Assembly (NCBI RefSeq): GCF_000024885.1
Contig: NC_013512.1
Span: 62,001 to 126,000 of the forward strand
DNA from: Sulfurospirillum deleyianum DSM 6946
GTDB taxonomy: Bacteria; Campylobacterota; Campylobacteria; Campylobacterales; Sulfurospirillaceae
Reading direction: 5' to 3'
DNA length: 64,000 bases
Position numbers and translations under genes: made by a program. This document shows, one piece after another, positions 1-64,000 of this stretch (its first letter is position 1; every line of letters begins with the position of its first letter). Below the pieces are notes generated by a model. It made no database searches. It saw only the letters and a list, made by a program, of their open reading frames with translations, and was not told the origin of the DNA.

Positions 1-1
1 A

Positions 2-1231
2 TCTGCTTTAGCTATTACCACAGAGGCTGGAACGATTATGCACACGGGTGATTTCAAAATCGACCATACACCTATTGATGGGTATGTGACTGATTTAAAT
101 CGTTTTTCAGATTATGGTGAAAAAGGGGTTTTATGTTTAATGAGCGATAGTACCAACTCTTATAAAGAGGGGATTACTCGTTCAGAGAGCACGGTTGGAA
201 AGACGTTTGACTCTATTTTTTCTAAAGCCAAAGGACGTGTCATTATGTCTACGTTCTCTTCAAACATCCACAGAGTCTATCAGGCGATAGATTATGGTTT
301 GAAGTATGGAAGAAGGGTGTGTGTGATTGGGCGTTCTATGGAGCGTAACCTCTTTACCGCGATTGATTTAGGTTACATTCAACTCGATAAAAGTATTTTC
401 ATTGATCCGCATGAAGTCAATAAACACAACGATAAAGATGTCTTAATTGTGACCACAGGCAGTCAGGGCGAGACGATGAGTGCTCTGTATCGTATGGCAA
501 CGGATGAGCATCGCCATGTAAAAATCAAACCCACCGATCAGATTATTATCTCTGCAAAAGCGATTCCTGGTAATGAGGGAAGTGTTTCTAAAGTGTTGAA
601 CTTCTTACTCAAAAGTGGCGCAAATGTGGCATATCAGGATTTTAGTGAGATTCACGTAAGTGGTCATGCCGCTCAAGAAGAACAAAAGCTTATTTTACGA
701 TTGACTAAACCAAAATTTTTCCTTCCAGTGCATGGTGAGTACAATCACATTACAAAGCATAAAGAAACGGCAATGCAGTGTGGAATTCCTGAGCGAAATA
801 TCTATTTGATGAGCGATGGAGATCAAGTCGAAGTGTGTGGTAAATATTTGAAAAAAATTAAAACCATTAAAACAGGTAAGATTTTTATTGACAATCAAAT
901 CAATCAACAAATTGCGGATGATGTGGTCATTGACCGTCAAAAACTCGCTGATTCTGGCTTAGTGATGTTAGTGATTCAGTTAGATAAAAGTGAGCACAAA
1001 CTGATCGCAAAACCAAAAATTATTAGTTATGGATTGGTTTCTGATAGGGAAGATAAAGCTTTTTCTGTTGAGATGGAAGGGGTAATTGATCAGTTTATTG
1101 TCAATGCTAAAGCTGAGTTACTAGAGAACTCACGTGCGTTAGAAAATGAACTTCGTCAAGTGGTGCGTAAACATATTTACCGCCAAATGAAAAAGTATCC
1201 AACCATCGTTCCTACCATTTTTATGATGTAG
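2..1231 (+). CDS. rnj: Ribonuclease J, 5'-truncated by window edge
   Basis: C-terminal ~409 residues of an RNase J-family metallo-beta-lactamase/beta-CASP ribonuclease, which processes and degrades RNA by endonuclease and 5'-3' exonuclease action. The frame is open from base 2, so the true start and most of the metallo-beta-lactamase half lie upstream. Visible are the MHTGDFKID strand of the lactamase fold, the beta-CASP motif TTGSQGE, the AIPGNE motif, the late metal/phosphate motif SGHAAQEE and PVHGEYNHI. The C-terminal domain after about residue 290 is also present. The gene is first in a + strand run; kdsD starts 10 nt after its stop. Family assignment is firm; nothing can be said about its promoter. 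Confidence 0.93.
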   Translation, partial: SALAITTEAGTIMHTGDFKIDHTPIDGYVTDLNRFSDYGEKGVLCLMSDSTNSYKEGITRSESTVGKTFDSIFSKAKGRVIMSTFSSNIHRVYQAIDYGLKYGRRVCVIGRSMERNLFTAIDLGYIQLDKSIFIDPHEVNKHNDKDVLIVTTGSQGETMSALYRMATDEHRHVKIKPTDQIIISAKAIPGNEGSVSKVLNFLLKSGANVAYQDFSEIHVSGHAAQEEQKLILRLTKPKFFLPVHGEYNHITKHKETAMQCGIPERNIYLMSDGDQVEVCGKYLKKIKTIKTGKIFIDNQINQQIADDVVIDRQKLADSGLVMLVIQLDKSEHKLIAKPKIISYGLVSDREDKAFSVEMEGVIDQFIVNAKAELLENSRALENELRQVVRKHIYRQMKKYPTIVPTIFMM

Positions 1232-1241
1232 TGGAGAAGAG

Positions 1242-2207
1242 ATGGAAGATTTTAAAGCAATCGCTAGAGAGGTTTTAGAACTAGAGGCGCAGGAGCTATT
1301 AAACGCTGCACGCTGTATTGGCGAAGAGATGAGCGAGGCAACCCATTTGGTTGCCAATCTTAAGGGCAAGTTGATTGTAACAGGAGTAGGCAAAAGTGGG
1401 CTAATTGGTGCGAAGATTGCTGCGACACTTGCCAGTACAGGAACAAGCAGTTTCTTTTTACACCCCACTGAAGCACTCCATGGTGATTTGGGAATGATTG
1501 GTAAAGAAGACGCTGTGTTAGCGATTAGTTACAGTGGTGAGAGTGAAGAGTTGATTAAAATCTTGCCACATATCAAGCGATTTAATATTCCTCTTATTGG
1601 TATGGCACGTACCAAAGAGTCTTCATTGGGGCGTTACAGCGATATTTTTATCCCTTTACATGTAAAGAAAGAGGCGTGTCCTTTGGATGCTGCTCCAACC
1701 TCGTCTACAACGCTCACATTAGCCCTTGGTGATGCGTTAGCTGTTTGTCTTATGAAGAAAAAAGATTTTCAAAAAGAGGATTTTGCTTCATTTCATCCAG
1801 GTGGAAGCTTAGGAAAACGTCTTTTTGTTAAAGTGCAAGATTTGATGCTGAAAGAAAACTTGCCTATTGTCCAAAAAGAGACAAAACTTAAGGATGCTAT
1901 TCTTAAAATGAGTGAAGGACGTTTGGGTAATGTACTTATTACGGATAAAAACAACGTTTTGTTAGCAGTATTAAGTGATGGCGATTTACGTAGAGCTTTA
2001 ATGCGGGATGATTTTAGTATGGATGCTAGTGCCTATGAATATGCAAGTAAAAATCCAAAAAGGTTAGAGGATGAGACGCTTTTAGCCAGTGATGCCTTAG
2101 CGTTTATTGAAAAACATAAAATACAACTTTTAGCGATTACCGATAACGTAGGGATGCTCAAAGGTGTATTACATATCCACCATTTAGTGGAAGCAGGAAT
2201 AAAATAG
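1242..2207 (+). CDS. kdsD: Arabinose-5-phosphate isomerase (KdsD/KpsF)
   Basis: A 321-residue cytoplasmic sugar-phosphate isomerase that converts ribulose-5-P to arabinose-5-P, the first committed step to KDO for lipopolysaccharide. An N-terminal SIS domain (about 30-165) has GVGKSGLIGAKIAATLASTG and the SYSGESEE phosphosugar loop. Two CBS repeats follow (about 195-320). Length is normal for the family. The start is supported by a GAGAAGAG ribosome site just upstream. A TTTACATGTAAA copy (1655-1666) sits inside the gene and is read as Leu-His-Val-Lys. The pseudouridine synthase gene begins directly after the stop codon, so the two are probably cotranscribed. Confidence 0.93.
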   Translation: MEDFKAIAREVLELEAQELLNAARCIGEEMSEATHLVANLKGKLIVTGVGKSGLIGAKIAATLASTGTSSFFLHPTEALHGDLGMIGKEDAVLAISYSGESEELIKILPHIKRFNIPLIGMARTKESSLGRYSDIFIPLHVKKEACPLDAAPTSSTTLTLALGDALAVCLMKKKDFQKEDFASFHPGGSLGKRLFVKVQDLMLKENLPIVQKETKLKDAILKMSEGRLGNVLITDKNNVLLAVLSDGDLRRALMRDDFSMDASAYEYASKNPKRLEDETLLASDALAFIEKHKIQLLAITDNVGMLKGVLHIHHLVEAGIK

Positions 2208-2993
2208 ATGGAATTAACCAGATTAAATAAAATGATTTCGCATAACACGCACTATTCAAGGCGTGAGGCGGATGAGCTTATCAAAGCAGGTCATGTTAAA
2301 GTTGATGGCAACGTTGTGCAAGACCTTTCGACACAAGTGAGTTTTAAAAACAAAATTGAACTCAATGGCAAAGCCTTGTTTGAGAAGCATGGTTATTCGG
2401 TTATTGTGTATCACAAACAAAAAGGTGAGTTAGTGAGTAAGAAGGATGACCGTGGTCGTAAAACGATTTACGATACGCTTCCTTCAAAATTTGCGCATTA
2501 CCTCAGTGTTGGACGACTAGACTTTGCCAGTGAAGGATTGTTATTATTGTGTGATTCTCCCTCTGTGGTATCGGCTTTGATGCATGGGGATTTGGAGAGG
2601 GTTTACTATGTAAAAATTAATGGTTTGGTTAGCCCTGCCATGGAAAAAGCGATGCAAGAAGGACTCTCTTTAGAAGATGCCCGTAGAGGTGGACATGCAA
2701 AAAGTGAAATTCATGCAATGGATTTTGCACCATTTGTCAATTATCGTATTATTAAAAACTCCCCTACTTTTTCAACGATTAAAGTAACGATTAATGAAGG
2801 AAAAAATCGAGAGCTTAGACGTTTCTTCGGTTATTTTGATGTTGATGTTGTGGATTTAAAGCGTGTGAGCTATGGCAAAATTGATTTGGGAATGCTTAAA
2901 CCTGGCAAACATCGTTTTTTTAGTGCAAGTGAATATACTGCTTTGCGTGATTATCTTGAGTATGTGAAGAAAGAACAAGGCAATGATCAATAA
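2208..2993 (+). CDS. Ribosomal RNA pseudouridine synthase, RsuA/RluB family
   Basis: A 261-residue enzyme that isomerises a uridine in rRNA to pseudouridine. It has an N-terminal S4 RNA-binding domain (about 1-50, RLNKMISHNTHYSRREAD) and then the RsuA/RluB catalytic domain with GRLDFASEGLLLL, in which Asp105 is the expected nucleophile. NEGKNRELRRFF near the C-terminus is also typical. Whether its target is in 23S (RluB-like) or 16S rRNA cannot be settled from sequence. The ATG immediately follows the kdsD stop, and the 3' end overlaps rarA by 11 nt, so it belongs to the same transcription unit. Confidence 0.9.
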   Translation: MELTRLNKMISHNTHYSRREADELIKAGHVKVDGNVVQDLSTQVSFKNKIELNGKALFEKHGYSVIVYHKQKGELVSKKDDRGRKTIYDTLPSKFAHYLSVGRLDFASEGLLLLCDSPSVVSALMHGDLERVYYVKINGLVSPAMEKAMQEGLSLEDARRGGHAKSEIHAMDFAPFVNYRIIKNSPTFSTIKVTINEGKNRELRRFFGYFDVDVVDLKRVSYGKIDLGMLKPGKHRFFSASEYTALRDYLEYVKKEQGNDQ

Positions 2994-4173
2994 CTTTGCC
3001 CTCTTCTTTCGCCCCAAAGTGATTGAAGAGCTTTCAGGTCAAAAGCATTTGAGTGGTGAAAATAGCCCGTTTCGTAAACTTTTAAAGTCAGGCTCTATGA
3101 GCCATGCTCTCTTTTTTGGCCCAGCAGGTGTTGGCAAAACAACGCTAGCACGCATTGTTGCCAATACTTTGCAACTTCCCTTTTACGAGTTAGATGCCAC
3201 CAGCATAAAAGTAGAAGAGATTCGTAAAATTCTCTCACAACACCGAGGTGCTCTTCAAAAACCACTTATTTTTATTGATGAGATTCACCGTCTTTCTAAA
3301 ACACAACAAGAAGTGCTTTTACTCCCTATGGAAAATCATGAAGCGATTGTTATTGGAGCATCCACAGAAAACCCCTATTTTGTGCTCAGTTCTGGTATCC
3401 GTTCACGCATGATGCTCTTTGAGTTTTATCCTTTAGAAATGAAAGATATGGAAGCCATTTTAGAGCGAGTGCATGAGAAAATTGAGTTTCAAATCGACGA
3501 AGAGGCTCGTGAATATTTGATACGTTCGAGTGCAGGCGATAGCCGTTCCTTTCTCAATCTTCTTGAATTTGCGCTCAAAGTGGATTTACATGTAAACATG
3601 CAAACCCTTAAAGCCTTGCGCCCAAGTGCCCTTAAAGATGGGGTGAGTTCGGACAATACCCATTATAATCTAATTAGCGCCATGATCAAAAGTGTGAGAG
3701 GCTCCGATGTGGACGCCGCACTTTACTATCTTGCGCGTTTGATTGATGGAGGCGAGAGTCCTGATTTTATCGCTAGGCGGTTGGTTATTTTGGCGAGTGA
3801 AGATATTGGAAACGCAAATCCAAACGCACTCAATCTTGCCTCAAGTACGCTAATGTCTGTGAGTAAAATCGGTTATCCCGAAGCACGCATTATCCTCTCA
3901 CAATGCCTGATTTACCTTGCATGTAGTCCAAAGTCTAACAGCGCTTATAACGCAATTAATCAAGCGTTAGCGTATGTCAAAAATGAAAAAGTACTCAACG
4001 TGCCTGAACATCTGCAAAGCCCCTCCCCTAAAGGTTACCTCTATCCTCATGATTTTGGTGGTTGGGTTGAACAGGATTATTTGGAAAAACCTCTTCATTT
4101 TTATGATAATTTGCCGATAGGATTTGAGAGAACTATGGCAGAGTGGTTAGTAAAAATCAAGATAAAAAAATAA
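2983..4173 (+). CDS. rarA: Replication-associated recombination protein A (RarA/MgsA)
   Basis: A 396-residue AAA+ ATPase of the clamp-loader superfamily that acts at stalled replication forks. Walker A is GPAGVGKTTLA (about 47-56) and Walker B is LIFIDEIHR (about 95-103); a sensor region with STENPYF follows. The C-terminal MgsA-type oligomerisation domain has DFIARRLVILASEDIGNANP and ends with a typical PHDFGGWVEQDYL segment. The start lies inside the previous gene (11-nt overlap), which suggests translational coupling. A TTACATGTAA copy (3586-3595) is read as DLHVN. Confidence 0.94.
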   Translation: MINNFALFFRPKVIEELSGQKHLSGENSPFRKLLKSGSMSHALFFGPAGVGKTTLARIVANTLQLPFYELDATSIKVEEIRKILSQHRGALQKPLIFIDEIHRLSKTQQEVLLLPMENHEAIVIGASTENPYFVLSSGIRSRMMLFEFYPLEMKDMEAILERVHEKIEFQIDEEAREYLIRSSAGDSRSFLNLLEFALKVDLHVNMQTLKALRPSALKDGVSSDNTHYNLISAMIKSVRGSDVDAALYYLARLIDGGESPDFIARRLVILASEDIGNANPNALNLASSTLMSVSKIGYPEARIILSQCLIYLACSPKSNSAYNAINQALAYVKNEKVLNVPEHLQSPSPKGYLYPHDFGGWVEQDYLEKPLHFYDNLPIGFERTMAEWLVKIKIKK

Positions 4174-4209
4174 CTATTTTAAATAATGTGTGTCATAAAG
4201 GTTGGATAA

Positions 4210-5916
4210 ATGGACATTAGTACGGCTTCTTTGCTTGCCAATCAACTTCAAACACTTGATCCAAAGGCGTTAGCAAAAGAGAGTGCAACGAAGATTATTC
4301 AAAACCATACCGCAGAACTTCCTTTTTCCACACCACAAAATCAACCTCAACCCCTTCCTAGTAGCGCAGGCGAAGTGATGGGAACACTTTTAGGTGCTGC
4401 GGTGAGTGAAGCAAAATCTAAAAGTGCTATTTTTGAGATTATCCAAAATCATCCCCTTTTTAAAAATATGGGTAATTTTGCCTTAGATATGAAACATCTT
4501 CTCTCTCTTGTTAAACCTGATGCATCAACTATGAAACCTTTAGCTCTTTTAGAGCTTTTTTCAAAAAATATTCAAAATCTTGATGCCAAAATGCTACAAC
4601 AACAAGTAACGCATTCTGGTATCTTTTTTGAGTCAAAATTGGCGCAAGAAGTGACACAAAAAGGAGTAGAGGCTCTTCTGAAGGAATTAAGTGCCAATGT
4701 TCAAACGCTTTTAAAAGAGACCACACAACCAAGCCCGAGCACACCAACTCGTGATATGGCACCTCTTTTGGAACAACTAAGCCATACGTCATCGCTCTCT
4801 ACCAAAGAGTCTCAAGAGGGTTTAAAAAGGCTTTTGGAGCTTTTTCGCCAAACCATCAAGCAAGAACAAAGTGTTGCTCCAGCGGGTGATTTTAAAGAGG
4901 TTTATACTAATGTTCAAAAACTAGATTATGCTCTAAAGCAGATGGATTTAATCGGCTCAAAAGTGCAAAATTATCCCGCTTCTATGAATGTAGAAAACAA
5001 TTTTACAACCCAAGTCAAAGTGCTTTTAGAGCTCATTAAAGAGCAGTTACCCGCTTTGAATCTTAAAGAGCTTCAGCCCCAAATAGACCAGCTTTTATCT
5101 CAAGAGACTCTTTTAAAAGGTACTCTTGCGCAGATAGCCTTAGAGGCTAAAGACCTTCCTTTACAAACACTTGTCCCATCCACGAGTCTTTCATCTGCAT
5201 TGCCACTGCCCCAAAGCGTTGAAGAAGCGCTTCAAATGGTGGTCAATCGTCTTAAAGTACAGATAGAGCTTCAAGAACCCGCAACTATCAAACATTCTGA
5301 TTTCTTAGATAAAGCAAAAGTATTGGAAAAAGAGATTCATGCGTTAATTAAGCCTGAGTTATTTGTGGGCAAAGCGATGGCGCAAAAATTGGCTTTAGAT
5401 CCTACTGACGTAGAACTTTTGAGTGATATGAAAGGGGTTCTGACGAAATTAAACCACACACTAACACTTTTGGGTGAAAATAAAGAAGCACTAGAGATTA
5501 CCAATCGTCTTTTGACGCAAATTGAGTATCATCAGCTCGTTTCTTATGTGAGCAGTTCCACGCATTTGTATATTCCTTTTAGCTGGGACGGCTTAAAAGG
5601 TGGGTCGATGATGATGAAAAAAAACAGTGATGAGCAGTTTCATTGCCAATTGGATTTGGATTTGGAAGCGTATGGCAAACTCAATATGATGCTCATCCTT
5701 TCCAATGAAAAATACATTGATATGACGATTGCAACACAAAAAAAAGAGTTAAGTGATAAGCTAACACACCATCTGAGCTTACTCAAACGAGCTTTTAATG
5801 AAGTAGGACTCATCACAGGAAATGTGAAAATGTTAGAATACAAAGATGTTGAGCGGGTTAAAAAGGATTATTTTAAAGGTGAAGAACTTCAATTTGGGAT
5901 TAACATAACCATATGA
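4210..5916 (+). CDS. FliK-like flagellar hook-length control protein (putative)
   Basis: A 568-residue protein, Gln/Leu/Lys-rich and largely helical, without a signal peptide or membrane segment. The last ~130 residues (IPFSWDGLKGGSM, then a beta-rich stretch around FHCQLDLDLEAYGKLNMML and LSDKLTHHLSLLKRAF) resemble the Flg_hook C-terminal domain of FliK proteins, which measure hook length and contact FlhB. The assignment is reinforced by flhX, whose ATG overlaps this stop codon by 4 nt. FliK N-terminal regions are poorly conserved, so the long variable first part is expected. It is preceded by AAAGG and starts 36 nt after rarA. Confidence 0.6.
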   Translation: MDISTASLLANQLQTLDPKALAKESATKIIQNHTAELPFSTPQNQPQPLPSSAGEVMGTLLGAAVSEAKSKSAIFEIIQNHPLFKNMGNFALDMKHLLSLVKPDASTMKPLALLELFSKNIQNLDAKMLQQQVTHSGIFFESKLAQEVTQKGVEALLKELSANVQTLLKETTQPSPSTPTRDMAPLLEQLSHTSSLSTKESQEGLKRLLELFRQTIKQEQSVAPAGDFKEVYTNVQKLDYALKQMDLIGSKVQNYPASMNVENNFTTQVKVLLELIKEQLPALNLKELQPQIDQLLSQETLLKGTLAQIALEAKDLPLQTLVPSTSLSSALPLPQSVEEALQMVVNRLKVQIELQEPATIKHSDFLDKAKVLEKEIHALIKPELFVGKAMAQKLALDPTDVELLSDMKGVLTKLNHTLTLLGENKEALEITNRLLTQIEYHQLVSYVSSSTHLYIPFSWDGLKGGSMMMKKNSDEQFHCQLDLDLEAYGKLNMMLILSNEKYIDMTIATQKKELSDKLTHHLSLLKRAFNEVGLITGNVKMLEYKDVERVKKDYFKGEELQFGINITI

Positions 5917-6191
5917 GCACACACACATCCAAAACACAAAAAGCCGTTGCGCTGAAATACGATAGAGAAAAACAAGGTGCGCCCAAAGTGGTCGCTTCGG
6001 GCAAGGGTGAAGTAGCAAATAATATTATTAAATTGGCGCAAGAACACGATATTTTTATTAAAAAAGATGCCGATTTGGTGGAGCTTCTCTCAAAGATTGA
6101 AATCAATAAAGAAATCCCGCCAATGCTCTATAAAGCCGTAGCGGAAGTCTTTAGTTTTATCTATAAAATTACCAACGATAAACGTCAATAA
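5913..6191 (+). CDS. flhX: FlhB C-terminal-like protein (FlhX)
   Basis: A 92-residue cytoplasmic protein matching the C-terminal domain of the flagellar export-switch protein FlhB (AVALKYDREKQGAPKVVASGKG, then IPPMLYKAVAEVFSFIYKI). It lacks the membrane half and starts after the position of the NPTH autocleavage motif, so it corresponds to the part that separates after cleavage. Stand-alone FlhX is known in Helicobacter and Campylobacter relatives, where it can substitute for the FlhB C-terminal fragment. It overlaps the FliK-like gene by ATGA. Its stop codon lies within a perfect palindrome shared with the convergent gene. Confidence 0.85.
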   Translation: MSTHTSKTQKAVALKYDREKQGAPKVVASGKGEVANNIIKLAQEHDIFIKKDADLVELLSKIEINKEIPPMLYKAVAEVFSFIYKITNDKRQ

Positions 6192-6210
6192 TCGTTACAT
6201 GTAACGATTA
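6189..6210. terminator. 22-bp perfect palindrome covering both convergent stop codons
   Basis: A perfect palindrome, TAATCG-TTACATGTAA-CGATTA, whose first three bases are the flhX stop and whose last three are the stop of the convergent ElyC-like gene on the other strand. The core is the iterated TTACATGTAA motif. It could act as a weak bidirectional transcription barrier or as a protein site. It has no downstream T-run, so a classical intrinsic terminator is uncertain. Confidence 0.5.
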
Positions 6211-6993
6211 AATTCCTCGTAATTTCAGACTCAAAAGTCCTGCGTATTCATGTAATGCGATATAGCTCTTATACAATGCATGGGCACTAGGCAGATAGTC
6301 CCAACCATCTTTTTCTCGATGATTGATTTTAAAGTTCGTCGCAGCAGGAATGACGTTAAAGCCAAAATGCTCATAGAGCATGATGGAGCGTTTCATATGA
6401 TAGGCTGATGTTACGAGATAAATCGTTGGCCCCATGACACCTGCTTTTTCAAAAGCCGTTTTGCTAAACTGCGCATTTTGGTAGGTATCGAGGCTTTTAT
6501 CCTCTACATGTAAAGAGAACTCTTTAGTGGCTAAACTCTTAGAATTAGGTGTTGCAATGTCAAGATAGCTCTTAAGCTCTTTAAGGCTATCTAAAAAGGC
6601 ATCGCTCTCTAAGTATTCTTTGTAAAGACCACCACCGCTGAAGAGTAGCGGTAATTTGTGTGATTTGGCAACCATGAGCCCCCACATCATACGTTTGTAG
6701 GCATCACTGCTCAGTGGCAAGTTAGCAACCCCTTGGGTGTGCCCTCCTCCTAAGACAATAACCGCATCCACGGCAGTTACATGTAAAGGTTGGTTGTAAG
6801 GCTCTTCTAGTGGTTTTAGAAGCCAATCCGCCACGTAAGCATTGCTTAAAAGGTAAAAAACAACAGCATTCGCAAGGAAAAAAAGACGAAATTTTTTGGC
6901 ATACAGAACTGCAAAAAAGAAGAGAAGAATAAATATACCTGGCGGTAACACCAGATATGTAAAAAGTTTAGAGAGAATGTAGAGTGTACTCAT
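6208..6993 (-). CDS. DUF218 (YdcF/ElyC-like) envelope protein
   Basis: A 261-residue inner-membrane protein. It has two or three hydrophobic segments at the N-terminus (about 5-55) followed by a DUF218 domain with VDAVIVLGGGHTQG, LLFSGGG and LVTSAYHMKRS. The E. coli relative ElyC affects peptidoglycan and lipid-carrier metabolism; the exact reaction here is unknown. The start codon overlaps the purM stop by one base, so the two are likely translated from one message. Two copies of the iterated palindrome (6504-6513, a one-base variant, and 6777-6786) are both read as Leu-His-Val. Confidence 0.82.
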   Translation of the reverse strand: MSTLYILSKLFTYLVLPPGIFILLFFFAVLYAKKFRLFFLANAVVFYLLSNAYVADWLLKPLEEPYNQPLHVTAVDAVIVLGGGHTQGVANLPLSSDAYKRMMWGLMVAKSHKLPLLFSGGGLYKEYLESDAFLDSLKELKSYLDIATPNSKSLATKEFSLHVEDKSLDTYQNAQFSKTAFEKAGVMGPTIYLVTSAYHMKRSIMLYEHFGFNVIPAATNFKINHREKDGWDYLPSAHALYKSYIALHEYAGLLSLKLRGI

Positions 6994-7988
6994 TAGAGCA
7001 TAATGGCGCTGCGCTCACCCTCTGTAAGTTCACCGATGACATAGCCATCGCTACTGTTTAAAACAGCGTCCACATTTTCAGGGCTCACCACTAAAATCAT
7101 GCCTACACCCATGTTAAAGGTACGGTGCATTTCACTCTCTTCGACGTATTGGCTCATAAAATCAAAAATAGGAAGTGTTTTGATTTTGGATGTGTAAACA
7201 CGTGCTTGTAAGCCCTCAGGAAGGACACGAGGTAAGTTCTCGACAATACCACCACCTGTGATGTGCGCTAAAGCGTTAATCTTTTCTTTAAGGGCTTTAA
7301 AGAGTTTCACATAGATGCGTGTCGGTGTTAAAAGGGTTTTAATGAGAGGTTTTCCGTTAAATTCTGTCTCAAAGGTGTAGCCTAATTTATCAAAAAAGAT
7401 TTTACGCACCAGTGAAAAACCATTGGAGTGAACGCCTGAACTTGGAAGTGCAATGAGAACATCACCCGCTTTGACGTGAGGAAGACGATTCATCTCATCT
7501 TTTTCTGCAATACCTACAGCAAAACCCGCAAGGTCAAAGTCTTTACCATGGTACATGCCTGGCATTTCAGCCGTTTCGCCACCAATCAATGAACATTCTG
7601 CTTCTTTACATCCCTCTGCAATGCCTTTGACAATATTCACCGAAGCATCAATCTCGAGTTTACTCATGGCATAATAATCCAAAAAGAAAAGCGGTGTTCC
7701 AAAGTTACAAATCAAATCATTCGCGCACATCGCGACCAAATCAATACCAACAGTATCGTAAATGCCCGAATCAATGGCAAGTTTAAGTTTCGTGCCGACG
7801 CCATCAGTTGCACCTAAAATAACAGGTTTTTGATAGCCTGTTGGAAGCTCATACGCACCTGCAAATGAACCAATGCCGCCAATGACATTTTTATCAAAGG
7901 TAGATTTTACAAGGGGTTTAATATTTTCGACAAATTGGTTTCCTGCGTCTATATCGACACCAGCGTCTTTGTAGCTGACTGTACTCAT
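6993..7988 (-). CDS. purM: Phosphoribosylformylglycinamidine cyclo-ligase (PurM)
   Basis: AIR synthetase, 331 residues, which makes aminoimidazole ribonucleotide with ATP in purine synthesis. Motifs seen are GATDGVGTKLKLA, DLVAMCANDLICNFG, LIGGETAEMPGMY and HITGGGIVENLPRVLPEG. The open frame extends upstream to 8348, but that extension is antisense to coaE and has no PurM similarity. Translation is placed at the ATG of MSTVSYKDAG, which gives normal family length. It is divergent from coaE, with 91 bp between the starts. Confidence 0.95.
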   Translation of the reverse strand: MSTVSYKDAGVDIDAGNQFVENIKPLVKSTFDKNVIGGIGSFAGAYELPTGYQKPVILGATDGVGTKLKLAIDSGIYDTVGIDLVAMCANDLICNFGTPLFFLDYYAMSKLEIDASVNIVKGIAEGCKEAECSLIGGETAEMPGMYHGKDFDLAGFAVGIAEKDEMNRLPHVKAGDVLIALPSSGVHSNGFSLVRKIFFDKLGYTFETEFNGKPLIKTLLTPTRIYVKLFKALKEKINALAHITGGGIVENLPRVLPEGLQARVYTSKIKTLPIFDFMSQYVEESEMHRTFNMGVGMILVVSPENVDAVLNSSDGYVIGELTEGERSAIML

Positions 7989-8079
7989 GCATAAGCCTTT
8001 AGTGGGTGATTGTTTAATAGATTTTAACAAAAGTATGTTAAAATCGTTATAAAATACAACGCAAGGCAGTCTGATTATT

Positions 8080-8685
8080 ATGGCGTATGAACACGCAATT
8101 GTCCTTACCGGTAGCATTGGAACAGGTAAAAGTACCGTTTCAAAAATGTTGCAAGAACGTGGGTTTGAGCTCATTGATGCCGATACCATCTCAAAAGAGA
8201 TTTTACCTTTACATGTAAAAGAGGTGAGAGCGCTTTTTGGCGAGGGTGTGGTTGTGAATGAGGCCATCGATAGAAAGGCGTTAGGTGCGATTATTTTTAA
8301 CGATAAAGAAGAACGTGAAAAGCTGAATGCTTTAATGCGTCCTCTCATTCGTGAAGAGATTTTAAAGCGCTCTGAAGTACTTGAGCAAAAAGGAAAGCCT
8401 TATATCATTGATATTCCGCTCTATTATGAGAGCGAGGGGTATGATTGTAAGTTGGTGGTTGTGGTTTATGCGCCCGTTGAAGTGCAGCGTAAGCGTTTAA
8501 TGCAAAGAGAAAATTTTACCAAAGAAGAGGCACAAAAGCGTATTGATGCGCAGATTAGCATTGAAGAAAAGAAAATCTTAGCCGATTTTCTCATCAATAA
8601 CTCGTTTGATAGAAAATTTTTAGAGAGCGAGATTGAAAAATTTATACACTATGTACGGGGAAGATATGCAGATTGCAAAATATAA
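8080..8685 (+). CDS. coaE: Dephospho-CoA kinase
   Basis: A 201-residue cytoplasmic kinase that phosphorylates dephospho-CoA, the last step of coenzyme A synthesis. The P-loop is TGSIGTGKSTVSK (about 10-22), followed by IDADTISKE and the family's DIPLYYES. Length fits CoaE. A TTACATGTAA copy (8209-8218) is read as LPLHVKE. The 3' end overlaps the dapF start by 20 nt, so coaE-dapF-glucosaminidase form a tight + strand unit. Confidence 0.93.
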   Translation: MAYEHAIVLTGSIGTGKSTVSKMLQERGFELIDADTISKEILPLHVKEVRALFGEGVVVNEAIDRKALGAIIFNDKEEREKLNALMRPLIREEILKRSEVLEQKGKPYIIDIPLYYESEGYDCKLVVVVYAPVEVQRKRLMQRENFTKEEAQKRIDAQISIEEKKILADFLINNSFDRKFLESEIEKFIHYVRGRYADCKI

Positions 8686-9409
8686 TGCCAGTGGAAACGA
8701 TTTTGTCATTTTTCACACCTTTCATGAAACAGATAGAAGCCAACTCGCACAGGTATTATGCCATAGACAAAAAGGTGTGGGTGCGGATGGTCTGATTGTT
8801 TTGCTTCCACATGGCGAATACGATTTTAAATGGCAATTTTATAACAGCGATGGCTCAGAGGCTTCGATGTGTGGCAATGGTACCAGAGCGTGTGCGCATT
8901 ATGCGTATACACAGGGCTTAGCACCAAAAAAGATGTGCTTTTTAACAGGCGCAGGGGTGATTGCTTCAGAGGTGATAGAGTGTGTTGTGGAGACAGAATT
9001 AACCACACCTAAAGTGCTCAGTGAGTCCTTTGAAGAAAATGGTTTAACATGGCATTTTTGTGATACAGGTGTGCCTCATTTGGTCACCTTTGTGGAAGAT
9101 GTTGCTTTGTTTGATAAAACCATAGCCCGTCAAATGCGTTACAAATACAATGCCAATGTGAATTACGCCATGTTGAAAGAAAATACTTTACATGTAAGAA
9201 CCTATGAACGAGGCGTTGAGGATGAAACATTAGCGTGTGGAACGGGTATGGCAGCATGTTTTTACAGCGCATACCGACAAAAGCGTGTGGGAGAAAGCGC
9301 TAAGGTGTATCCAACCAGTGGTGAAGAGCTTTTTATGCGTATTGAAGATCAAACACTTTTCTTTAAAGGAGAGGTGCAAAAGGTCTTTGAAACGGTTTGG
9401 GAACGCTAA
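8666..9409 (+). CDS. dapF: Diaminopimelate epimerase
   Basis: A 247-residue PLP-independent racemase converting LL- to meso-diaminopimelate for lysine and peptidoglycan. The two catalytic cysteines are visible in MCGNGTRACAHYA and LACGTGMAAC, and the N-terminal motif YNASGNDFVIF is intact. An upstream ATG at 8633 exists, but the ATG at 8666 follows a GGGGAAG ribosome site and starts at the conserved N-terminus. The gene begins within coaE. A TTACATGTAA copy at 9188-9197 is read as LHVR. Confidence 0.94.
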   Translation: MQIAKYNASGNDFVIFHTFHETDRSQLAQVLCHRQKGVGADGLIVLLPHGEYDFKWQFYNSDGSEASMCGNGTRACAHYAYTQGLAPKKMCFLTGAGVIASEVIECVVETELTTPKVLSESFEENGLTWHFCDTGVPHLVTFVEDVALFDKTIARQMRYKYNANVNYAMLKENTLHVRTYERGVEDETLACGTGMAACFYSAYRQKRVGESAKVYPTSGEELFMRIEDQTLFFKGEVQKVFETVWER

Positions 9410-9413
9410 CCTC

Positions 9414-10133
9414 GTGAGGGTTTTTTCGATATTACTTATTGCCTCTTGCTTGTTCTTTTCAACCCACGCATATGCAGGGGGGTTTTCTGCAGATTATTAT
9501 CAAATTGAAGATAGCGCTAAGCAAAAAGAGGAATTTATACGCCAGATGAAAGTCATGGTGGATAGAGGTAATGCGGACATTTTGAAGGATAGGGCGTTCA
9601 TTACGCAATTTTTTGCGAAAGCGATGCCTGATGCGTTTCGGGGACTGAACCATAAAAATGTAGGCTATCTCATTTCACTGAGGAATAAATATGGTGTTGA
9701 AAATTTATTTGATAGAGATGCCTATTATAAGCGTATTGATGTCATTCCTACCTCTTTAGCTCTAGCACAAGCGGCGCTTGAAAGTGGGTGGGGAAAGAGT
9801 CGGTTTGCTAGGGAAGCCAATAACCTTTTTGGTCACTGGACCTATTCTGGAGTTGGATTGTTGCCACAAAATAGAAATATTGGTAAAACGCATATGATTC
9901 GTATCTTTGCTTCACTTCAAAAATCAGTGAATTCGTACATGCTTAACCTCAATACGAATGAGGCATACAAAGCTTTTCGAGATAAACGCCTCAAAGCACG
10001 AGAAAATGATAAAAAATTTGGGGGGATGGAAGGCGCATCTACGATGATTAATTATTCAGAACTCAAAGAAGAGTATATTAAAATGTTAAAAGAGATGATA
10101 ATCCAAAATAATCTTTTGGTTTTTGATCGATAA
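9414..10133 (+). CDS. Exported glucosaminidase-domain protein (Bax/GH73-like)
   Basis: About 239 residues with a signal peptide (VFSILLIASCLFFSTHAYA, cleaved near AYA/GG). A glucosaminidase domain follows with the catalytic-Glu motif LAQAALESGWGKSRFAREANNLFG. Such enzymes cut the glycan strands of peptidoglycan; here the protein is presumably periplasmic. No ATG is available near the signal peptide. The GTG at 9414, 5 nt after the dapF stop, is used here. A TTG at 9387 would give a Lys-Arg-rich n-region and is an equally reasonable start overlapping dapF. The open frame continues further upstream only as a shadow of dapF. Confidence 0.8.
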   Translation: MRVFSILLIASCLFFSTHAYAGGFSADYYQIEDSAKQKEEFIRQMKVMVDRGNADILKDRAFITQFFAKAMPDAFRGLNHKNVGYLISLRNKYGVENLFDRDAYYKRIDVIPTSLALAQAALESGWGKSRFAREANNLFGHWTYSGVGLLPQNRNIGKTHMIRIFASLQKSVNSYMLNLNTNEAYKAFRDKRLKARENDKKFGGMEGASTMINYSELKEEYIKMLKEMIIQNNLLVFDR

Positions 10134-10135
10134 AA

Positions 10136-10168
10136 AAAGAAGCTTTTAGATTAAAAATTGGCTTCTTT
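10136..10168. terminator. Weak bidirectional hairpin between convergent genes
   Basis: Complementary arms AAAGAAGC and GCTTCTTT flank a 17-nt AT-rich loop between the glucosaminidase gene and prfA, with an A-run on the left that reads as a T-run on the minus strand. It overlaps the 3' end of prfA. It is plausible as a terminator for prfA, weaker for the + strand. Confidence 0.35.
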
Positions 10169-11218
10169 CATTAATTCTGCTTGGTAGTGGGTGATGATAG
10201 GATCAATAAGCTCATCATACAGTCCACCTTCCATAATCGCATCCAAACGGTAAAGGGTTAATCCTACTCGGTGATCGGTGATACGGTTTTGTGGATAGTT
10301 GTAGGTACGAATACGAGCACTTCGATCTCCTGAACCAACTTGTTGTTTTCTCGCTTCACTCTCTTTAGCATTGCGTTCTTGCATTTGCATATCATAGAGT
10401 TTTGCTTTGAGAATTTTCATTGCGGCATCTTTATTTTTATGCTGTGATTTTCCATCTTGATTGACGACAACAATACCTGTGGGCAAGTGGGTAATACGCA
10501 CAGCACTATCAGTAGTATTGACTGACTGTCCACCGTTTCCAGAAGAGCGCATCACATCAATTTTTAAATCTTTTTCTTGAATGTCAACTTCAACATCGTC
10601 TACTTCTGGCATAACGGCAACCGTCACTGCTGAAGTATGTACTCTTCCTTGTGATTCTGTGAGTGGAACACGCTGAACTCTGTGAACACCACCCTCGTAT
10701 TTGAGGCGTGAAAAAGCACCCTGCCCTTTAATAAGTGCAATAACCTCTTTATAACCGTTAAGAACGCCCTCACTTAAAGAGACAACTTCAACTTTCCATC
10801 CTCTGTTTTCAGCGTAACGCAAATAAGATTTAAAAAGATCAGCAGCAAAAATAGCCGCTTCATCACCACCCGTTCCTGCTCGAATTTCAAGAAAGATATT
10901 GCGTTCGTCGTTAGGGTCTTTTGGAAGTAAAAGAAGTTTTATTTCATCTTCAAGAATCTCTTTGTGCGGTTCAAGGAGTTTGAGTTCCTCTTTGGCTAAT
11001 TCACCTAATTCTTCATCTTCTAAAAGAAATCTGTTCTCTTCAATTTGTTCCAGTGTTGAAAAATACTCAAGCGTTTTTTCTTTAATCGGCTCTAAATTGG
11101 ACTGTTCTTTAGAAAGAGCTGTCATTTTTTTGATATCATTGGAAACATTTGGATCGCTTAAGAGCATTGTTAATTCATTGTAACGATCTAAAAAGGGAAG
11201 TAATTTTTCTTTTAACAT
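10151..11218 (-). CDS. prfA: Peptide chain release factor 1
   Basis: A 355-residue class I release factor that recognises UAA and UAG stop codons on the ribosome. The peptidyl-hydrolysis motif GGQ is in [18 protein letters not shown]. The stop-codon-recognition tripeptide region reads [17 protein letters not shown], with Pro-Leu-Thr where E. coli RF1 has Pro-Ala-Thr. Length and domains (helical N-terminal part, then domains 2-4) are normal. It lies 33 nt downstream of rpsT in the same direction. Confidence 0.95.
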
Positions 11219-11251
11219 AATGGAGACTAAAGAAGAGGGAGTTGCCGCAAA

Positions 11252-11527
11252 TTATGCAGCAACATTACCTAGTGTATTAACAAGTTGTGCCAATCTACTT
11301 ACACGACGCGCTGCAGTATTTTTAGGTAAAACACCTTTGCTTGAGTAAGAGTGGAAACTTTTATTGACATTTTTTAACGCAAGAGCAGCCGCCGCTTGAT
11401 CACCTGCTTCAACAGCCTCTTTTACAGCTTTTGTAAGATTTTTGATTCTAGTTTTATAAAATCTATTTCTCTCTGTGCGTTTTTTAGTTTGTCTAATACG
11501 CTTTTCTGCTGACTTATGGTTTGCCAT
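11252..11527 (-). CDS. rpsT: 30S ribosomal protein S20
   Basis: A 91-residue basic protein of the small subunit, starting [21 protein letters not shown], which is characteristic of S20. An ATG five codons further upstream is in frame, but the MANHKSA start is the conserved one and has AAGG-like sequence before it (AAAGGCTTATCT). The protein is Ala-rich in its second half, as usual. It is followed by prfA, and the pair is probably one transcript. Confidence 0.95.
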
Positions 11528-11642
11528 AGATAAGCCTTTCATTGTTTAAATTTAGGCGTAGATTATATAAAAATTAATATTAAAGCTAACTTATTTTAAG
11601 GGCGTTTTAAAATAAATTTTGCAAGGGAATAAAGCGAATAGC

Positions 11643-13331
11643 TTAATTTTTAGAGAACCACCGTTTAAAAGAACTTTTTTCTTCGCCATAATAAGCATAA
11701 TAAAACTCATAAACATTATTAGCGATGTACTCAAGATGATCTTTTGCATTGGCATCTCCTGCAAAAAGGTAGATATCATTGCGTTCTAAAGGTGTCTCCC
11801 AATCAGGAAGTAGTTCAACTTTCTTTTGACGGATCCGCATGAGTGGAATAAGGTTGTTTGTAAAGTGTCTGTTTTTAAGAGATGTTCTTAGTAAAGAGAG
11901 GGTAAGTGGATTGTTTAAGGACTCTTGGTAGAGAATGGAAGCTTGGTTTTCATCCAGTTTAAGTGTGAAAAGTTGCGGATGAAGGTCAATGTCTAAAAGC
12001 TTTTTAGTGAGTTGAATAATCGCACTTTCATCAAGGTTGTGAACATTTTTAATGAAAAGATCAAGCGCTGGGTTTAAAATGGCATTGATGGTTTTATTGA
12101 TGAGTACTTTAGCGGGTATAAAAATTGTGTCAATATTGGAACTCTCAAAAATAGAAAAATCTTCCAATTCATTTTCACGTGCGATGGTCATGATGTTGGG
12201 ATTGAGTTTTTTAGCAGTTGCTAAAATAGAGAGATTGGTTGTGTCATCATTGGTTCCTGCAATAATAGCAACACAGGTATCAATATCTAATGCTTTAAGC
12301 ATCTCTTTATCATCTCCATCACCAATAAGGACTTTGGGTTGTTCCATGAGATGTGGATGCTCTTTTTTGCTTGGGTCGATTTCCGCAAAAGCAATTTCAA
12401 AATGGTTTGCTTTGAGAACTTCATAGATGTTTTTCCCCATACGTCCATAACCGCAAACGATATATTTTCCCTGAGGTAAGTGTAAAGGCGTATCATAGAG
12501 ATTGCACAGTCCATAAATCCAGCGAACAATTTTAAGGGTGTGAGGTGCGTTGATAGCCATATGAATATGATCGGCAATAATTTCAAACGGATTTTCAATA
12601 ATTTGAACACCAATATCCATGAGATTTTCAGTTTGATTTTTAGTTGTGGATTTAATGGCCATGGTAATATTTGGATTGAGCACTTTAGAGGTAAGCGCAA
12701 TACGAAGGTTAAGGGCATCATTTTCAAAAAGACTCACAATCGCACGGCAATAAGGGGATTTTATACCTGCCATTTCAAGGGCTTCTGGATTATAAGCATC
12801 TGCATTGAGGCAATAGACGGGCGGTGTAAAATTTTCTAGGAGCAGATGGTTTCGTTTCTCCTCTTCTTTTTCAATAACCACCGCACGTAAACCTGATTCA
12901 TTCGCTTTTTTAATAATTTCACTAGTAATGCTGTTGTAACCTAAAATAATGATATAGCGCTCTTTTAAAAAAGCGATACTACGTCGAAATTTTGCACGAG
13001 AAAACTCCTCTAAAAAGAGCTTATCTTGTAAGAGTGCCACTAAAGAGCCTAGACTGTAAAACCAACCTGTTACCGTAATAAAGATAGAGATAGAAACCCA
13101 AATACGTTGGGGATAAGTAAATGCAAAAGGTGTTTCACCAAAACCAATCGTAGTTGCGGTATAGCTAATAAAATAAAAAGCATCAAAAATGCTCAAGTGA
13201 TAAGGATTTCCCTGAGCATCTACTCCATCAATGATCAATAGCCCGACAATGGAAATGGTATAGGTGACAATAATGACCAAAAAAGGGGCACGTAATTTTT
13301 GGAGAACGAGCCATAACGAACTATTTTTCAC
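11643..13331 (-). CDS. Potassium channel with two RCK (TrkA-N) domains
   Basis: About 562 residues. The N-terminal channel part has two membrane segments (about 15-40 and 90-115) around a pore loop with the filter-like sequence TTIGFGETP. Two Rossmann-type TrkA-N/RCK domains follow, the first around YIIILGYNSITSEII and the second around YIVCGYGRMGKNIYEVL with the acidic end of strand 2 in AEIDPSKK. TrkA-C-like sequence is at the end. The product probably conducts K+ across the inner membrane under nucleotide control. A GTG start at 13331 is chosen because it lies just after the DUF6394 stop; the frame stays open upstream to 13415 only in the shadow of that gene. Confidence 0.82.
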   Translation of the reverse strand: MKNSSLWLVLQKLRAPFLVIIVTYTISIVGLLIIDGVDAQGNPYHLSIFDAFYFISYTATTIGFGETPFAFTYPQRIWVSISIFITVTGWFYSLGSLVALLQDKLFLEEFSRAKFRRSIAFLKERYIIILGYNSITSEIIKKANESGLRAVVIEKEEEKRNHLLLENFTPPVYCLNADAYNPEALEMAGIKSPYCRAIVSLFENDALNLRIALTSKVLNPNITMAIKSTTKNQTENLMDIGVQIIENPFEIIADHIHMAINAPHTLKIVRWIYGLCNLYDTPLHLPQGKYIVCGYGRMGKNIYEVLKANHFEIAFAEIDPSKKEHPHLMEQPKVLIGDGDDKEMLKALDIDTCVAIIAGTNDDTTNLSILATAKKLNPNIMTIARENELEDFSIFESSNIDTIFIPAKVLINKTINAILNPALDLFIKNVHNLDESAIIQLTKKLLDIDLHPQLFTLKLDENQASILYQESLNNPLTLSLLRTSLKNRHFTNNLIPLMRIRQKKVELLPDWETPLERNDIYLFAGDANAKDHLEYIANNVYEFYYAYYGEEKSSFKRWFSKN

Positions 13332-13341
13332 TGTGATTCTT

Positions 13342-13719
13342 TCAGCGTTTGGATTTGAGTGTATCCCCAATATAGAGTAATACACTAGTAATATTTGCCA
13401 GTAAAGCACCTCCACTGAGACTAATAATCATAGAGGTTATTTCTTTATCAATGGTGTACGCATAACTTGCAATCGTCCAAACAGACGCAGCTGCAATGAG
13501 CTGGATATCTGCGACAAAACTACTGGCTAACAAAACGGAGCCTAATTGGGTCTTGTCACCAATTTTGAGTGTTGTGGCGATAATGTTAACCACAACGGCG
13601 GCGAAAAGTTCGTATTTGCTGTGTACTTCCAAATCTGTTAAATCCCCGTAAAAAAAACCAAAATTGAGCGTCATAGCTAAAATAATAAAAAATCCTGAGA
13701 TGACTTTATCGAGATTCAT
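13342..13719 (-). CDS. DUF6394-type small membrane protein
   Basis: A 125-residue protein with about four hydrophobic segments (about 5-25, 38-52, 62-85, 95-115), beginning MNLDKVISGFFIILAMTLNF. It resembles the DUF6394 membrane proteins found next to potassium-channel genes in epsilonproteobacteria; no function is established. The stop lies 11 nt before the channel start, so the two are probably coexpressed and may work together. AAGGG precedes the ATG and a TATAAT box lies upstream. Confidence 0.7.
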   Translation of the reverse strand: MNLDKVISGFFIILAMTLNFGFFYGDLTDLEVHSKYELFAAVVVNIIATTLKIGDKTQLGSVLLASSFVADIQLIAAASVWTIASYAYTIDKEITSMIISLSGGALLANITSVLLYIGDTLKSKR

Positions 13720-13751
13720 TGTTTTCCCTTGTGTGCATGAGATGAAGCACT

Positions 13752-13757
13752 ATTATA
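13752..13757 (-). promoter_or_regulatory. -10 box for the DUF6394/potassium channel operon
   Basis: On the minus strand the sequence reads TGTATAATAG, a perfect TATAAT hexamer about 35 nt upstream of the DUF6394 ATG. A copy of TTACATGTAA (13763-13772) lies in the -35/spacer region, so anything bound there would interfere with this promoter. Confidence 0.5.
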
Positions 13758-13790
13758 CAGTGTTACATGTAAAGATTAAAAAAGTTTTGT

Positions 13791-13796
13791 TACAAT
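13791..13796 (+). promoter_or_regulatory. Candidate -10 box of glmM
   Basis: TTTTGTTACAATTTG contains TACAAT 43 nt before the glmM ATG. A second TTTACATGTAAA copy (13811-13822) lies between this box and the ribosome site, in the presumed 5' leader. The divergent DUF6394 promoter is about 40 bp away. Confidence 0.4.
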
Positions 13797-13838
13797 TTGC
13801 TCAAATGATCTTTACATGTAAAGAGAAGAGGAAACGAA

Positions 13839-15179
13839 ATGAAACTTTTTGGAACCGATGGTGTACGAGGAAAAGCAGGTAAAAAACTGAACGCCTTTAT
13901 GGCAATGCGTTTAGCGATGGCAGCGGGGATTTATTTTCGTAAAAATTCTATTACCAATAAAATTTTAGTAGGAAAAGATACCAGACGTAGCGGGTATATG
14001 ATTGAAAATGCGATTGTCTCAGGACTCACCGCAGTGGGATATGATGTGAGACAAATAGGTCCGATGCCAACTCCTGCTATTGCTTTTTTAACGGAAGATA
14101 TGCGTTGTGATGCGGGTATTATGATTAGTGCGTCACACAATCCGTATTTTGATAATGGCATTAAATTTTTCGATAGTTTTGGCAATAAATTGGGGGAAAA
14201 AGAGGAAGCAGAGATTGAAAAAATCTATTTTGATGAAGCACTCATTGAAGCTAATCAAAAAATAGAGTTTGATATTGGTCGTTCAAAGCGAGTCGATGAT
14301 GTTATTGGGCGGTATATCGTTCAAATTAAAAATTCTTTTCCAAAGTTTTTGACGCTCAAAGGAGTGCGCATTGTCTTAGACACCGCCAATGGAGCCGCGT
14401 ACAAAGTTGCCCCAACCATTTTTAGCGAATTAGGTGCTGATGTTGTGATGATTAATAATGACCCAAATGGGAGTAACATCAATCTGAACTGTGGAGCGCT
14501 TCATCCTGAAGAGTTAGGCGAAGAGGTAAGACGTTTGCGTGCTGATGTGGGATTTGCTTTTGATGGCGATGCTGATAGATTGGTTGTGGTGGATGAAAAT
14601 GGCAATCCCATTCATGGGGATAAGCTATTGGGCAAAATTGCAACCTTCTTACAGAGTCAAAACAGGTTAGCTAACAAAGGTGTTTGTGTTACTGTTATGA
14701 GCAATCAAGCGTTAGAAGATTATTTAGCCAAAGCAGGGATTAAAACGTATCGTTGTGATGTGGGAGACAAAAACGTTTTAGAGTGCTTATATAAGGAAAA
14801 AATTAACTTTGGTGGGGAACAGAGTGGGCATATTATTCTCTCTGATTTTGCGAAAACAGGTGATGCGTTAGTGGCGGCTCTCGCTGTGATGCATTGTATA
14901 CTCACAGAGAAAAAAAGTGTGAGTCAATTATTTAATTCTTTTGAACTCTATCCTCAACTTCAGCAAAACATAAAAGTGGATAATAAAATTCCTCTCTTAG
15001 AGTTAAAAGGTTATAGCTCTTTGGTTTCAGAATTGGAGGCTCAAAAAATAAGAGTCTTAATTCGTTACTCAGGTACAGAAAATTTACTGCGTATTTTACT
15101 GGAAGGGCAAGATGAAAAGGTGCTTGAAAATGCTATGGAAAAGAGCGTCAAATTTTTCAAAAGTACTTTAAATGAATAG
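13839..15179 (+). CDS. glmM: Phosphoglucosamine mutase
   Basis: A 446-residue alpha-D-phosphohexomutase converting glucosamine-6-P to glucosamine-1-P for UDP-GlcNAc and hence peptidoglycan and lipid A. The phosphoserine loop is [17 protein letters not shown], the Mg-binding loop is FDGDADRL, the sugar loop is GGEQSGH, and the C-terminal phosphate-binding loop is [12 protein letters not shown]. It starts [13 protein letters not shown], the standard GlmM N-terminus, after an AGAGGAAACGAA ribosome site. It overlaps lspA by 8 nt. Confidence 0.96.
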
Positions 15180-15624
15180 ACAAATATTGACGCTTTTTAT
15201 ATCCCTCTGCGCTATTTTTGTGATTGATCAAGGGATTAAAAATCTTTTTTTAGAGGGCTTTCGTTGGCAGGGAGATTTTTTCTCTTTAATATTGACCTAC
15301 AATAAAGGGGTTGCCTTTTCGATGTTCTCTTTTTTAGATGCGTATCTTAAATACATTCAACTCTGTTTAGTAGGTGGATTGGGCGTTTATCTTCTGTTTC
15401 AAAAAGAGGTGTTATACCAATACGCCTTGCCTATTGGTATCATCGCAGGTGCGGCATTTAGTAATATTTATGACCGTTTTTTACATGAAGGCGTGGTTGA
15501 TTATTTTTTTTGGCATTATGGTTTTGAATTTGCAGTCTTTAATTTTGCGGATGTGATGATTGATTTAGGCGTGGTCATCATTTTGTGGCGCTCATGGAGA
15601 AAACCTAACGTGAGTCCTAAGTAA
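15172..15624 (+). CDS. lspA: Lipoprotein signal peptidase (signal peptidase II)
   Basis: A 150-residue inner-membrane aspartic protease that removes signal peptides from prolipoproteins. It has four membrane segments. The conserved motifs are IDQGIKNL near the start, [10 protein letters not shown], the first catalytic aspartate in [16 protein letters not shown], and the second in [12 protein letters not shown]. It is translated from an ATG inside the end of glmM. Several lipoproteins encoded in this window would be its substrates. Confidence 0.93.
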
Positions 15625-15644
15625 CCATCTATCCAGATAGCTAC

Positions 15645-17549
15645 TTAGCGGTACAGTCTCTTTTCATATAAATCTTGAAGCACTGTGATGAGACTGAGCG
15701 CTTTTTCTTCTAAGAGGGTATTGGAAGCTTTTGGAATGAGTTTTGCATTGTGATACTCAAAGGTTTGAGGTTTCATTTCTGGGCCAATAACGGCAATCTC
15801 ATTCTCCTCCCGCAAGGCAAATATATCATTAAAGTTCATTAAGTTGACATGTGGTTTGTTTGGTTTGAAAATCGTGTGCCCTAAAATAGGGTATGTTAAG
15901 TCCAATCCTAATAAGTCAAGCGCTGTTGCTAAAACATCAGGTTGACTAGCTAGTTGATGATACATTAAAGGTGTAATTCCTTCCGTAACAATAATGGCTG
16001 GTATTTTGAACATTGAAACAGGAACAAGATCATCTCCATAAACCCTCACATTGTGATCAGCAACAACAACAAAAACAGTATCTTTATAGTAACTCTCTTT
16101 TTGCGCCAATTCGAAAAATTTTCCTATGGCATAATCAGCATATTTAATCGCATTTTTCACACTCTGTTTAGGTTTATTGGGCTCAAAGTCTATTTTACCT
16201 TCGGGCAGTTCAAACGGTGCGTGATTGGATTGGCTAAACATAACAGAGACAAATTTTTCATTATTTTGAGCGTATGTTTTAAATTTTTCATTGGCTTTGA
16301 TAACCAAATCTTCATCGCTTACACCCCAGGTACTTCTAAAGCTTGGATTTTTAAAATCTTTTTCTTCTATCACTTCATCAAAGCCATTGCCAAGATACCA
16401 GCTTCGCATATTGTCAAATCGAGCTTCTCCTCCATAAATGAAGCTTGATTTGTATCCATAAGGTTTCAGTAATGATGCAACGGTAAAAAAATCATTTTGT
16501 GACTTTGTACGCTTGAGAACACCTTCTCCTACAATGGGTAAAAAACCAGAACTGAGTGCTGCTAGTCCTCGAATACTTCGTGTGCCATTAGCATAAAGAT
16601 TGGTAAAGGCGATGTGGGTTTTTCCTAAACGATTCATATTGGGTGTAAGATGGGCTTCGCCACCGCTAAATTGTACAAATTGAGCGCCCATACTTTCTTG
16701 AATAAAAATAACAAGATTTTTAGGAGTAGCTCTTTTGAAATGGGTAGGTTCAAGACGGGAAAAAGGTTGTTTTTGATCATCTATATCAATCCCTAGAAGT
16801 TCAGATGTTAGGACATAAGCTTTATCACGATTGATTTTGCCATAGGCTTTGATGGCATCTGTATCATTTTTCTGATGACTATAATAGGCATATCCAATGC
16901 TGTATAAAGAATTTTTAGTGATGTCATTGAGCACTCTATTAGCGCTGTAAAGTGCATCAGAAATATTTGCGGGGCGATGTCCAAAGGATGAACGAATCCC
17001 AATAAATAGAACAAGTAGAAGCGGAATCAGAAGGATTAAACGATAAAAGTAAGGCGTTTTAAAAGCATTGGTCATATCAAGAAATTTCAATTTTAAGAAC
17101 CATCTTGTAAAAAGTCCCATCATGATAAAAGCAAACCCTAATTCATACGCATAATCTTTCCAAAGAAGCAAAAGAATCTCTTTAGGGTATTCAAGGTATT
17201 GAAAAAAGAGATAATTTGGTCTTACGTCATATTGTTCGAAAAATGGGAAGGTTGCATTTTCAATGAAAATAAAAAGTAGAAACCAAAAGAGAAGATACCC
17301 ATGAATGATTTTCGTCATATTTTTTGCAAACGATAAAGGTGTTAATGTTAAAAAAAGTGTTGGAACAACCAACACGATAGATATGACCATACTATCCATA
17401 CGTGCACCATAAATAAACGTGAGCAAGGACTCTGAAAAAGAGATATCTTGAAAGCGTTCAAAGTAAATCATATAAAGTAAAAAACGACCGAGTAATAGAG
17501 TGAGAAGAAGGAGTGTGTACGTTTTTAAAAGCTCTTTAATAAGATGCAT
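15645..17549 (-). CDS. LTA synthase-family membrane sulfatase (phosphoglycerol/phosphoethanolamine transferase-like)
   Basis: A 634-residue protein with about five N-terminal membrane segments (to about residue 190) and an extracytoplasmic sulfatase-fold domain (about 255-560). The motif NLYANGTRSIRGLAALSSG carries the likely nucleophilic Thr; FIQESMGAQF and VFVVVADHNVR hold other metal ligands. Gram-positive LtaS makes lipoteichoic acid. In a diderm such as this one, relatives modify periplasmic glucans or lipopolysaccharide, so the acceptor is unknown. It stands alone, convergent with lspA. Confidence 0.8.
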   Translation of the reverse strand: MHLIKELLKTYTLLLLTLLLGRFLLYMIYFERFQDISFSESLLTFIYGARMDSMVISIVLVVPTLFLTLTPLSFAKNMTKIIHGYLLFWFLLFIFIENATFPFFEQYDVRPNYLFFQYLEYPKEILLLLWKDYAYELGFAFIMMGLFTRWFLKLKFLDMTNAFKTPYFYRLILLIPLLLVLFIGIRSSFGHRPANISDALYSANRVLNDITKNSLYSIGYAYYSHQKNDTDAIKAYGKINRDKAYVLTSELLGIDIDDQKQPFSRLEPTHFKRATPKNLVIFIQESMGAQFVQFSGGEAHLTPNMNRLGKTHIAFTNLYANGTRSIRGLAALSSGFLPIVGEGVLKRTKSQNDFFTVASLLKPYGYKSSFIYGGEARFDNMRSWYLGNGFDEVIEEKDFKNPSFRSTWGVSDEDLVIKANEKFKTYAQNNEKFVSVMFSQSNHAPFELPEGKIDFEPNKPKQSVKNAIKYADYAIGKFFELAQKESYYKDTVFVVVADHNVRVYGDDLVPVSMFKIPAIIVTEGITPLMYHQLASQPDVLATALDLLGLDLTYPILGHTIFKPNKPHVNLMNFNDIFALREENEIAVIGPEMKPQTFEYHNAKLIPKASNTLLEEKALSLITVLQDLYEKRLYR

Positions 17550-17783
17550 GATTCCTCTTTATACGTTTATGGATGATTTTATTGAAAAAGGGGATTGTAA
17601 AAAATGAAGATGAACAGAGGATGAATTGAAAATTATCTGTGGATAGAGCGTTGAGAGAACGTCAATATTTTTTAATAAAGAGGCTTTTAAGTATTTATTC
17701 AGTAGCATACCGCTCTATTTTAGTTCTCTTTATGCGTATAAAAAGTACGCAATAAAGGAAATTTGATAGTGTTAAATGGTTGC

Positions 17784-17859
17784 GGTCGCGTAGCTCAGTT
17801 GGTAGAGCACTACCTTGACATGGTAGTGGTCGGAGGTTCGAATCCTCTCGTGGCCACCA
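17784..17859 (+). tRNA. tRNA-Val (GAC anticodon)
   Basis: A complete 76-nt cloverleaf with encoded CCA. The acceptor is GGTCGCG paired with CGTGGCC (some G-U pairs), the D-arm GCTC/GAGC, and the anticodon stem CTACC/GGTAG around loop TTGACAT, giving anticodon GAC (valine, GUC/GUU). The T-arm is GGAGG-TTCGAAT-CCTCT. It lies about 50 nt upstream of thrS on the same strand. The bases 17550-17783 before it show no gene. Confidence 0.96.
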
Positions 17860-17910
17860 TTTTTTTGTTCTCCCGTTGGTGTGGGAGTTCATACAAGTAA
17901 AGGACTTATA

Positions 17911-19728
17911 ATGATGAATGATGTTATTGCCTATAAAGAAGGCAGCACTCTCATTGATACACAAACTGCATTAGCTTCCTCTAAGACTTACGAAGACAAA
18001 ATTTTATTCAACAATTCAAAAGATGCCCTTGAAGTGATTCGCCATTCATGCGCACATTTGATGGCTCAGGCCATTAAGGCATTGTATAAAGATGCACAAT
18101 TTTTTGTTGGACCTGTTATTGAGGATGGTTTTTACTACGATTTTCGTGTCAATGAAAAGATTGGTGATGCTGATCTTAAAGAGATTGAGAAAAAAATGGC
18201 AGAACTTGCCAATGCTAAACTTCCTATTGAAAAAATCTACACAACCAAAGCAGAAGCTCTGAAACACTTTGCACATGATGATTTAAAACAAGAAGTTATG
18301 TTACGCATTCCTGATGGTGAAGTTTCGATTTACAAACAGGGTGATTTTGAAGATTTATGTCGTGGACCGCACGTCCCCAATACTAAATATTTACGATTTT
18401 TTAAATTAATTAAGGTTGCCGGTGCCTATCTAGGTGGCGATGAAAAACGTGAAATGCTGACACGTATTTATGGGATAGCATTTGCGGACAAAGAGAGCCT
18501 TAAAGATTATGTGACCATGATTGAAGAGGCGAAAAAAAGAGATCATCGAAAAATTGGTAACGAATTAAAACTTTTTACGTTTGATGATGAAGTAGGCGCA
18601 GGACTCCCTATTTGGTTGCCACAAGGTGGAAAATTACGTGCTAAACTTGAAAAGTTACTGTTTACAGCGCATCGAAAACGTGGTTATCAACCTGTTCGTG
18701 GTCCCGAAATTTTAAAATCAGACGCATGGAAAATAAGCGGTCACTATCAAAATTACGGTGAAAATATGTATTTTACAGTGATTGATGAGGCTGAATACGG
18801 TATCAAGCCGATGAACTGCTTAGGGCATATCAAAGTGTTTCAAAGTGAAGTAAGAAGTTATCGAGATTTACCACTGAAATTTTTTGAATACGGCGTGGTG
18901 CATCGTCATGAAAAAAGTGGTGTATTGCATGGACTTTTTAGGGTACGTGAATTTACACAAGATGATGCACATATTTTTTGTACACCCGATCAAATTAAAG
19001 AGAATGTTTTAGAAATTTTGAGTTTTGTCGATTCTATCATGAAGACTTTTGGATTTCATTACGAGATGGAAATTTCAACTCGTCCTGAAAAATCAATTGG
19101 GGATGAGCGTTATTGGGAAGCTGCAACACAAGGTCTTAAAAATGCGTTGGATGAAAATGGCATTACTTATGGTATTGATGAAGGTGGCGGAGCATTTTAT
19201 GGTCCAAAAATTGACATTAAGATTACGGATGCATTAAAGCGTAAATGGCAGTGTGGAACCATTCAAGTTGATTTCAATCTTCCAGAGCGTTTTGATATTA
19301 GTTATGTCGATGCCAATAATGAACATGCACGACCGGTTATGTTACACCGTGCAATTTTAGGTTCTTTTGAGCGATTTATTGGTATTTTAATTGAGCATAC
19401 ATCAGGGGAATTTCCATTTTTCCTTGCGCCAACACAAGTGGTGATTGTCCCTATTTCAGATGCGCATTTAGAGTATGCAAAATCAGTCGCAAATGCTCTT
19501 ATGGCTGAAGAGATTGATGTTGAAGTTTCTTCTAAAAATGAGAGTCTCAATAAACGTATTCGTAATGCAGAAACCATGCGTGTTCCAATGATATTAGTTA
19601 TTGGTGATGCAGAAGTTGAAAATCAAAGTGTTGCTGTACGTGACAGAAGAGAAAGAACACAGTATAATTTGAGTAAAGTTGAATTAATTAAAACCCTAAA
19701 GGAGAAACTTAGTGAGGTACACTTTTGA
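17911..19728 (+). CDS. thrS: Threonyl-tRNA synthetase
   Basis: A 605-residue class II synthetase that charges tRNA-Thr. The editing domain (about 45-220) carries [10 protein letters not shown] and the zinc-like CRGPHVPNT. The catalytic core has MNCLGH (zinc Cys; Leu where Pro is usual), [26 protein letters not shown], and [13 protein letters not shown]. The anticodon-binding domain ends the protein. The N-terminus has only ~45 residues before the editing domain, so the TGS domain is shortened. An in-frame GTG at 17881 exists, but the ATG at 17911 has AAAGGA 6 nt upstream. It heads thrS-infC-rpmI-rplT. Confidence 0.95.
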
Positions 19729-20240
19729 GTAAAGACAAAGAAGTCATACTGAACGAAGAGATCAGAGCAGCAGAAGTAAGGTGTATTGGTGATGATGGCA
19801 CACAGTATGGTATTATCACTCGAAATGAGGCTCTTGCAAAGGCTGATGAGCTTGGTTTAGATTTGGTGCTTATTGCACCTGATGCAAAACCTCCTGTATG
19901 TAAGATTATGAACTACGGTAAGTTCAAATATCAACAAGAGAAAAAGCTTAAAGAGGCACGCAAAAATCAGAAGATTATTGAAGTCAAAGAGATTAAACTC
20001 TCTGTTAAAATTGCGTCAAACGACATTAATTATAAAATAAAACATGCTCGTGAATTCCTTGAAGAAGGAAAGCATGTTCGTTTTAGAGTCTTTTTACGTG
20101 GTAGAGAAATGGCTAATCCAGAAGCTGGAGAGCAAGTTTTAGAGAGTTTATGGCCAATGCTTGAAGATATTGCTGAGCGTGAGAAAACACCAAAGCTCGA
20201 AGGTCGATACATCAATATGCTGGTTACTCCTAAAAAGTAA
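19725..20240 (+). CDS. infC: Translation initiation factor IF-3
   Basis: A 171-residue two-domain factor that keeps ribosomal subunits apart and proofreads initiator tRNA and start codon. N-domain: [17 protein letters not shown] and [21 protein letters not shown]-domain: [20 protein letters not shown] and [10 protein letters not shown]. Translation starts at a TTG inside the thrS stop (TTTTGA), with no ATG near the conserved N-terminus. Rare start codons are a known autoregulatory device in infC genes (AUU in E. coli), so the TTG may serve the same purpose; that is inference. Confidence 0.93.
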
Positions 20241-20269
20241 ATTAAGCGCACTTAAAATTCTTTCTTTTT

Positions 20270-20326
20270 AATCCCCTCTAAGGAAAATTAAGCTATTATA
20301 GCCGTTTTCTAACGCTAGAGGGGATT
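20270..20326 (+). promoter_or_regulatory. 11-bp inverted repeat around a -10 box upstream of rpmI
   Basis: AATCCCCTCTA (20270-20280) is the exact reverse complement of TAGAGGGGATT (20316-20326). The 35-nt interval contains TATTAT (20294-20299), a plausible promoter for rpmI-rplT. In transcripts read through from infC the arms would form a long-loop hairpin. Control of rpmI-rplT by L20 binding to leader RNA is known in other bacteria; whether this structure is the target is inference. Confidence 0.45.
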
Positions 20327-20361
20327 CCCTTTAGATTTTAGAATAAATACAAGGAGTAAGC

Positions 20362-20556
20362 ATGCCGAAAATGAAAACGGTACGCGGCGCAGCTAAGCGT
20401 TTTAGAACGAGTAAAAATAAGATTAAAAGAGGCGCAGCCTTTAGAAGTCATATTCTTACTAAAAAACCAACGAAAAGAATGCGTGGTTTGAAAGTCGCTA
20501 AAACGGTTGATGCACGCGATGAGAAGTCCGTTAAATTAATGCTTTGTAAAGCGTAA
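20362..20556 (+). CDS. rpmI: 50S ribosomal protein L35
   Basis: A 64-residue very basic protein starting [19 protein letters not shown], typical of L35, with an AAGGAG ribosome site. It sits in the universal infC-rpmI-rplT order, 121 nt after infC. Confidence 0.96.
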
Positions 20557-20669
20557 TTTAAAAAGAGTTTTTGACAAGAGTCATTCACCCTACATGTAAT
20601 GTTCCCCTCCTTTGAGGGCAAGTTCCCTAGTGGGACACCGACATTGATTTATTTGGTCAAGGAGACACC
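20557..20669 (+). promoter_or_regulatory. Structured rpmI-rplT intercistronic region
   Basis: This 113-nt gap is unusually long for rpmI-rplT. It contains CCCTC-CTTT-GAGGG, then GTTCCC followed by GGGAC as a second short hairpin, and TTGAC near the start matched by GTCAA just before the rplT ribosome site (AAGGAGA). A TACATGTAA copy (20590-20599) is also present. It could be an autoregulatory RNA for L20, but I cannot fold it reliably here. Confidence 0.4.
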
Positions 20670-21023
20670 ATGGCAAGAGTAAAAACAGGTATCGTCAGAA
20701 GAAGACGTCACAAGAAAATTTTAAAGATGGCTAGAGGCTTCTTTAGTGGAAGAAGAAAACACTTTAGAAAAGCAAAAGAGCAATTAGAGAGAAGTTTAGT
20801 TTACGCATTCCGTGATAGAAGACAAAAGAAAAGAGATTTTAGAAGACTTTGGATCACACGTATCAATGCAGCATGTAGACTTAACGACATTAGTTACTCA
20901 CGCTTCATCAATGCTCTAAACAAAGCAAATATTGATTTAGATAGAAAAATTCTTGCAGATATGGCGATGAATGACCCTGAAGCGTTTGCAACCGTTGTAA
21001 AGCAAGCAAAAGCAGCGTTATAA
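20670..21023 (+). CDS. rplT: 50S ribosomal protein L20
   Basis: A 117-residue rRNA-binding protein needed early in 50S assembly and a known translational repressor of its operon in other bacteria. It starts [20 protein letters not shown] and has [26 protein letters not shown] precedes the ATG. An intrinsic terminator follows directly. Confidence 0.96.
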
Positions 21024-21040
21024 TTCAGTTAATGCTATAA

Positions 21041-21077
21041 GGTGATGGTTTATAAAACCATCACCCTCTTCCCTTTT
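21041..21077 (+). terminator. Intrinsic terminator after rplT
   Basis: GGTGATGGTTT and AAACCATCACC form a perfect 11-bp stem with a 3-nt loop, followed by CTCTTCCCTTTTT. It ends the thrS-infC-rpmI-rplT unit and lies just before the convergent ccoG stop. Confidence 0.85.
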
Positions 21078-22435
21078 TAAGGCTTTACTTCACTCTTCTT
21101 TGGATAGATAAAGATTGTTTTTCTTTCTACCCAAATCTTCTCTTTTTCATCTACCGCAAACGCTTTAATGTTCACAGGTAAATTTTTAGTTTCATCACTG
21201 AGTTCATCAGAAGATGAAGAGAGAATGACAATTTTATTGACTTTTTGTCCTGCCTTTAGTACAAATGGTTCTGTTGGTTTTTCAATTTTAAGCTCTGAAT
21301 TTGAGAGTTCAAAATAGTAAGAGTGATCTTTGGCATCTGTATTTTGAAATAAAAATGTGTAAACATTTTCTATACGTTTACTATCATCAGCAATTTTATA
21401 CAGTTGGCTTGTTCGATTGATATTAAGTAACATATACTCTTTTTGACTTCCCATGACGAAGAGCCCAACCAGTACTAAACTTAGCGCAACCATATATGCA
21501 AGAGTTCGGAAACGAAGGTAATTTGTTTTTTTATCTTTTTCAATTGCCATAGAACTTGTCCACGTAATTAAAGAAGGTTTTCCTAATTTTGCCATAACGG
21601 ATGTACAGGCATCTGCACATTCAAGACAGTTAATACACTCTAGTTGCATACCTTTTCTGATATCTATATGGGTAGGGCATACTCTCACACATGCCTCACA
21701 GCCAGTACAATCATCTGTTACTAAAGGAGGTTTGCTTCCTAGCTTAATGCCTTGTGGATTGTAAATTTGACCACCACGTTTTTCATTGTAAATAGTTTGA
21801 AGTGTATGTTCGTCAAAAAGAGCAGACTGAATACGTGAATAAGGGCATATGTAGACACAGAAATTTTCTTTAAGCGCTACAACATCATAAACTAAAAAGG
21901 CTGTAATTCCAAGAAGAAACCCGTACATGATCGTATGTTCAAGAGGATTGGTTAAGTACTGAAAAAAGTCTTCTGGTGGGATAAAGTACCACAAGAAGTT
22001 TGACGCAGCAAGGCTCGCAAGCATCGTCCACAGTAAAATAGCAAGGATACGTTTTAGAAGATACCCTTCTTGAGGCTCTTTTTGTTTGTTTTGAATACTT
22101 TTTCGAATCCCTAAAAGTTTAGTTTGGATAAAATCACGAAAAATCACTCTAAAAATGGTTTGAGGACACGACCATCCGCACCAGACACGACCCCCTAGGG
22201 TTGTGACAAAAAAGATGGTAAGAAAAAAAAGCATTAGAACAAAAGGCATCAAATAGAGTTCTTGCATATCAAAGGTGGTAAAAAGAAGATGTAACTGCTT
22301 TTTATCAAAACTTAAGAGAAAAAAGTGATTTCCATCTAGTGTGATAAATGGCAAAACTAAGGCTACGGCTGTAATCAAAGCAAAAACAATATAACGTTTT
22401 TGTCTATAAAAAACAGACAGGTTTGTTTGACTCAT
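21077..22435 (-). CDS. ccoG: Cytochrome c oxidase accessory protein CcoG (RdxA/FixG)
   Basis: A 452-residue inner-membrane ferredoxin-type protein needed for maturation of cbb3 oxidase, with a role in copper handling reported in the family. Membrane segments lie at about 20-40, 65-90, 135-160, 170-195 and 310-330. GGRVWCGWSCPQT lies between them. Two [4Fe-4S] motifs are in CTGCEACVRVCP and CINCLECADAC. A C-terminal Ig-like domain follows. The ATG at 22435 (MSQTNLSVF) has AAAGGA upstream. The frame extends further back, but that part overlaps the upstream regulator gene. Confidence 0.94.
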   Translation of the reverse strand: MSQTNLSVFYRQKRYIVFALITAVALVLPFITLDGNHFFLLSFDKKQLHLLFTTFDMQELYLMPFVLMLFFLTIFFVTTLGGRVWCGWSCPQTIFRVIFRDFIQTKLLGIRKSIQNKQKEPQEGYLLKRILAILLWTMLASLAASNFLWYFIPPEDFFQYLTNPLEHTIMYGFLLGITAFLVYDVVALKENFCVYICPYSRIQSALFDEHTLQTIYNEKRGGQIYNPQGIKLGSKPPLVTDDCTGCEACVRVCPTHIDIRKGMQLECINCLECADACTSVMAKLGKPSLITWTSSMAIEKDKKTNYLRFRTLAYMVALSLVLVGLFVMGSQKEYMLLNINRTSQLYKIADDSKRIENVYTFLFQNTDAKDHSYYFELSNSELKIEKPTEPFVLKAGQKVNKIVILSSSSDELSDETKNLPVNIKAFAVDEKEKIWVERKTIFIYPKKSEVKP

Positions 22436-22445
22436 AGGAATTCCT

Positions 22446-23114
22446 TTATTCGGATAATATGTGACTAAGAGAACACTCTTTCTGATGTGTATGTTTAGGC
22501 ATGAAAGGTTTTTCATCTTTAGATTTAAAGAGGGCAACTTTTGCTTTGACAAGTTCTTTTAGACCTCTTGAATTCACGTAATCTTTTAGAGATGTACGAC
22601 TTACATGTAAAGATTCAGCGATTTTTGTAATAGGTTCTTTGGCTTCAAGACGTTCAATAATCAGTGAACGATGAATATCAAATTTTGATTTTGAGATACG
22701 ACCTTTTGGACGCCCATTTTTTTTCTTTTTGTTGTCATGTTGTTGGGCTGTTTGGTACTTTAAGAAAAGCTCTAGCAGGGCAACGGGTTCACTTTTTGAA
22801 TGAAGACACTCATTAATGTCTGCAATGTGAACAAAAATAGAGCGTTTGAGAAGGCATTCAAAAATTTTAATCAGCTCTTCGATGGTGTTGGAGAGGGTGT
22901 GGAGATCAAAGATAATCAAATGATCTTCTTCATTTAAAGAGCGTAAAAAGGCTCTAAACTCTTTTCTCTCTTCTAAAGTAGCATCACATGTAGAATTTTC
23001 AATTTCTGTAGAATCAAGGGTGATTCCATGATGATGTGTGTATTTTAGAATTTGTTTTTGTTGCGTTGTCACAGATGTGATACGATTTTGGTTTTTTAAA
23101 AGCGCAATATACAT
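22446..23114 (-). CDS. Degenerate serine-recombinase-like protein with C-terminal HTH (putative regulator)
   Basis: A 222-residue protein. Residues 1-125 follow the resolvase N-terminal fold: MYIALLKNQNRI where active enzymes have a Tyr-Ala-Arg-Val-Ser start, and DHLIIFDLHTLSNTIEEL where they have a Leu-Asp-Arg-Leu-Gly-Arg-Ser motif. The catalytic Ser and the conserved Arg/Asp residues are therefore missing. A NGRPKGRISKSKFD linker leads to a helix-turn-helix (about 155-185, ITKIAESLHVSRTSLKDY). It probably binds DNA but cannot recombine it. It ends 11 nt before ccoG, so control of ccoG or self-regulation is likely. A TTACATGTAA copy at 22601-22610 encodes the LHV of the HTH itself. Confidence 0.72.
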   Translation of the reverse strand: MYIALLKNQNRITSVTTQQKQILKYTHHHGITLDSTEIENSTCDATLEERKEFRAFLRSLNEEDHLIIFDLHTLSNTIEELIKIFECLLKRSIFVHIADINECLHSKSEPVALLELFLKYQTAQQHDNKKKKNGRPKGRISKSKFDIHRSLIIERLEAKEPITKIAESLHVSRTSLKDYVNSRGLKELVKAKVALFKSKDEKPFMPKHTHQKECSLSHILSE

Positions 23115-23156
23115 AAAATTGTCACCTTTTTGTCATTTTAGATGTAAGTATACAGA

Positions 23157-23177
23157 TATTGACGTATGAAGTCAATA
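23157..23177. promoter_or_regulatory. Inverted repeat upstream of the recombinase-like regulator
   Basis: TATTGAC and GTCAATA are exact inverted arms 7 nt apart, 43 nt before the regulator ATG and in the same gap as the rpsU promoter. Nearby are further TGTCA/GTCAA half-sites (TTGTCACC and TTTTGTCATT on one side, ATCGTCAAAAAGG on the other). It is a candidate operator for the neighbouring HTH protein. Confidence 0.4.
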
Positions 23178-23314
23178 GAATTTTTATTTTTATCGTCAAA
23201 AAGGCATACTATAAAAAGGAAATCAAAGTATGTAAATGTTCCTATTAAGGTTACATGTAAATAGTTTTAGATACAATGCAACCCTAAATTCATCAGAAAG
23301 GTGGTGGATAGAGT

Positions 23315-23527
23315 ATGCCAGGAATTAAATTACATCCTAACGAATCGTTTGACGAAGCGTATAGAAAGTTTAAAAAACAAGTGGATCGTAACCTAGTTGT
23401 AACGGAAGTGCGTGCGAGACGTTTCTATGAAACAGCAACAGAAAAACGCAAAAAAGATAAAATTAGTGCACGTAAAAAACAGTTGAAAAAACTTTATATG
23501 CTTCGCCGTTACGAGTCAAGACTCTAA
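23315..23527 (+). CDS. rpsU: 30S ribosomal protein S21
   Basis: A 70-residue basic protein of the small subunit ([20 protein letters not shown], then [13 protein letters not shown]). AGAAAGGTGG precedes the ATG. A -10-like TACAAT (23272-23277) lies about 40 nt upstream, with a TTACATGTAA copy (23251-23260) where the promoter's upstream part would be. It is divergent from the ccoG regulator and followed by a strong terminator. The ccoG/rpsU neighbourhood matches Campylobacter. Confidence 0.94.
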
Positions 23528-23534
23528 CACACAC

Positions 23535-23570
23535 AGCCAAGAAGTTAGCTTCTTGGCTTCTTTGTTTTCC
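23535..23570 (+). terminator. Intrinsic terminator after rpsU
   Basis: AGCCAAGAAG-TTAG-CTTCTTGGCT forms a perfect 10-bp stem and tetraloop, followed by TCTTTGTTTT. Confidence 0.9.
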
Positions 23571-23650
23571 CTTCTCCTAAAAATAAACTAATCAAAGCTA
23601 TGATAACATTAACTACAAATAGATCTTTTTGTTAGCGCAAAGGTTATACA

Positions 23651-24367
23651 ATGGACAAAAAACTAACGGTTATGGAAGCAGCAAAACTTTTAGGTGTTAG
23701 TAAAGAGGCAATTTACAATCGTTTAAGACGAGGAACGCTTCAGAGTGTTGTTGAAAATGGCACGAAGTACATTGTGCTTAGCAAGGGCGGAATGAAAGAG
23801 AATTCTTCTGTACGTAAAGCAGATATGAGTGCAGATTACAGTGCGTATGTCGAATTGTTAAAAACACAACTTGATGAGATGAAGCAAAAAAATCAAAAAT
23901 TAGAAGAAGATAAAGAACGCCTCATTGCGGATAAAGAACGCATGTTAATTGAGTCAAAAGAAAAAATTGAGATGATTTATAAAGAACGAGATGAACAGCT
24001 CAAAGCAATACTAACATTAGCCAACCGTCAAATAACACACACTAACACAGAAGTTCATGTTCCTGAAAGTACTCATATGGAATCTGTTAATACGTCTATT
24101 GTAACACCGCCAATGGAAAGTTTCGAAGAAGCTGATGTCGTAGAGGAGGAGGGGCAAAAAGAGGTTGAATCTCTTTTTGAAGTTTACAGTGATTGGCGAG
24201 ATTTACGAAGTTATTTAAAAGAGAAAGGTTTTTCTAAAAAGGAGAAACATCATATCAATGATGCCGTGAGTAAACGCGTGGGTCATTTTGATAGTGTTAT
24301 GGATAGAGATGGAAAATTATTTATTAAAAAAGGCAAAAAACTCAAAGAGATATTAGGAGAGTCATAA
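23651..24367 (+). CDS. HTH (excisionase/MerR-like) protein with coiled coil
   Basis: A 238-residue protein not recognised beyond its architecture. Residues 5-45 are an excisionase/MerR-type winged helix (LTVMEAAKLLGVSKEAIYNRLRRG). Residues 65-120 form a Lys/Glu-rich coiled coil. An acidic linker follows, and a basic C-terminal module (about 180-238: WRDLRSYLKEKGFSKKEKHHI, ending KKGKKLKEIL) may be a second nucleic-acid-binding part. The UPF0323 lipoprotein gene starts 2 nt after the stop, so it heads a five- or six-gene operon. It probably binds DNA as a dimer. Confidence 0.6.
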   Translation: MDKKLTVMEAAKLLGVSKEAIYNRLRRGTLQSVVENGTKYIVLSKGGMKENSSVRKADMSADYSAYVELLKTQLDEMKQKNQKLEEDKERLIADKERMLIESKEKIEMIYKERDEQLKAILTLANRQITHTNTEVHVPESTHMESVNTSIVTPPMESFEEADVVEEEGQKEVESLFEVYSDWRDLRSYLKEKGFSKKEKHHINDAVSKRVGHFDSVMDRDGKLFIKKGKKLKEILGES

Positions 24368-24368
24368 A

Positions 24369-24992
24369 ATGCAGTATATTCGTAAAATTTCAGATTATAT
24401 GATCGCAGGAGGCATTGGTGTGATGGTGATTGCATCAATGCAAGGGTGTGAACAAAAAGAGGATAAAAATGCTCTAGCAGAAGCTGCACAAACACAAGGT
24501 GCGTTAGTGATTGTAGATGAAATAGCGCCAGGTGAGTATAAAATTGCAGAAGAGTATCCTAGTTCTACAACACGAGTGATTGTACGAAGTAAAGATGGAA
24601 CGGAGCGCATTTTATCACAAACAGAGATTGACGCATTGGTGAAAGAAGAAGCTGTAAAAATCGATAATAACACCTCATCCCTAACGAATCCTAGTCTAAG
24701 TTCTGGACAAATGGGATTAGGGGGTATTTTACTCTCAAGTATTGCTGGGGCAATGATTGGAAGTTGGATTGGTAATAAACTCTTTAATAATCAAAATTAC
24801 CAAAATCAACGTGCTACCAATTATAAAAGTCCTCAAGCGTATAGCAGAAGTACGAGCAGTTTTAACAAACCGATGTCAAGTTCAACCACCAGCAGTGCCA
24901 GTAAAAGCAGTGGTTTTTTTGGTTCAAAATCAGGCACAACAACCTCATCGACCAGTTCAACATCAAAAGCACCTAGCAGTTTTGGAGGATAA
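24369..24992 (+). CDS. UPF0323 family lipoprotein
   Basis: A 207-residue exported protein with a long signal sequence ending MQGC (Cys27, weak lipobox). A small beta-rich region (about 40-95) follows, then a glycine-zipper stretch (LLSSIAGAMIGSWIGNKLF) that may enter a membrane, and a Ser/Thr/Lys-rich low-complexity tail ending SSFGG. It matches the UPF0323 family of epsilonproteobacteria, whose biochemical role is unsettled. It sits immediately before the GspS-like gene, the same neighbour as in Campylobacter. Confidence 0.8.
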   Translation: MQYIRKISDYMIAGGIGVMVIASMQGCEQKEDKNALAEAAQTQGALVIVDEIAPGEYKIAEEYPSSTTRVIVRSKDGTERILSQTEIDALVKEEAVKIDNNTSSLTNPSLSSGQMGLGGILLSSIAGAMIGSWIGNKLFNNQNYQNQRATNYKSPQAYSRSTSSFNKPMSSSTTSSASKSSGFFGSKSGTTTSSTSSTSKAPSSFGG

Positions 24993-24998
24993 ATTTAA

Positions 24999-26180
24999 AT
25001 GGTATCAACAGAAAAAATTAAACCCTTAAGTAAAGACTTTTTAGAGTCGATTGGATTTTATTGGCATACCGATAGCGATGAAACATCGTATGTGGCAGAT
25101 GAATTAGTATTGGTCAGTCATGATGAGGTAGAGGCGTATTATGAAGCCGCCAATGAACTTTACGATATGTTTGCAGAAGCAGGGCAATATGTGATTGATA
25201 ACAATCTTTTTCATGAACTCAACATCCCTTTTAATTTGGTTGAATTGATTAAAAATTCATGGGAAAATGATGTGCATTGGCATTTGTACGGTCGCTTTGA
25301 TTTTGCGGGAGGCGTGGATGGAGCGCCGATTAAACTCATGGAATTTAATGCCGATACACCTACATCACTTTATGAAACAGCGATTATCCAATGGGCGATG
25401 CTTAAAGCTAATGGCATGGATGAAGCCAAACAGTTCAATACCGTTTTTGAAGCGCTCAAAGAGAACTTTAAACGTCTGGTTGTCTTAGAGGGTGATACGG
25501 AAGAGTTTGCCCAGTACTATGAGGGATGGAAAATTTTATTCTCCTCTATTCGTGGAAATATTGAAGATGAAAACACCACCCGTTTGCTTCAAAGTGCCGC
25601 CAATGAAGCGGGTTTTCACACCGATTTTGCCTACGTGGATGAAGTGGGTTTTAACGGCAGTGAGGGCATTTTTAAAGATGATGAGAATTTTGAGTACTGG
25701 TTTAAACTCATTCCATGGGAAAATATTGCGATTGAAGAGGGTGATTTAGCCCTTTTATTGGATGAAATGGTGCAAGAGCAAAAGGCGATTATTCTTAATC
25801 CTGCCTATACGCTTCTTTTTCAAAGCAAAGCGTTTATGAAAATTTTATGGGATCTTTTCCCCAATCATCCGTTACTGCTTGAGACGTCATTTGAACCGCT
25901 TAAAAATCAAAAACAGGTGGAAAAGAGAGCCTTTGGACGAGAAGGGGCTAACACGGTTATTTATGAGCATGATATGTCTGTGATTGAAAAAACAGAGGGC
26001 GAATATGGTAATTTTAAACCCATTTATCAAGCGTATGCAGAGTTGCCAAAAGATGAACAAGGACGAAGCTACCAAGCGGGTGTTTTCTTTGCGTATGAGG
26101 GGTGTGGCTTAGGGTTTAGACGTGGCGGATTGATTATGGAGAATTTTTCAAAATTTGTGGGACACCGCATAAAGGATTAA
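24999..26180 (+). CDS. Glutathionylspermidine synthase-like ATP-grasp protein
   Basis: A 393-residue protein similar to the synthetase half of glutathionylspermidine synthase. Visible are GRFDFAGG, PIKLMEFNADTPTSLYETA (metal/substrate loop), NPAYTLLFQSKAFMKILWD, KRAFGREGANTVIYE and GLGFRRGGLIMENFSKFVGH. The amidase half of bifunctional GspSA is absent. The substrate is unknown; members next to UPF0323 genes may ligate an amine to a carboxylate, possibly modifying an envelope component. It starts 7 nt after the lipoprotein gene. Confidence 0.85.
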   Translation: MVSTEKIKPLSKDFLESIGFYWHTDSDETSYVADELVLVSHDEVEAYYEAANELYDMFAEAGQYVIDNNLFHELNIPFNLVELIKNSWENDVHWHLYGRFDFAGGVDGAPIKLMEFNADTPTSLYETAIIQWAMLKANGMDEAKQFNTVFEALKENFKRLVVLEGDTEEFAQYYEGWKILFSSIRGNIEDENTTRLLQSAANEAGFHTDFAYVDEVGFNGSEGIFKDDENFEYWFKLIPWENIAIEEGDLALLLDEMVQEQKAIILNPAYTLLFQSKAFMKILWDLFPNHPLLLETSFEPLKNQKQVEKRAFGREGANTVIYEHDMSVIEKTEGEYGNFKPIYQAYAELPKDEQGRSYQAGVFFAYEGCGLGFRRGGLIMENFSKFVGHRIKD

Positions 26181-26183
26181 GTG

Positions 26184-27116
26184 ATGAAAATAGTCTGTTT
26201 GGATGCAAAAACATTGGGTGATGATGCGGATTTAACGCTCTTCTCACAGTTTGGCGTGTTTGAAGCCTTTGATACAACTTCTCTTGAAGAGCGCATCGAA
26301 CACATCGGTGATGCAAAAATTGTGCTCACCAATAAAGTGTTGATTGACAAAGAGGTGATGGATGCATGTCCCAATTTAGGACTCATTTGCATTACTGCTA
26401 CGGGCATGAACAATGTTGATTTGGAGTATGCAAAGCATAAAGGAATTATGGTTAAAAATGTTGCGGGGTATTCTACGGCGTCCGTGGCACAAACAACACT
26501 GATGTTAGCGCTTAATTTGTTAGGAAAACTTGCCTATTACGATGCGTATGTAAAATCGGGCGAATGGGTTAAAAGCCCTATTTTTACCCATTTAGCTCAG
26601 CCTTTTTCTGAAATCAAAGGGAAACGTTGGGGCATCATTGGGTTAGGAAATATTGGTAAAGAAGTCGCTAACATTGCCACAGCGTTTGGGGCGGAAGTGC
26701 TCTATTATTCGACCAGTGGCGCCAATCATAATGGCACGTATCGACAGGTTTCTTTAGATGAGATGATGCAAACGTGCGAGATTGTCTCCATTCATGCCCC
26801 CTTGAATGAGAAAACACGCTATTTGGTGAGCAAAGAGCAATTACTTATGATGAAAAAAGGTGCCATCCTGATTAACGTGGGGCGTGGAGGCATTGTGCAT
26901 GAGGGTGATTTGGCAGAAGCGATGGATAGCAAAGAGCTTTTTGTAGGGCTTGATGTTTTAGAAAAAGAGCCCATGGAAGCGAATCATCCGCTTTTACATG
27001 TAAAGCATCCTGAACGCTTGATAATTACACCGCATGTTGCGTGGGCAAGTGTGGAAGCAAGGCGTGAGCTGATTCGTTTGGTGGGTGAAAATATCAAAGA
27101 TTTTTTAAGACAATAA
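26184..27116 (+). CDS. D-2-hydroxyacid dehydrogenase
   Basis: A 310-residue NAD(P)-dependent oxidoreductase that interconverts 2-oxo and D-2-hydroxy acids. The Rossmann motif is WGIIGLGNIGKEVAN (about 145-160). The catalytic Arg is in NVGRGGIVHEGDL, the Glu in LDVLEKEP and the His in ITPHVAWAS. The preceding GTG at 26181 is in frame, but the ATG at 26184 has better spacing from AAAGGA. The substrate (hydroxypyruvate, glyoxylate, pyruvate) is not determined. A TTACATGTAA copy (26994-27003) is read as LLHVKH. Confidence 0.9.
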   Translation: MKIVCLDAKTLGDDADLTLFSQFGVFEAFDTTSLEERIEHIGDAKIVLTNKVLIDKEVMDACPNLGLICITATGMNNVDLEYAKHKGIMVKNVAGYSTASVAQTTLMLALNLLGKLAYYDAYVKSGEWVKSPIFTHLAQPFSEIKGKRWGIIGLGNIGKEVANIATAFGAEVLYYSTSGANHNGTYRQVSLDEMMQTCEIVSIHAPLNEKTRYLVSKEQLLMMKKGAILINVGRGGIVHEGDLAEAMDSKELFVGLDVLEKEPMEANHPLLHVKHPERLIITPHVAWASVEARRELIRLVGENIKDFLRQ

Positions 27117-27125
27117 GGAGAAAAG

Positions 27126-27623
27126 ATGGCAAAAGAGCATAGTTTTGACATTAGTGCGGAGATTGACAAACAAAAGTTTAAAGATGCGTACGAACAAGCT
27201 AAAAAAGTCATTACCAATCGTTGGGATTTTAAAGGGGTGACGTGTGAGTTTGATCACAATGAGAAAGCCAAAACTGTTACCTTGATTACCACGACAGATT
27301 CAAAAGCCGATGCGATGGTTGATGCGTTGGTCTCTGAGGCGATTAAACGGGGCATTTCAGGTAAAGCGCTCAAAGAGCTCAAACGTGAACCTGCTGGTGG
27401 CGCAAAGGTAAAAGTAACGGTGAGTATTGTCGATGTGATTTCCAGTGATGATGCTAAAAAAATCGTCAAAGAGATTAAAGATTTGAAACTGAAAGTTCAA
27501 GCTTCTATTCGAGGTGATGTAGTCAGAGTTGAGGGCAAAAGCATTGATGATTTGCAAGAAGCCATTGCAGCGATTCGTGGGTGTGAATTTGACTTCCCTG
27601 TAAACTTTACCAATTTAAAATAA
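27126..27623 (+). CDS. yajQ: YajQ family nucleotide-binding protein
   Basis: A 165-residue two-domain protein of the YajQ/UPF0234 family, starting EHSFDISAEIDKQKFKDA and containing SKADAMVDALVSEAIKRG and ASIRGDVVRVEGKS. Some members bind cyclic di-GMP and modulate transcription; binding here is inferred from family only. It has a good AAGGAGAAAAG ribosome site and follows the dehydrogenase by 9 nt, as in Campylobacter. Confidence 0.92.
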   Translation: MAKEHSFDISAEIDKQKFKDAYEQAKKVITNRWDFKGVTCEFDHNEKAKTVTLITTTDSKADAMVDALVSEAIKRGISGKALKELKREPAGGAKVKVTVSIVDVISSDDAKKIVKEIKDLKLKVQASIRGDVVRVEGKSIDDLQEAIAAIRGCEFDFPVNFTNLK

Positions 27624-27626
27624 CGC

Positions 27627-27926
27627 ATGCAACCCATTCCTCCACGTATTGAAGTTGTCCCAAAAATCAAAGGGTTTTGGTGCAAAGTAGCGCAATATGT
27701 TTTGTATGGACTCTTAGCGCTGAGTCCGTGGGGTGTGGGTTTGTGGATTGGATATGCGTACAATATATGGGCAGGCATTGCGTTTTTTCTCTTTTTAACA
27801 CTCGTAAGCGGTGTGTTTAGCTCTAAAATGCGCATTGCTTCCATTCCCTTTGAACAACGTGAAATGAACTACTCGACCATGGCGATTGTCAAGTGGTATG
27901 TGGCAAAAAATATCTGTTTAGACTAA
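27627..27926 (+). CDS. Small membrane protein of unknown function
   Basis: A 99-residue protein with two adjacent hydrophobic segments (about 24-44 and 47-66) between short polar ends; the start MQPIPPRIEVVPKIKG and the end AIVKWYVAKNICLD are probably cytosolic. Not recognised. It lies 3 nt after yajQ and 9 nt before dgkA, so it is translated as part of that operon. Confidence 0.65.
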   Translation: MQPIPPRIEVVPKIKGFWCKVAQYVLYGLLALSPWGVGLWIGYAYNIWAGIAFFLFLTLVSGVFSSKMRIASIPFEQREMNYSTMAIVKWYVAKNICLD

Positions 27927-27935
27927 AGGCACTCT

Positions 27936-28298
27936 GTGAGAAATCAACCCAAATATCATTTTTTTAAAAATACAACTTATGCACTTAAAGGGCTTAGAGA
28001 TATTATTGCTCATGAGACATCGTTTCGTTTGGAGCTCATTTTGGTGCTTTTTTTAACCCCTGTTCTTTTTTTCATCCCTTTGGAGCTTAGTTATAAACTG
28101 TTGATGTTTATCGCTTTAATGGGAATGCCCATTGCTGAAGCAATGAACAGTGCGATTGAGCGGGTGACCGATTTGGTAACGCTTGAATACCATGAAATGG
28201 CAGGGCGTGCTAAAGATGCAGGCAGTGCGGTGGTTTTTTTAAGCATTGTTGTTTTTGTAGTGGTATGGTTTTTTTCGCTTTTAAAAGCTTACATGTAA
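27936..28298 (+). CDS. dgkA: Diacylglycerol kinase
   Basis: A 120-residue integral inner-membrane kinase that recycles diacylglycerol to phosphatidic acid. Three membrane helices are visible, and the conserved signature NSAIERVTDLVTLEYHEMAGRAKDAGSA matches E. coli DgkA in two halves. It uses a GTG start. Its last codons and stop (KAYM-stop) are supplied by a TTACATGTAA copy at 28289-28298, the one frame of that motif that ends translation. Confidence 0.92.
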   Translation: MRNQPKYHFFKNTTYALKGLRDIIAHETSFRLELILVLFLTPVLFFIPLELSYKLLMFIALMGMPIAEAMNSAIERVTDLVTLEYHEMAGRAKDAGSAVVFLSIVVFVVVWFFSLLKAYM

Positions 28299-28300
28299 TG

Positions 28301-28636
28301 CTATTTTAAACGCTCAAATACGTTATAGCGCTTCCAATACTCATCAATCGCAAGGTTAAGTTCATCCTCTTTTAAGGTACTTTTTTTCTTCACACCAAAG
28401 CGGTGAATGAGCCCATCTTGCAAAATAGAATGTTCTGCCTTTGGATTTTTAAGATAGGCGATCATGGCTTTTTTTACTTCGGCTTCTGAACTGTATTTTA
28501 AGAGATAACGGAAGAAAAATTTATCAATTTTAACAGCTAAATCTTCATGGCAAGGGATACAGTTACGCTCATAAATTGTTGGTTTTGCCCATAAAATTGT
28601 ACCAAGAACTAAAAAAAATAGACTCTTTTTTACCAT
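28301..28636 (-). CDS. Small periplasmic monohaem cytochrome c-like protein
   Basis: A 111-residue protein with signal peptide (MVKKSLFFLVLGTILWAKP) and one haem c motif CIPCH at about 26-30. The distal ligand is uncertain; Met and His occur later. It is the last gene of a - strand operon and overlaps the histidine kinase gene by 7 nt. Being coexpressed with a two-component system suggests a link to sensing or responding to redox conditions, which is inference. Confidence 0.78.
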   Translation of the reverse strand: MVKKSLFFLVLGTILWAKPTIYERNCIPCHEDLAVKIDKFFFRYLLKYSSEAEVKKAMIAYLKNPKAEHSILQDGLIHRFGVKKKSTLKEDELNLAIDEYWKRYNVFERLK

Positions 28637-29817
28637 GATATGCTCACTTTTGTTCCCTCATTGGGTTTGGATTCAATCTTTACATGTAACGCATACTCTT
28701 TGGCGATGGAAGCGACAATGTTCAGCCCTATTCCAAAGCCTCCGACACTTTTATCAAAACGACTGTAACGCTCAAACACTTGAGTAAGTTTACCCTCTTC
28801 TATGCCTCTGCCACTATCACTTACCCCAATACCCTCTTCGCTTAAACTGATATGAATGGTGCCTTTTGGAAGATTGTATTTGATAGCATTGGAGAGAATA
28901 TTATCCAGTAGTTTTGCCATTTTTTTTCGGTCAATGCTAAGGAAAATCCCCTCTTGAAGTGTGGTGCTAAGGGTGATTTTTTTAGATTCAAACAGGAGTG
29001 AAAAGTATTCCAGCCGTTCTTCAATAAGGCTTTTAAGCTCCACAGGTTCATCATGAGAGAGAAGATGGTGCGAAAGGACTAAATAGGTTAAATCATCATA
29101 CAGGTTAGAGATGGTTTTTGCCGCAATGCTCATACGTTTTATTTTTTTCGATAAGGCGCTATCAAGTGTTTCAAGTTCGATCATCTCTATGTTTGAGAGA
29201 ATGGCATTGATAGGGGTATTGAGTTCATGGGTGGTATCTTTGATAAAGCGATCCAGCAAGCCAATCGTTTCTCGCATAGGTCGTAACAGTAAATGCAGCA
29301 AAAAATAACCAATAACGCTTAAAATGGCAAATAAAAGTAAACCATAGAGTAAAAGCTTACGGTAAAGTTTGTGGTTCCATCCCTTTGGTTCAGGAACTTC
29401 AAGAGCAATATAACGTGCACCTAAATAGTAAGACTCAAGCTCTTTAATAAAATAAATAAATCCCTCTTTGAGATAAATATCCTCATAAAGATTGACTTTT
29501 TTAGCATGCAGAGTCGAGAAAATTTCCCTGAGGGAACTATCGTAAATAGCAGAGTTAAAACGTTCATCTCTTGGATAAGTTTGCTCTTTTTCAAAGTTTA
29601 CATGTAAAGATTTAAGCCGTGCAATTTGCTCATTGGTTAAGTTTGAGAGACTCTCTTTTTGGTTTTGTAGCATCAAATCACGCTCAAATCCATAGTATAA
29701 AAATGCTACAAACGCCAAAATAAGCAAGGTTAAAAAGGCATAAAGCCCTAAAAACGACCAGAGCGTTTTTTTCTCGCTAGAGCGTAAATTTATATCCCAA
29801 TTTTTTAATGCTAACAA
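28630..29817 (-). CDS. Sensor histidine kinase
   Basis: A 395-residue inner-membrane kinase. Transmembrane segments at about 20-42 and 160-182 enclose a ~115-residue periplasmic sensor region without a recognisable fold. No HAMP domain is obvious. The phospho-acceptor His is in DTTHELNTPINAIL, the N box is LDNILSNAIKYN, and the G boxes are GVSDSGRGIEE and GGFGIGLNIV. It overlaps its response regulator gene by 41 nt. Two TTACATGTAA copies (28680-28689 and 29598-29607) are read as LHVK and LHVN. Confidence 0.9.
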   Translation of the reverse strand: MLALKNWDINLRSSEKKTLWSFLGLYAFLTLLILAFVAFLYYGFERDLMLQNQKESLSNLTNEQIARLKSLHVNFEKEQTYPRDERFNSAIYDSSLREIFSTLHAKKVNLYEDIYLKEGFIYFIKELESYYLGARYIALEVPEPKGWNHKLYRKLLLYGLLLFAILSVIGYFLLHLLLRPMRETIGLLDRFIKDTTHELNTPINAILSNIEMIELETLDSALSKKIKRMSIAAKTISNLYDDLTYLVLSHHLLSHDEPVELKSLIEERLEYFSLLFESKKITLSTTLQEGIFLSIDRKKMAKLLDNILSNAIKYNLPKGTIHISLSEEGIGVSDSGRGIEEGKLTQVFERYSRFDKSVGGFGIGLNIVASIAKEYALHVKIESKPNEGTKVSISW

Positions 29818-30445
29818 TCTGTTCTTTCCCTATGAGTTTGCGAAGATTTTTAATGTAGGTGCGAAGTGCTTCGTCACTGCCTTGTTCGTTATATTCCCAT
29901 AAATGCGCTATTAAGGTCTCATGACTGATAATTTCATTTTTCTTTTGCAAAAAGAGTTTGAGCAGTTTAGACTCTTTGTTTTGAAGTTGAATAGGCGAAT
30001 GGTTGATAAAAAGCTGATGGTTTTGCGGGTCGTAGGTACAAGTATCATTGAGAATAATATGGCGTGTATGTGCGTGAAAAAATTCCCGTTTTAAAAGTGT
30101 GTCAATGCGAAAAAGAAGCTCTTTAAGGGCAAAAGGTTTACGCAAATAATCATCACAACCGCTCTCATACCCATGCTCCAAATCTTCAATGGCATTGAGT
30201 GAGGTGAGAAAAATAGCAGGGGTTGTGTTTCCTTGAAGGCGGCATTTTTTTAAGAGTTCAAAGCCATTTTGGGTGGGGACATTGACATCGAGTAAAAAGA
30301 GGTCAAAATGTTTTTCATAGATTTTTTCTTCTGCTTCTTCACCATCATACACCGGTGTGACTTCAAAGCCTTTGGATTCTAAAAATTCACACACCGTTTC
30401 GCTAAGGTTTGTATCATCCTCTAAAAGTAAAAGTCTATTCTTCAC
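29777..30445 (-). CDS. OmpR-family response regulator
   Basis: A 222-residue regulator: receiver domain (RLLLLEDDTNLSE, phospho-acceptor Asp in LFLLDVNVP, Lys in YLRKPF) and a C-terminal winged helix (about 130-222) ending IVSIKKLGYKFTL. The GTG at 30445 is preferred, because upstream codons are the 3' end of the DUF1104 gene in another frame. It pairs with the overlapping kinase. Confidence 0.9.
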   Translation of the reverse strand: MKNRLLLLEDDTNLSETVCEFLESKGFEVTPVYDGEEAEEKIYEKHFDLFLLDVNVPTQNGFELLKKCRLQGNTTPAIFLTSLNAIEDLEHGYESGCDDYLRKPFALKELLFRIDTLLKREFFHAHTRHIILNDTCTYDPQNHQLFINHSPIQLQNKESKLLKLFLQKKNEIISHETLIAHLWEYNEQGSDEALRTYIKNLRKLIGKEQIVSIKKLGYKFTL

Positions 30446-30653
30446 TTTTTTGCCTTTTCCATGCTTCATAGAGTGCTTTTTGCTCTTCACTCATGCTCTC
30501 TTCACGACGGGTAAGCTCTTTTAAAAAACGCTCCTCTTTTTGTGGTTCAACGTATCCCAAAAGGGCGATGAGCTCTTCGGTACTCATTTCACTAAAGTCT
30601 GTTTTTGCCATCAGTGTCAGTGTACATAGTATGAAGAAGAGCACTTTTTTCAT
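30435..30653 (-). CDS. DUF1104-like small exported protein
   Basis: A 72-residue protein with a signal peptide (MKKVLFFILCTLTLMAKT) and a short helical mature part (DFSEMSTEELIALLGYV, then RREESMSEEQKALYEAW) resembling the DUF1104 proteins of Campylobacterota, whose function is unknown. Charge pattern and size resemble periplasmic adaptor proteins that modulate sensor kinases; that role is inference from its position before the response regulator. It starts 2 nt after the lipoprotein gene. Confidence 0.65.
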   Translation of the reverse strand: MKKVLFFILCTLTLMAKTDFSEMSTEELIALLGYVEPQKEERFLKELTRREESMSEEQKALYEAWKRQKSEE

Positions 30654-30655
30654 CG

Positions 30656-31252
30656 TTACTTGCGTACCTCATTGATCCATACGGCCAATTCTTGAATGAC
30701 CTCAGCCGTGGCGAGATTAAATGCTTCTACGGTTCCTGCTGCGCCATTGGTATTTGTAACGGGTTGTTTAGAAGAGAGACGAACACTTCCTAATACCTCT
30801 CCACTTTTAAGCTCCACCAGACGTACTCGAAGGCTCACATATACGTGCGATTTTTCATTTTCATCAAACACTTCTTCAAAATTTTGAAGGACAGACTCCA
30901 AAACAAGGTTATTCGATGCCATAGATGTGCCTGAGATAACTGATTCAAAATGGTTTTGGTCTTGCAGTGCTTCGGTGATGAGGTGTTGGAGTTTTAGGCT
31001 AGGTGTTTCGCTCCATGTTCCGTATTTGTACGGCAAAATCGCCCCACCCTTTTTGTACTGAATGGCACGTGAATTGAGTCCACTGGGTGTATCAATACGT
31101 GCGATTTTAAGGACATCATTGGTGTGTGTGGTAAAACGTTTGAGTTGAACCATGGGCTCAAGGGAGTAGTTATAAGGCTTGAGTGTTGTCTCTTTGAAGC
31201 TACATCCACTTAAAAGAAAAAGCGCACAGAGTCCTAAAAGTTCTTTTTTCAT
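30656..31252 (-). CDS. ABC transporter auxiliary lipoprotein of the MCE system (PqiC/DUF330-like)
   Basis: A 198-residue lipoprotein with lipobox LLSGC (Cys17). The mature part has the pattern of ABC transport auxiliary lipoproteins that accompany MCE operons (DVLKIARIDTPSGLNSRAIQYKKGG, YKYGTWSETPSLKLQHLI). It probably sits in the outer membrane inner leaflet and completes the lipid pathway. AAAGGATGG precedes the ATG. The frame runs 55 codons further upstream with no stop, but those codons lie in hairpin-rich intergenic DNA and precede the signal peptide. Confidence 0.82.
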   Translation of the reverse strand: MKKELLGLCALFLLSGCSFKETTLKPYNYSLEPMVQLKRFTTHTNDVLKIARIDTPSGLNSRAIQYKKGGAILPYKYGTWSETPSLKLQHLITEALQDQNHFESVISGTSMASNNLVLESVLQNFEEVFDENEKSHVYVSLRVRLVELKSGEVLGSVRLSSKQPVTNTNGAAGTVEAFNLATAEVIQELAVWINEVRK

Positions 31253-31409
31253 TATCCATCCTTTTTTATTATAAGAGTTCTTACAGAACTCTTGATATGC
31301 CTTAAAGCAAAAAGCTCTAAAGGCTACGTTAAAACGGGGGCTTCTTAGGCTAAAAGCCCACGCACCCTTGGTGCTTTTCTTTCTTACACAATGAATTTTG
31401 CAAGAAAGT
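31253..31409. repeat. Hairpin-rich intercistronic element in the MCE operon
   Basis: The gap between mlaD and the lipoprotein gene holds three inverted repeats: AAGAGTTCT-TAC-AGAACTCTT (31273-31293), GGGCTT/AAGCCC (31338-31359) and GCACC-CTT-GGTGC (31362-31374, followed by TTTTCTTTC on the + strand). One frame is open throughout by chance. It could be a dispersed palindromic repeat, an RNA stabiliser or an attenuator; a genome-wide search would tell. Confidence 0.5.
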
Positions 31410-32360
31410 CTATTCATGAGGTGCGGGTTCTATGGTTTCTGCTTTAAAGAGAAGATCACTAGGACTCTCTTTGAGGTTACGGACTAAGTCTTTGGTTTCA
31501 TTAAGAACGAGATGTAACTCTTCAAGCGTTTGTTGAAGGGGTAAGAGGTTTTCTTTGACCAAAAGATCCATGTCAAAGGAGCCTTTTTCTAATTTTTGAT
31601 TGAGCCCATTCATAACGGTATTGACACTTTTAGCGGCTTCTCGCACATTATCCATTGTATCAATACCTGTATTATCAATCGCGGAGGTAAAAGAGTGCGA
31701 CATAGCTTGAATGCCTTTTGCTGCTTCAATAGACTCTTTGAGGAGTTGGTTAATCTCTTTGTTTTGTGCTTCAAGATTTGCCATGGTTTTGCTGGTTGAT
31801 TCAGAAACTTTAGCGCTGTTTTCTAAAATAGCTTCAAAATTTTTGAGGTTTTTATCACTCATAATATTCTCTGCACGCTCAAAAATTTGTTCAGCTTTGG
31901 TACTCAATGAGGTGATGGTCTTATCCAGACGTGAAAAGGTAGAAGGGCGAGAGTAGATAATGCCATACTCCTCTTTTGTATCTCCCGTTTTAAGCTCTTT
32001 GGAGTGATTGATGCTTCCTTGAAGTTGAATGTAGCTGAGTCCTGTAATGCCCTGTGCTTCAATAATAGCATAGGTACTCTCTTTAATGGGTGCGTCTTCT
32101 TGCACACGAATGGTGACTAAAACTTCTTCAGCGTTTTTAGGGTTGATATTAATATCCCTAACCTCACCAATTTGCACACCATGCAATTTTACAGGAGCTT
32201 TTTCATTCAGCCCTGAGACAGACTCTTTGGTTGCCACTTGGTAAAATTTAAAACTTCCCTCATCCGAGTAACGCCCCAACCAGACAATTGAGACAACACT
32301 GCCAATGAGCAAAACAAAAACAAAGGCTCCAACTAAAATGTAACTTAAACGATTTTCCAT
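31410..32360 (-). CDS. mlaD: MCE-domain lipid-transport protein (MlaD-like)
   Basis: A 316-residue protein with one N-terminal membrane anchor (about 7-28) and an MCE domain (about 38-115: YQVATKESVSGLNEKAPVKL, VQIGEVRDI). A long helical coiled-coil tail (about 150-300) probably spans part of the periplasm. It carries lipids between membranes with MlaE/MlaF. It is 7 nt downstream of the ATPase gene. No cytoplasmic STAS protein gene is needed, since STAS is fused to the permease. Confidence 0.88.
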   Translation of the reverse strand: MENRLSYILVGAFVFVLLIGSVVSIVWLGRYSDEGSFKFYQVATKESVSGLNEKAPVKLHGVQIGEVRDININPKNAEEVLVTIRVQEDAPIKESTYAIIEAQGITGLSYIQLQGSINHSKELKTGDTKEEYGIIYSRPSTFSRLDKTITSLSTKAEQIFERAENIMSDKNLKNFEAILENSAKVSESTSKTMANLEAQNKEINQLLKESIEAAKGIQAMSHSFTSAIDNTGIDTMDNVREAAKSVNTVMNGLNQKLEKGSFDMDLLVKENLLPLQQTLEELHLVLNETKDLVRNLKESPSDLLFKAETIEPAPHE

Positions 32361-32367
32361 CTCTGCC

Positions 32368-33102
32368 TCAACTTAAAAAATTTTTCAATGCTTCATTGTG
32401 GGTCTCTTTCAATGATGCCATTGTACCTTCAAATAACACTTTTTTATCCCCTAAAATAATAAAACGATCCAACACATTGGCAATGGTCTCTTTATCGTGA
32501 GTAACCATCACCACCGTAATGCCTAACGTATCTCTTAATGTAACAATCAGCTCATCAAAGGCTCTTGCACTTTGTGGATCCAGCCCTGAGGTAGGCTCAT
32601 CTAAAAAAAGAAGCTTCGGATCAAGGGCGAGTGCCCGTGCAAGGGCGGCTCTTTTTTTCATTCCGCCACTGAGTTCTGAGGGATACATAGTGGCTACTTT
32701 TGAAGGAAGCCCAACCATAGAGAGTTTCATAAGGGCTGATTTTTCAATCAGCCAATCGGGCAGGTTCGTGTACTCTTTCATGGCAATGCTCACATTTTCC
32801 AAAATGGTTAAAGAGGTAAAAAGTGCACCAAACTGAAACAATACACCCCATTGCCTACGCAAACGCTCCGCCATTTTAAAAGAAGTGGTGGTAACATTGG
32901 TTCCTAAAATAGTGATGGAACCTTCGCTGATTTTTTGAAGCAAAATCATCTCTCGAAGCAGGGTCGTTTTACCACTGCCACTACCCCCTAAAAGCCCAAA
33001 AATTTCCCCTTTTGAGATTTTAAAACTCACTCCTTCGTGAATGGTGTGTCTGCCAAAACGTGTAATGACATCTTTGGCTTCAATGAGTGTACCATTTTTC
33101 AT
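32368..33102 (-). CDS. mlaF: MCE/Mla-system ABC ATPase (MlaF-like)
   Basis: A 244-residue ATPase with Walker A GLLGGSGSGKTTLL, signature LSGGMKKRAALARALALDP and Walker B LLFLDEPTSGLDP. The Met-Lys-Lys in the signature segment is usual for MlaF types. The ATG at 33102 overlaps the permease stop (ATGA); the longer frame upstream is a shadow. The Campylobacter counterpart of this ATPase is known as the invasion-associated marker IamA. Confidence 0.9.
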   Translation of the reverse strand: MKNGTLIEAKDVITRFGRHTIHEGVSFKISKGEIFGLLGGSGSGKTTLLREMILLQKISEGSITILGTNVTTTSFKMAERLRRQWGVLFQFGALFTSLTILENVSIAMKEYTNLPDWLIEKSALMKLSMVGLPSKVATMYPSELSGGMKKRAALARALALDPKLLFLDEPTSGLDPQSARAFDELIVTLRDTLGITVVMVTHDKETIANVLDRFIILGDKKVLFEGTMASLKETHNEALKNFLS

Positions 33103-34229
33103 AATTTTAGCTCCGTTAAAAAGACGGAGATAAGCGCATCCATCGCAATCACCCAAAAGATGGCATTGACCACGCTGATGGTGGTGTATTTTCCCACACT
33201 CTCAGTATTGCTCGTGATTTGAAAACCACGAAAACAGCCAATGGTTGCAATAATACACCCAAAAATAGGCGCTTTAACCAATCCAATAACAAGGTGCTTT
33301 AACGCAACAGTCTCCTTAATACGGTCGATAAACTCTACAAAGCTGACATCTAATCGAGTAGAAGCGATAACCATGCCTCCAAACGTAGAGACAACATCAG
33401 CAAAAAAGACTAAGAGAGGCAGTGAAATAATCAGCGCAAATAAGCGAGGAAGCACCAAAAAATTCCAAGGTGAAAAGCCCATAGAGCTCATCGCATCAAT
33501 CTCATCGGTCAGTTTCATCACCCCAATTTGTGCTGTGTACGAAGAAGCACTACGCCCCGCAACAACAATGGCGGTGAGCAAAGGGGCAAGTTCTCGCACC
33601 GCTGAGATGGTAATCATCTCAACAATGAAAATATTAGCACCAAATTTTTCTAACTGCGATGCACCTTGATAGGCAATGACCACACCAATTAAAAATGAGG
33701 TCAGCAAAATAATAGGAATCGCACCAGCTCCACTTTGCTCAATGTGATAGAGCGTGGCTTTAAGACGGATATTTGCAGGTTTGAAAAAAAGAGCACCGAT
33801 GGCGTGTGAAAGCTCTCCTGTGAAAGAGAAAAAAGAGGCAAGGGTTTTGTAGCCTTCCATCATTGTTCTGCCCACATTTTCAAGAAAAGAGAGCACCATT
33901 CTCTCTTTTTTAGGACGAGGCACTTCGTGGGGATAGTGTGTTTGGCAGATAGAAAAAAGAGTTTTAAATGCGTCACTTGCACCTGTAGTCTGTACAATGC
34001 AGTATTCTTTTTCGAGTTTTTTAATGTGATGCAGTAGCAGCATAATGCCATGTGTATCAAATGTTTCAATACTACTAAAGTCAAACGTATAAGAAGCGTG
34101 AGGTTTACATGTAAGGCTCGTAAAAGCGCTTTGAAGCAGCGGAACTGACTCTTTGACCCACTTGCCCCGTACTATGACACTAAACCCTTCAGAGTTTTGT
34201 GAGACAAGAAGCGGAGGCTGTTTTTTCAT
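33099..34229 (-). CDS. mlaE: MCE/Mla-system permease with N-terminal STAS domain
   Basis: A 376-residue fusion. Residues 1-105 form a STAS-like domain (FDFSSIETFDTHGIMLLLHHIKK) and residues 140-376 the MlaE/YrbE permease (SGAGAIPIILLTSFLIGVV, ELAPLLTAIVVAGRSASSY, TDEIDAMSSMG). The ATG at 34229 is used with AGG upstream; a TTG three codons earlier is possible. It is the first gene of the - strand operon. A TTACATGTAA copy (34105-34114) is read as LTCK, the less common frame. Confidence 0.9.
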   Translation of the reverse strand: MKKQPPLLVSQNSEGFSVIVRGKWVKESVPLLQSAFTSLTCKPHASYTFDFSSIETFDTHGIMLLLHHIKKLEKEYCIVQTTGASDAFKTLFSICQTHYPHEVPRPKKERMVLSFLENVGRTMMEGYKTLASFFSFTGELSHAIGALFFKPANIRLKATLYHIEQSGAGAIPIILLTSFLIGVVIAYQGASQLEKFGANIFIVEMITISAVRELAPLLTAIVVAGRSASSYTAQIGVMKLTDEIDAMSSMGFSPWNFLVLPRLFALIISLPLLVFFADVVSTFGGMVIASTRLDVSFVEFIDRIKETVALKHLVIGLVKAPIFGCIIATIGCFRGFQITSNTESVGKYTTISVVNAIFWVIAMDALISVFLTELKL

Positions 34230-34263
34230 CGCTTGCAACCTGTTTTTTATTTGTTAGATTTTT

Positions 34264-34269
34264 ATTATA
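34264..34269 (-). promoter_or_regulatory. -10 box of the MCE operon
   Basis: Minus-strand TATGTTATAATAAAA has a perfect TATAAT with an extended TG, 35 nt upstream of the mlaE ATG. No convincing -35 hexamer is present, which is common in Campylobacterota. Confidence 0.55.
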
Positions 34270-34350
34270 ACATAAGGTGAGTAAGGGTGAAATTTTGTAG
34301 TTTTTGTGGGAGAAAAAGCGTTACATGTAAAGATGAAAACACACCACTAC

Positions 34351-35190
34351 TCAATGCCCACGTCCCAAAAGTTCTGAGGCTTCCATGACCACCATAAACG
34401 CTTCATCATCCACGCTTTGAATGAGCTCTTTGAGTCTGGGGATTTTGCTGTTTTCCACCACTAAAAAGATCATGCGTTTTTCTTCGTGTTCAAAAATGCC
34501 ACTGCCTTGTACGATGGTTCCATAGGGTCCTAAATGGTGCACAATGGTCTCGCAGAGTCTCTCAATTTGGCTTGAGACAATGTGCACGACTTTTTTGGAA
34601 GGTCCACGGGTGAGGAAGACATCGATACTTTTAGCGGAGATGTAAATGCTCACTAAACTCCACAGTGCCAAATCCACATTCTTAGAAATAAACGCAATGG
34701 TTATGACAATCAGCATATCAATGACGAGCATGACCGTTGAAGCTTTGATGCTACTTTTGGAGGCAATAATTTTAGCGATAATGGTCGAACCTCCTGCGGA
34801 TGCGTGTCCACTTAAGATAAATCCTAGCCCGATGCCCACGCTAATGCCACCAAAAATGGAGGCTAAGATGACATCTTGACTCAGTGGGGTTATATGCATC
34901 CACGCACGCATACTATCAATGCACACGGAGGTAAAACCAATGGCGATGATGCTACGAAAGGTAAAATGTTTGCCAAAAAATTTGGTTCCCAAAAGAAGCA
35001 ATGGAGCGTTGATGGCAATCATCATTAAGCCCACGGGGTAGTGAAAAATGTAGTGCATTAAAAGTGCCATACCGCTTGTTCCCCCTGTGACAAGGGCGTT
35101 TGGGATGAAGAGCGCGACCACGCCATACGCTAAAAACAAAGAACCTAAAACAATAAAACTGTAATTTTTTACTTCTGCTGAAACCTTCAC
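34351..35190 (-). CDS. YitT family membrane protein
   Basis: A 279-residue protein with five or six membrane helices (about 10-170, including GGTSGMALLMHYIF and SGHASAGGSTIIAKII) followed by a C-terminal DUF2179 domain (about 195-275, KVVHIVSSQIERLCE). The family's transport or signalling role is unknown. It stands alone between an intergenic TTACATGTAA copy on either side (34321-34330 and 35199-35208). Confidence 0.82.
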   Translation of the reverse strand: MKVSAEVKNYSFIVLGSLFLAYGVVALFIPNALVTGGTSGMALLMHYIFHYPVGLMMIAINAPLLLLGTKFFGKHFTFRSIIAIGFTSVCIDSMRAWMHITPLSQDVILASIFGGISVGIGLGFILSGHASAGGSTIIAKIIASKSSIKASTVMLVIDMLIVITIAFISKNVDLALWSLVSIYISAKSIDVFLTRGPSKKVVHIVSSQIERLCETIVHHLGPYGTIVQGSGIFEHEEKRMIFLVVENSKIPRLKELIQSVDDEAFMVVMEASELLGRGH

Positions 35191-35282
35191 AAAAACCTTT
35201 ACATGTAAAAATATTTTTCGGATTGTAACATAGGATGAGACTATTTTTATGGAGTCTATGAAAGAAGTTTAGAAAGAGGGGA

Positions 35283-35320
35283 GAAAAAGACTTCTAGTCA
35301 AGGAGGTGTGCTAGAAGTCT
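35283..35320 (-). terminator. Intrinsic terminator after the PII gene
   Basis: On the minus strand AGACTTCTAG and CTAGAAGTCT make a 10-bp stem around a 13-nt loop, followed by TTTTTCTCC. It ends the cyclophilin/PII unit. Confidence 0.75.
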
Positions 35321-35329
35321 CCTTTTAGG

Positions 35330-35692
<363 letters not shown>

Positions 35693-35723
35693 TTAACTTT
35701 AATAAGAATCATTTTATCTTAAA

Positions 35724-36242
35724 TTATTTTAAATACGCTTTGAGAATCAGCTGTGGCTCACGTGGTTTATCTCTGCTATCCGTTGGAACATTTTCAAGTT
35801 TGCGTACGACATCCATTCCCTCAATGACTTCACCAAAAATAGTATGTCTGCCGTTTAGGTGCGGTGTAGGCGTGGTGGTAATGAAAAACTGGCTGCGATT
35901 GGTATTGCGTCCAGCGTTTGCCATGGCAAGAATACCCGCTTTATTAAACATGACAAAAGGTTTAAACTCATCTTCAAACGCCCCTCCAAAAATGGACTCG
36001 CCCCCTCTTCCCGTGCCCGTTGGATCACCGCCTTGAATCATAAAATTCTTAATGACTCGGTGAAATGAGACGCCATTGTAGTACCCTTTTTTGACAAGCC
36101 CTTCAAAATTTTCACACGCCTTAGGCGCAATCTCTGGCTTAAGTGCAAAGACGATGTTTCCCTGAGTGGTCTCAAAAACCACCTCTGCTGAACACAACGC
36201 ACTCCAAAATCCCAACACACATAAGGCTAACACTTTTTTCAT
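35724..36242 (-). CDS. Periplasmic cyclophilin-type peptidyl-prolyl isomerase
   Basis: A 172-residue protein with signal peptide (MKKVLALCVLGFWSALCSA) and a complete cyclophilin domain: FHRVIKNFMIQGGDPTGTGRGG (first 12 residues hold the catalytic Arg), LAMANAGRNTNRSQFFIT, and HTIFGEVIEGMDVV. It catalyses proline isomerisation of exported proteins. It starts 5 nt after the end of the response regulator gene and may be read from that operon. Confidence 0.9.
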   Translation of the reverse strand: MKKVLALCVLGFWSALCSAEVVFETTQGNIVFALKPEIAPKACENFEGLVKKGYYNGVSFHRVIKNFMIQGGDPTGTGRGGESIFGGAFEDEFKPFVMFNKAGILAMANAGRNTNRSQFFITTTPTPHLNGRHTIFGEVIEGMDVVRKLENVPTDSRDKPREPQLILKAYLK

Positions 36243-36247
36243 AACGA

Positions 36248-36904
36248 CTAATCTCCTACTAATTTCGTATTGCGGAAGCGATACACTTTGTTTTTGACTT
36301 TTTCTAAAATCCCTACTTTAATGAGTTGTTGAAACATATGTACGACCGTAGGTTTACTCACGCCAATGTTATCAATAATATCCTGATAGGAACCATTAAA
36401 AATTTTATCTTCATCCAAATGGTTGATGATATATTTTAAAATCTCAATTTTTTTACCCCCAATGAGTGCGGCAAGTCCTTCAATGATAAATGCACACCCT
36501 TGTATCTCTTTGTTGTGAAGTTTGGGTAACATGGCGGTGTAAATGGCACTGATTAAATCTTTCATATTGATAGGCTTCATAATAAACCCATCCACTTTAA
36601 GCGTAATCGCCTCAAGCAAATAATTCGTCTCTGTAAAAGCCGTTGTAATAATAGCGGGGATAGAACGATTATAATCTGTTTTGAGTTTTTTAAGCATCTC
36701 AATACCGTTCATATGTGGCATTAAAATATCCGTGACAATAATATCCACATCTTTTTGGAGTGCTATATTTAAGCCCTCTTCCCCATTACTCGCAAGATAA
36801 ACCTCTTTGACAAAATCTTTTAAAATGATACAGGTCTGATCTCGAACCGCCTTTTCATCCTCAACGTATAACACCACACAATCTTTTAAACTGTTAAAAT
36901 CCAT
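36248..36904 (-). CDS. Response regulator with C-terminal winged helix
   Basis: A 218-residue regulator. The receiver domain has VVLYVEDEKAVRD, the phospho-acceptor Asp in IIVTDILMPHMNG, and Lys in GFIMKPIN. The C-terminal ~80 residues form a winged helix (SYQDIIDNIGVSKPTVVHMFQ) more like RepL/MarR-type folds than OmpR or NarL. It probably binds DNA. It overlaps the kinase gene by 11 nt and is the last gene of a binding-protein/kinase/regulator trio. Confidence 0.85.
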   Translation of the reverse strand: MDFNSLKDCVVLYVEDEKAVRDQTCIILKDFVKEVYLASNGEEGLNIALQKDVDIIVTDILMPHMNGIEMLKKLKTDYNRSIPAIITTAFTETNYLLEAITLKVDGFIMKPINMKDLISAIYTAMLPKLHNKEIQGCAFIIEGLAALIGGKKIEILKYIINHLDEDKIFNGSYQDIIDNIGVSKPTVVHMFQQLIKVGILEKVKNKVYRFRNTKLVGD

Positions 36905-38516
36905 TTTCCTGTTCCTCCTCTTTATCCAGTGGCATCAAAAGTGTTATCATGGTACATTTTTCATAATACTTCCCATGACTAAATGTATAGGCACTGTTAG
37001 TGCCACAAATACTCCCTTTCATCTGTTTTTCAATAATTTGTTTTGACATATAAAGCCCAATACCCGTTCCTGTTGATTTGTGTTTGGTGGTAAAATAAGG
37101 TTCAAACATTCTATCTTGTACCTCTTCACTGATGCCTCCAGCGTTGTCTATCACGAGAATAACCGCATGATGAGCCTCTTGGGAGATGACAATTTCGATG
37201 TACTTCTCTTCAATGTTTCGCTCTTCAAAGGCATCTTTAGCGTTAGAGAGCAGGTTCATAATGACTTGTGAGAACTCATTGGGATAGCCAGAAATCATTG
37301 AATCGTTTTTACATGTAAGAAAAATTTTGATACCCGCTTTGGCATAATACGCCTTAATCAGCTTGATGCTATATAAAACCGTCTCTTTAAGACTAAAGTG
37401 TTCTTCACTTTGGTTGGGTTTGAAAAAGTGACGAAAATCATCAATGGTTTGAGACATCAAAGAAGCAAGGGCAATACCTTCGTTCACCTGTTTATCAATA
37501 AAAGCATCCGTCAGTTCCATCCCCGCAAGGCGTTTCATCTGAAAACTTTGAATAATCAAAACCAAAGCATTCAGAGGTTGTCGCCATTGATGGGCAATGT
37601 TGCCAATCATCTCACCCATGGCGGCAAGGCGTGATTGCCGAAACATAATCTGGTCTTTTTGACGGCTTTGCTCCACCTCATGTTGCACTTTTTCTTCCAA
37701 AACCGTGTTAAGCTGTTGTAACTCTTTGGTCTTTTCGGCAATGCGTGTGGCAAGACGTGCATGAAGCAGACGGATATTGCGCAGCAAGATAATCGCTAAC
37801 AACCCCGCAAACATGGTTGTCCCAATCGTCGCAAACACAATCCATTCAAAGGTATTATCATAGACCACGGTAGTTTGCATAAATCCCTCTTTGGCACTTT
37901 GCAAATTGACGGTGACCAAACCTGTTAAATCGCTATTAATCGAGTAAACGCTTGGGTAGAGTTCTGTTTGTAAAATTTCTAAGGCTTTGGTGGATTGATT
38001 GGATTCAAAGTAGCGAAACATCTTAAATAAAATACTATCAATCATATAGCTTTTTTGCTCAATTTTAGCGATAAAACTGCGGTTTTCCATCGGGATATAA
38101 TGGCTTTGTGTCTCTTTTAAAATGCCCCATGAACGTGCAAGTTTAATAAGCCAATCACTTTCATCAATTCCTAAACTTTTTTTGTATTCGTTAAGCTCCA
38201 TTTGGATGAGTTCTTGCGCCAAAGAGATAACAACCTTTCCCTCCGTCGCATTGATAGAACCTTTTTCAATATCTCGAATCGTGTCCAAAATATTGACGGT
38301 GTAAATATCTTTGAGATTTTCCAAACGAATCGTAGGAAGCATCTGTTTGGTGTATAAAATATCAAAATTATTTTTGATACGATTGATACTCATGTGGGCA
38401 AAACCACCAATAAAAAGCATACCACTTAGCATAATAAAAAATAAAAGAGTGGTTTTACGTGCGATGGTCATTTCATCAATGTTGTTCATAAAATCATGCA
38501 GTGGATTACTCTTCAT
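36894..38516 (-). CDS. Sensor histidine kinase with periplasmic helical domain
   Basis: A 540-residue kinase. Transmembrane segments at about 22-45 and 225-248 enclose a ~180-residue periplasmic region, apparently helical. A coiled coil (about 260-300) leads to the acceptor His in NIAHQWRQPLNALVL, a form common in Campylobacterota. The N box is MNLLSNAKDAFEE and the G boxes are VIDNAGGISEE and GTGIGLYMSKQII. It overlaps the binding-protein gene by 11 nt upstream and the regulator gene by 11 nt downstream. A TTACATGTAA copy (37309-37318) is read as LTCK. Confidence 0.9.
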   Translation of the reverse strand: MKSNPLHDFMNNIDEMTIARKTTLLFFIMLSGMLFIGGFAHMSINRIKNNFDILYTKQMLPTIRLENLKDIYTVNILDTIRDIEKGSINATEGKVVISLAQELIQMELNEYKKSLGIDESDWLIKLARSWGILKETQSHYIPMENRSFIAKIEQKSYMIDSILFKMFRYFESNQSTKALEILQTELYPSVYSINSDLTGLVTVNLQSAKEGFMQTTVVYDNTFEWIVFATIGTTMFAGLLAIILLRNIRLLHARLATRIAEKTKELQQLNTVLEEKVQHEVEQSRQKDQIMFRQSRLAAMGEMIGNIAHQWRQPLNALVLIIQSFQMKRLAGMELTDAFIDKQVNEGIALASLMSQTIDDFRHFFKPNQSEEHFSLKETVLYSIKLIKAYYAKAGIKIFLTCKNDSMISGYPNEFSQVIMNLLSNAKDAFEERNIEEKYIEIVISQEAHHAVILVIDNAGGISEEVQDRMFEPYFTTKHKSTGTGIGLYMSKQIIEKQMKGSICGTNSAYTFSHGKYYEKCTMITLLMPLDKEEEQENGF

Positions 38517-39672
38517 TGGTGCTTCTTACCAGATAAAAATCCTCATCAACATATTCACTTAGATGTACATTGTGTAAACATTTACACCGTTCATCTCTGT
38601 TTTTAGAGATGACATTTTCATCTAACGTTTTTGAAAAAGTACCCAATGCCTCAATAAAGTCATTTTTTGTAAAAGTTTTTCCTAAGCTTTTGAAGACTTC
38701 ACTCACCATACGTGCCGCAAAATAGCCTTCTAAAGAGACATGGCTCAGTGCTTCTTTGGGATAGTATTTTTGCATCAGTCTTCGGTACTCTTGCACTTCA
38801 GTGACTTCTGATGTCCAGGGGGAAGGAACAACTTGCGCAAAGACGATGCCCTCACCTTTCCCATGCAGCAGTTCGATCAGCGGTTTGGGTTCTACAAAGG
38901 AGGAAAGTCCAAATTTGACATCGTGTCGTATTTTGCCACTTTTACGTGCCCGTTTAATAAATTCAGCAACGGCGTGGGTAGAACCTGCCATTAAGATAAC
39001 TTCAGGGTTGGTTTGTTCGATTTCATAGAGGGCATTGCCAACAGAGAGGGTATTACGTTTGTAGCTCCCCTCGCCAATTAAGATAAGATTTTCTCTCGCA
39101 AGGGCACTTTGTGCACCATGTAGGGCTGCCATGCCATAGGCATCGTTTTGGTAAAAAAGGGCAAATCGTTTGTAATTAAACATATGCGTATAGTAATGTA
39201 CGAGTTTTTCAATCTCATCCAAATCACTGGCTCTAGCATTCAGCACAATAGGATTTTGGGGTTTTCGTAAAAATTCAGCGCCCGAATATGCTCCGATAAA
39301 GGGGATATTTTTTTCAATCGCAATGGGAAAAATTGCTTCAGCAGAAGGGGTTCCAATAACACCTAAAAAGGCAAATATTTTTTCATTTTCGATGAGGTGA
39401 TAGGCATTTTCAATGGCAAGTTTGGGTTCGTATCGGTCATCTTTGGCAATGATTTCGATTTTTCTACCGTGAATACCGCCCTCTTCATTGAGATTTTTTA
39501 AATAAATTTGACTTCCGAGTAAAAATTGATTTCCAACACTGTTGAGCCCACCACTAAACGGTCCGCTCATCCCCAGCCGAATCACATCACCTTCGAATTT
39601 TCGGTGAGAAATAGAGTAATCAAGGAGTAGTAATGTTAAGAGAAAAAAAAGCACCCCCGCTATGTAACGCAT
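38506..39672 (-). CDS. Periplasmic Leu/Ile/Val-type binding protein linked to a two-component system
   Basis: A 388-residue protein with an uncleaved anchor or signal (MRYIAGVLFFLLTLLLLDY) and a type I periplasmic-binding fold (VIRLGMSGPFSGG, NEEGGIHGRKIEIIAKDD, FALFYQNDAYGM). It matches substrate-binding proteins of branched-chain amino-acid or amide ABC transporters, but no permease or ATPase genes are nearby. Instead it is overlapped by a kinase gene, so it probably acts as the ligand sensor for that kinase. The ligand is unknown. Confidence 0.82.
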   Translation of the reverse strand: MRYIAGVLFFLLTLLLLDYSISHRKFEGDVIRLGMSGPFSGGLNSVGNQFLLGSQIYLKNLNEEGGIHGRKIEIIAKDDRYEPKLAIENAYHLIENEKIFAFLGVIGTPSAEAIFPIAIEKNIPFIGAYSGAEFLRKPQNPIVLNARASDLDEIEKLVHYYTHMFNYKRFALFYQNDAYGMAALHGAQSALARENLILIGEGSYKRNTLSVGNALYEIEQTNPEVILMAGSTHAVAEFIKRARKSGKIRHDVKFGLSSFVEPKPLIELLHGKGEGIVFAQVVPSPWTSEVTEVQEYRRLMQKYYPKEALSHVSLEGYFAARMVSEVFKSLGKTFTKNDFIEALGTFSKTLDENVISKNRDERCKCLHNVHLSEYVDEDFYLVRSTNEE

Positions 39673-39784
39673 CTTTTATGCACTCTCTTTTGAAGTTTAA
39701 AGCTATAATAGCCATATTTTTTTATAAAAAAACTTAATTTAGTAAAAAAATATTGACTAAAATAAAAAGAAAGTGAATAAAATA

Positions 39785-40429
39785 ATGATTTGTAAAATTT
39801 GTGGGTCTTTAACGAAGGAAATTGACGATTTTAGTTTAAAAAAACTGTACCATTTTTGCCCTTCGTGTGAAGCTATTTTCTTAGATCCAGACCATTATCT
39901 TAGTTCAAACGAGGAGCATACCCTTTATGGGCATCATCAAAACTCTTTAGAAAATGAGGGGTATGTGGCGATGTTTGAGAATTTTTTAGATTTTTTTTGG
40001 GATACGCTTACATGTAAAGCACTATCGCTTGATTTTGGTTCAGGTCCTACCCCTGTTTTAAGCAGTTTGATTGAAAGACGAGGTGTTAGGGTAGAGTGTT
40101 ATGATAAATTTTACCAACCCAAAAAATGCTATGAAAATAAAATGTATGATTTCATAACGTCCACAGAAGTGTTTGAACATTTAGATGACCCTTTGGGTAC
40201 TTTGTCTCTTTTAAGCCAACACTTAAAACCCAATGGAATTTTAGCCCTGATGACTCTTTTTCACACAAACGATGCCGCTCATTTTTTACAGTGGTGGTAC
40301 CGAAGAGACCCGACACATATTGTATTTTATACGCCTAAAACACTCGAAATGATGGCGCAAAAATGTGGATTGAGATGTATTAAAACGGATGAAAAACGAA
40401 TGATTGTTTTTAAGAAGGTAGCATCCTAA
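39785..40429 (+). CDS. Class I SAM-dependent methyltransferase with N-terminal zinc ribbon
   Basis: About 214 residues. The N-terminus has a four-Cys zinc ribbon (CKICG and CPSCE, about 3-35), followed by a methyltransferase fold with motif I-like LSLDFGSGPTPVL, STEVFEHLDDPLGTLSLL and a late GLRCIKTDEK segment. The target is unknown. A GTG four codons earlier (39773) is an alternative start. It is divergent from the binding-protein trio. A TTACATGTAA copy (40008-40017) is read as LTCK. Confidence 0.8.
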   Translation: MICKICGSLTKEIDDFSLKKLYHFCPSCEAIFLDPDHYLSSNEEHTLYGHHQNSLENEGYVAMFENFLDFFWDTLTCKALSLDFGSGPTPVLSSLIERRGVRVECYDKFYQPKKCYENKMYDFITSTEVFEHLDDPLGTLSLLSQHLKPNGILALMTLFHTNDAAHFLQWWYRRDPTHIVFYTPKTLEMMAQKCGLRCIKTDEKRMIVFKKVAS

Positions 40430-40441
40430 AATGCTACCTTC
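40414..40441. terminator. Hairpin at the end of the methyltransferase gene
   Basis: GAAGGTAGCAT and ATGCTACCTTC form an 11-bp stem with a 6-nt loop and include the stop codon. No T-run follows on the + strand; the minus strand has a short one. It may end transcription from both convergent genes. Confidence 0.55.
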
Positions 40442-40459
40442 TGGGTAAAGGTGCGGAGG

Positions 40460-40834
40460 TTAACGGTAGTAACGATCTCTTTCATACTCACGGTAGTAAG
40501 AGTGATGTGGATGATGATGACGTGGTGGTGCGTAACGATGACGTGGCGCATTGTCAATAATAATCACCCGCTCTCTTACATACGGTTCTGAGTAAACCAC
40601 TGTTGTGTGTGGTCGTTCGATATAACGAGGTTGTTCTACATAATGGGTTGTCGTATAACTTCGCTGTGGCGTTCCACCAAAGAGATTTCCAGCACCTTCA
40701 AGCAAGGATGGCAACAAGAGAACAGCTCCTGCACCTATGAGAGCACCCTTTTCTCTATCACCCATTGCATGAGCGCTCGTGATGCTACTGAGAAGTAACG
40801 CCACAAAGAGTAAAACAGTTTTTAAGATTTTCAT
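40460..40834 (-). CDS. Exported His/Tyr/Arg-rich protein of unknown function
   Basis: A 124-residue protein with a signal peptide (LFVALLLSSITSAHA), a short glycine-rich hydrophobic stretch (GALIGAGAVLLLPSLLEGAG) and a tail rich in His, Tyr, Arg and Pro (APPRHHHPHHSYYREYERD). The His cluster could bind metal ions. Not recognised as a named family. It is monocistronic. Confidence 0.65.
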   Translation of the reverse strand: MKILKTVLLFVALLLSSITSAHAMGDREKGALIGAGAVLLLPSLLEGAGNLFGGTPQRSYTTTHYVEQPRYIERPHTTVVYSEPYVRERVIIIDNAPRHRYAPPRHHHPHHSYYREYERDRYYR

Positions 40835-40882
40835 CTGGGACTCCTTAAAAATAATAGTGGCATTCTAAACGAAAATTGTGAA

Positions 40883-42073
40883 TCAGTTGTGAAGTCTTTG
40901 TATCCATCTCCAGTAAAACGCAAACCCTAAAAATGCACTACCCAATAAACAAGTAATCAACCACAATCCCATCCCCCACTCAAAAAGTGCGCCAATGGCA
41001 AAAGAGACAAAGGTGCTTACACCCATAAAAATCATATCGTTATAGGCAATGACTCTACCATAAAAGGCTTCATCGGTTTCATACTGTAAAAGGGTATAGG
41101 TGTATGACCATAGGGTGGTGGTAAAGAGACCGCATAAGAGAATACCTATAAAACTAAAATAAAAATCAAACTGCAATACACCCCATAAAATAATGCTTAA
41201 ACCCTGTGCGATAAAAAGATAAAAAAGGCTTTGGGGGTTAATGTGGCGACTGAGGAAAAACTGTCCAAGTACCAAAGAGACGGCACGTGAGGCATTGATA
41301 AACCCTATGATGAGAGGAACGGAAAGCAGGTGTTTATACTGCTGATCCGCTAAGAGTGCGATGAGCGCATCATAAGCTGTGAGTCCCACACACGCATGTA
41401 AAAAGATAAGATGAACAATTTTAGGATGCTCCTTGAGATACGTAAATCCCTCGAGCATAATCGCTTTTACATGTAAAGCGTGTTTTTGTGCTAAAGAGGG
41501 AATATTGAGTCTTAAAAGCAGGGCAAAACCAATACAATATAAAATCATATCCGCCACAAATGCGCTTGTTGTTCCAAAGTAGTGAATATAAAATCCCGCC
41601 ACTGCCATACCGAAAGCATAGGAAATTGACCAAATGATGGAGTGAATTTCATTGGCGAGTTTGAGCTCAGCATTGTTGAGGAGTTTTGGCAAAAGAGACA
41701 TCTCTGTTTGAAAGTAAATGCTCCCCGTTCCCATACGCACAAAAATAAGTCCCAACAAAATCCATAGCGCATCCAACGAGTCGATAAAAATAAGCCAAAA
41801 AACAGTGACAATCTCTATGGCGGTTAAAAAGAGCATAAAGCGTTTGGTATTGACTTTGTCGATGATGGCTCCACTAAAAGGAGCTAAAAGCATGGACGGT
41901 AAAAAGGTAAAGGCAGCAGCGGTACTAAGTGCCCAGATGGGTGCGCCTAGTTGAATTAAAAGCGTATAAATACCCATGTGGCTAAACCATGCCCCAAAAT
42001 AACAAATCAGTTGAATGACGCTTAAACGTCTGAGTGTTTCATTATTTTGTAAAAGCGCTATATAGTGCTTCAT
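40883..42073 (-). CDS. Major facilitator superfamily transporter
   Basis: A 396-residue protein with about 12 membrane helices. The loop 2/3 region reads FSGAIIDKVNTKRFMLF, which fits the MFS_3/enterobactin-exporter-like branch. The substrate is unknown. The ATG at 42073 has GGAG 6 nt upstream; an ATG five codons earlier is less well placed. A TTACATGTAA copy (41467-41476) is read as LHVK. Confidence 0.82.
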   Translation of the reverse strand: MKHYIALLQNNETLRRLSVIQLICYFGAWFSHMGIYTLLIQLGAPIWALSTAAAFTFLPSMLLAPFSGAIIDKVNTKRFMLFLTAIEIVTVFWLIFIDSLDALWILLGLIFVRMGTGSIYFQTEMSLLPKLLNNAELKLANEIHSIIWSISYAFGMAVAGFYIHYFGTTSAFVADMILYCIGFALLLRLNIPSLAQKHALHVKAIMLEGFTYLKEHPKIVHLIFLHACVGLTAYDALIALLADQQYKHLLSVPLIIGFINASRAVSLVLGQFFLSRHINPQSLFYLFIAQGLSIILWGVLQFDFYFSFIGILLCGLFTTTLWSYTYTLLQYETDEAFYGRVIAYNDMIFMGVSTFVSFAIGALFEWGMGLWLITCLLGSAFLGFAFYWRWIQRLHN

Positions 42074-42142
42074 ATCTGCTCCGTCCAAAATTTAAAAAAA
42101 AGATTGTACCCTTTTTTTATAAAAGCACATTAATCTTTGTGC

Positions 42143-42148
42143 TACAAT
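42143..42148 (+). promoter_or_regulatory. Candidate -10 box of the first chemoreceptor
   Basis: TGTGCTACAATG contains TACAAT 28 nt before the ATG. No sigma-28-type element was seen. Confidence 0.35.
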
Positions 42149-42175
42149 GAATAAGCAATTTTATGAGGAGTTAGC

Positions 42176-43867
42176 ATGAAAATCTCAACCCGTATTCTTA
42201 TCTCGTTAATACTTTCCCTTGCTCTTTTGGGTGGCTCTATCATAGGTGTTTCGTACTACAACACCAAACAAAATGCACGGATGTTTATTCAGGAGTATGA
42301 ACGTAGCGCTTTAGCGTTTCATCAAAATGAACTCAAAACGCTGATGGATGTTATGCAACAAACGGCAAGTGGTATTTATAGAGACCAAAAAGCTAAAGGC
42401 TCAAGTGATGAGCAGATTAAAAAGGCGATTTTGGCAAAATTTGACACGATGCGTTTTTTTGATGATAAAAGTGGGTATATTTTTGTGTACGAATACGATG
42501 CTACCAATGTTTTACTTCCTACCAATAAATCCCTCGAAGGAAAAAATCTTGGAAATCTTAAAGATTCCAATGGTGTCTTTTTTGTTAAAGAGATGATTGA
42601 AGCGGCGAAAAAAGGAGGCGGTTTGGTGCAGTACTTTTTTCCAAAAGTTAAAGATGGTGAACCGCTTTTAAAATATGCGTATGCGGTTCCTTTTGAGCCG
42701 TATAAATGGATGTTGGGTACGGGTCTTTATGTGGATAGTGTCGAAAAAGAGATACAAAAACTTCAAGCGGTGATTGATGAAAACAGTGCGTCACAAATCC
42801 AATCGTTTTTGGTTATTTCTATCATTTTACTGTTACTAAGTCTTGGCATAACGCTTTTTATCATTAAGCGTACCATTTCACAACCACTTAATGACCTCAT
42901 TGAGCGTGCGAACAATCTCTCCAGCGGTGATGGTGATTTAACCCGTAAACTTGACGTGATTGGAAGTGATGAGATTGCACAAGCGAGTGCGAGTATTAAC
43001 CGTTTTATTGAGAAAGTGCGTCTGCTCATTAGCGAAGCCAAAAATCTTTCCAATGAAAACTCCTCTATCTCTCATGAGCTCTCTTCGACTTCTTTGGAAG
43101 TAGGGCGTGCGGTTGAAACCTCGATGAACATTGTAGGAAGCACCACTGCAAAAGCCAATACCCTTAAAACAGAGATGAGTTCAGGTATGTTGGAAGCTAA
43201 AGCAGGTAAAGAGGAGCTTCTTAAAGCCAACACCTTTTTAAATGAGGCGAATAGGGCGATTTTAGAACTTACGCACCAAATTCAAACCAGTGCGGCAACG
43301 GAAATTGAACTAGCCCATAAAGTACAGCAGTTAAGCTTGGATGCTTCTCAAGTCAAAGATATTTTGGTGGTCATTGGGGATATTGCGGATCAAACGAACC
43401 TTTTAGCTCTGAATGCTGCCATTGAAGCCGCACGGGCTGGGGAGCATGGGCGTGGTTTTGCTGTCGTTGCGGATGAAGTACGAAAACTCGCCGAGCGTAC
43501 GCAAAAAAGCCTTCAAGAGATTAATGCCACCATTAATGTCATTGTTCAAGCTATTACCGATAGTTCTGAGCAGATGAGTGCCAACTCTAAAAAAGTGGAG
43601 TCTTTAGCCACTACCGCCAGTGGGGTTGAAAGTAAGATTAACAACATGTTTACTGTTATGAATAACGCTACCAACGTCTCCGATAAAACCGCTGAAAACT
43701 ACCTCAAAACAGGCACAGATATAGAAGTGATGATAGGCAATGTCGCTCAAATTAATGATATCTCCAGCCAAAATGCTAGAAGTGTGGAAGAGATAGCTGG
43801 AGCGGCTGAACACCTCAGCAAAATGACCGAAATGCTCAACCTCAAACTCTCCGAATTTAGAACCTGA
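42176..43867 (+). CDS. Methyl-accepting chemotaxis protein with sCache_2 sensor (paralogue 1)
   Basis: A 563-residue transmembrane chemoreceptor. TM1 is at about 8-28. The periplasmic sCache_2 domain (about 35-200) has [31 protein letters not shown] and [15 protein letters not shown]2 is at about 208-230. HAMP is [20 protein letters not shown]. The signalling tip contains [20 protein letters not shown] and [15 protein letters not shown]. There is no CheB/CheR tether. GAGGAG precedes the ATG. An equal-length paralogue follows 206 nt downstream. Confidence 0.94.
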
Positions 43868-43880
43868 TATGTTTACATGT

Positions 43881-43911
43881 AAAAGGATTTAGCAAAGGCT
43901 AAATCCTTTTT
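43881..43911 (+). terminator. Intrinsic terminator after chemoreceptor 1
   Basis: AAAAGGATTTAGC-AAAG-GCTAAATCCTTTT is a perfect 13-bp hairpin with a T-run. Directly before it is a TTTACATGTAAA copy. The same arrangement recurs after paralogue 2. Confidence 0.88.
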
Positions 43912-44073
43912 ACAATATTACTTACGTGACAACGTTATGCACCATAATGAGTCATTTCTTCTCCTTTATAATGTACCTCTCATTGCAGTACTTCTTCTTT
44001 TTCAAGAATAATTTTTTTATGATAAAATAAGCCGCCTTGCCATAAAAATTACTTCATAGAGGTGTAAAAGAAG

Positions 44074-45765
44074 ATGAAAATCTCGACAAGAATTCTACTG
44101 TTACTGGTGTTATCGTTGCTCATTTTGGGATTAAGTATTATTGGTATTTCTTATTACAATACAAAATCGAATGCAAAAGCATTTCTTGCTGATTATGAAA
44201 AAAGTTCCTATACGTTTTACGAGAATGAACTAAAAACCATTATGGAGATTGTGCAACAAACTGTTCACGCCATTTATAAAGACCAAAAAGCAAAAGGCTC
44301 GAGTGATGAGCAGATTAAAAAAGCAATTCTAGCAAAACTGGACATGTTACAATTTTTTAACGATAAAAGTGGTTACATCTTCGTGTATACCCATGAAGGC
44401 ACCAATATTTTAACCCCCACCAATAGAGCGCTTCAAGGTCAAAACCTAATCGGACTTAAAGACAGTAACGGTGTTTTACTGATTAAAGAGTTGATTGAAG
44501 CAGCAAAAAAGGGTGGAGGATTAGTCAAATACCACTTTCCAAAAATAAAAGACGGCAAACCCCTTCCAAAATTTTCCTATGCCATCTCTTTTGAACCTTA
44601 TAATTGGATGATTGGCACAGGAGTGTATGTTGATAATGTTGATGCAGAGATAGGAAAACTTCAAGATCAAATTCATGCAAATACCACCGAAGAAATCCAA
44701 TCGTTTTTGGCTATTTCTATTATTTTACTGTTTTTAAGCCTTGGCGCAACGCTCTTTATCGTTCAGCGCACCATCTCAAGACCACTCAATGACCTTATAG
44801 AGCGTGCGAACAATCTCTCCAGCGGTGATGGTGATTTGACCCGTAAACTTGACGTGATTGGTAGTGATGAGATTGCACAAGCGAGTGCGAGTATTAACCG
44901 TTTTATTGAGAAAGTGCGTCTGCTCATTAGCGAGGCTAAAAATCTTTCCAATGAAAACTCCTCTATCTCACATCAACTCTCTTCAACTTCACTTGAAGTA
45001 GGGCGTGCGGTTGAAACCTCCATGAACATTGTAGGGAACACAACCACAAGAGCACAGATTCTAAAACAAGAGATGAATACAGGTATCACCGAAGCTAAAG
45101 TAGGAAAAGAAGAGCTTCTAAAAGCCAATGCGTTTCTTAGTGAAGCCAACGGAGCCATCTTAGAGCTGACACAAGAGATACAAACGAGTGCGGCAACCGA
45201 AATTGAACTTGCTCATAAAATTCAACAATTAAGTTTGGACGCTTCTCAAGTCAAAGATATTTTGGTGGTCATTGGTGACATTGCAGACCAAACCAATCTT
45301 TTAGCGCTTAATGCGGCTATCGAAGCCGCAAGGGCGGGTGAACACGGACGTGGTTTTGCCGTTGTTGCGGATGAGGTACGAAAACTCGCCGAACGTACGC
45401 AAAAGAGTCTTCAAGAAATCAATGCCACCATCAATGTCATTGTTCAAGCCATTATGGATAGTTCGGAACAGATGAGTGCGAACTCTCAAAAAGTGGAGTC
45501 TTTAGCTACAACCGCCAATGGGGTTGAGAGTAAAATTAACCATATGTTAAATGTGATGAATAACGCAACTCAGGTCTCCGATAAAACCGCAGAAAATTAC
45601 TTGAAAACGGGTGCAGATATTGAATTGATGATTAATGACGTAGCACAGATTAACGACATCTCCAGTCAAAACGCTAGAAGTGTGGAAGAGATAGCTGGAG
45701 CAGCGGAACACCTCAGCAAAATGACCGAAATGCTCAACCTCAAACTCTCCGAATTTAGAACCTGA
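44074..45765 (+). CDS. Methyl-accepting chemotaxis protein with sCache_2 sensor (paralogue 2)
   Basis: A 563-residue receptor of the same architecture and length as its upstream neighbour. The sCache_2 domain (about 35-200) differs at many positions (for example [20 protein letters not shown] and [13 protein letters not shown]). From HAMP onward the two are almost identical, including an unbroken run of about 80 residues starting [11 protein letters not shown]. It probably senses a different ligand and signals through the same CheA/CheW array. Confidence 0.94.
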
Positions 45766-45782
45766 TACCTTTACATGTAAAA

Positions 45783-45806
45783 AGGATTTAGCAAAGGCTA
45801 AATCCT
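45783..45806 (+). terminator. Terminator remnant after chemoreceptor 2
   Basis: AGGATTTAGC-AAAG-GCTAAATCCT repeats the hairpin of the upstream paralogue, but the following T-run is replaced by CCATCC, so it may terminate poorly. It follows a TTTACATGTAAA copy (45770-45781). Confidence 0.6.
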
Positions 45807-45824
45807 CCATCCAAACAGGACTTT

Positions 45825-45865
45825 ACTTCACACTTTTTTGCTTTACATGTAAGAAAGTGTGAAGT
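45825..45865. repeat. 12-bp inverted repeat enclosing an iterated palindrome
   Basis: ACTTCACACTTT (45825-45836) and AAAGTGTGAAGT (45854-45865) are exact inverted arms. The interval holds a CTTTACATGTAAG copy, giving a nested palindrome. A further small hairpin AGTGC-TTTC-GCACT follows. It may replace the lost terminator or form a regulatory RNA before pdxY. Confidence 0.55.
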
Positions 45866-45952
45866 GCTTTCGCACTAAAATTTTGATACAAAATGGGATT
45901 GACCATTACACCCTGAGTTTCTCAAAATTGATTCGTGAAAAAGGTTTTTGCA

Positions 45953-46801
45953 ATGAATATTCTCTCCATCCAATCGCACGTTGTTTTTGGTCATGTTGGC
46001 AATGCGGCGGCGGTTTTTCCTATGCAGCGTTTAGGGGTTGAAGTCTGGCCACTTCATACCGTACAATTTTCCAACCACACAGGCTATGGTTCATGGAAAG
46101 GGCGGGTGTTTGATGGTTTCTTTGTTGATGAACTGCTAGAGGGACTGGCACAACGAGAGATACTGCACACCTGCGATGGCGTGGTCTCTGGCTACATGGG
46201 CTCTCCTGATTTGGGTTATGCCATTTTAGGAGCGGTGGGAGAGGTGAAAAAAGCCAATCCTAAGGCGCTGTATTGTTGTGACCCTGTTATTGGGGATGTG
46301 GGACGTGGTATTTTTGTCAGGCAGGGTATTCCTGAATTTATGGCAGAACATGCGTGTCGTGTTGCGGATATTATGACGCCCAATCATTTTGAGCTTGAGT
46401 ACCTCACACACCAGAGCGTTCACACCAAAGAAAGCCTTAAAAGTGCCATAGAAGCTTTACATGCCAAAGGTCCTCGCATTGTGCTGGTTACCTCAGTACA
46501 TTTAGACGATACCCCTCATGATGCCTTAGATTTGGTTGTTTCTGAAAAAGGACAATGTTGGAGAGTGCGTACCCCAAAACTCAATATTACCCTTAGTGGC
46601 ACGGGCGATACCATTACCGCTCTCTTTTTTGTTCACTATTTACGAACACGGTGTATCAAAACCGCTCTGTGCAATGCCACTTCTTCTATTTATGGATTGC
46701 TGAAAAAAACTGAATGTGCTTCTTCACGAGAAATTTTACTTATTTTTGCCCAAGAAGAGATTGTCTCTCCTTCATGCTACTTTGATGCAGTGCCATTGTA
46801 G
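45953..46801 (+). CDS. pdxY: Pyridoxal kinase (PdxY)
   Basis: A 282-residue ribokinase-fold enzyme that phosphorylates pyridoxal for PLP salvage. It begins [20 protein letters not shown], with [23 protein letters not shown] and the anion-hole [13 protein letters not shown] (catalytic Asp). The ATG at 45953 has AAAAAGG upstream; the in-frame GTG at 45935 is less likely. Length is typical of PdxY. Confidence 0.92.
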
Positions 46802-46818
46802 GCAAAGTTTTGGGGTGT

Positions 46819-46824
46819 TATAAT
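46819..46824 (+). promoter_or_regulatory. -10 box of hemJ
   Basis: GGTGTTATAATGC contains TATAAT with a TG upstream, 29 nt before the TTG start of hemJ. Confidence 0.5.
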
Positions 46825-46852
46825 GCTTAAAAGAATTGAAGAAGGATAGCAT

Positions 46853-47365
46853 TTGGAATACTACAAATGGGTTTTAGCCTTCCATGTGATGGCATTTCTT
46901 TCGTGGATGGCAATGCTTTTTTATTTGCCTCGTCTTTTTGTTTATCATGTGGAGCATGCTGAAAAAAAAAGCTTTGTTGATGTGGTAAAAATCCAAGAGT
47001 ATAAAATGTATAAATATATCGGGCTTCCTGCCTTTTGGGCGACACTGGCGAGTGGACTTTTGATGATTATCCTCGATACCCAACTGCTTAGCAGTGGCGG
47101 ATGGATTTACGCCAAATTTGCAGTTGTACTCGCTCTTACTCTCTACTCTTTTTCGCTCGAGAAATACCGCTTAGAACTTGCTAATGGCACCTGCATGAAA
47201 AGTGGAAAATTCTTTCGAGCCTACAACGAAGTTCCAACTGCTTTAGCCGTTTTAATTGTAGGCTATGTTATCACTAAAAGCTTTTCATGGGCATTTACAC
47301 TGATTACGTTGGGTATTTTAGCGATGATTATGGATATGATTTTGGATGGGAAAGAGAAAAAGTAG
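46853..47365 (+). CDS. hemJ: Protoporphyrinogen oxidase HemJ
   Basis: A 170-residue membrane enzyme that oxidises protoporphyrinogen IX in haem synthesis. Four membrane helices are visible. The conserved His is in LAFHVMAFLSWMAMLFYLPR and a second in VYHVEHAE; EVPTALAVLIV is typical. It uses a TTG start after GAAGGA. It ends within a 30-bp palindrome and is convergent with the cytochrome b cluster, which itself needs haem. Confidence 0.88.
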   Translation: MEYYKWVLAFHVMAFLSWMAMLFYLPRLFVYHVEHAEKKSFVDVVKIQEYKMYKYIGLPAFWATLASGLLMIILDTQLLSSGGWIYAKFAVVLALTLYSFSLEKYRLELANGTCMKSGKFFRAYNEVPTALAVLIVGYVITKSFSWAFTLITLGILAMIMDMILDGKEKK

Positions 47366-47388
47366 TCTTTACATGTAAAGACTACTTT
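47359..47388. terminator. 30-bp perfect palindrome between hemJ and the cytochrome b cluster
   Basis: The iterated TTTACATGTAAA core is extended by GTC/GAC and AGTA/TACT steps to a perfect 30-bp palindrome that includes the hemJ stop codon and overlaps the stop of the convergent small gene. On the minus strand it is followed by CTACTTTTTCTC, a good terminator for the cytochrome operon; on the + strand the T-run is weak. Confidence 0.65.
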
Positions 47389-47635
47389 ATCCTTCTTTGT
47401 GATGCGTGCGTTGCAGAATGATTTTAATGTAAAGCAAAAGAGAAACCACTAAAAAATAACCTATGATGGTATATCCCATCGTATTTCGCTTTTGTTGTTC
47501 AACTGTTTCAATGACCTCTTGAACTTCAACATGTGTGGTTTGCACAAAGGAAGAATGGTAAGGTAAGAACTCTAAACCCACATACAAAACGCTCATAAAA
47601 AAGAGGATGATGGCAAAAATTTTAAGATTTGGCAT
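47387..47635 (-). CDS. Small two-helix membrane protein of the cytochrome b cluster
   Basis: An 82-residue protein with two hydrophobic segments (about 5-20 and 54-74) and a polar linker, ending in RTHHKEG. It is not recognised and has no haem-binding CxxCH. It overlaps the cytochrome b gene by 14 nt and occupies the place where a cytochrome c1/PetC gene is usually found, so it may be a small subunit of the complex. Confidence 0.65.
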   Translation of the reverse strand: MPNLKIFAIILFFMSVLYVGLEFLPYHSSFVQTTHVEVQEVIETVEQQKRNTMGYTIIGYFLVVSLLLYIKIILQRTHHKEG

Positions 47636-48782
47636 GTGCTTCCTTTTGGGATAAAAACGGCAACAAAATAAAAAGGGTCATTATTAAGGTTGAAAAAATA
47701 AATCCCAACCATAACGTAAGCTCTGTTGTGGGAAGTTTTCCTAAAATCGTCAGTGCCACCAAAGAGAGTACCAATGCCCAAAACCACGCACAAAAGTAAG
47801 GACGCTGATGTGCGGGAATGCGTCTAGGGTTTCTGTCTAAAAGAGGCATCAAGAGCAAGCCCACATTGACCACGACCAAAGAGATCATGCCAATGTACGA
47901 ACCTTTAATCATCCCAATGTCAAAGAAGAAGCTCTTTAGCAGTTGTAGCATCCATAAAAAATACCACTCAGGATAGATATGAGAGGGTGTGTCGGCTGGA
48001 TTGGCGGGGGTGAGATTGAGGGCGTCAAAGGCAATGGAGCTTTGAAAAAAGACGCAATAAAAAAAGAACGCTAAAAAGAGGGTAGATGCTAAAAGTGGTT
48101 TTAAAACGGCATTGGAGAAAAAAGGTTTTGGCTCTTTTGCGGGTAAAACATGTTTGCTAAAACGCTCCTCTTTGCTTACATGTAAACCTTTACGATTCCA
48201 TGAAAGTTTGGTCGTAGCGTACCATTTTATAAAGTCCGTATGCACAAGAATCATCAAGGCAATGGCAAAGGGCATCACCACAATATGCAGCGTGTAAAAA
48301 CGAAGTAGGGTGATGCCACTCACACTAAAATCACCTCGCACCCAGAGCACAATGTCCTCTCCAGCGCCTGGAATATACTCCAATAAGCTCGTAATCACCT
48401 GCGCCGCCCAGTAGCTCATCTGCCCCATCGGAAGCACGTAGCCTGTAAAACCTATCACCATACAGCAAAAGTAGAGCACCATACCGTTATACCAATACTT
48501 CGTTTTACCGTGTTTATAAAAACCAAAATAGAGCATACCCAACAGATGAATGTAGAGCAGTAAAAAGAAAAAAGTCGAACCCACAGCGTGAATACTTCGC
48601 CAAAGCCAACCGTAGTCTACCTCATGCATAATCGTCGTGTGGACACTCTCAAAAGCTTGATTGGCATCAGGGATATAGTGCATGGCAAGAAAAATACCTG
48701 AAATCAAAAGCAAAAGGCACACAATGACCATAATGGTGCCTGTGTAGAGTAAGATGTTGAAATTACTGAGTTTGAGATTCAT
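47622..48782 (-). CDS. petB: Cytochrome b of a Rieske/cytochrome b complex
   Basis: A 386-residue inner-membrane quinol-oxidising subunit with about eight helices. Helix 2 has His ligands in SIHAVGS and YIHLLG (13 residues between). Helix 4 has TLHIVV and LVHTDF (14 between, as in cytochrome b6). The quinol site motif is PEWYFLW. The first helix region is short. It overlaps the Rieske gene by 4 nt. A TTACATGTAA copy (48176-48185) is read as GLHVS. Confidence 0.9.
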   Translation of the reverse strand: MNLKLSNFNILLYTGTIMVIVCLLLLISGIFLAMHYIPDANQAFESVHTTIMHEVDYGWLWRSIHAVGSTFFFLLLYIHLLGMLYFGFYKHGKTKYWYNGMVLYFCCMVIGFTGYVLPMGQMSYWAAQVITSLLEYIPGAGEDIVLWVRGDFSVSGITLLRFYTLHIVVMPFAIALMILVHTDFIKWYATTKLSWNRKGLHVSKEERFSKHVLPAKEPKPFFSNAVLKPLLASTLFLAFFFYCVFFQSSIAFDALNLTPANPADTPSHIYPEWYFLWMLQLLKSFFFDIGMIKGSYIGMISLVVVNVGLLLMPLLDRNPRRIPAHQRPYFCAWFWALVLSLVALTILGKLPTTELTLWLGFIFSTLIMTLFILLPFLSQKEAHAKS

Positions 48783-49279
48783 GCGTTTGCTTTCTCCATC
48801 AGTTGAAGGTAGGCTTCACTCACTTCCCCGACAATTAACGTTTCACCTTCGATTTTAAAGGGAGGAATGACGAGGGGTTTGCTGACAGGTCCAGCAATGG
48901 CAATGCCATTTTGATCAAACTGTCCATTGTGACAAGGGCAAATAAATTTTTTTGCTTGACTTTCATACTTTGGAACACAGCCTAGATGGGTGCAAATGCC
49001 TATCATCACTGTGTAAAAGTAGTCACCAATCTGAATATCACGCTTTTCATCTAAAGGTAAAGAGGCATCTTTTTTAAGAATAAAAAGCGGTTTTTTCTGC
49101 CATGTGAAAAAGGAGACTTCATTGAGGGGAAGGGTGGTGGTATCAATAAACGTAGCCGCATCCAAACGGGCCTTTTTGGGTGGTTCTAAAGAGGTAAACA
49201 TGGTTTTCACACTAAAGTACACACCGCTCCCCGCCAAAGCGATGAGCGAGTAGTTCACAATTCGACGGTTCCTATCCAT
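48779..49279 (-). CDS. petA: Rieske iron-sulfur protein
   Basis: A 166-residue protein with an N-terminal anchor (about 8-26) preceded by an Arg-Arg pair (DRNRRIVNYSLIALAG), consistent with Tat export. The [2Fe-2S] ligands are in CTHLGCVP and CPCHNGQFD, and the disulfide Cys are the second in each. It accepts electrons from quinol at cytochrome b. It is the first gene of the cluster. Confidence 0.92.
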   Translation of the reverse strand: MDRNRRIVNYSLIALAGSGVYFSVKTMFTSLEPPKKARLDAATFIDTTTLPLNEVSFFTWQKKPLFILKKDASLPLDEKRDIQIGDYFYTVMIGICTHLGCVPKYESQAKKFICPCHNGQFDQNGIAIAGPVSKPLVIPPFKIEGETLIVGEVSEAYLQLMEKANA

Positions 49280-49340
49280 TCACACAATCCTTTTCCACGG
49301 CTTTACTTGGCTATTGTACCAAAACTTTTTCAATGCGTTT

Positions 49341-50360
49341 TTAACCCATAGGATACAAAATCTCTTTTTGTACCGTTTCACATGCTTTTAAAATTTCAGG
49401 ACTTAAACTTATCTCCAAAGCTTTAAAACTCTCTTCAAGCTGAGAGGCATAGCGTGCGCCAATAATCGTTGAAGCAACAAAATCAAAATGCATACTCCAT
49501 GCAACCGCAAGGGTGATGGGACTTAAATCATACGTTTTGGCAATTTCAAGATAGCGTGTGGTCGCAGCGAGGGTTTTTTCATTGACAAAGCGTTTGGCCA
49601 TCAAGCGTTGTCGTGCGTCAGGATGGCTCATGTATTCGCCAAAGCGTGTGTGGGGGTCAATGAAAGAATGATTATATTTACCACTGAGCACCCCTCCTGC
49701 CATTGGAGAGTAGGGCAAAAGTGAAACTTTTTCTGTACGGCAGAGGGTTGAAAGTTCATCTAAAAAACGAGGATTGAGGAGTGAAAAGTTATTTTGGATG
49801 GACTCAAAACGTGCGAGTTTTTCGTAATGTGCGATGGTATTGGATTTGCAAAGTCCATAAGCAGTGTCGTTGGATGTTCCAAGATAGCGTACTTTCCCGC
49901 TTTGAACAAGAGCATCGAGGGCTCTCATAGACTCCTCTTTGGGAATAATGGTATCTGGCCAATGCACTTGATAGAGGTCAATGTAATCCGTTTTTAAACG
50001 TTTTAAACTTCCCTCAACGGCTCTTTGAATATGAAATGCATCAATGGCTGTTAATCCGTGGCGAATCGGTGGAACAAACCAGCCATTGGCTGCACCTGCG
50101 ATTTTAGAGGCTAAGATAATGCTCTCTCTAGGTTTGCTTTGAAGCCATTCGCCTATCATCTCTTCGGTTAATCCCGCATAATCACTTTTGGGTGGTACAG
50201 GATAGAGTTCTGCGGTATCAAAAAAGTTAATGCCTCTCTCATACGCAGTATCTAAAATTTTAAAAGACTCTTTTTTATCGCTCCAACTACCAAAACTCAT
50301 TGTGCCCATACAAATAGGTGTTACCCGTAAGCCACTTTTTCCAATGTACCGGTATTCCAT
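49341..50360 (-). CDS. Aldo/keto reductase
   Basis: A 339-residue NADPH-dependent TIM-barrel oxidoreductase. N-terminus MEYRYIGKSGLRVTPICMGTMSFGSW; catalytic Asp/Tyr in NFFDTAELYPV, Lys in IILASKIAG, His in YQVHWPD; C-terminal cofactor segment STIIGARYASQLEES. It belongs to the YajO/Tas-like AKR branch. The substrate is unknown. It is divergent from the following response regulator. Confidence 0.9.
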   Translation of the reverse strand: MEYRYIGKSGLRVTPICMGTMSFGSWSDKKESFKILDTAYERGINFFDTAELYPVPPKSDYAGLTEEMIGEWLQSKPRESIILASKIAGAANGWFVPPIRHGLTAIDAFHIQRAVEGSLKRLKTDYIDLYQVHWPDTIIPKEESMRALDALVQSGKVRYLGTSNDTAYGLCKSNTIAHYEKLARFESIQNNFSLLNPRFLDELSTLCRTEKVSLLPYSPMAGGVLSGKYNHSFIDPHTRFGEYMSHPDARQRLMAKRFVNEKTLAATTRYLEIAKTYDLSPITLAVAWSMHFDFVASTIIGARYASQLEESFKALEISLSPEILKACETVQKEILYPMG

Positions 50361-50450
50361 TTAAAACCTTTATTGTTTTAATATTAAATTAACACTAATA
50401 TGTCATTATTTTACAGGCAATTACACTGCAATAAAAAGAGAGCTGAAGAT

Positions 50451-50531
50451 AAAAAGCCTGATGCGAACATACGATGATTTTACTCAATCAAGACTTAAAG
50501 ACTAAGAGTATTGAGCTAAAATAGGCTTTTT
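50451..50531 (+). other. Nested inverted repeats in a 283-bp intergenic gap (possible structured RNA)
   Basis: AAAAAGCCT (50451-50459) and AGGCTTTTT (50523-50531) are exact inverted arms; inside, CTCAAT (50483-50488) and ATTGAG (50510-50515) form a second pair. The outer right arm ends in a T-run and merges with a TTTACATGTAAA copy (50529-50540). It could be a small RNA with its own terminator or a leader of the regulator gene. The rest of 50361-50643 shows no gene. Confidence 0.35.
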
Positions 50532-50643
50532 ACATGTAAATTTTTTGAGACTCTATTAGCTTGGTACAAGCATGGATACGTCACAATAAAGTAGGTTTAT
50601 AAAAGATGAAGAGTCAGCATCCACGAAAAAAGAGGAGTGTTGT

Positions 50644-51309
50644 GTGTCTTATCGGGTATTGATTTTAGAAGACAATACATTATTGCTTCAAACATTAGAA
50701 GATTTTTTATTGGAACATGCGTTTATTTGTACATTGGTTAAAAGTGGTAAAGAGGCGTTAGAAGCGTGTTATCAGAACAGTTTTGATCTTTACTTGGTGG
50801 ATGTGAAAGTTCCTGATATTAATGGGTTTGAAGTTTTAAACGCCTTACGCCACTCAGGAGATAGAACCCCTGCTATTTTTATTACTTCATTAAATGATCA
50901 AGAGAGTCTCACCAAAGGGTTTCTTTTGGGTGGGGATGATTATATTAAGAAACCGTTTGATTTACAAGAATTATTGTTACGTATGAAGGCGATTTTAACA
51001 CGTACCAAAGGGTTTGTGGATGATTGGTTAATCATTGATGATGAGTATAAACTCAATCTTGCGCGCAAGCGTCTGTTTAAAGGTAATGTTGAACTTGATT
51101 TAAATTTGAAAGATTTTGAGCTGTTATATCTGCTAGTGAAAGAAAGAGGGCATGTGATTACGAAAGAGATGATTCATAATCACTTGTGGAACAGTTGTGA
51201 AGAGATTAATGAGGGTTCTGTTCGAGTCTATATTAACAATCTCAAGAAAATTTTTGGAAAAGAGACGATTGTTAATATTCGAAGTATTGGGTATCGCTTT
51301 GAGAAGTAG
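50644..51309 (+). CDS. OmpR-family response regulator
   Basis: A 221-residue regulator with receiver domain (RVLILEDNTLLLQ, Asp in LYLVDVKVPDING, Lys in YIKKPF) and winged helix (about 130-221, ending VNIRSIGYRFEK). GTG start after GAGGAG. It overlaps the kinase gene by about 11 nt and resembles the regulator at 29777-30445 in organisation. Confidence 0.9.
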   Translation: MSYRVLILEDNTLLLQTLEDFLLEHAFICTLVKSGKEALEACYQNSFDLYLVDVKVPDINGFEVLNALRHSGDRTPAIFITSLNDQESLTKGFLLGGDDYIKKPFDLQELLLRMKAILTRTKGFVDDWLIIDDEYKLNLARKRLFKGNVELDLNLKDFELLYLLVKERGHVITKEMIHNHLWNSCEEINEGSVRVYINNLKKIFGKETIVNIRSIGYRFEK

Positions 51310-52144
51310 CGATAGAGTCTTTTTTATTCGCACCATTGTGATTTTTAGTATCGTGATGTGGTGTTTTACTTTTTTGAGTGTATGGGTGTGTGAACACGTT
51401 CAAAACAAATACCTCTCGTTTGCGCTTCTTGGATTTATTGCGGTTATTATTGGTTATTTTTTTGTCTCTTATACATTATCATCCTTGTTTAAAACCAACC
51501 ATTTTTTAGATATTTTACTGAAAGATACGCTACATGAGTTGAACATTCCCCTCTCTGTTATCAAAGCCAATTTACAAATGTTACAAAGCAGTGAAGAAGA
51601 TAGTAAAAAAATCAAACGTCTTTTGCGCATTGAACAGGCAAGTCATGATTTGTATGAGCTCTATCAAGAAGTAGATTATTATATTAAAAAAGAGATTCGA
51701 AGAGATGTGCGTGAATCGTTTTTTCTAGATGAAGTGGTTATGCAGGTGATTGAGAAGCAAAAAGAGCTTTATGAAGGTGTTGAGATATACACGCAGGGGT
51801 TACATGTAAACCTTTTTGCGGATAAACATGGTTTTGCTAAAGTGATTTCAAATTTACTGCACAATGCGATTAAGTACAATGTGGATACCCATCCCATTCA
51901 CATAACCTATCAAGATACAAGGCTTTGCATCGAAGATCAGGGAATTGGAATGAGCGAGTCTGAACTTTTTTTAGTTTTTAATCGTTATTATCAAGCCGAT
52001 ACCGCACATGAGGGGTATGGAATAGGGCTTAGTTTAGTAAAAGCGTATTGCGATGAATGTAAGATTAAATTGCGGATAGATTCTCAAAAAGGGCGTGGTA
52101 CGAAAGTGATTTTAGACATTGCGTATCTTCTTTATAAAACGTGA
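51299..52144 (+). CDS. Histidine kinase without an extracytoplasmic sensor domain
   Basis: About 281 residues. Two adjacent membrane helices (about 8-30 and 38-58) are joined by a loop of only ~10 residues, then acceptor His in DTLHELNIPLSVIKAN, N box ISNLLHNAIKYN, G boxes CIEDQGIGMSE and GYGIGLSLVKAY. No periplasmic domain is present, so it resembles intramembrane-sensing kinases. The start is a TTG overlapping the regulator's end; it is not certain. A TTACATGTAA copy (51800-51809) is read as GLHVN. Confidence 0.82.
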   Translation: MRSSDRVFFIRTIVIFSIVMWCFTFLSVWVCEHVQNKYLSFALLGFIAVIIGYFFVSYTLSSLFKTNHFLDILLKDTLHELNIPLSVIKANLQMLQSSEEDSKKIKRLLRIEQASHDLYELYQEVDYYIKKEIRRDVRESFFLDEVVMQVIEKQKELYEGVEIYTQGLHVNLFADKHGFAKVISNLLHNAIKYNVDTHPIHITYQDTRLCIEDQGIGMSESELFLVFNRYYQADTAHEGYGIGLSLVKAYCDECKIKLRIDSQKGRGTKVILDIAYLLYKT

Positions 52145-52180
52145 TATAATGAAACTAAAATCGTCATGGATGGTAGTATC

Positions 52181-53317
52181 ATGGAAAACGGAGCACTTTT
52201 GGAGGAAGAGAAGGGGAGTTTTTTAGTCCATTCACAACTCTTTTTAAAGGCGTTTGAGAACTCTTTTATGGAGTATTTTTCCACATTATGGAAGAAACTA
52301 AATCATGAAACGCATGATGAAGAGATAGAACGCCTTGGCAAGACACTTTATGAGAGTCTCTTTAAGTGCGATCAAGAGATTGCCTTTCTTCGAAACGAAT
52401 TACTAGTAACGATGCGGTATGATGAAATAAAGATGCAGTTTTTAGTAACACGCAGTTTATTTTATGTGATTGAACAGTACATTGCTTTTTGTCATGAGCA
52501 CAAAAGTGTTTCGTATTTGGAGCTTTTATGTGAATGTATTCAACGTTTTATCGCTGTTTGTGAACAAAAAGAGACCAATAGCTCTTTGGTAGAGTCTTTC
52601 AATGATTTTGTGTTTAGTGGTGATGTTTTGTTAACCCATACCAATACAATTATTGAAAGTTTTCATAGGATGCAAAACGCAGATGAAAAAATCATCTTTC
52701 TTAATTTGTATAAAGGGGTGCCTATTAGTTCTGAGGCAACCATTGTTGCGATTGAGGGGGAGAGTGTTAGTTTTAAAGTAGATGCGCTGCAAGCCATTGC
52801 TATCAAATTAGATAATCATGCCTTTATCGTTAAAAATAACTACTTTAGCAAACATATGAAAGCTGATGTCCTTTCGTACAACTTCCAAACCAATACCGTC
52901 ACTTTAAGTAACTTTATTTATTTACTCAATATGCCAGCACTTCAAAGAGAGTCCATTCGTGTGCATCCTGATATCGTGGCAACTGTTCATTTACATCAAT
53001 TTAATACAGTTCAAACCAGTGGAAGGTTGTATGACCTCTCTATGAACGGTTTAGGGGTTGTGAGCAATGAAAATAATGGCATTTTTGTAGGAGCGCATGT
53101 CATGATCGAGTTTGAACTCAATGGCATGAGTAATGATCGCAAAATAGAGTTACAAGGTGAAGTGATCAATATTATTGAGTATAACAATTCGTATCGTTAT
53201 TGTATGCGTATTTTTCCTGATCGCATTATGAGTCAAAAAATTCTTGATTATATTACGAAGCGTGAGAAAGAGATTCTTGAAGAACTCCAGAGTGAACTTC
53301 AAGAATATACGATTTAG
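52181..53317 (+). CDS. PilZ-domain protein
   Basis: About 378 residues. The C-terminal ~110 residues form a PilZ domain with RESIRV (the c-di-GMP Arg pair in relaxed form) and DLSMNGLGV. The N-terminal ~260 residues are helical and beta mixtures without a clear family and may act as the output part. It is 36 nt after the kinase gene. An upstream in-frame ATG at 52166 is possible; the one at 52181 has a better GGATGG site. Confidence 0.8.
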   Translation: MENGALLEEEKGSFLVHSQLFLKAFENSFMEYFSTLWKKLNHETHDEEIERLGKTLYESLFKCDQEIAFLRNELLVTMRYDEIKMQFLVTRSLFYVIEQYIAFCHEHKSVSYLELLCECIQRFIAVCEQKETNSSLVESFNDFVFSGDVLLTHTNTIIESFHRMQNADEKIIFLNLYKGVPISSEATIVAIEGESVSFKVDALQAIAIKLDNHAFIVKNNYFSKHMKADVLSYNFQTNTVTLSNFIYLLNMPALQRESIRVHPDIVATVHLHQFNTVQTSGRLYDLSMNGLGVVSNENNGIFVGAHVMIEFELNGMSNDRKIELQGEVINIIEYNNSYRYCMRIFPDRIMSQKILDYITKREKEILEELQSELQEYTI

Positions 53318-53320
53318 GCG

Positions 53321-53343
53321 GTAAGCTTTTTAGAAAAGCTTAC
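53321..53343. terminator. Bidirectional hairpin terminator
   Basis: GTAAGCTTTT-TAG-AAAAGCTTAC forms a 10-bp stem between the convergent PilZ and permease genes and includes the permease stop codon. The inner A/T runs do not give a clear downstream T-tract. Confidence 0.6.
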
Positions 53344-54305
53344 ATGCCTCCTTGTTTTTTCATTTTAGTTTCGATTTTATGTCCAAATGCAGTCAGTAAA
53401 AACGTAATCATAAAATAAACTGCTGCAATAATGAGCCATGTCTCAAACGGTGAAAAGGTGTTAGCGACAATTTCTCGTCCAACTTTGGTTAAATCCGTAA
53501 TGGAGATAACAGAAACAAGAGAAGAGTCTTTGACTAAGGCTATCATTTCTCCTACAAGAGTAGGGAGCGCTCGTTTGAGAGCTTGAGGCATAATGATATA
53601 AAGCATGGTTTGAGGATAGTTCATTCCTAATGATTTGGCAGCTTCATATTGTCCTTTGTCGATGGATTGAATCGCACCACGTAAAACTTCTGCGATGTAT
53701 GCACCAAAGAAAAGCCCTAGCGAGATAGCTCCTGCAAAGAAACGTTCAATCTCAAAAATCGTTGCAATAATAAAGTAAAAAATAAAAATTTGTACCAGTA
53801 GAGGGGTTCCTCTAATAATAGCAATATAAATTGTTGCGATATCTTTTAAAAATTGGTAGTGAGAGATACGCATAAAAGCAAGCAGTGCTCCCATTGAAAA
53901 TGCTAAGATTGCAGCCAATCCTGAAATTTCAAGTGTCACTAAGAGCCCCTCAACTAAAGGACCCATTTGCATAGACGTTTGATATGCTAAGGGGTCATTT
54001 TCATAGATATGATCACCCTCTGCTATCTGAAGCGTATAGCCTTTTTCAATCTCAATTTCTTTACTATCTTCTATTCCTTCAATGATAATTTTGGTACCAT
54101 TGATACGTACGTTGCCATCTATGGGAGAAGTAATCGTGTCTGTTTTTTCATACATAAAATATTTAGGAACACCGCTCCATTTCCAAATATAGTTCATATT
54201 GGACGCTGCTAGAAAGAGCGAATAGCCTAAAATAATATAAAACATAGCGGCCACAATGTGACCGAATGTTTTATTGTGTAAAAAGTGTTGTTTCTCTTTT
54301 GCCAC
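53340..54305 (-). CDS. Polar amino-acid ABC permease with N-terminal extracytoplasmic insert
   Basis: A 321-residue permease, longer than the usual ~220-250. The C-terminal part (about 115-320) is a standard HisM/GlnP permease with AIIRGTPLLVQIFIFYFI and EVLRGAIQSIDKGQYEAAKSLG (EAA loop). The N-terminus has an extra helix (about 14-32) and a ~70-residue beta-rich segment (TSPIDGNVRINGTKI, then EGDHIYENDPLAY), reminiscent of a barrel-sandwich/lipoyl-like module, probably in the periplasm. Confidence 0.85.
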   Translation of the reverse strand: MAKEKQHFLHNKTFGHIVAAMFYIILGYSLFLAASNMNYIWKWSGVPKYFMYEKTDTITSPIDGNVRINGTKIIIEGIEDSKEIEIEKGYTLQIAEGDHIYENDPLAYQTSMQMGPLVEGLLVTLEISGLAAILAFSMGALLAFMRISHYQFLKDIATIYIAIIRGTPLLVQIFIFYFIIATIFEIERFFAGAISLGLFFGAYIAEVLRGAIQSIDKGQYEAAKSLGMNYPQTMLYIIMPQALKRALPTLVGEMIALVKDSSLVSVISITDLTKVGREIVANTFSPFETWLIIAAVYFMITFLLTAFGHKIETKMKKQGGM

Positions 54306-54308
54306 TGC

Positions 54309-55109
54309 TTACATTACCTTTTTTTGCCAAGCGGTTTGTGTAAACCATCTGTCATAAATTTTTTTATACGTACCGTCATTTTTTGTTTGGTTCAAGAAAT
54401 TATTTAGCCAATTAAGAAAATCAGGATCACCTTTACGTACCGCAAAACCTAAAGGCTCATAGGTTAATTCATCACTAAGATGTACTAATTTATCGCCACC
54501 TTTTTCAGCAAAGAAGATAGCGTTATAAGGCTTGTCATAGACTAACCCATCTGCATTGCCATTTAGCACCTCTTGTGCTGCGTCTGCTTCAGTTTCGAAA
54601 GTTCTGATTTTTGCTTTTTTAAACATTTTTCGTGTTGCAATTTCCCCTGTGACCCCGATTTTTGTGACGATGGTGTACTCAGGTTTATCCAAATCACTCC
54701 ATTTTTTACCGGCATGTTTTTTAGGGGCAAGAATGGTTTGACCTACGCTAATGTAAGGGTCAGCAAAGTTAATCTTGAGATTGCGCTCTTGTGTGATGGT
54801 CATACCGGAGATGATGATGTCATACTTCCCTGTTAAAAGGCCCGCAATAATTCCATCCCATGCTGTTGGAACGAGCTTGAGTTTGACACCCATTGCTTTT
54901 GCCATTTCATTGGCGATATCCACATCAAAGCCAATGACGTTACCTTGTTTATCTTTCATCTCAAAAGGCATATAACCAGGCTCTAGTCCAACTGTCAATT
55001 CGCCTTTTTGTAAAATGCTATTGAGGGTTGATTTTTGCCATAGATTGATATCATCTGCCATGGCATTGAGTCCAAGCATTACGAGTAATGCCGCTAGAAG
55101 TTTTTTCAT
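54309..55109 (-). CDS. Amino-acid ABC transporter substrate-binding protein
   Basis: A 266-residue periplasmic protein with signal peptide (MKKLLAALLVMLGLNAMA) and SBP family 3 fold: KGELTVGLEPGYMPFEMKD, GFDVDIANEMAKAMG, GKYDIIISGMTITQER. It delivers a polar amino acid to the permease; the exact ligand is not predictable. It is 3 nt from the permease gene and 26 nt from the ATPase gene. Confidence 0.92.
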   Translation of the reverse strand: MKKLLAALLVMLGLNAMADDINLWQKSTLNSILQKGELTVGLEPGYMPFEMKDKQGNVIGFDVDIANEMAKAMGVKLKLVPTAWDGIIAGLLTGKYDIIISGMTITQERNLKINFADPYISVGQTILAPKKHAGKKWSDLDKPEYTIVTKIGVTGEIATRKMFKKAKIRTFETEADAAQEVLNGNADGLVYDKPYNAIFFAEKGGDKLVHLSDELTYEPLGFAVRKGDPDFLNWLNNFLNQTKNDGTYKKIYDRWFTQTAWQKKVM

Positions 55110-55135
55110 ACCTACGCTCCTTAAGGGTTTAGTTT

Positions 55136-55876
55136 TTAATGTGTTAAGATTTCTTGTAAAAATTTTTGTGCACGTTCTGTTTTTGGATTGGTGAAAAAGT
55201 CTTCAGGTGTTCCCTCTTCAATAATCCTTCCTTCATCCATAAAAACAATGCGATTACTGACCTCTTTTGCAAAACCCATTTCATGTGTGACACAAATGAT
55301 GGTGTAGTTTTCGTGAGCAAGTTCTCGCATAACATCTAAAACACCACCAATCATTTCAGGATCAAGTGCAGACGTTGGCTCATCAAAAAGAATAATTTTA
55401 GGTTGCATGGCAAGGGTTCTTGCAATCGCAACACGCTGTTTTTGTCCACCGCTGAGCTCGTTAGGATAGCCCTCAGCTTTATGGACTAATCCTACACGTT
55501 CTAAGAGTTTTAAAGAGCGTTCATTGGCATCATGCTTACTCACTTTTTTTACTTTACGCTGTGCAAGGGTGATATTCTCTAAGATGGTAAGATGTGGGAA
55601 AAGATTAAAATGTTGAAAAACCATTCCCGTTTCTGCTCGAACACTGTTGATATTAACTTTTTTGTCATACAAATCATAGGTATCAACGTTAATCTCGCCA
55701 CTGTCAATTTCTTCAAGTTTATTAATACAGCGAATAAGTGTTGATTTTCCACTTCCGCTAGGTCCACAGATAACAACAATTTCTCCCTCTTTAACAGAAA
55801 AATTGATGTTTTTAAGCACATGAAAATCGCCATAATATTTATCAACGTTTTCCATTCGCACAATTGTTTGATTCAT
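55136..55876 (-). CDS. Amino-acid ABC transporter ATPase (GlnQ-like)
   Basis: A 246-residue ATPase: Walker [15 protein letters not shown], signature [19 protein letters not shown], Walker [15 protein letters not shown]-loop VTHEMGFA. It powers uptake with the adjoining binding protein and permease and is the first gene of this operon. Confidence 0.94.
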
Positions 55877-56041
55877 TCAAACCTTTCATTGAGAAGTTCT
55901 AAATTGGTGTCTTGGAAAGTTTTTGCAAAAAGCTTCTTTACAAGAAGGCTCATCTCTCGTTAAATACGAAATTTTTTGAGAACGCATCATAATTGTAGCA
56001 GTTGTATATAAAAGTAAGATAAAGGTTTTGTATAAAATTTT

Positions 56042-56362
56042 CTAATTGCAAGAAGGAACATTTCCACTGTCGCTTGCAAAAGAACTTAAAAAATGATAAA
56101 GATTTAAAAGATCATTTGGATCACTAATTTCAGGGGCGTGTGGACAAAGTACTTGGATAGCTAAGGAGAGTTGGTTGTTTTGATAAAAGTGTTTCCACTC
56201 ATTCATCGTATGTTTTTTCCCCATAACATTACCATTAAATCCGCATGCCGGTTTGAGAACTTTTGAATAATAAACTTTACCTTTCAGGGTACTAGCAGCC
56301 AAAGAGGAGGGAAGTGCACACAATACAGTGAGCATTAAGAGACAATACATCAACTTTTTCAT
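56042..56362 (-). CDS. Exported protein related to cytochrome-like small proteins but lacking CxxCH
   Basis: A 106-residue protein with signal peptide (LMLTVLCALPSSLAAS). The mature part (GKVYYSKVLKPACGFNGNVM, then TMNEWKHFY) resembles small periplasmic proteins annotated with c-type cytochromes in this phylum, but has only isolated cysteines and no haem motif. Disulfide bonding is possible. It lies 26 nt downstream of a cytochrome c gene. Confidence 0.6.
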   Translation of the reverse strand: MKKLMYCLLMLTVLCALPSSLAASTLKGKVYYSKVLKPACGFNGNVMGKKHTMNEWKHFYQNNQLSLAIQVLCPHAPEISDPNDLLNLYHFLSSFASDSGNVPSCN

Positions 56363-56388
56363 ACGAAAAGGTGCCTTTTTTAAGGAGA

Positions 56389-56703
56389 TTATTTCGGTAA
56401 TTTTGAAATGTATTGTGCAACTTCGTTAATATCTTGCTCACTCATATTCTTTGTCTGCTTTGACATGACCAAAGACGTTCCATGTGCTTTAAATTCACTT
56501 TCTCGGTAAAATTTAAGACTCTCAATTAAATCTTTAACATTTTGTCCTGCGATGATGCCACTTTTACCAAATGCTTTATTTTTGCCATCTATTCCATGGC
56601 AACCTGCACATTGACGGTAGAGTATTTCACCGTTATTTTGTGCGCGTAGAGCTGTAAAAGAAGCGACCAGACAGAAACAAGAGATCCAAATGCGCGGTGT
56701 CAT
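56389..56703 (-). CDS. Periplasmic cytochrome c (c553-type)
   Basis: A 104-residue protein with a signal peptide (ISCFCLVASFTALRA). Haem motif CAGCH is at about 33-37, with the later Met ligand probably in LVMSKQTKNM. It ends MSEQDINEVAQYISKL, as in class I c553 cytochromes. It transfers electrons in the periplasm, presumably to a terminal oxidase or peroxidase. Confidence 0.88.
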   Translation of the reverse strand: MTPRIWISCFCLVASFTALRAQNNGEILYRQCAGCHGIDGKNKAFGKSGIIAGQNVKDLIESLKFYRESEFKAHGTSLVMSKQTKNMSEQDINEVAQYISKLPK

Positions 56704-56844
56704 TACTAAAACCTCCCAAAATATGTCACAAGAAAGTAATTATAGCATTAACATGTGAGAAAGATTAAGAAAAATAATTTTTTTCTTTTTTTCATCCGAT
56801 GTGTTACAATACGTGCTTATCTTACAAAAAATAGGTTGGATTTC

Positions 56845-57750
56845 TTGATAAATTATAAATTAAAAGAGTTAATTGCAGATTTTTTGCTTCTTTTAGTAGC
56901 AGTTGCGTGGGGAAGTACATTTTTTGTTGTTCAAGCAGCGGTAAATGAAACACCTGTCTATACTTTTTTGTTTTGGCGGTTTTTCGTAGCAGCCGTGTTG
57001 ATGCTTCTTCTTTCCGTGAGAGCATTGCGTTACTTTAATACAGAAGTTTTAAAAGCAGGTGTTCTACTCGGAACGTTTATGTTTTTAGGGTATGCTTTTC
57101 AGACGTTTGCACTGACTTATACGTACTCTTCCACCGTAGGGTTTATTACAGGCTTAAATGTCATTGTGGTACCGTTTATCTCCTATCTTATTTTTAAACA
57201 CAAAGCCTCTTTATTCTCCTCTTTTGGAGCAGTCGTTGCTGCGATTGGACTTTATTTTCTCACGCTCAACAGTGAGATTGGGTTTGGTTTAGGCGAGGGG
57301 TATGCGTTTATTTGTGCCATGATGTTTGCTTTACATATTGTATTTACGGGGTATTATTCCACAAAGCATAATGTTTATTTGTTGGTTTGTATTCAATTTT
57401 TTACCGTTGCGTTGGGCTCTTTCATAGGAGGGTTTGTTTTAGAGGGTGCGATTATGCCTCCTCGCATAGATGGGTTGTTTATCAATGCGATTGCGATTAC
57501 TGTTTTGTTTGCGACTATTTTTGCTTTTTGGGTACAAACGGCGGTGCAGCGTTTTACCACAGCGGCTAAAACAGCGATTATTTTTACGATGGAACCTGTG
57601 AGTGCGGGATTATTTGGGTATTGGTTTGCCAATGAAGTGTTGAGTCTTTCGCAAATTGCGGGAGCTTTTTTGATTTTAAGTGGTATGTTGATTGCAGAAT
57701 TGGGTGCTTATATGGTAGAGCGCCGTCGCCTGAAGCGAAAGCCACTCTAG
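56845..57750 (+). CDS. EamA/DMT-family transporter
   Basis: About 301 residues with ten membrane helices in two EamA repeats (LLLVAVAWGSTFFVVQAAV and the second repeat with TAAKTAIIFTMEPVSAGLFGYWF). The substrate is unknown; the family includes metabolite exporters. The TTG at 56845 with AGGTTGGA upstream gives the usual family length; the longer open frame begins in AT-rich upstream DNA. Its stop overlaps the convergent znuB stop. Confidence 0.85.
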   Translation: MINYKLKELIADFLLLLVAVAWGSTFFVVQAAVNETPVYTFLFWRFFVAAVLMLLLSVRALRYFNTEVLKAGVLLGTFMFLGYAFQTFALTYTYSSTVGFITGLNVIVVPFISYLIFKHKASLFSSFGAVVAAIGLYFLTLNSEIGFGLGEGYAFICAMMFALHIVFTGYYSTKHNVYLLVCIQFFTVALGSFIGGFVLEGAIMPPRIDGLFINAIAITVLFATIFAFWVQTAVQRFTTAAKTAIIFTMEPVSAGLFGYWFANEVLSLSQIAGAFLILSGMLIAELGAYMVERRRLKRKPL

Positions 57751-58556
57751 GCTTTACGCAAAAGGGTACTGAATAGAAATTGAAGAAAAAAGGTTGCAGT
57801 TCCTACCATAATAATCGTTGCTCCTGCGCTGAGGTTGAAGAAAGACGCAAGGAGTAATCCTGTGATACAAAAGAAAGCCGATAAAAGGGCGGAGAAGAGC
57901 ATCATTTTTGCCATAGAATTTGTTAGTTTTTCAGCGATGTAAGGAGGAATGGTTAGTAAGGCAATGACCAAAATAAGTCCCACCGCACGGATAATAATTA
58001 CCACACCCAAAGCCGTCATCAACACCAACCCAAAATAGAGCAAGGTAACATTGACACCTCTGAGTTTGGCAAATTGTGCATCAAAACTCATCGCTAAAAG
58101 TTGTTTGTAAAAGAGTAACGCAAAGACTAACACCAAAACAAACACACCACTCATGCCATAAATATCTTCGTTAGAAACAGATAAAATAGCACCAAAAAGA
58201 TAACTCATTAAATCCACATTATACCCAGGTGTTAGATCCGTCATAATAATACCCAGTGCCATACCAAACGCCCAAATCACTCCGATAAGTGAGTCAATAC
58301 GTGTGCTATTTTGATGCGTAATATAAGCAATAATCAGCCCTAGAAACAGTGCAAAAAGAGAAGCACCCAGCATGGGGGCAATACCAAAATAAAGGGCAAG
58401 TCCAATCCCGCCATACGAGCCATGTGCAATACCACCCGCAATGAAAACCATACGGTTAATGACAATCAGTGTTCCAATAACACCACAAATAACACTCACT
58501 AACACAGAAGCAAACAGAGCGTTTTGCATAAAATCAAATGAAAAAAGTTCTATCAT
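57747..58556 (-). CDS. znuB: Zinc ABC transporter permease
   Basis: A 269-residue permease of the ABC-3 (ZnuB/TroC) family with about eight helices, including FIAGGIAHGSYGGIGLALYF and the conserved VGLILVIALLTIPPYIAEKL. It imports zinc with ZnuC and ZnuA. It overlaps znuC by 4 nt. Confidence 0.9.
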   Translation of the reverse strand: MIELFSFDFMQNALFASVLVSVICGVIGTLIVINRMVFIAGGIAHGSYGGIGLALYFGIAPMLGASLFALFLGLIIAYITHQNSTRIDSLIGVIWAFGMALGIIMTDLTPGYNVDLMSYLFGAILSVSNEDIYGMSGVFVLVLVFALLFYKQLLAMSFDAQFAKLRGVNVTLLYFGLVLMTALGVVIIIRAVGLILVIALLTIPPYIAEKLTNSMAKMMLFSALLSAFFCITGLLLASFFNLSAGATIIMVGTATFFLQFLFSTLLRKA

Positions 58557-59314
58557 AAAACCTCTTTATGAAAATGGTTACACCGTGTAGCACTAATGAG
58601 CTCAATTGGACAGAAATGACCATTGGTTTTTTGAAAGGTTTGTAGGTTTGGTGTGGCGGATACATCATGAATATAGAGTGTTTTATTGATATGCGCAACT
58701 TTGGTAGCGTAGTTGAGAGCGACATTGATATCGTGGCTGATAATGACAATTCCCACTGTTTCATTGAGAGTTTTTAACAATTTAAAGACCTCCATTTGTC
58801 CTGCGGTATCGATGCTTGCCGTGGGCTCGTCTAGGAAAATGATTTTTGCTTCACACGCCAAAGCACGGGCAATAAAAACACGTTGACGTTGTCCGCCGGA
58901 GAGGGCATTGATTTTTTGATGCTCAAACCCTTTCATACCCACTTTTTCAAGCATGGCATATGCTATTGCATAATCTTCTTTGGAATAGGGTGCAAAGGAG
59001 GTTGATTTTTGAAGTCTTCCCATCAAAACAACATCGAGCACTTTAATAGGAAAGTCTTTATTGGCAATCGTATCTTGTGGAACATAAGCAATTTCATGGC
59101 TTACATGTAAAGGATTTTTTCCAAAAAGCAAAACCTCGCCTGATGTAGGGCGAAGAAGTCCTATCATGACTTTTAGAAGGGTACTTTTTCCTCCACCATT
59201 AGGCCCAATGATGGCTAAAAACTCTTTACGATTGTATTGGAGGTTAATGTCCTCCAATACAATCGTCCCATCGTAACTAAAAAAAAGGTGATTAATTGAA
59301 ATATCGTTTTGCAT
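58553..59314 (-). CDS. znuC: Zinc ABC transporter ATPase
   Basis: A 253-residue ATPase: Walker A IGPNGGGKSTLLKV, signature LSGGQRQRVFIARALACEA, Walker B IIFLDEPTASID, H-loop ISHDINVA. It is placed between znuA (13 nt upstream) and znuB. A TTACATGTAA copy (59101-59110) is read as PLHVSHE. Confidence 0.92.
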   Translation of the reverse strand: MQNDISINHLFFSYDGTIVLEDINLQYNRKEFLAIIGPNGGGKSTLLKVMIGLLRPTSGEVLLFGKNPLHVSHEIAYVPQDTIANKDFPIKVLDVVLMGRLQKSTSFAPYSKEDYAIAYAMLEKVGMKGFEHQKINALSGGQRQRVFIARALACEAKIIFLDEPTASIDTAGQMEVFKLLKTLNETVGIVIISHDINVALNYATKVAHINKTLYIHDVSATPNLQTFQKTNGHFCPIELISATRCNHFHKEVL

Positions 59315-59327
59315 AAGGACGATTATA

Positions 59328-60185
59328 TCATTTTAGTTCTGATTCAAATATTTCAGCCACACTAAGCATATTCTCACGCCATTCGTAGGCAAGAGGGTTG
59401 ATGGTTAAGACTTTGCCATTGATTTGGGTTGCAATAGTTTGTGCGCTTTTTTGTGAGAATTGAGGAGAGACAAAAATGACTTTAACATTCTCCTCTTTTG
59501 CTTCTTCAATAATGCGTGCCAACTCTTTAGGTTTAGGCTCTTTTCCACTCACTTCAATCGCAATCTGCTCTAAATTGTAGCGTTTAGCGAAGTAGCCAAA
59601 AGAGGGGTGAAAAATGATAAATTTTCGATTTTTAACATTCGATAGCTTGTTTTGGATAGTTGCATCGAGCGTATCCAAAGAGGCATTGAATGCTTCATAA
59701 TTCTCCGTCAATGCTTTTACATGTAAAGGGTAGAGTTTGACGAGGGCATCGTAAATATTTTTAGCTTGAATTTTTACAGAAATAGGATCAAGCCAAACAT
59801 GTGGATCAGGTGTACCGTGTTCATCGTGTTGATGAGCTTTTTCTTCATGGTGGTGCTCTGCCATAGGAATTTTTTCAAGTCCTTGGATGGTATCGACGAT
59901 AAGCAGTTTGGGATGAGTGCTTTTAAATTTAGGAAGCCATGCTTTTTCAAATCCATCTCCAATGCTGAAGTAGGCGTCTGAGTTGGCTAACTCTTTCATT
60001 TGTGAAGGTTTTGGCTCATAGGTGTGAGGGCTTGAACCGGGGCTTACCATAACGTTTACATGTAAAAGCTCTTTTGCGATTTGTTCGACAAAATATTTCT
60101 GAGGTACAATGCTCACCGTAACAGTTGGTTTAGCATACAAAAAGGTGCTAAAAAGTAGTGTAAAAAGTAACAAAACACGTTTCAT
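59328..60185 (-). CDS. znuA: Zinc-binding periplasmic protein ZnuA
   Basis: A 285-residue cluster A-I metal-binding protein with signal peptide (MKRVLLLFTLLFSTFLYA). Zinc ligands are expected at PGSSPHTYEPKPSQ, DPHVWLDP and FHPSFGYFAKRY. A His-rich loop (HHHEEKAHQHDEH) favours zinc over manganese. The ATG at 60185 has AAAGGAG upstream. Two TTACATGTAA copies (59717-59726 and 60056-60065) are read as PLHVK and LLHVN. Confidence 0.93.
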   Translation of the reverse strand: MKRVLLLFTLLFSTFLYAKPTVTVSIVPQKYFVEQIAKELLHVNVMVSPGSSPHTYEPKPSQMKELANSDAYFSIGDGFEKAWLPKFKSTHPKLLIVDTIQGLEKIPMAEHHHEEKAHQHDEHGTPDPHVWLDPISVKIQAKNIYDALVKLYPLHVKALTENYEAFNASLDTLDATIQNKLSNVKNRKFIIFHPSFGYFAKRYNLEQIAIEVSGKEPKPKELARIIEEAKEENVKVIFVSPQFSQKSAQTIATQINGKVLTINPLAYEWRENMLSVAEIFESELK

Positions 60186-60197
60186 AAAATCTCCTTT

Positions 60198-60250
60198 GCG
60201 ACTAAGTTGCATAAAATACGCAGAATCTTAATCAAATGCAACTTAGTTGT
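60198..60250. promoter_or_regulatory. Two candidate Zur operators between znuA and its regulator
   Basis: Two 13-bp near-palindromes, GCGACTAAGTTGC (60198-60210) and GCAACTTAGTTGT (60238-60250), share the form GCaACTwAGTTGc with centres 40 bp apart. They are also inverted copies of each other: ACTAAGTTGCAT (60201-60212) is the exact reverse complement of 60236-60247. They flank the znuA -10 and cover its -35. Confidence 0.6.
60213..60241 (-). promoter_or_regulatory. znuA promoter
   Basis: On the minus strand, TTGCAT (-35, 60236-60241) and TATTTT (-10, 60213-60218) are separated by 17 nt. The -35 lies in one operator half and the other operator begins just after the -10, the layout expected for zinc repression. 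Confidence 0.5.
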
Positions 60251-60305
60251 GACTTAATAAAAAATTGGATACCATTCACGACAATTTACATGTAAAGAGT
60301 GGGTG

Positions 60306-60677
60306 ATGAACGAACAGATAAAAGCATTGTGTTGTAAATATGACATTAAATTTACAACCGCACGTTTTTCAATTTTAATGGTGCTTAAAGCGGCAACACA
60401 GCCCATGAATTATGAGCAAATTAAAGAAAAAATGGACAGTGCTATGGATAAAGCGACCTTTTATCGCAATATTGCGCTTTTTGAAGAGGCGGGAATGGTG
60501 CATAAATTTGAAGGCGATGATCGCAAGTGGTATTTTGAGCTTTCAGGCAAAACTCATGCGCATTTTATTTGTGAACAGTGCCATCGAATTATTTGTATGG
60601 ATGTGGATTTTGGTGAGGTGGAAGGTGAAGTGAAAAGCATTGTGCTTAAAGGCATTTGCAAGGCGTGTCAATCATGA
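60306..60677 (+). CDS. zur: Fur-family regulator, probably Zur
   Basis: A 123-residue Fur-family protein: winged-helix DNA-binding half (FTTARFSILMVLKAATQPMN, DKATFYRNIALFEEAGMV) and dimerisation half with HAHFICEQCHRIICMD and the second Cys pair CKACQS, which bind structural zinc. Divergence from znuA and the shared operators point to zinc control. An in-frame GTG (60303) is the alternative start. It overlaps the next gene by ATGA. A TTTACATGTAAA copy lies just before it. Confidence 0.85.
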   Translation: MNEQIKALCCKYDIKFTTARFSILMVLKAATQPMNYEQIKEKMDSAMDKATFYRNIALFEEAGMVHKFEGDDRKWYFELSGKTHAHFICEQCHRIICMDVDFGEVEGEVKSIVLKGICKACQS

Positions 60678-61159
60678 AATGGTTTTTACATGTCAGTATT
60701 ACATTGCTTCTTTTTATCTTGAGTGGCTGTGCTGTTAAAAAAGAGATTACACGTTCAGAAGCCTATATTATTACCATTAAAAATAAACAAATCGCACTCT
60801 CCGATACAGGCTTTATCAACCACGGAAATCATTACGATAGTATTCAGATTTTTTCAGCGGGCAATGTACTGTTTCATCTTGAAATGATGGGCAATTATAT
60901 CTGTTTGGATGGGCAATGTTTGGATAAACTCGCTTTTAATCACCATTTTTTTCAAGCCGAACATTATCCAGAATTGATTGAAGATATTATGGCGCAAAAG
61001 CCTATTTATCATGGTAAATTCTTACGCCAAACCCCTCAGGGATTTGAGCAAGAACTCACTTTTGAAGGAAGCCATATCCTCTATAAAGTTGAAAATGCAC
61101 ACTCAAGTTTCAAAGATACCCAAAACGGTATTTTGATTCGACTTAGACCATTACCCTAA
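60674..61159 (+). CDS. Lipoprotein of unknown function
   Basis: A 161-residue protein with lipobox LSGC ([20 protein letters not shown]). The mature part is beta-rich ([39 protein letters not shown]) with a possible CLDGQC disulfide. It starts within the zur stop codon, so it is translated with zur; a role in zinc or envelope homeostasis would be inference only. Confidence 0.75.
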
Positions 61160-61170
61160 AAGGAAAAATA

Positions 61171-62013
61171 ATGAAATATGTTGGGGCACATGTGAGTGCC
61201 AGTGGAGGGGTATTTAATGCTCCTATAAATGCAGTGAAAATTGGGGCAAAAGCCTTTGCTCTTTTTACGAAAAATCAACGCCAATGGGAAGGAAAATCGC
61301 TTACAAAAGAAGATATTGAGCGTTTTAAAGTTGAACTGGAAAAAGCAGAAATTCTTCCCAAACACGTCTTAGCTCACGATAGTTATTTGATTAATTTAGG
61401 GCATCCAGAAGCAGATGCACGGCAGAAGTCTTTAAACGCTTTTATTGATGAGGTGAAGCGCTGTGAGGCGTTAGGGCTTGATAAGTTGAACTTTCATCCA
61501 GGTAGTCACCTAAAGCAAATCAGCGAAGAGGCGTGTTTGGAGCTGATTAGTGCTTCGATGAACGAAGTGTTACGCAAAACCAGTGGTGTGACACTCGTTG
61601 TTGAAAATACTGCAGGACAAGGAAGCAATTTAGGTTACAAAATGGAACACCTTAGTTATCTAATGGAAAACGCTATCGATAAAGAGCGGGTGGGTGTTTG
61701 CATTGATACGTGTCATCTTTTTACCTCAGGGTATGACTTTAGAACTGAAGAAACCTATGGGCAAACGATGCACAAATTTGATACAATCGTGGGCTTTAAG
61801 TACCTCAAAGGAATGCATCTTAACGATTCTAAGCCTGATTTGGGCTCGCATGTGGACAGGCACGACTCTTTAGGCAAAGGGAAGCTAGGACTAGCGCCTT
61901 TTAAATTAATCATGAATGATGCTCGCATGGATGATATCCCTTTAATACTTGAAACGATAGACGAATCTATTTGGGCAGAAGAGATTGCACTTCTTTATAG
62001 CCTAATTGACTAA
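61171..62013 (+). CDS. nfo: Endonuclease IV
   Basis: A 280-residue AP endonuclease (TIM barrel, three Zn ions) for base-excision repair. Metal ligands appear in [60 protein letters not shown] and ILETID. Complete by length and motifs. AAAGGA precedes the ATG. Confidence 0.95.
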
Positions 62014-62030
62014 TTTTTTAAGGAAACTGA

Positions 62031-63248
62031 ATGAAACAAACCCTCAAAGTCGCTACGTTACTAAGTCTTAGTACGGCAACCCTTTTAGCTTCAGGCTATA
62101 GAATTCCTGAGCAATCTTTAAATTCTGTCGCAATGAGTGCGGCATACGTCGCCAGTGCCAATGGGGCTGATGCGAGTTATTATAACCCTGCCAATATGGC
62201 ATTTATGGCAGAGGGTGGTTATATTGAAACCTCTTTAACGTATATTAATCTCCCTAAAGTGGATTATACCGCTTCTGGTGGAACTCCTGTTGGAAACAGT
62301 AGTGGTGATTCCAAAGAGGAGAACTTTTTACTCCCCAATTTACACTATGTCTCACCAATGGTGGGCAATTGGCGTTATGGTCTTTCTATCGTAGCCCCTG
62401 CTGGTCTTTCAAAGCGTTGGGATGAGAGCTATCAGATGAGAAGTTCTGAGGAGTTCACCTTAAAAGTTGTGGAGATCAATCCTACGGCAAGTTATAAAGT
62501 GAATGACCAGTTAGCTTTGGGCTTTGGTTTGCGTGGAGTTTATACGACAGGAGTGATTAAATATCAAGGTGTTGGTGGAGGTTTTAATTATAACAATAAA
62601 ATGGAAGCAGATTCCATTGATTATGGCTATAACCTTGCTTTTAGTTACAAACCGATTGAAGATTTAACATTTTCTGCGACCTACCGTTCGAAAGTAAATC
62701 TTACGGTGGATGGTGATGCAAAAACAACAATTAATGGGGCTTTACTCAATGGTGATGTAAAAACACATATTCCTTTGCCTGCCTCGTTAGTCCTAGCAAC
62801 AGCTTATACCTTAGATAAGACAACCCTTGAATTTGTATTTGAGCGCACCTATTGGTCAAGCTATAAAGATCTAGACTTTGACTTTGAAAATAGTGCTGTT
62901 GAAGCAACTCCTTTAGGGCAATCAAAGCTAAAAAACTGGAAAGATGCCAATGCTTATCGTATAGGTATTAGTCACCAATACAGTGATGCACTAAAACTCA
63001 TGGCAGGTTTTGCGATTGATAAAACCCCTGTTCCTAGTAGCACGATGGGCTTTGAGCTTCCTGATTCGGATGCGAAGATTTACTCTGCGGGTTTTGAGTA
63101 TGCCTTAAGTAAAGAGATGAAAATGGGCTTAGCGTATCTGTACAGTGACAAAGAAGATAGGAGTGTGACTAACTCAGCAGGGGTTAATGGCAAATTTAGT
63201 GATTCAGCCGCACATCTTGTCACAGCATCTCTCAAATATAAGTTTTAG
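62031..63248 (+). CDS. OmpP1/FadL-family outer-membrane transporter
   Basis: A 405-residue outer-membrane beta-barrel with signal peptide (LLSLSTATLLAS). The plug begins GYRIPEQSLNSVAMSAAYVA and has the family's ASYYNPANMAF motif; the end (LVTASLKYKF) has the terminal Phe expected for outer-membrane insertion. It takes up long-chain fatty acids or other hydrophobic compounds. It lies 2 nt before an acyl-CoA ligase gene. Confidence 0.9.
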   Translation: MKQTLKVATLLSLSTATLLASGYRIPEQSLNSVAMSAAYVASANGADASYYNPANMAFMAEGGYIETSLTYINLPKVDYTASGGTPVGNSSGDSKEENFLLPNLHYVSPMVGNWRYGLSIVAPAGLSKRWDESYQMRSSEEFTLKVVEINPTASYKVNDQLALGFGLRGVYTTGVIKYQGVGGGFNYNNKMEADSIDYGYNLAFSYKPIEDLTFSATYRSKVNLTVDGDAKTTINGALLNGDVKTHIPLPASLVLATAYTLDKTTLEFVFERTYWSSYKDLDFDFENSAVEATPLGQSKLKNWKDANAYRIGISHQYSDALKLMAGFAIDKTPVPSSTMGFELPDSDAKIYSAGFEYALSKEMKMGLAYLYSDKEDRSVTNSAGVNGKFSDSAAHLVTASLKYKF

Positions 63249-63250
63249 AT

Positions 63251-64000
63251 ATGCTCAGTTATCCGTATCAAAATTTTTATGAGGTGCTGTGTTCGAATGC
63301 AAAAAACGCACCTCGAAAAACGGCTATTTTTATGGATGATAGAAAGATAAGTTATGCCAAACTCAAAGATTCGATTGATACGTTTGCACACTTTTTAAAG
63401 CAAAGCAACATTCAAAAAGGTGACAAAGTCGCCATGATTGTAGGGAACTGCGAAGCGTTTGTGGTGGCGTTGTACGCCATCACCAAACTAGGCGCTATTG
63501 CCGTTCCTCTCAATACTTTCTTAAAAGAAGAGGAGTTTGAGTATATCTTAAATGACTGCGGTGCCAAAATGCTTTTAAGCTCCTATGCTTTTGCTAAAGA
63601 AACGAAACCTTTGCTAGAGCGTACTAAAATTGAGCGTATTATTTGGATAGAAGCGCCTTTGGATGAAAATGAGGAACGTTTCGAGACAATTTTAGCGACA
63701 ACGCTTAGGGATGTAGAAGAAGCGTGTGAGGCTAAGCTTGATGATACCGCCTGTATCGTCTATACTTCAGGAACAACAGGTAAACCTAAAGGGGCGATGC
63801 TCAGTTACCGCAATCTCTTCTCAAATGCCATTAGTGGAGCAGACTCTTTTAAAGTTACATGTAACGATAGGTTTATTGTTTTTCTACCGATGTTTCACAG
63901 CTTTACACTCTCCATTATGGTGCTTTTACCGATGTTTACCTGTTCTAGCATTGTCATTGTGCGCTCTGTTTTTCCTTTTGCCAATGTACTCAAACAAACA
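63251..64000 (+). CDS. AMP-forming acyl-CoA ligase, 3'-truncated by window edge
   Basis: The first 250 residues of an ANL-superfamily ligase, probably a long-chain fatty-acid CoA ligase. The N-terminal NFYEVLCSNAKNAPRKTAIF is followed by SYAKLKDSIDTFAHFL, GAIAVPLNTFLKEEE and the ATP-binding loop CIVYTSGTTGKPKGAMLSY, then FLPMFHSF. Pairing with FadL-type porin suggests uptake and activation of fatty acids. A TTACATGTAA copy (63855-63864) is read as VTCN. The reading frame remains open at base 64000. Confidence 0.9.
   Translation, partial: MLSYPYQNFYEVLCSNAKNAPRKTAIFMDDRKISYAKLKDSIDTFAHFLKQSNIQKGDKVAMIVGNCEAFVVALYAITKLGAIAVPLNTFLKEEEFEYILNDCGAKMLLSSYAFAKETKPLLERTKIERIIWIEAPLDENEERFETILATTLRDVEEACEAKLDDTACIVYTSGTTGKPKGAMLSYRNLFSNAISGADSFKVTCNDRFIVFLPMFHSFTLSIMVLLPMFTCSSIVIVRSVFPFANVLKQT

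Follow-up and report, generated by a model that had tools for sequence, protein, structure and literature searches.

A Rieske/cytochrome b operon of Sulfurospirillum deleyianum whose third gene appears to encode PetC without its haem domain

Introduction

In this article, we describe a Rieske/cytochrome b operon of Sulfurospirillum deleyianum DSM 6946 in which the place of the cytochrome c subunit is taken by a protein of 82 residues, and we set out the well-supported case, built on sequence comparison, that this small protein is the dihaem subunit PetC (QcrC) found in the usual Campylobacterota complex, minus its entire haem domain, so that the subunit that seems to be missing persists as its membrane anchors. 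We refer to it as headless PetC, and to the stretch of 64,000 nucleotides in which its gene was found (62001-126000 of the chromosome) as the window. The Rieske/cytochrome b core that it accompanies belongs to a well-known superfamily, and in bc-type complexes the haem of c1/PetC is usually regarded as the electron exit. Reading function from the genes, we consider it probable that the operon encodes an accessory complex for the oxidation of menaquinol, with headless PetC as a structural subunit and with direct electron transfer from the Rieske protein to a mobile periplasmic carrier.

Some strains of Sulfurospirillum have been investigated for their respiration of nitrate, sulfur and organohalides. 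The QcrABC family to which the canonical complex belongs has a role in O2, nitrate and trimethylamine N-oxide (TMAO) respiration and, in Campylobacter jejuni, QcrABC also feeds the nitrate and TMAO reductases, according to PMC6195509. A search confined to the open-access literature, with subscription papers outside its scope, found no description of a headless-PetC complex, and the word Rieske is absent from the main texts of the papers on the S. deleyianum genome (PMC3035281), on the S. multivorans proteome (PMC4585668) and on the comparison of Sulfurospirillum (PMC8865925). PMC7755780 deals with a different Rieske-like protein, SMUL_1574, and PMC13209400 names petABC once.

The operon and its Rieske/cytochrome b core

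The three genes and their landmarks are collected in Table 1. The preliminary description of this DNA had placed the Rieske, cytochrome b and 82-residue genes and their overlaps correctly (including the 14 nt shared by petB and the 82-residue gene), and it was equally right that the small product is a two-helix protein without haem motif, since the window copy is hydrophobic over two segments, residues 6-24 and residues 56-74, and contains no cysteine. It had further remarked that no c1 gene lies behind petB, which holds because the neighbour beyond the 82-residue reading frame is a UPF0093/HemJ-like gene on the other strand.

Table 1. Features of the headless-PetC operon and its neighbour (positions in the window)
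Feature	Position	Strand	Remarks
Rieske [2Fe-2S] protein (PetA/QcrA), 166 aa	48779..49279	-	PF00355 32.8 bits; TIGR01416 106.2 bits, cut-off 97.4
Cytochrome b (PetB/QcrB), 386 aa	47622..48782	-	PF00033 167.5 bits; PF00032 92.7 bits
Headless PetC, 82-aa PetC/QcrC homologue without dihaem domain	47387..47635	-	
Headless PetC N-terminal anchor helix, residues 6-24	47564..47620	-	aligns to canonical PetC N-terminal anchor
Headless PetC C-terminal anchor helix, residues 56-74	47414..47470	-	aligns to canonical PetC C-terminal anchor
Rieske/cytochrome b overlap, 4 nt	48779..48782	-	13/13 operons measured
Cytochrome b/headless PetC overlap, 14 nt	47622..47635	-	12/13 operons measured
PEWY codons, quinol-oxidising (Qo) site, cytochrome b residues 271-274	47961..47972	-	
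UPF0093/HemJ-like gene, next after headless PetC, convergent	46853-47365	+	

Both overlap lengths are identical in 12 of the 13 operons measured, the window counted and L028 left aside, its proteins being those of L027. The operon of G022 (L031, a complete genome) has overlaps of 4 and 34 nt and a cytochrome b gene that is frame-shifted near its 3' end; in G031 (L032, a metagenome-assembled genome) the window-type cytochrome b is in pieces. Elsewhere in the window, positions 42176-43867 and 44074-45765 hold tandem genes for 563-aa proteins that by eye resemble methyl-accepting chemotaxis proteins, with near-identical second halves and diverged sensor parts.

Both marks of the superfamily, the Rieske cluster motifs on the one hand and four haem-ligand histidines with a PEWY-type Qo motif on the other, are present. 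The cluster motifs CTHLGC and CPCH are intact in all 14 window-type operons, and the window Rieske protein scores above the family cut-off for both PF00355 and TIGR01416. Its loop reads CPCHNG[QH]F in 14/14 window-type proteins, as against CACHGG[VE]F in 15/15 canonical ones; particular Ser and Tyr residues in this loop are a sign of high-potential Rieske proteins, and they are absent from window-type and canonical loops alike. The window cytochrome b carries its b and subunit-IV parts (PF00033 and PF00032) fused in a single 386-aa chain, not split into b6 and subunit IV as in cytochrome b6f, and its sequence matches bc1 cytochrome b entries of the PDB. The four-histidine pattern is found in 14/14 window-type cytochromes b, and PEWY in all 28 cytochromes b listed, including an intact copy in each of the 14 window-type operons. 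An AlphaFold model of the window cytochrome b reached a mean pLDDT of 44.5, at a sequence depth that was too low.

The spacing of the haem ligands deserves separate comment, as it had been described as b6-like. The measurement stands, with 13 residues between His65 and His79 and 14 between His166 and His181, and the interpretation does not: the same 13/14 pattern occurs in 14/14 window-type cytochromes b, in all 46 of the canonical ones tested from Campylobacterota and, among 25 distant rows, in 21 (the other 4 gave no pair). The 14 residues between the helix-4 ligands, although shared with b6f, are therefore non-diagnostic; spacing was rejected as the mark of a b6-type complex, and it says nothing about the missing c1.

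Identity of the 82-residue protein

Canonical PetC has one membrane helix at its start and another at its end, and headless PetC has only a short variable linker where the periplasmic dihaem domain would be. When the 82-aa protein was compared with the PetC of the same genome, the N-terminal 45 residues of PetC gave a score of 60 (aligned to the first 22) and its C-terminal 50 residues a score of 62 (aligned to the last ~45), neither of which was reached by any of 2000 shuffles, while the score of 19 against the haem domain was reached by 1928 of 2000. Searches of Pfam and NCBIfam at E 0.001 gave no match to the protein, and CxxCH occurs in none of the 12 headless sequences counted (window included), nor in the G361 protein. 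In bc1/QcrABC the third subunit is a cytochrome of the c type bearing CxxCH, of which the Campylobacterota subunit has two; no such cytochrome is encoded here, and the PetC-type N- and C-terminal anchors are. Strictly defined, a bc1/QcrABC complex includes this haem c subunit, and as the operon does not encode one, the window complex falls outside that class.

Profile searches led to the same subunit. A profile built from 14 headless proteins and scanned over 397 whole genomes of the class (E up to 0.001) returned 24 matches, namely 13 headless genes and 11 others; nine of these 11 come from eight genomes and are complete dihaem PetC proteins with two haem motifs, onto which the N half of the profile falls at the start of the protein and the C half at the end, and the remaining two are a 564-aa reading frame without haem motif and a frame containing stops. 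The two halves of the profile were also searched separately against 6591 reading frames from petC-enriched loci (122 of them PetC-like by motif), and PetC or PetC fragments made up 29 of the 30 best non-headless matches for the N half and 26 of 30 for the C half, counts that are not independent because the loci are rich in petC operons, near-copies included. In the eight examples shown per half, the matches lie on the corresponding ends of PetC. AlphaFold gave the 82-aa protein a mean pLDDT of 64, with helices at residues 3-23 and 39-81 placed at low confidence.

Distribution and origin

Of 24 Sulfurospirillum genomes, 15 carry the headless gene, and these are exactly the ones with a window-type cytochrome b (85-92% identical to the window copy where intact), with S. 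diekertiae JPD-1 and Sulfurospirillum sp. SCADC among the named carriers. The headless gene lies behind every window-type cytochrome b found, in Sulfurospirillum and in two genera of another family, and is in this way linked to a cytochrome b lineage of its own. Across the class, 384 of 397 genomes have a cytochrome b match and 13 have the window type. Outside the genus these 397 genomes contain one window-type cytochrome b, that of G361, which scores 674 bits where all other non-headless matches score at most 365, and which is followed by a headless PetC of 72 residues. A scan of 153 genomes of the family of G361 added G451, which has the same N-terminal piece of the gene as DDHL01000117.1 of Campylobacteraceae bacterium UBA1877; there the headless gene runs off the end of that contig and onward on another sharing 23 exact terminal bases; joined across this assembly overlap, the protein has 74 residues and no space for a haem domain.

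A tree of 65 cytochromes b (8 headless-type, 39 canonical Campylobacterota and 18 distant rows as outgroup) grouped all eight headless-type sequences together (100/99), next to the 39 canonical Campylobacterota rows (97/92); their branch is long, and the tree tool warns that long branches meet. In a 54-row tree, the AU test did not reject a grouping of the headless type with the canonical Sulfurospirillum rows (p 0.18). The tree topology favours an old split of the headless-type cytochrome b, which would make a recent duplication within Sulfurospirillum the less favoured origin.

Canonical petABC operons and the route of the electrons

The preliminary description had proposed to search the genome for a standard petABC operon, and S. 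deleyianum has two: its two further cytochromes b, 42% identical to that of the window, each sit in a canonical petABC operon with a 288-aa PetC carrying two CxxCH motifs. These operons (L002:880-3515 and L003:880-3515) are near-identical, differing at 7 of 2636 aligned bases (5 of these mismatches fall in the first 9 bases), and lie ~1.1 Mb apart on the single chromosome of 2,306,351 bp (G000:C1, at about 740 and 1,859 kb). Upstream of one copy, L002:60-879 holds a gene for a 97-aa monohaem cytochrome c, preceded by the end of what by eye resembles a molybdopterin oxidoreductase gene. A similar small CxxCH gene lies upstream of petA in 7/7 loci L041-L047, and also in L034 and L040, and it may link such petABC operons to a dedicated reductase. 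The PetC profile (E up to 0.001) found no separate PetC head in S. deleyianum, only the two petABC operons.

The window operon would then encode a third Rieske/cytochrome b complex of this organism, accessory to the two canonical ones, in which headless PetC would occupy the seat of PetC on cytochrome b and keep the complex together. With the Rieske motifs, haem ligands and PEWY intact, menaquinol oxidation with electron bifurcation is expected, and it would proceed at the Qo site by an ordinary Q-cycle. Because there is no tethered c haem on which to dock, the Rieske head should pass its electron straight on to a mobile carrier in the periplasm or to a periplasmic reductase. To the most explicit version of this proposal, in which a haem-free membrane frame is the sole remnant of the cytochrome c subunit and a swinging Rieske head reduces diffusing periplasmic partners, we would give about an even chance.

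It is conceivable, although we think it improbable, that a canonical PetC joins the window Rieske protein and cytochrome b and supplies the haems, headless PetC being an extra subunit or a placeholder. Canonical PetC is indeed present in all 17 genomes that carry the headless gene (15 Sulfurospirillum, G361 and G451), in G018 only as pieces at two contig ends. The preliminary description had counted a dedicated PetC encoded elsewhere and joining this complex against its reading; PetC does exist elsewhere, but 13 of the 14 full-length matches to its profile lie directly behind a canonical cytochrome b (the 14th is that of G451), which speaks against its service to the window complex. The window cytochrome b is, moreover, only 42% identical to the canonical one, and a canonical PetC with the same two anchors would presumably compete with headless PetC for the same seat. 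As for G018, which has a single cytochrome b match, it was considered as a headless-only genome and rejected as such on account of the canonical PetC pieces, which suggest that the assembly broke where an operon is duplicated.

Similarly improbable is that the complex is not a cytochrome reductase at all and that it serves as a quinol sensor or assembly factor or is a decaying relic, as the loss of the haem domain and the broken cytochrome b in 2 of 15 Sulfurospirillum copies (G022 and G031) might suggest. The selection data speak against this, since all three genes are under purifying selection, with median pairwise dN/dS of 0.057 for cytochrome b, the most strongly constrained (51/66 pairs not saturated), 0.12 for the Rieske protein (45/66) and 0.21 for headless PetC (27/66); the haem ligands, PEWY and Rieske motifs are intact in the intact copies, and the operon is kept across three genera and two families. 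The headless protein does evolve much faster than its own cytochrome b (0.21 vs 0.057), which fits a loosely constrained structural role and fits partial decay as well.

Less probable again is a mixed dimer of window and canonical cytochrome b, in which one half would be haem-headed and electrons would cross between the halves. In its favour, the headless complex was not found in any genome without canonical PetC (17 of 17); against it, the sequences hold no evidence of a mixed interface, the two cytochromes b have diverged to 42% identity, and the canonical one is common without the headless type (384 of 397 class genomes, against 13). That the 82-aa protein is an unrelated two-helix subunit resembling the ends of PetC by chance is the least probable of these readings, for although the pieces compared are short and hydrophobic and hhalign of the headless profile against whole PetC covered the C-terminal part only, at 56% probability, both halves match the corresponding PetC end in the genome-wide and reading-frame-wide scans, the gene sits where petC would, and K, G and E near the N-terminus and R, G, Y and K near the C-terminus are invariant in both alignments (matched by eye).

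Returning to direct reduction by the Rieske head, the preliminary description was right that the acceptor is not evident, as the operon encodes no c1 subunit that bears haem, and the soluble cytochrome that it put forward (56389-56703) does not fare well. Of the 24 Sulfurospirillum genomes, 21 have an orthologue with at least 53% identity, among them 8 of the 9 without the window complex, and none was found in G012 and G013, two of the 15 that have it; the distribution does not follow that of the complex, and the cytochrome was rejected as dedicated acceptor. Adjoining it, at 56042-56362, is a 106-aa reading frame with a signal peptide and several cysteines by eye, for which no Pfam or NCBIfam match was obtained.

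Comparison with known complexes

The closest relatives are the QcrABC/PetABC complexes of Campylobacterota themselves, which share with the window operon the gene order (Rieske, cytochrome b, PetC-derived gene), the 13/14 spacing, the two PetC anchors and a cytochrome b that is 42-45% identical to the full-length canonical ones of the genus. They differ in that QcrC has a dihaem (c4-type) domain and the headless third subunit none, in the Rieske loop (CACHGG against CPCHNG), and in that the window-type cytochromes b form a separate clade.

We know of no c1 gene accompanying the Rieske/cytochrome b complex of green sulfur bacteria. A possible parallel is that their complex, according to PMC11108878, likewise has a Rieske/cytochrome b core for which a mobile cytochrome has been proposed as acceptor, the electrons being proposed to pass via the membrane-anchored cytochrome c-556. 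The anchored carrier proposed there bears haem, in contrast to the haem-free anchor protein that stands here in the operon place of PetC, and the window operon, far from having no c1-derived subunit, encodes a PetC-derived one.

In the bc1 complex of Aquifex aeolicus (6kls), PMC7004027 describes a c1 that has an N-terminal helix besides the C-terminal one, both touching the rest of the complex; the N-terminal helix binds cytochrome b, enlarges the b/c1 interface by 60% and is reported missing in the mesophiles compared there. The C-terminal part of this c1 matches canonical PetC (chain 6kls_C, E 4.7e-14, profile positions 179-276), and the same chain is the best PDB match of the headless profile at a non-significant E of 0.065 (positions 47-77). 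As both matches cover only the C-terminal part of 6kls_C, a homology of its N-terminal helix to that of PetC would be tentative, and the Aquifex c1, unlike headless PetC, bears haem. A further precedent is the origin of mitochondrial cytochrome c1 as a "collapsed dihaem" subunit (Baymann et al., 2004, as cited in PMC6195509), which resembles the present case in that a PetC-type subunit lost haem capacity and kept its anchor, and differs from it in that one haem was retained there and none in headless PetC.

Discussion

An operon that is under selection and widely kept, and that has lost the haem domain while retaining both anchors, separates the structural role of the cytochrome c subunit from its redox role. 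If the present reading is true, headless PetC would be a natural stage past the dihaem and monohaem forms, and the complex, which probably passes electrons on unlike the normal versions, would provide a general-purpose proton-translocating electron outlet alongside ordinary QcrABC. With the headless operon, nature also offers a clean test of the ability of a Rieske protein to pass electrons to soluble partners when there is no tethered haem. For Sulfurospirillum itself, a third menaquinol-oxidising complex could alter the energy balance sheets of the genus.
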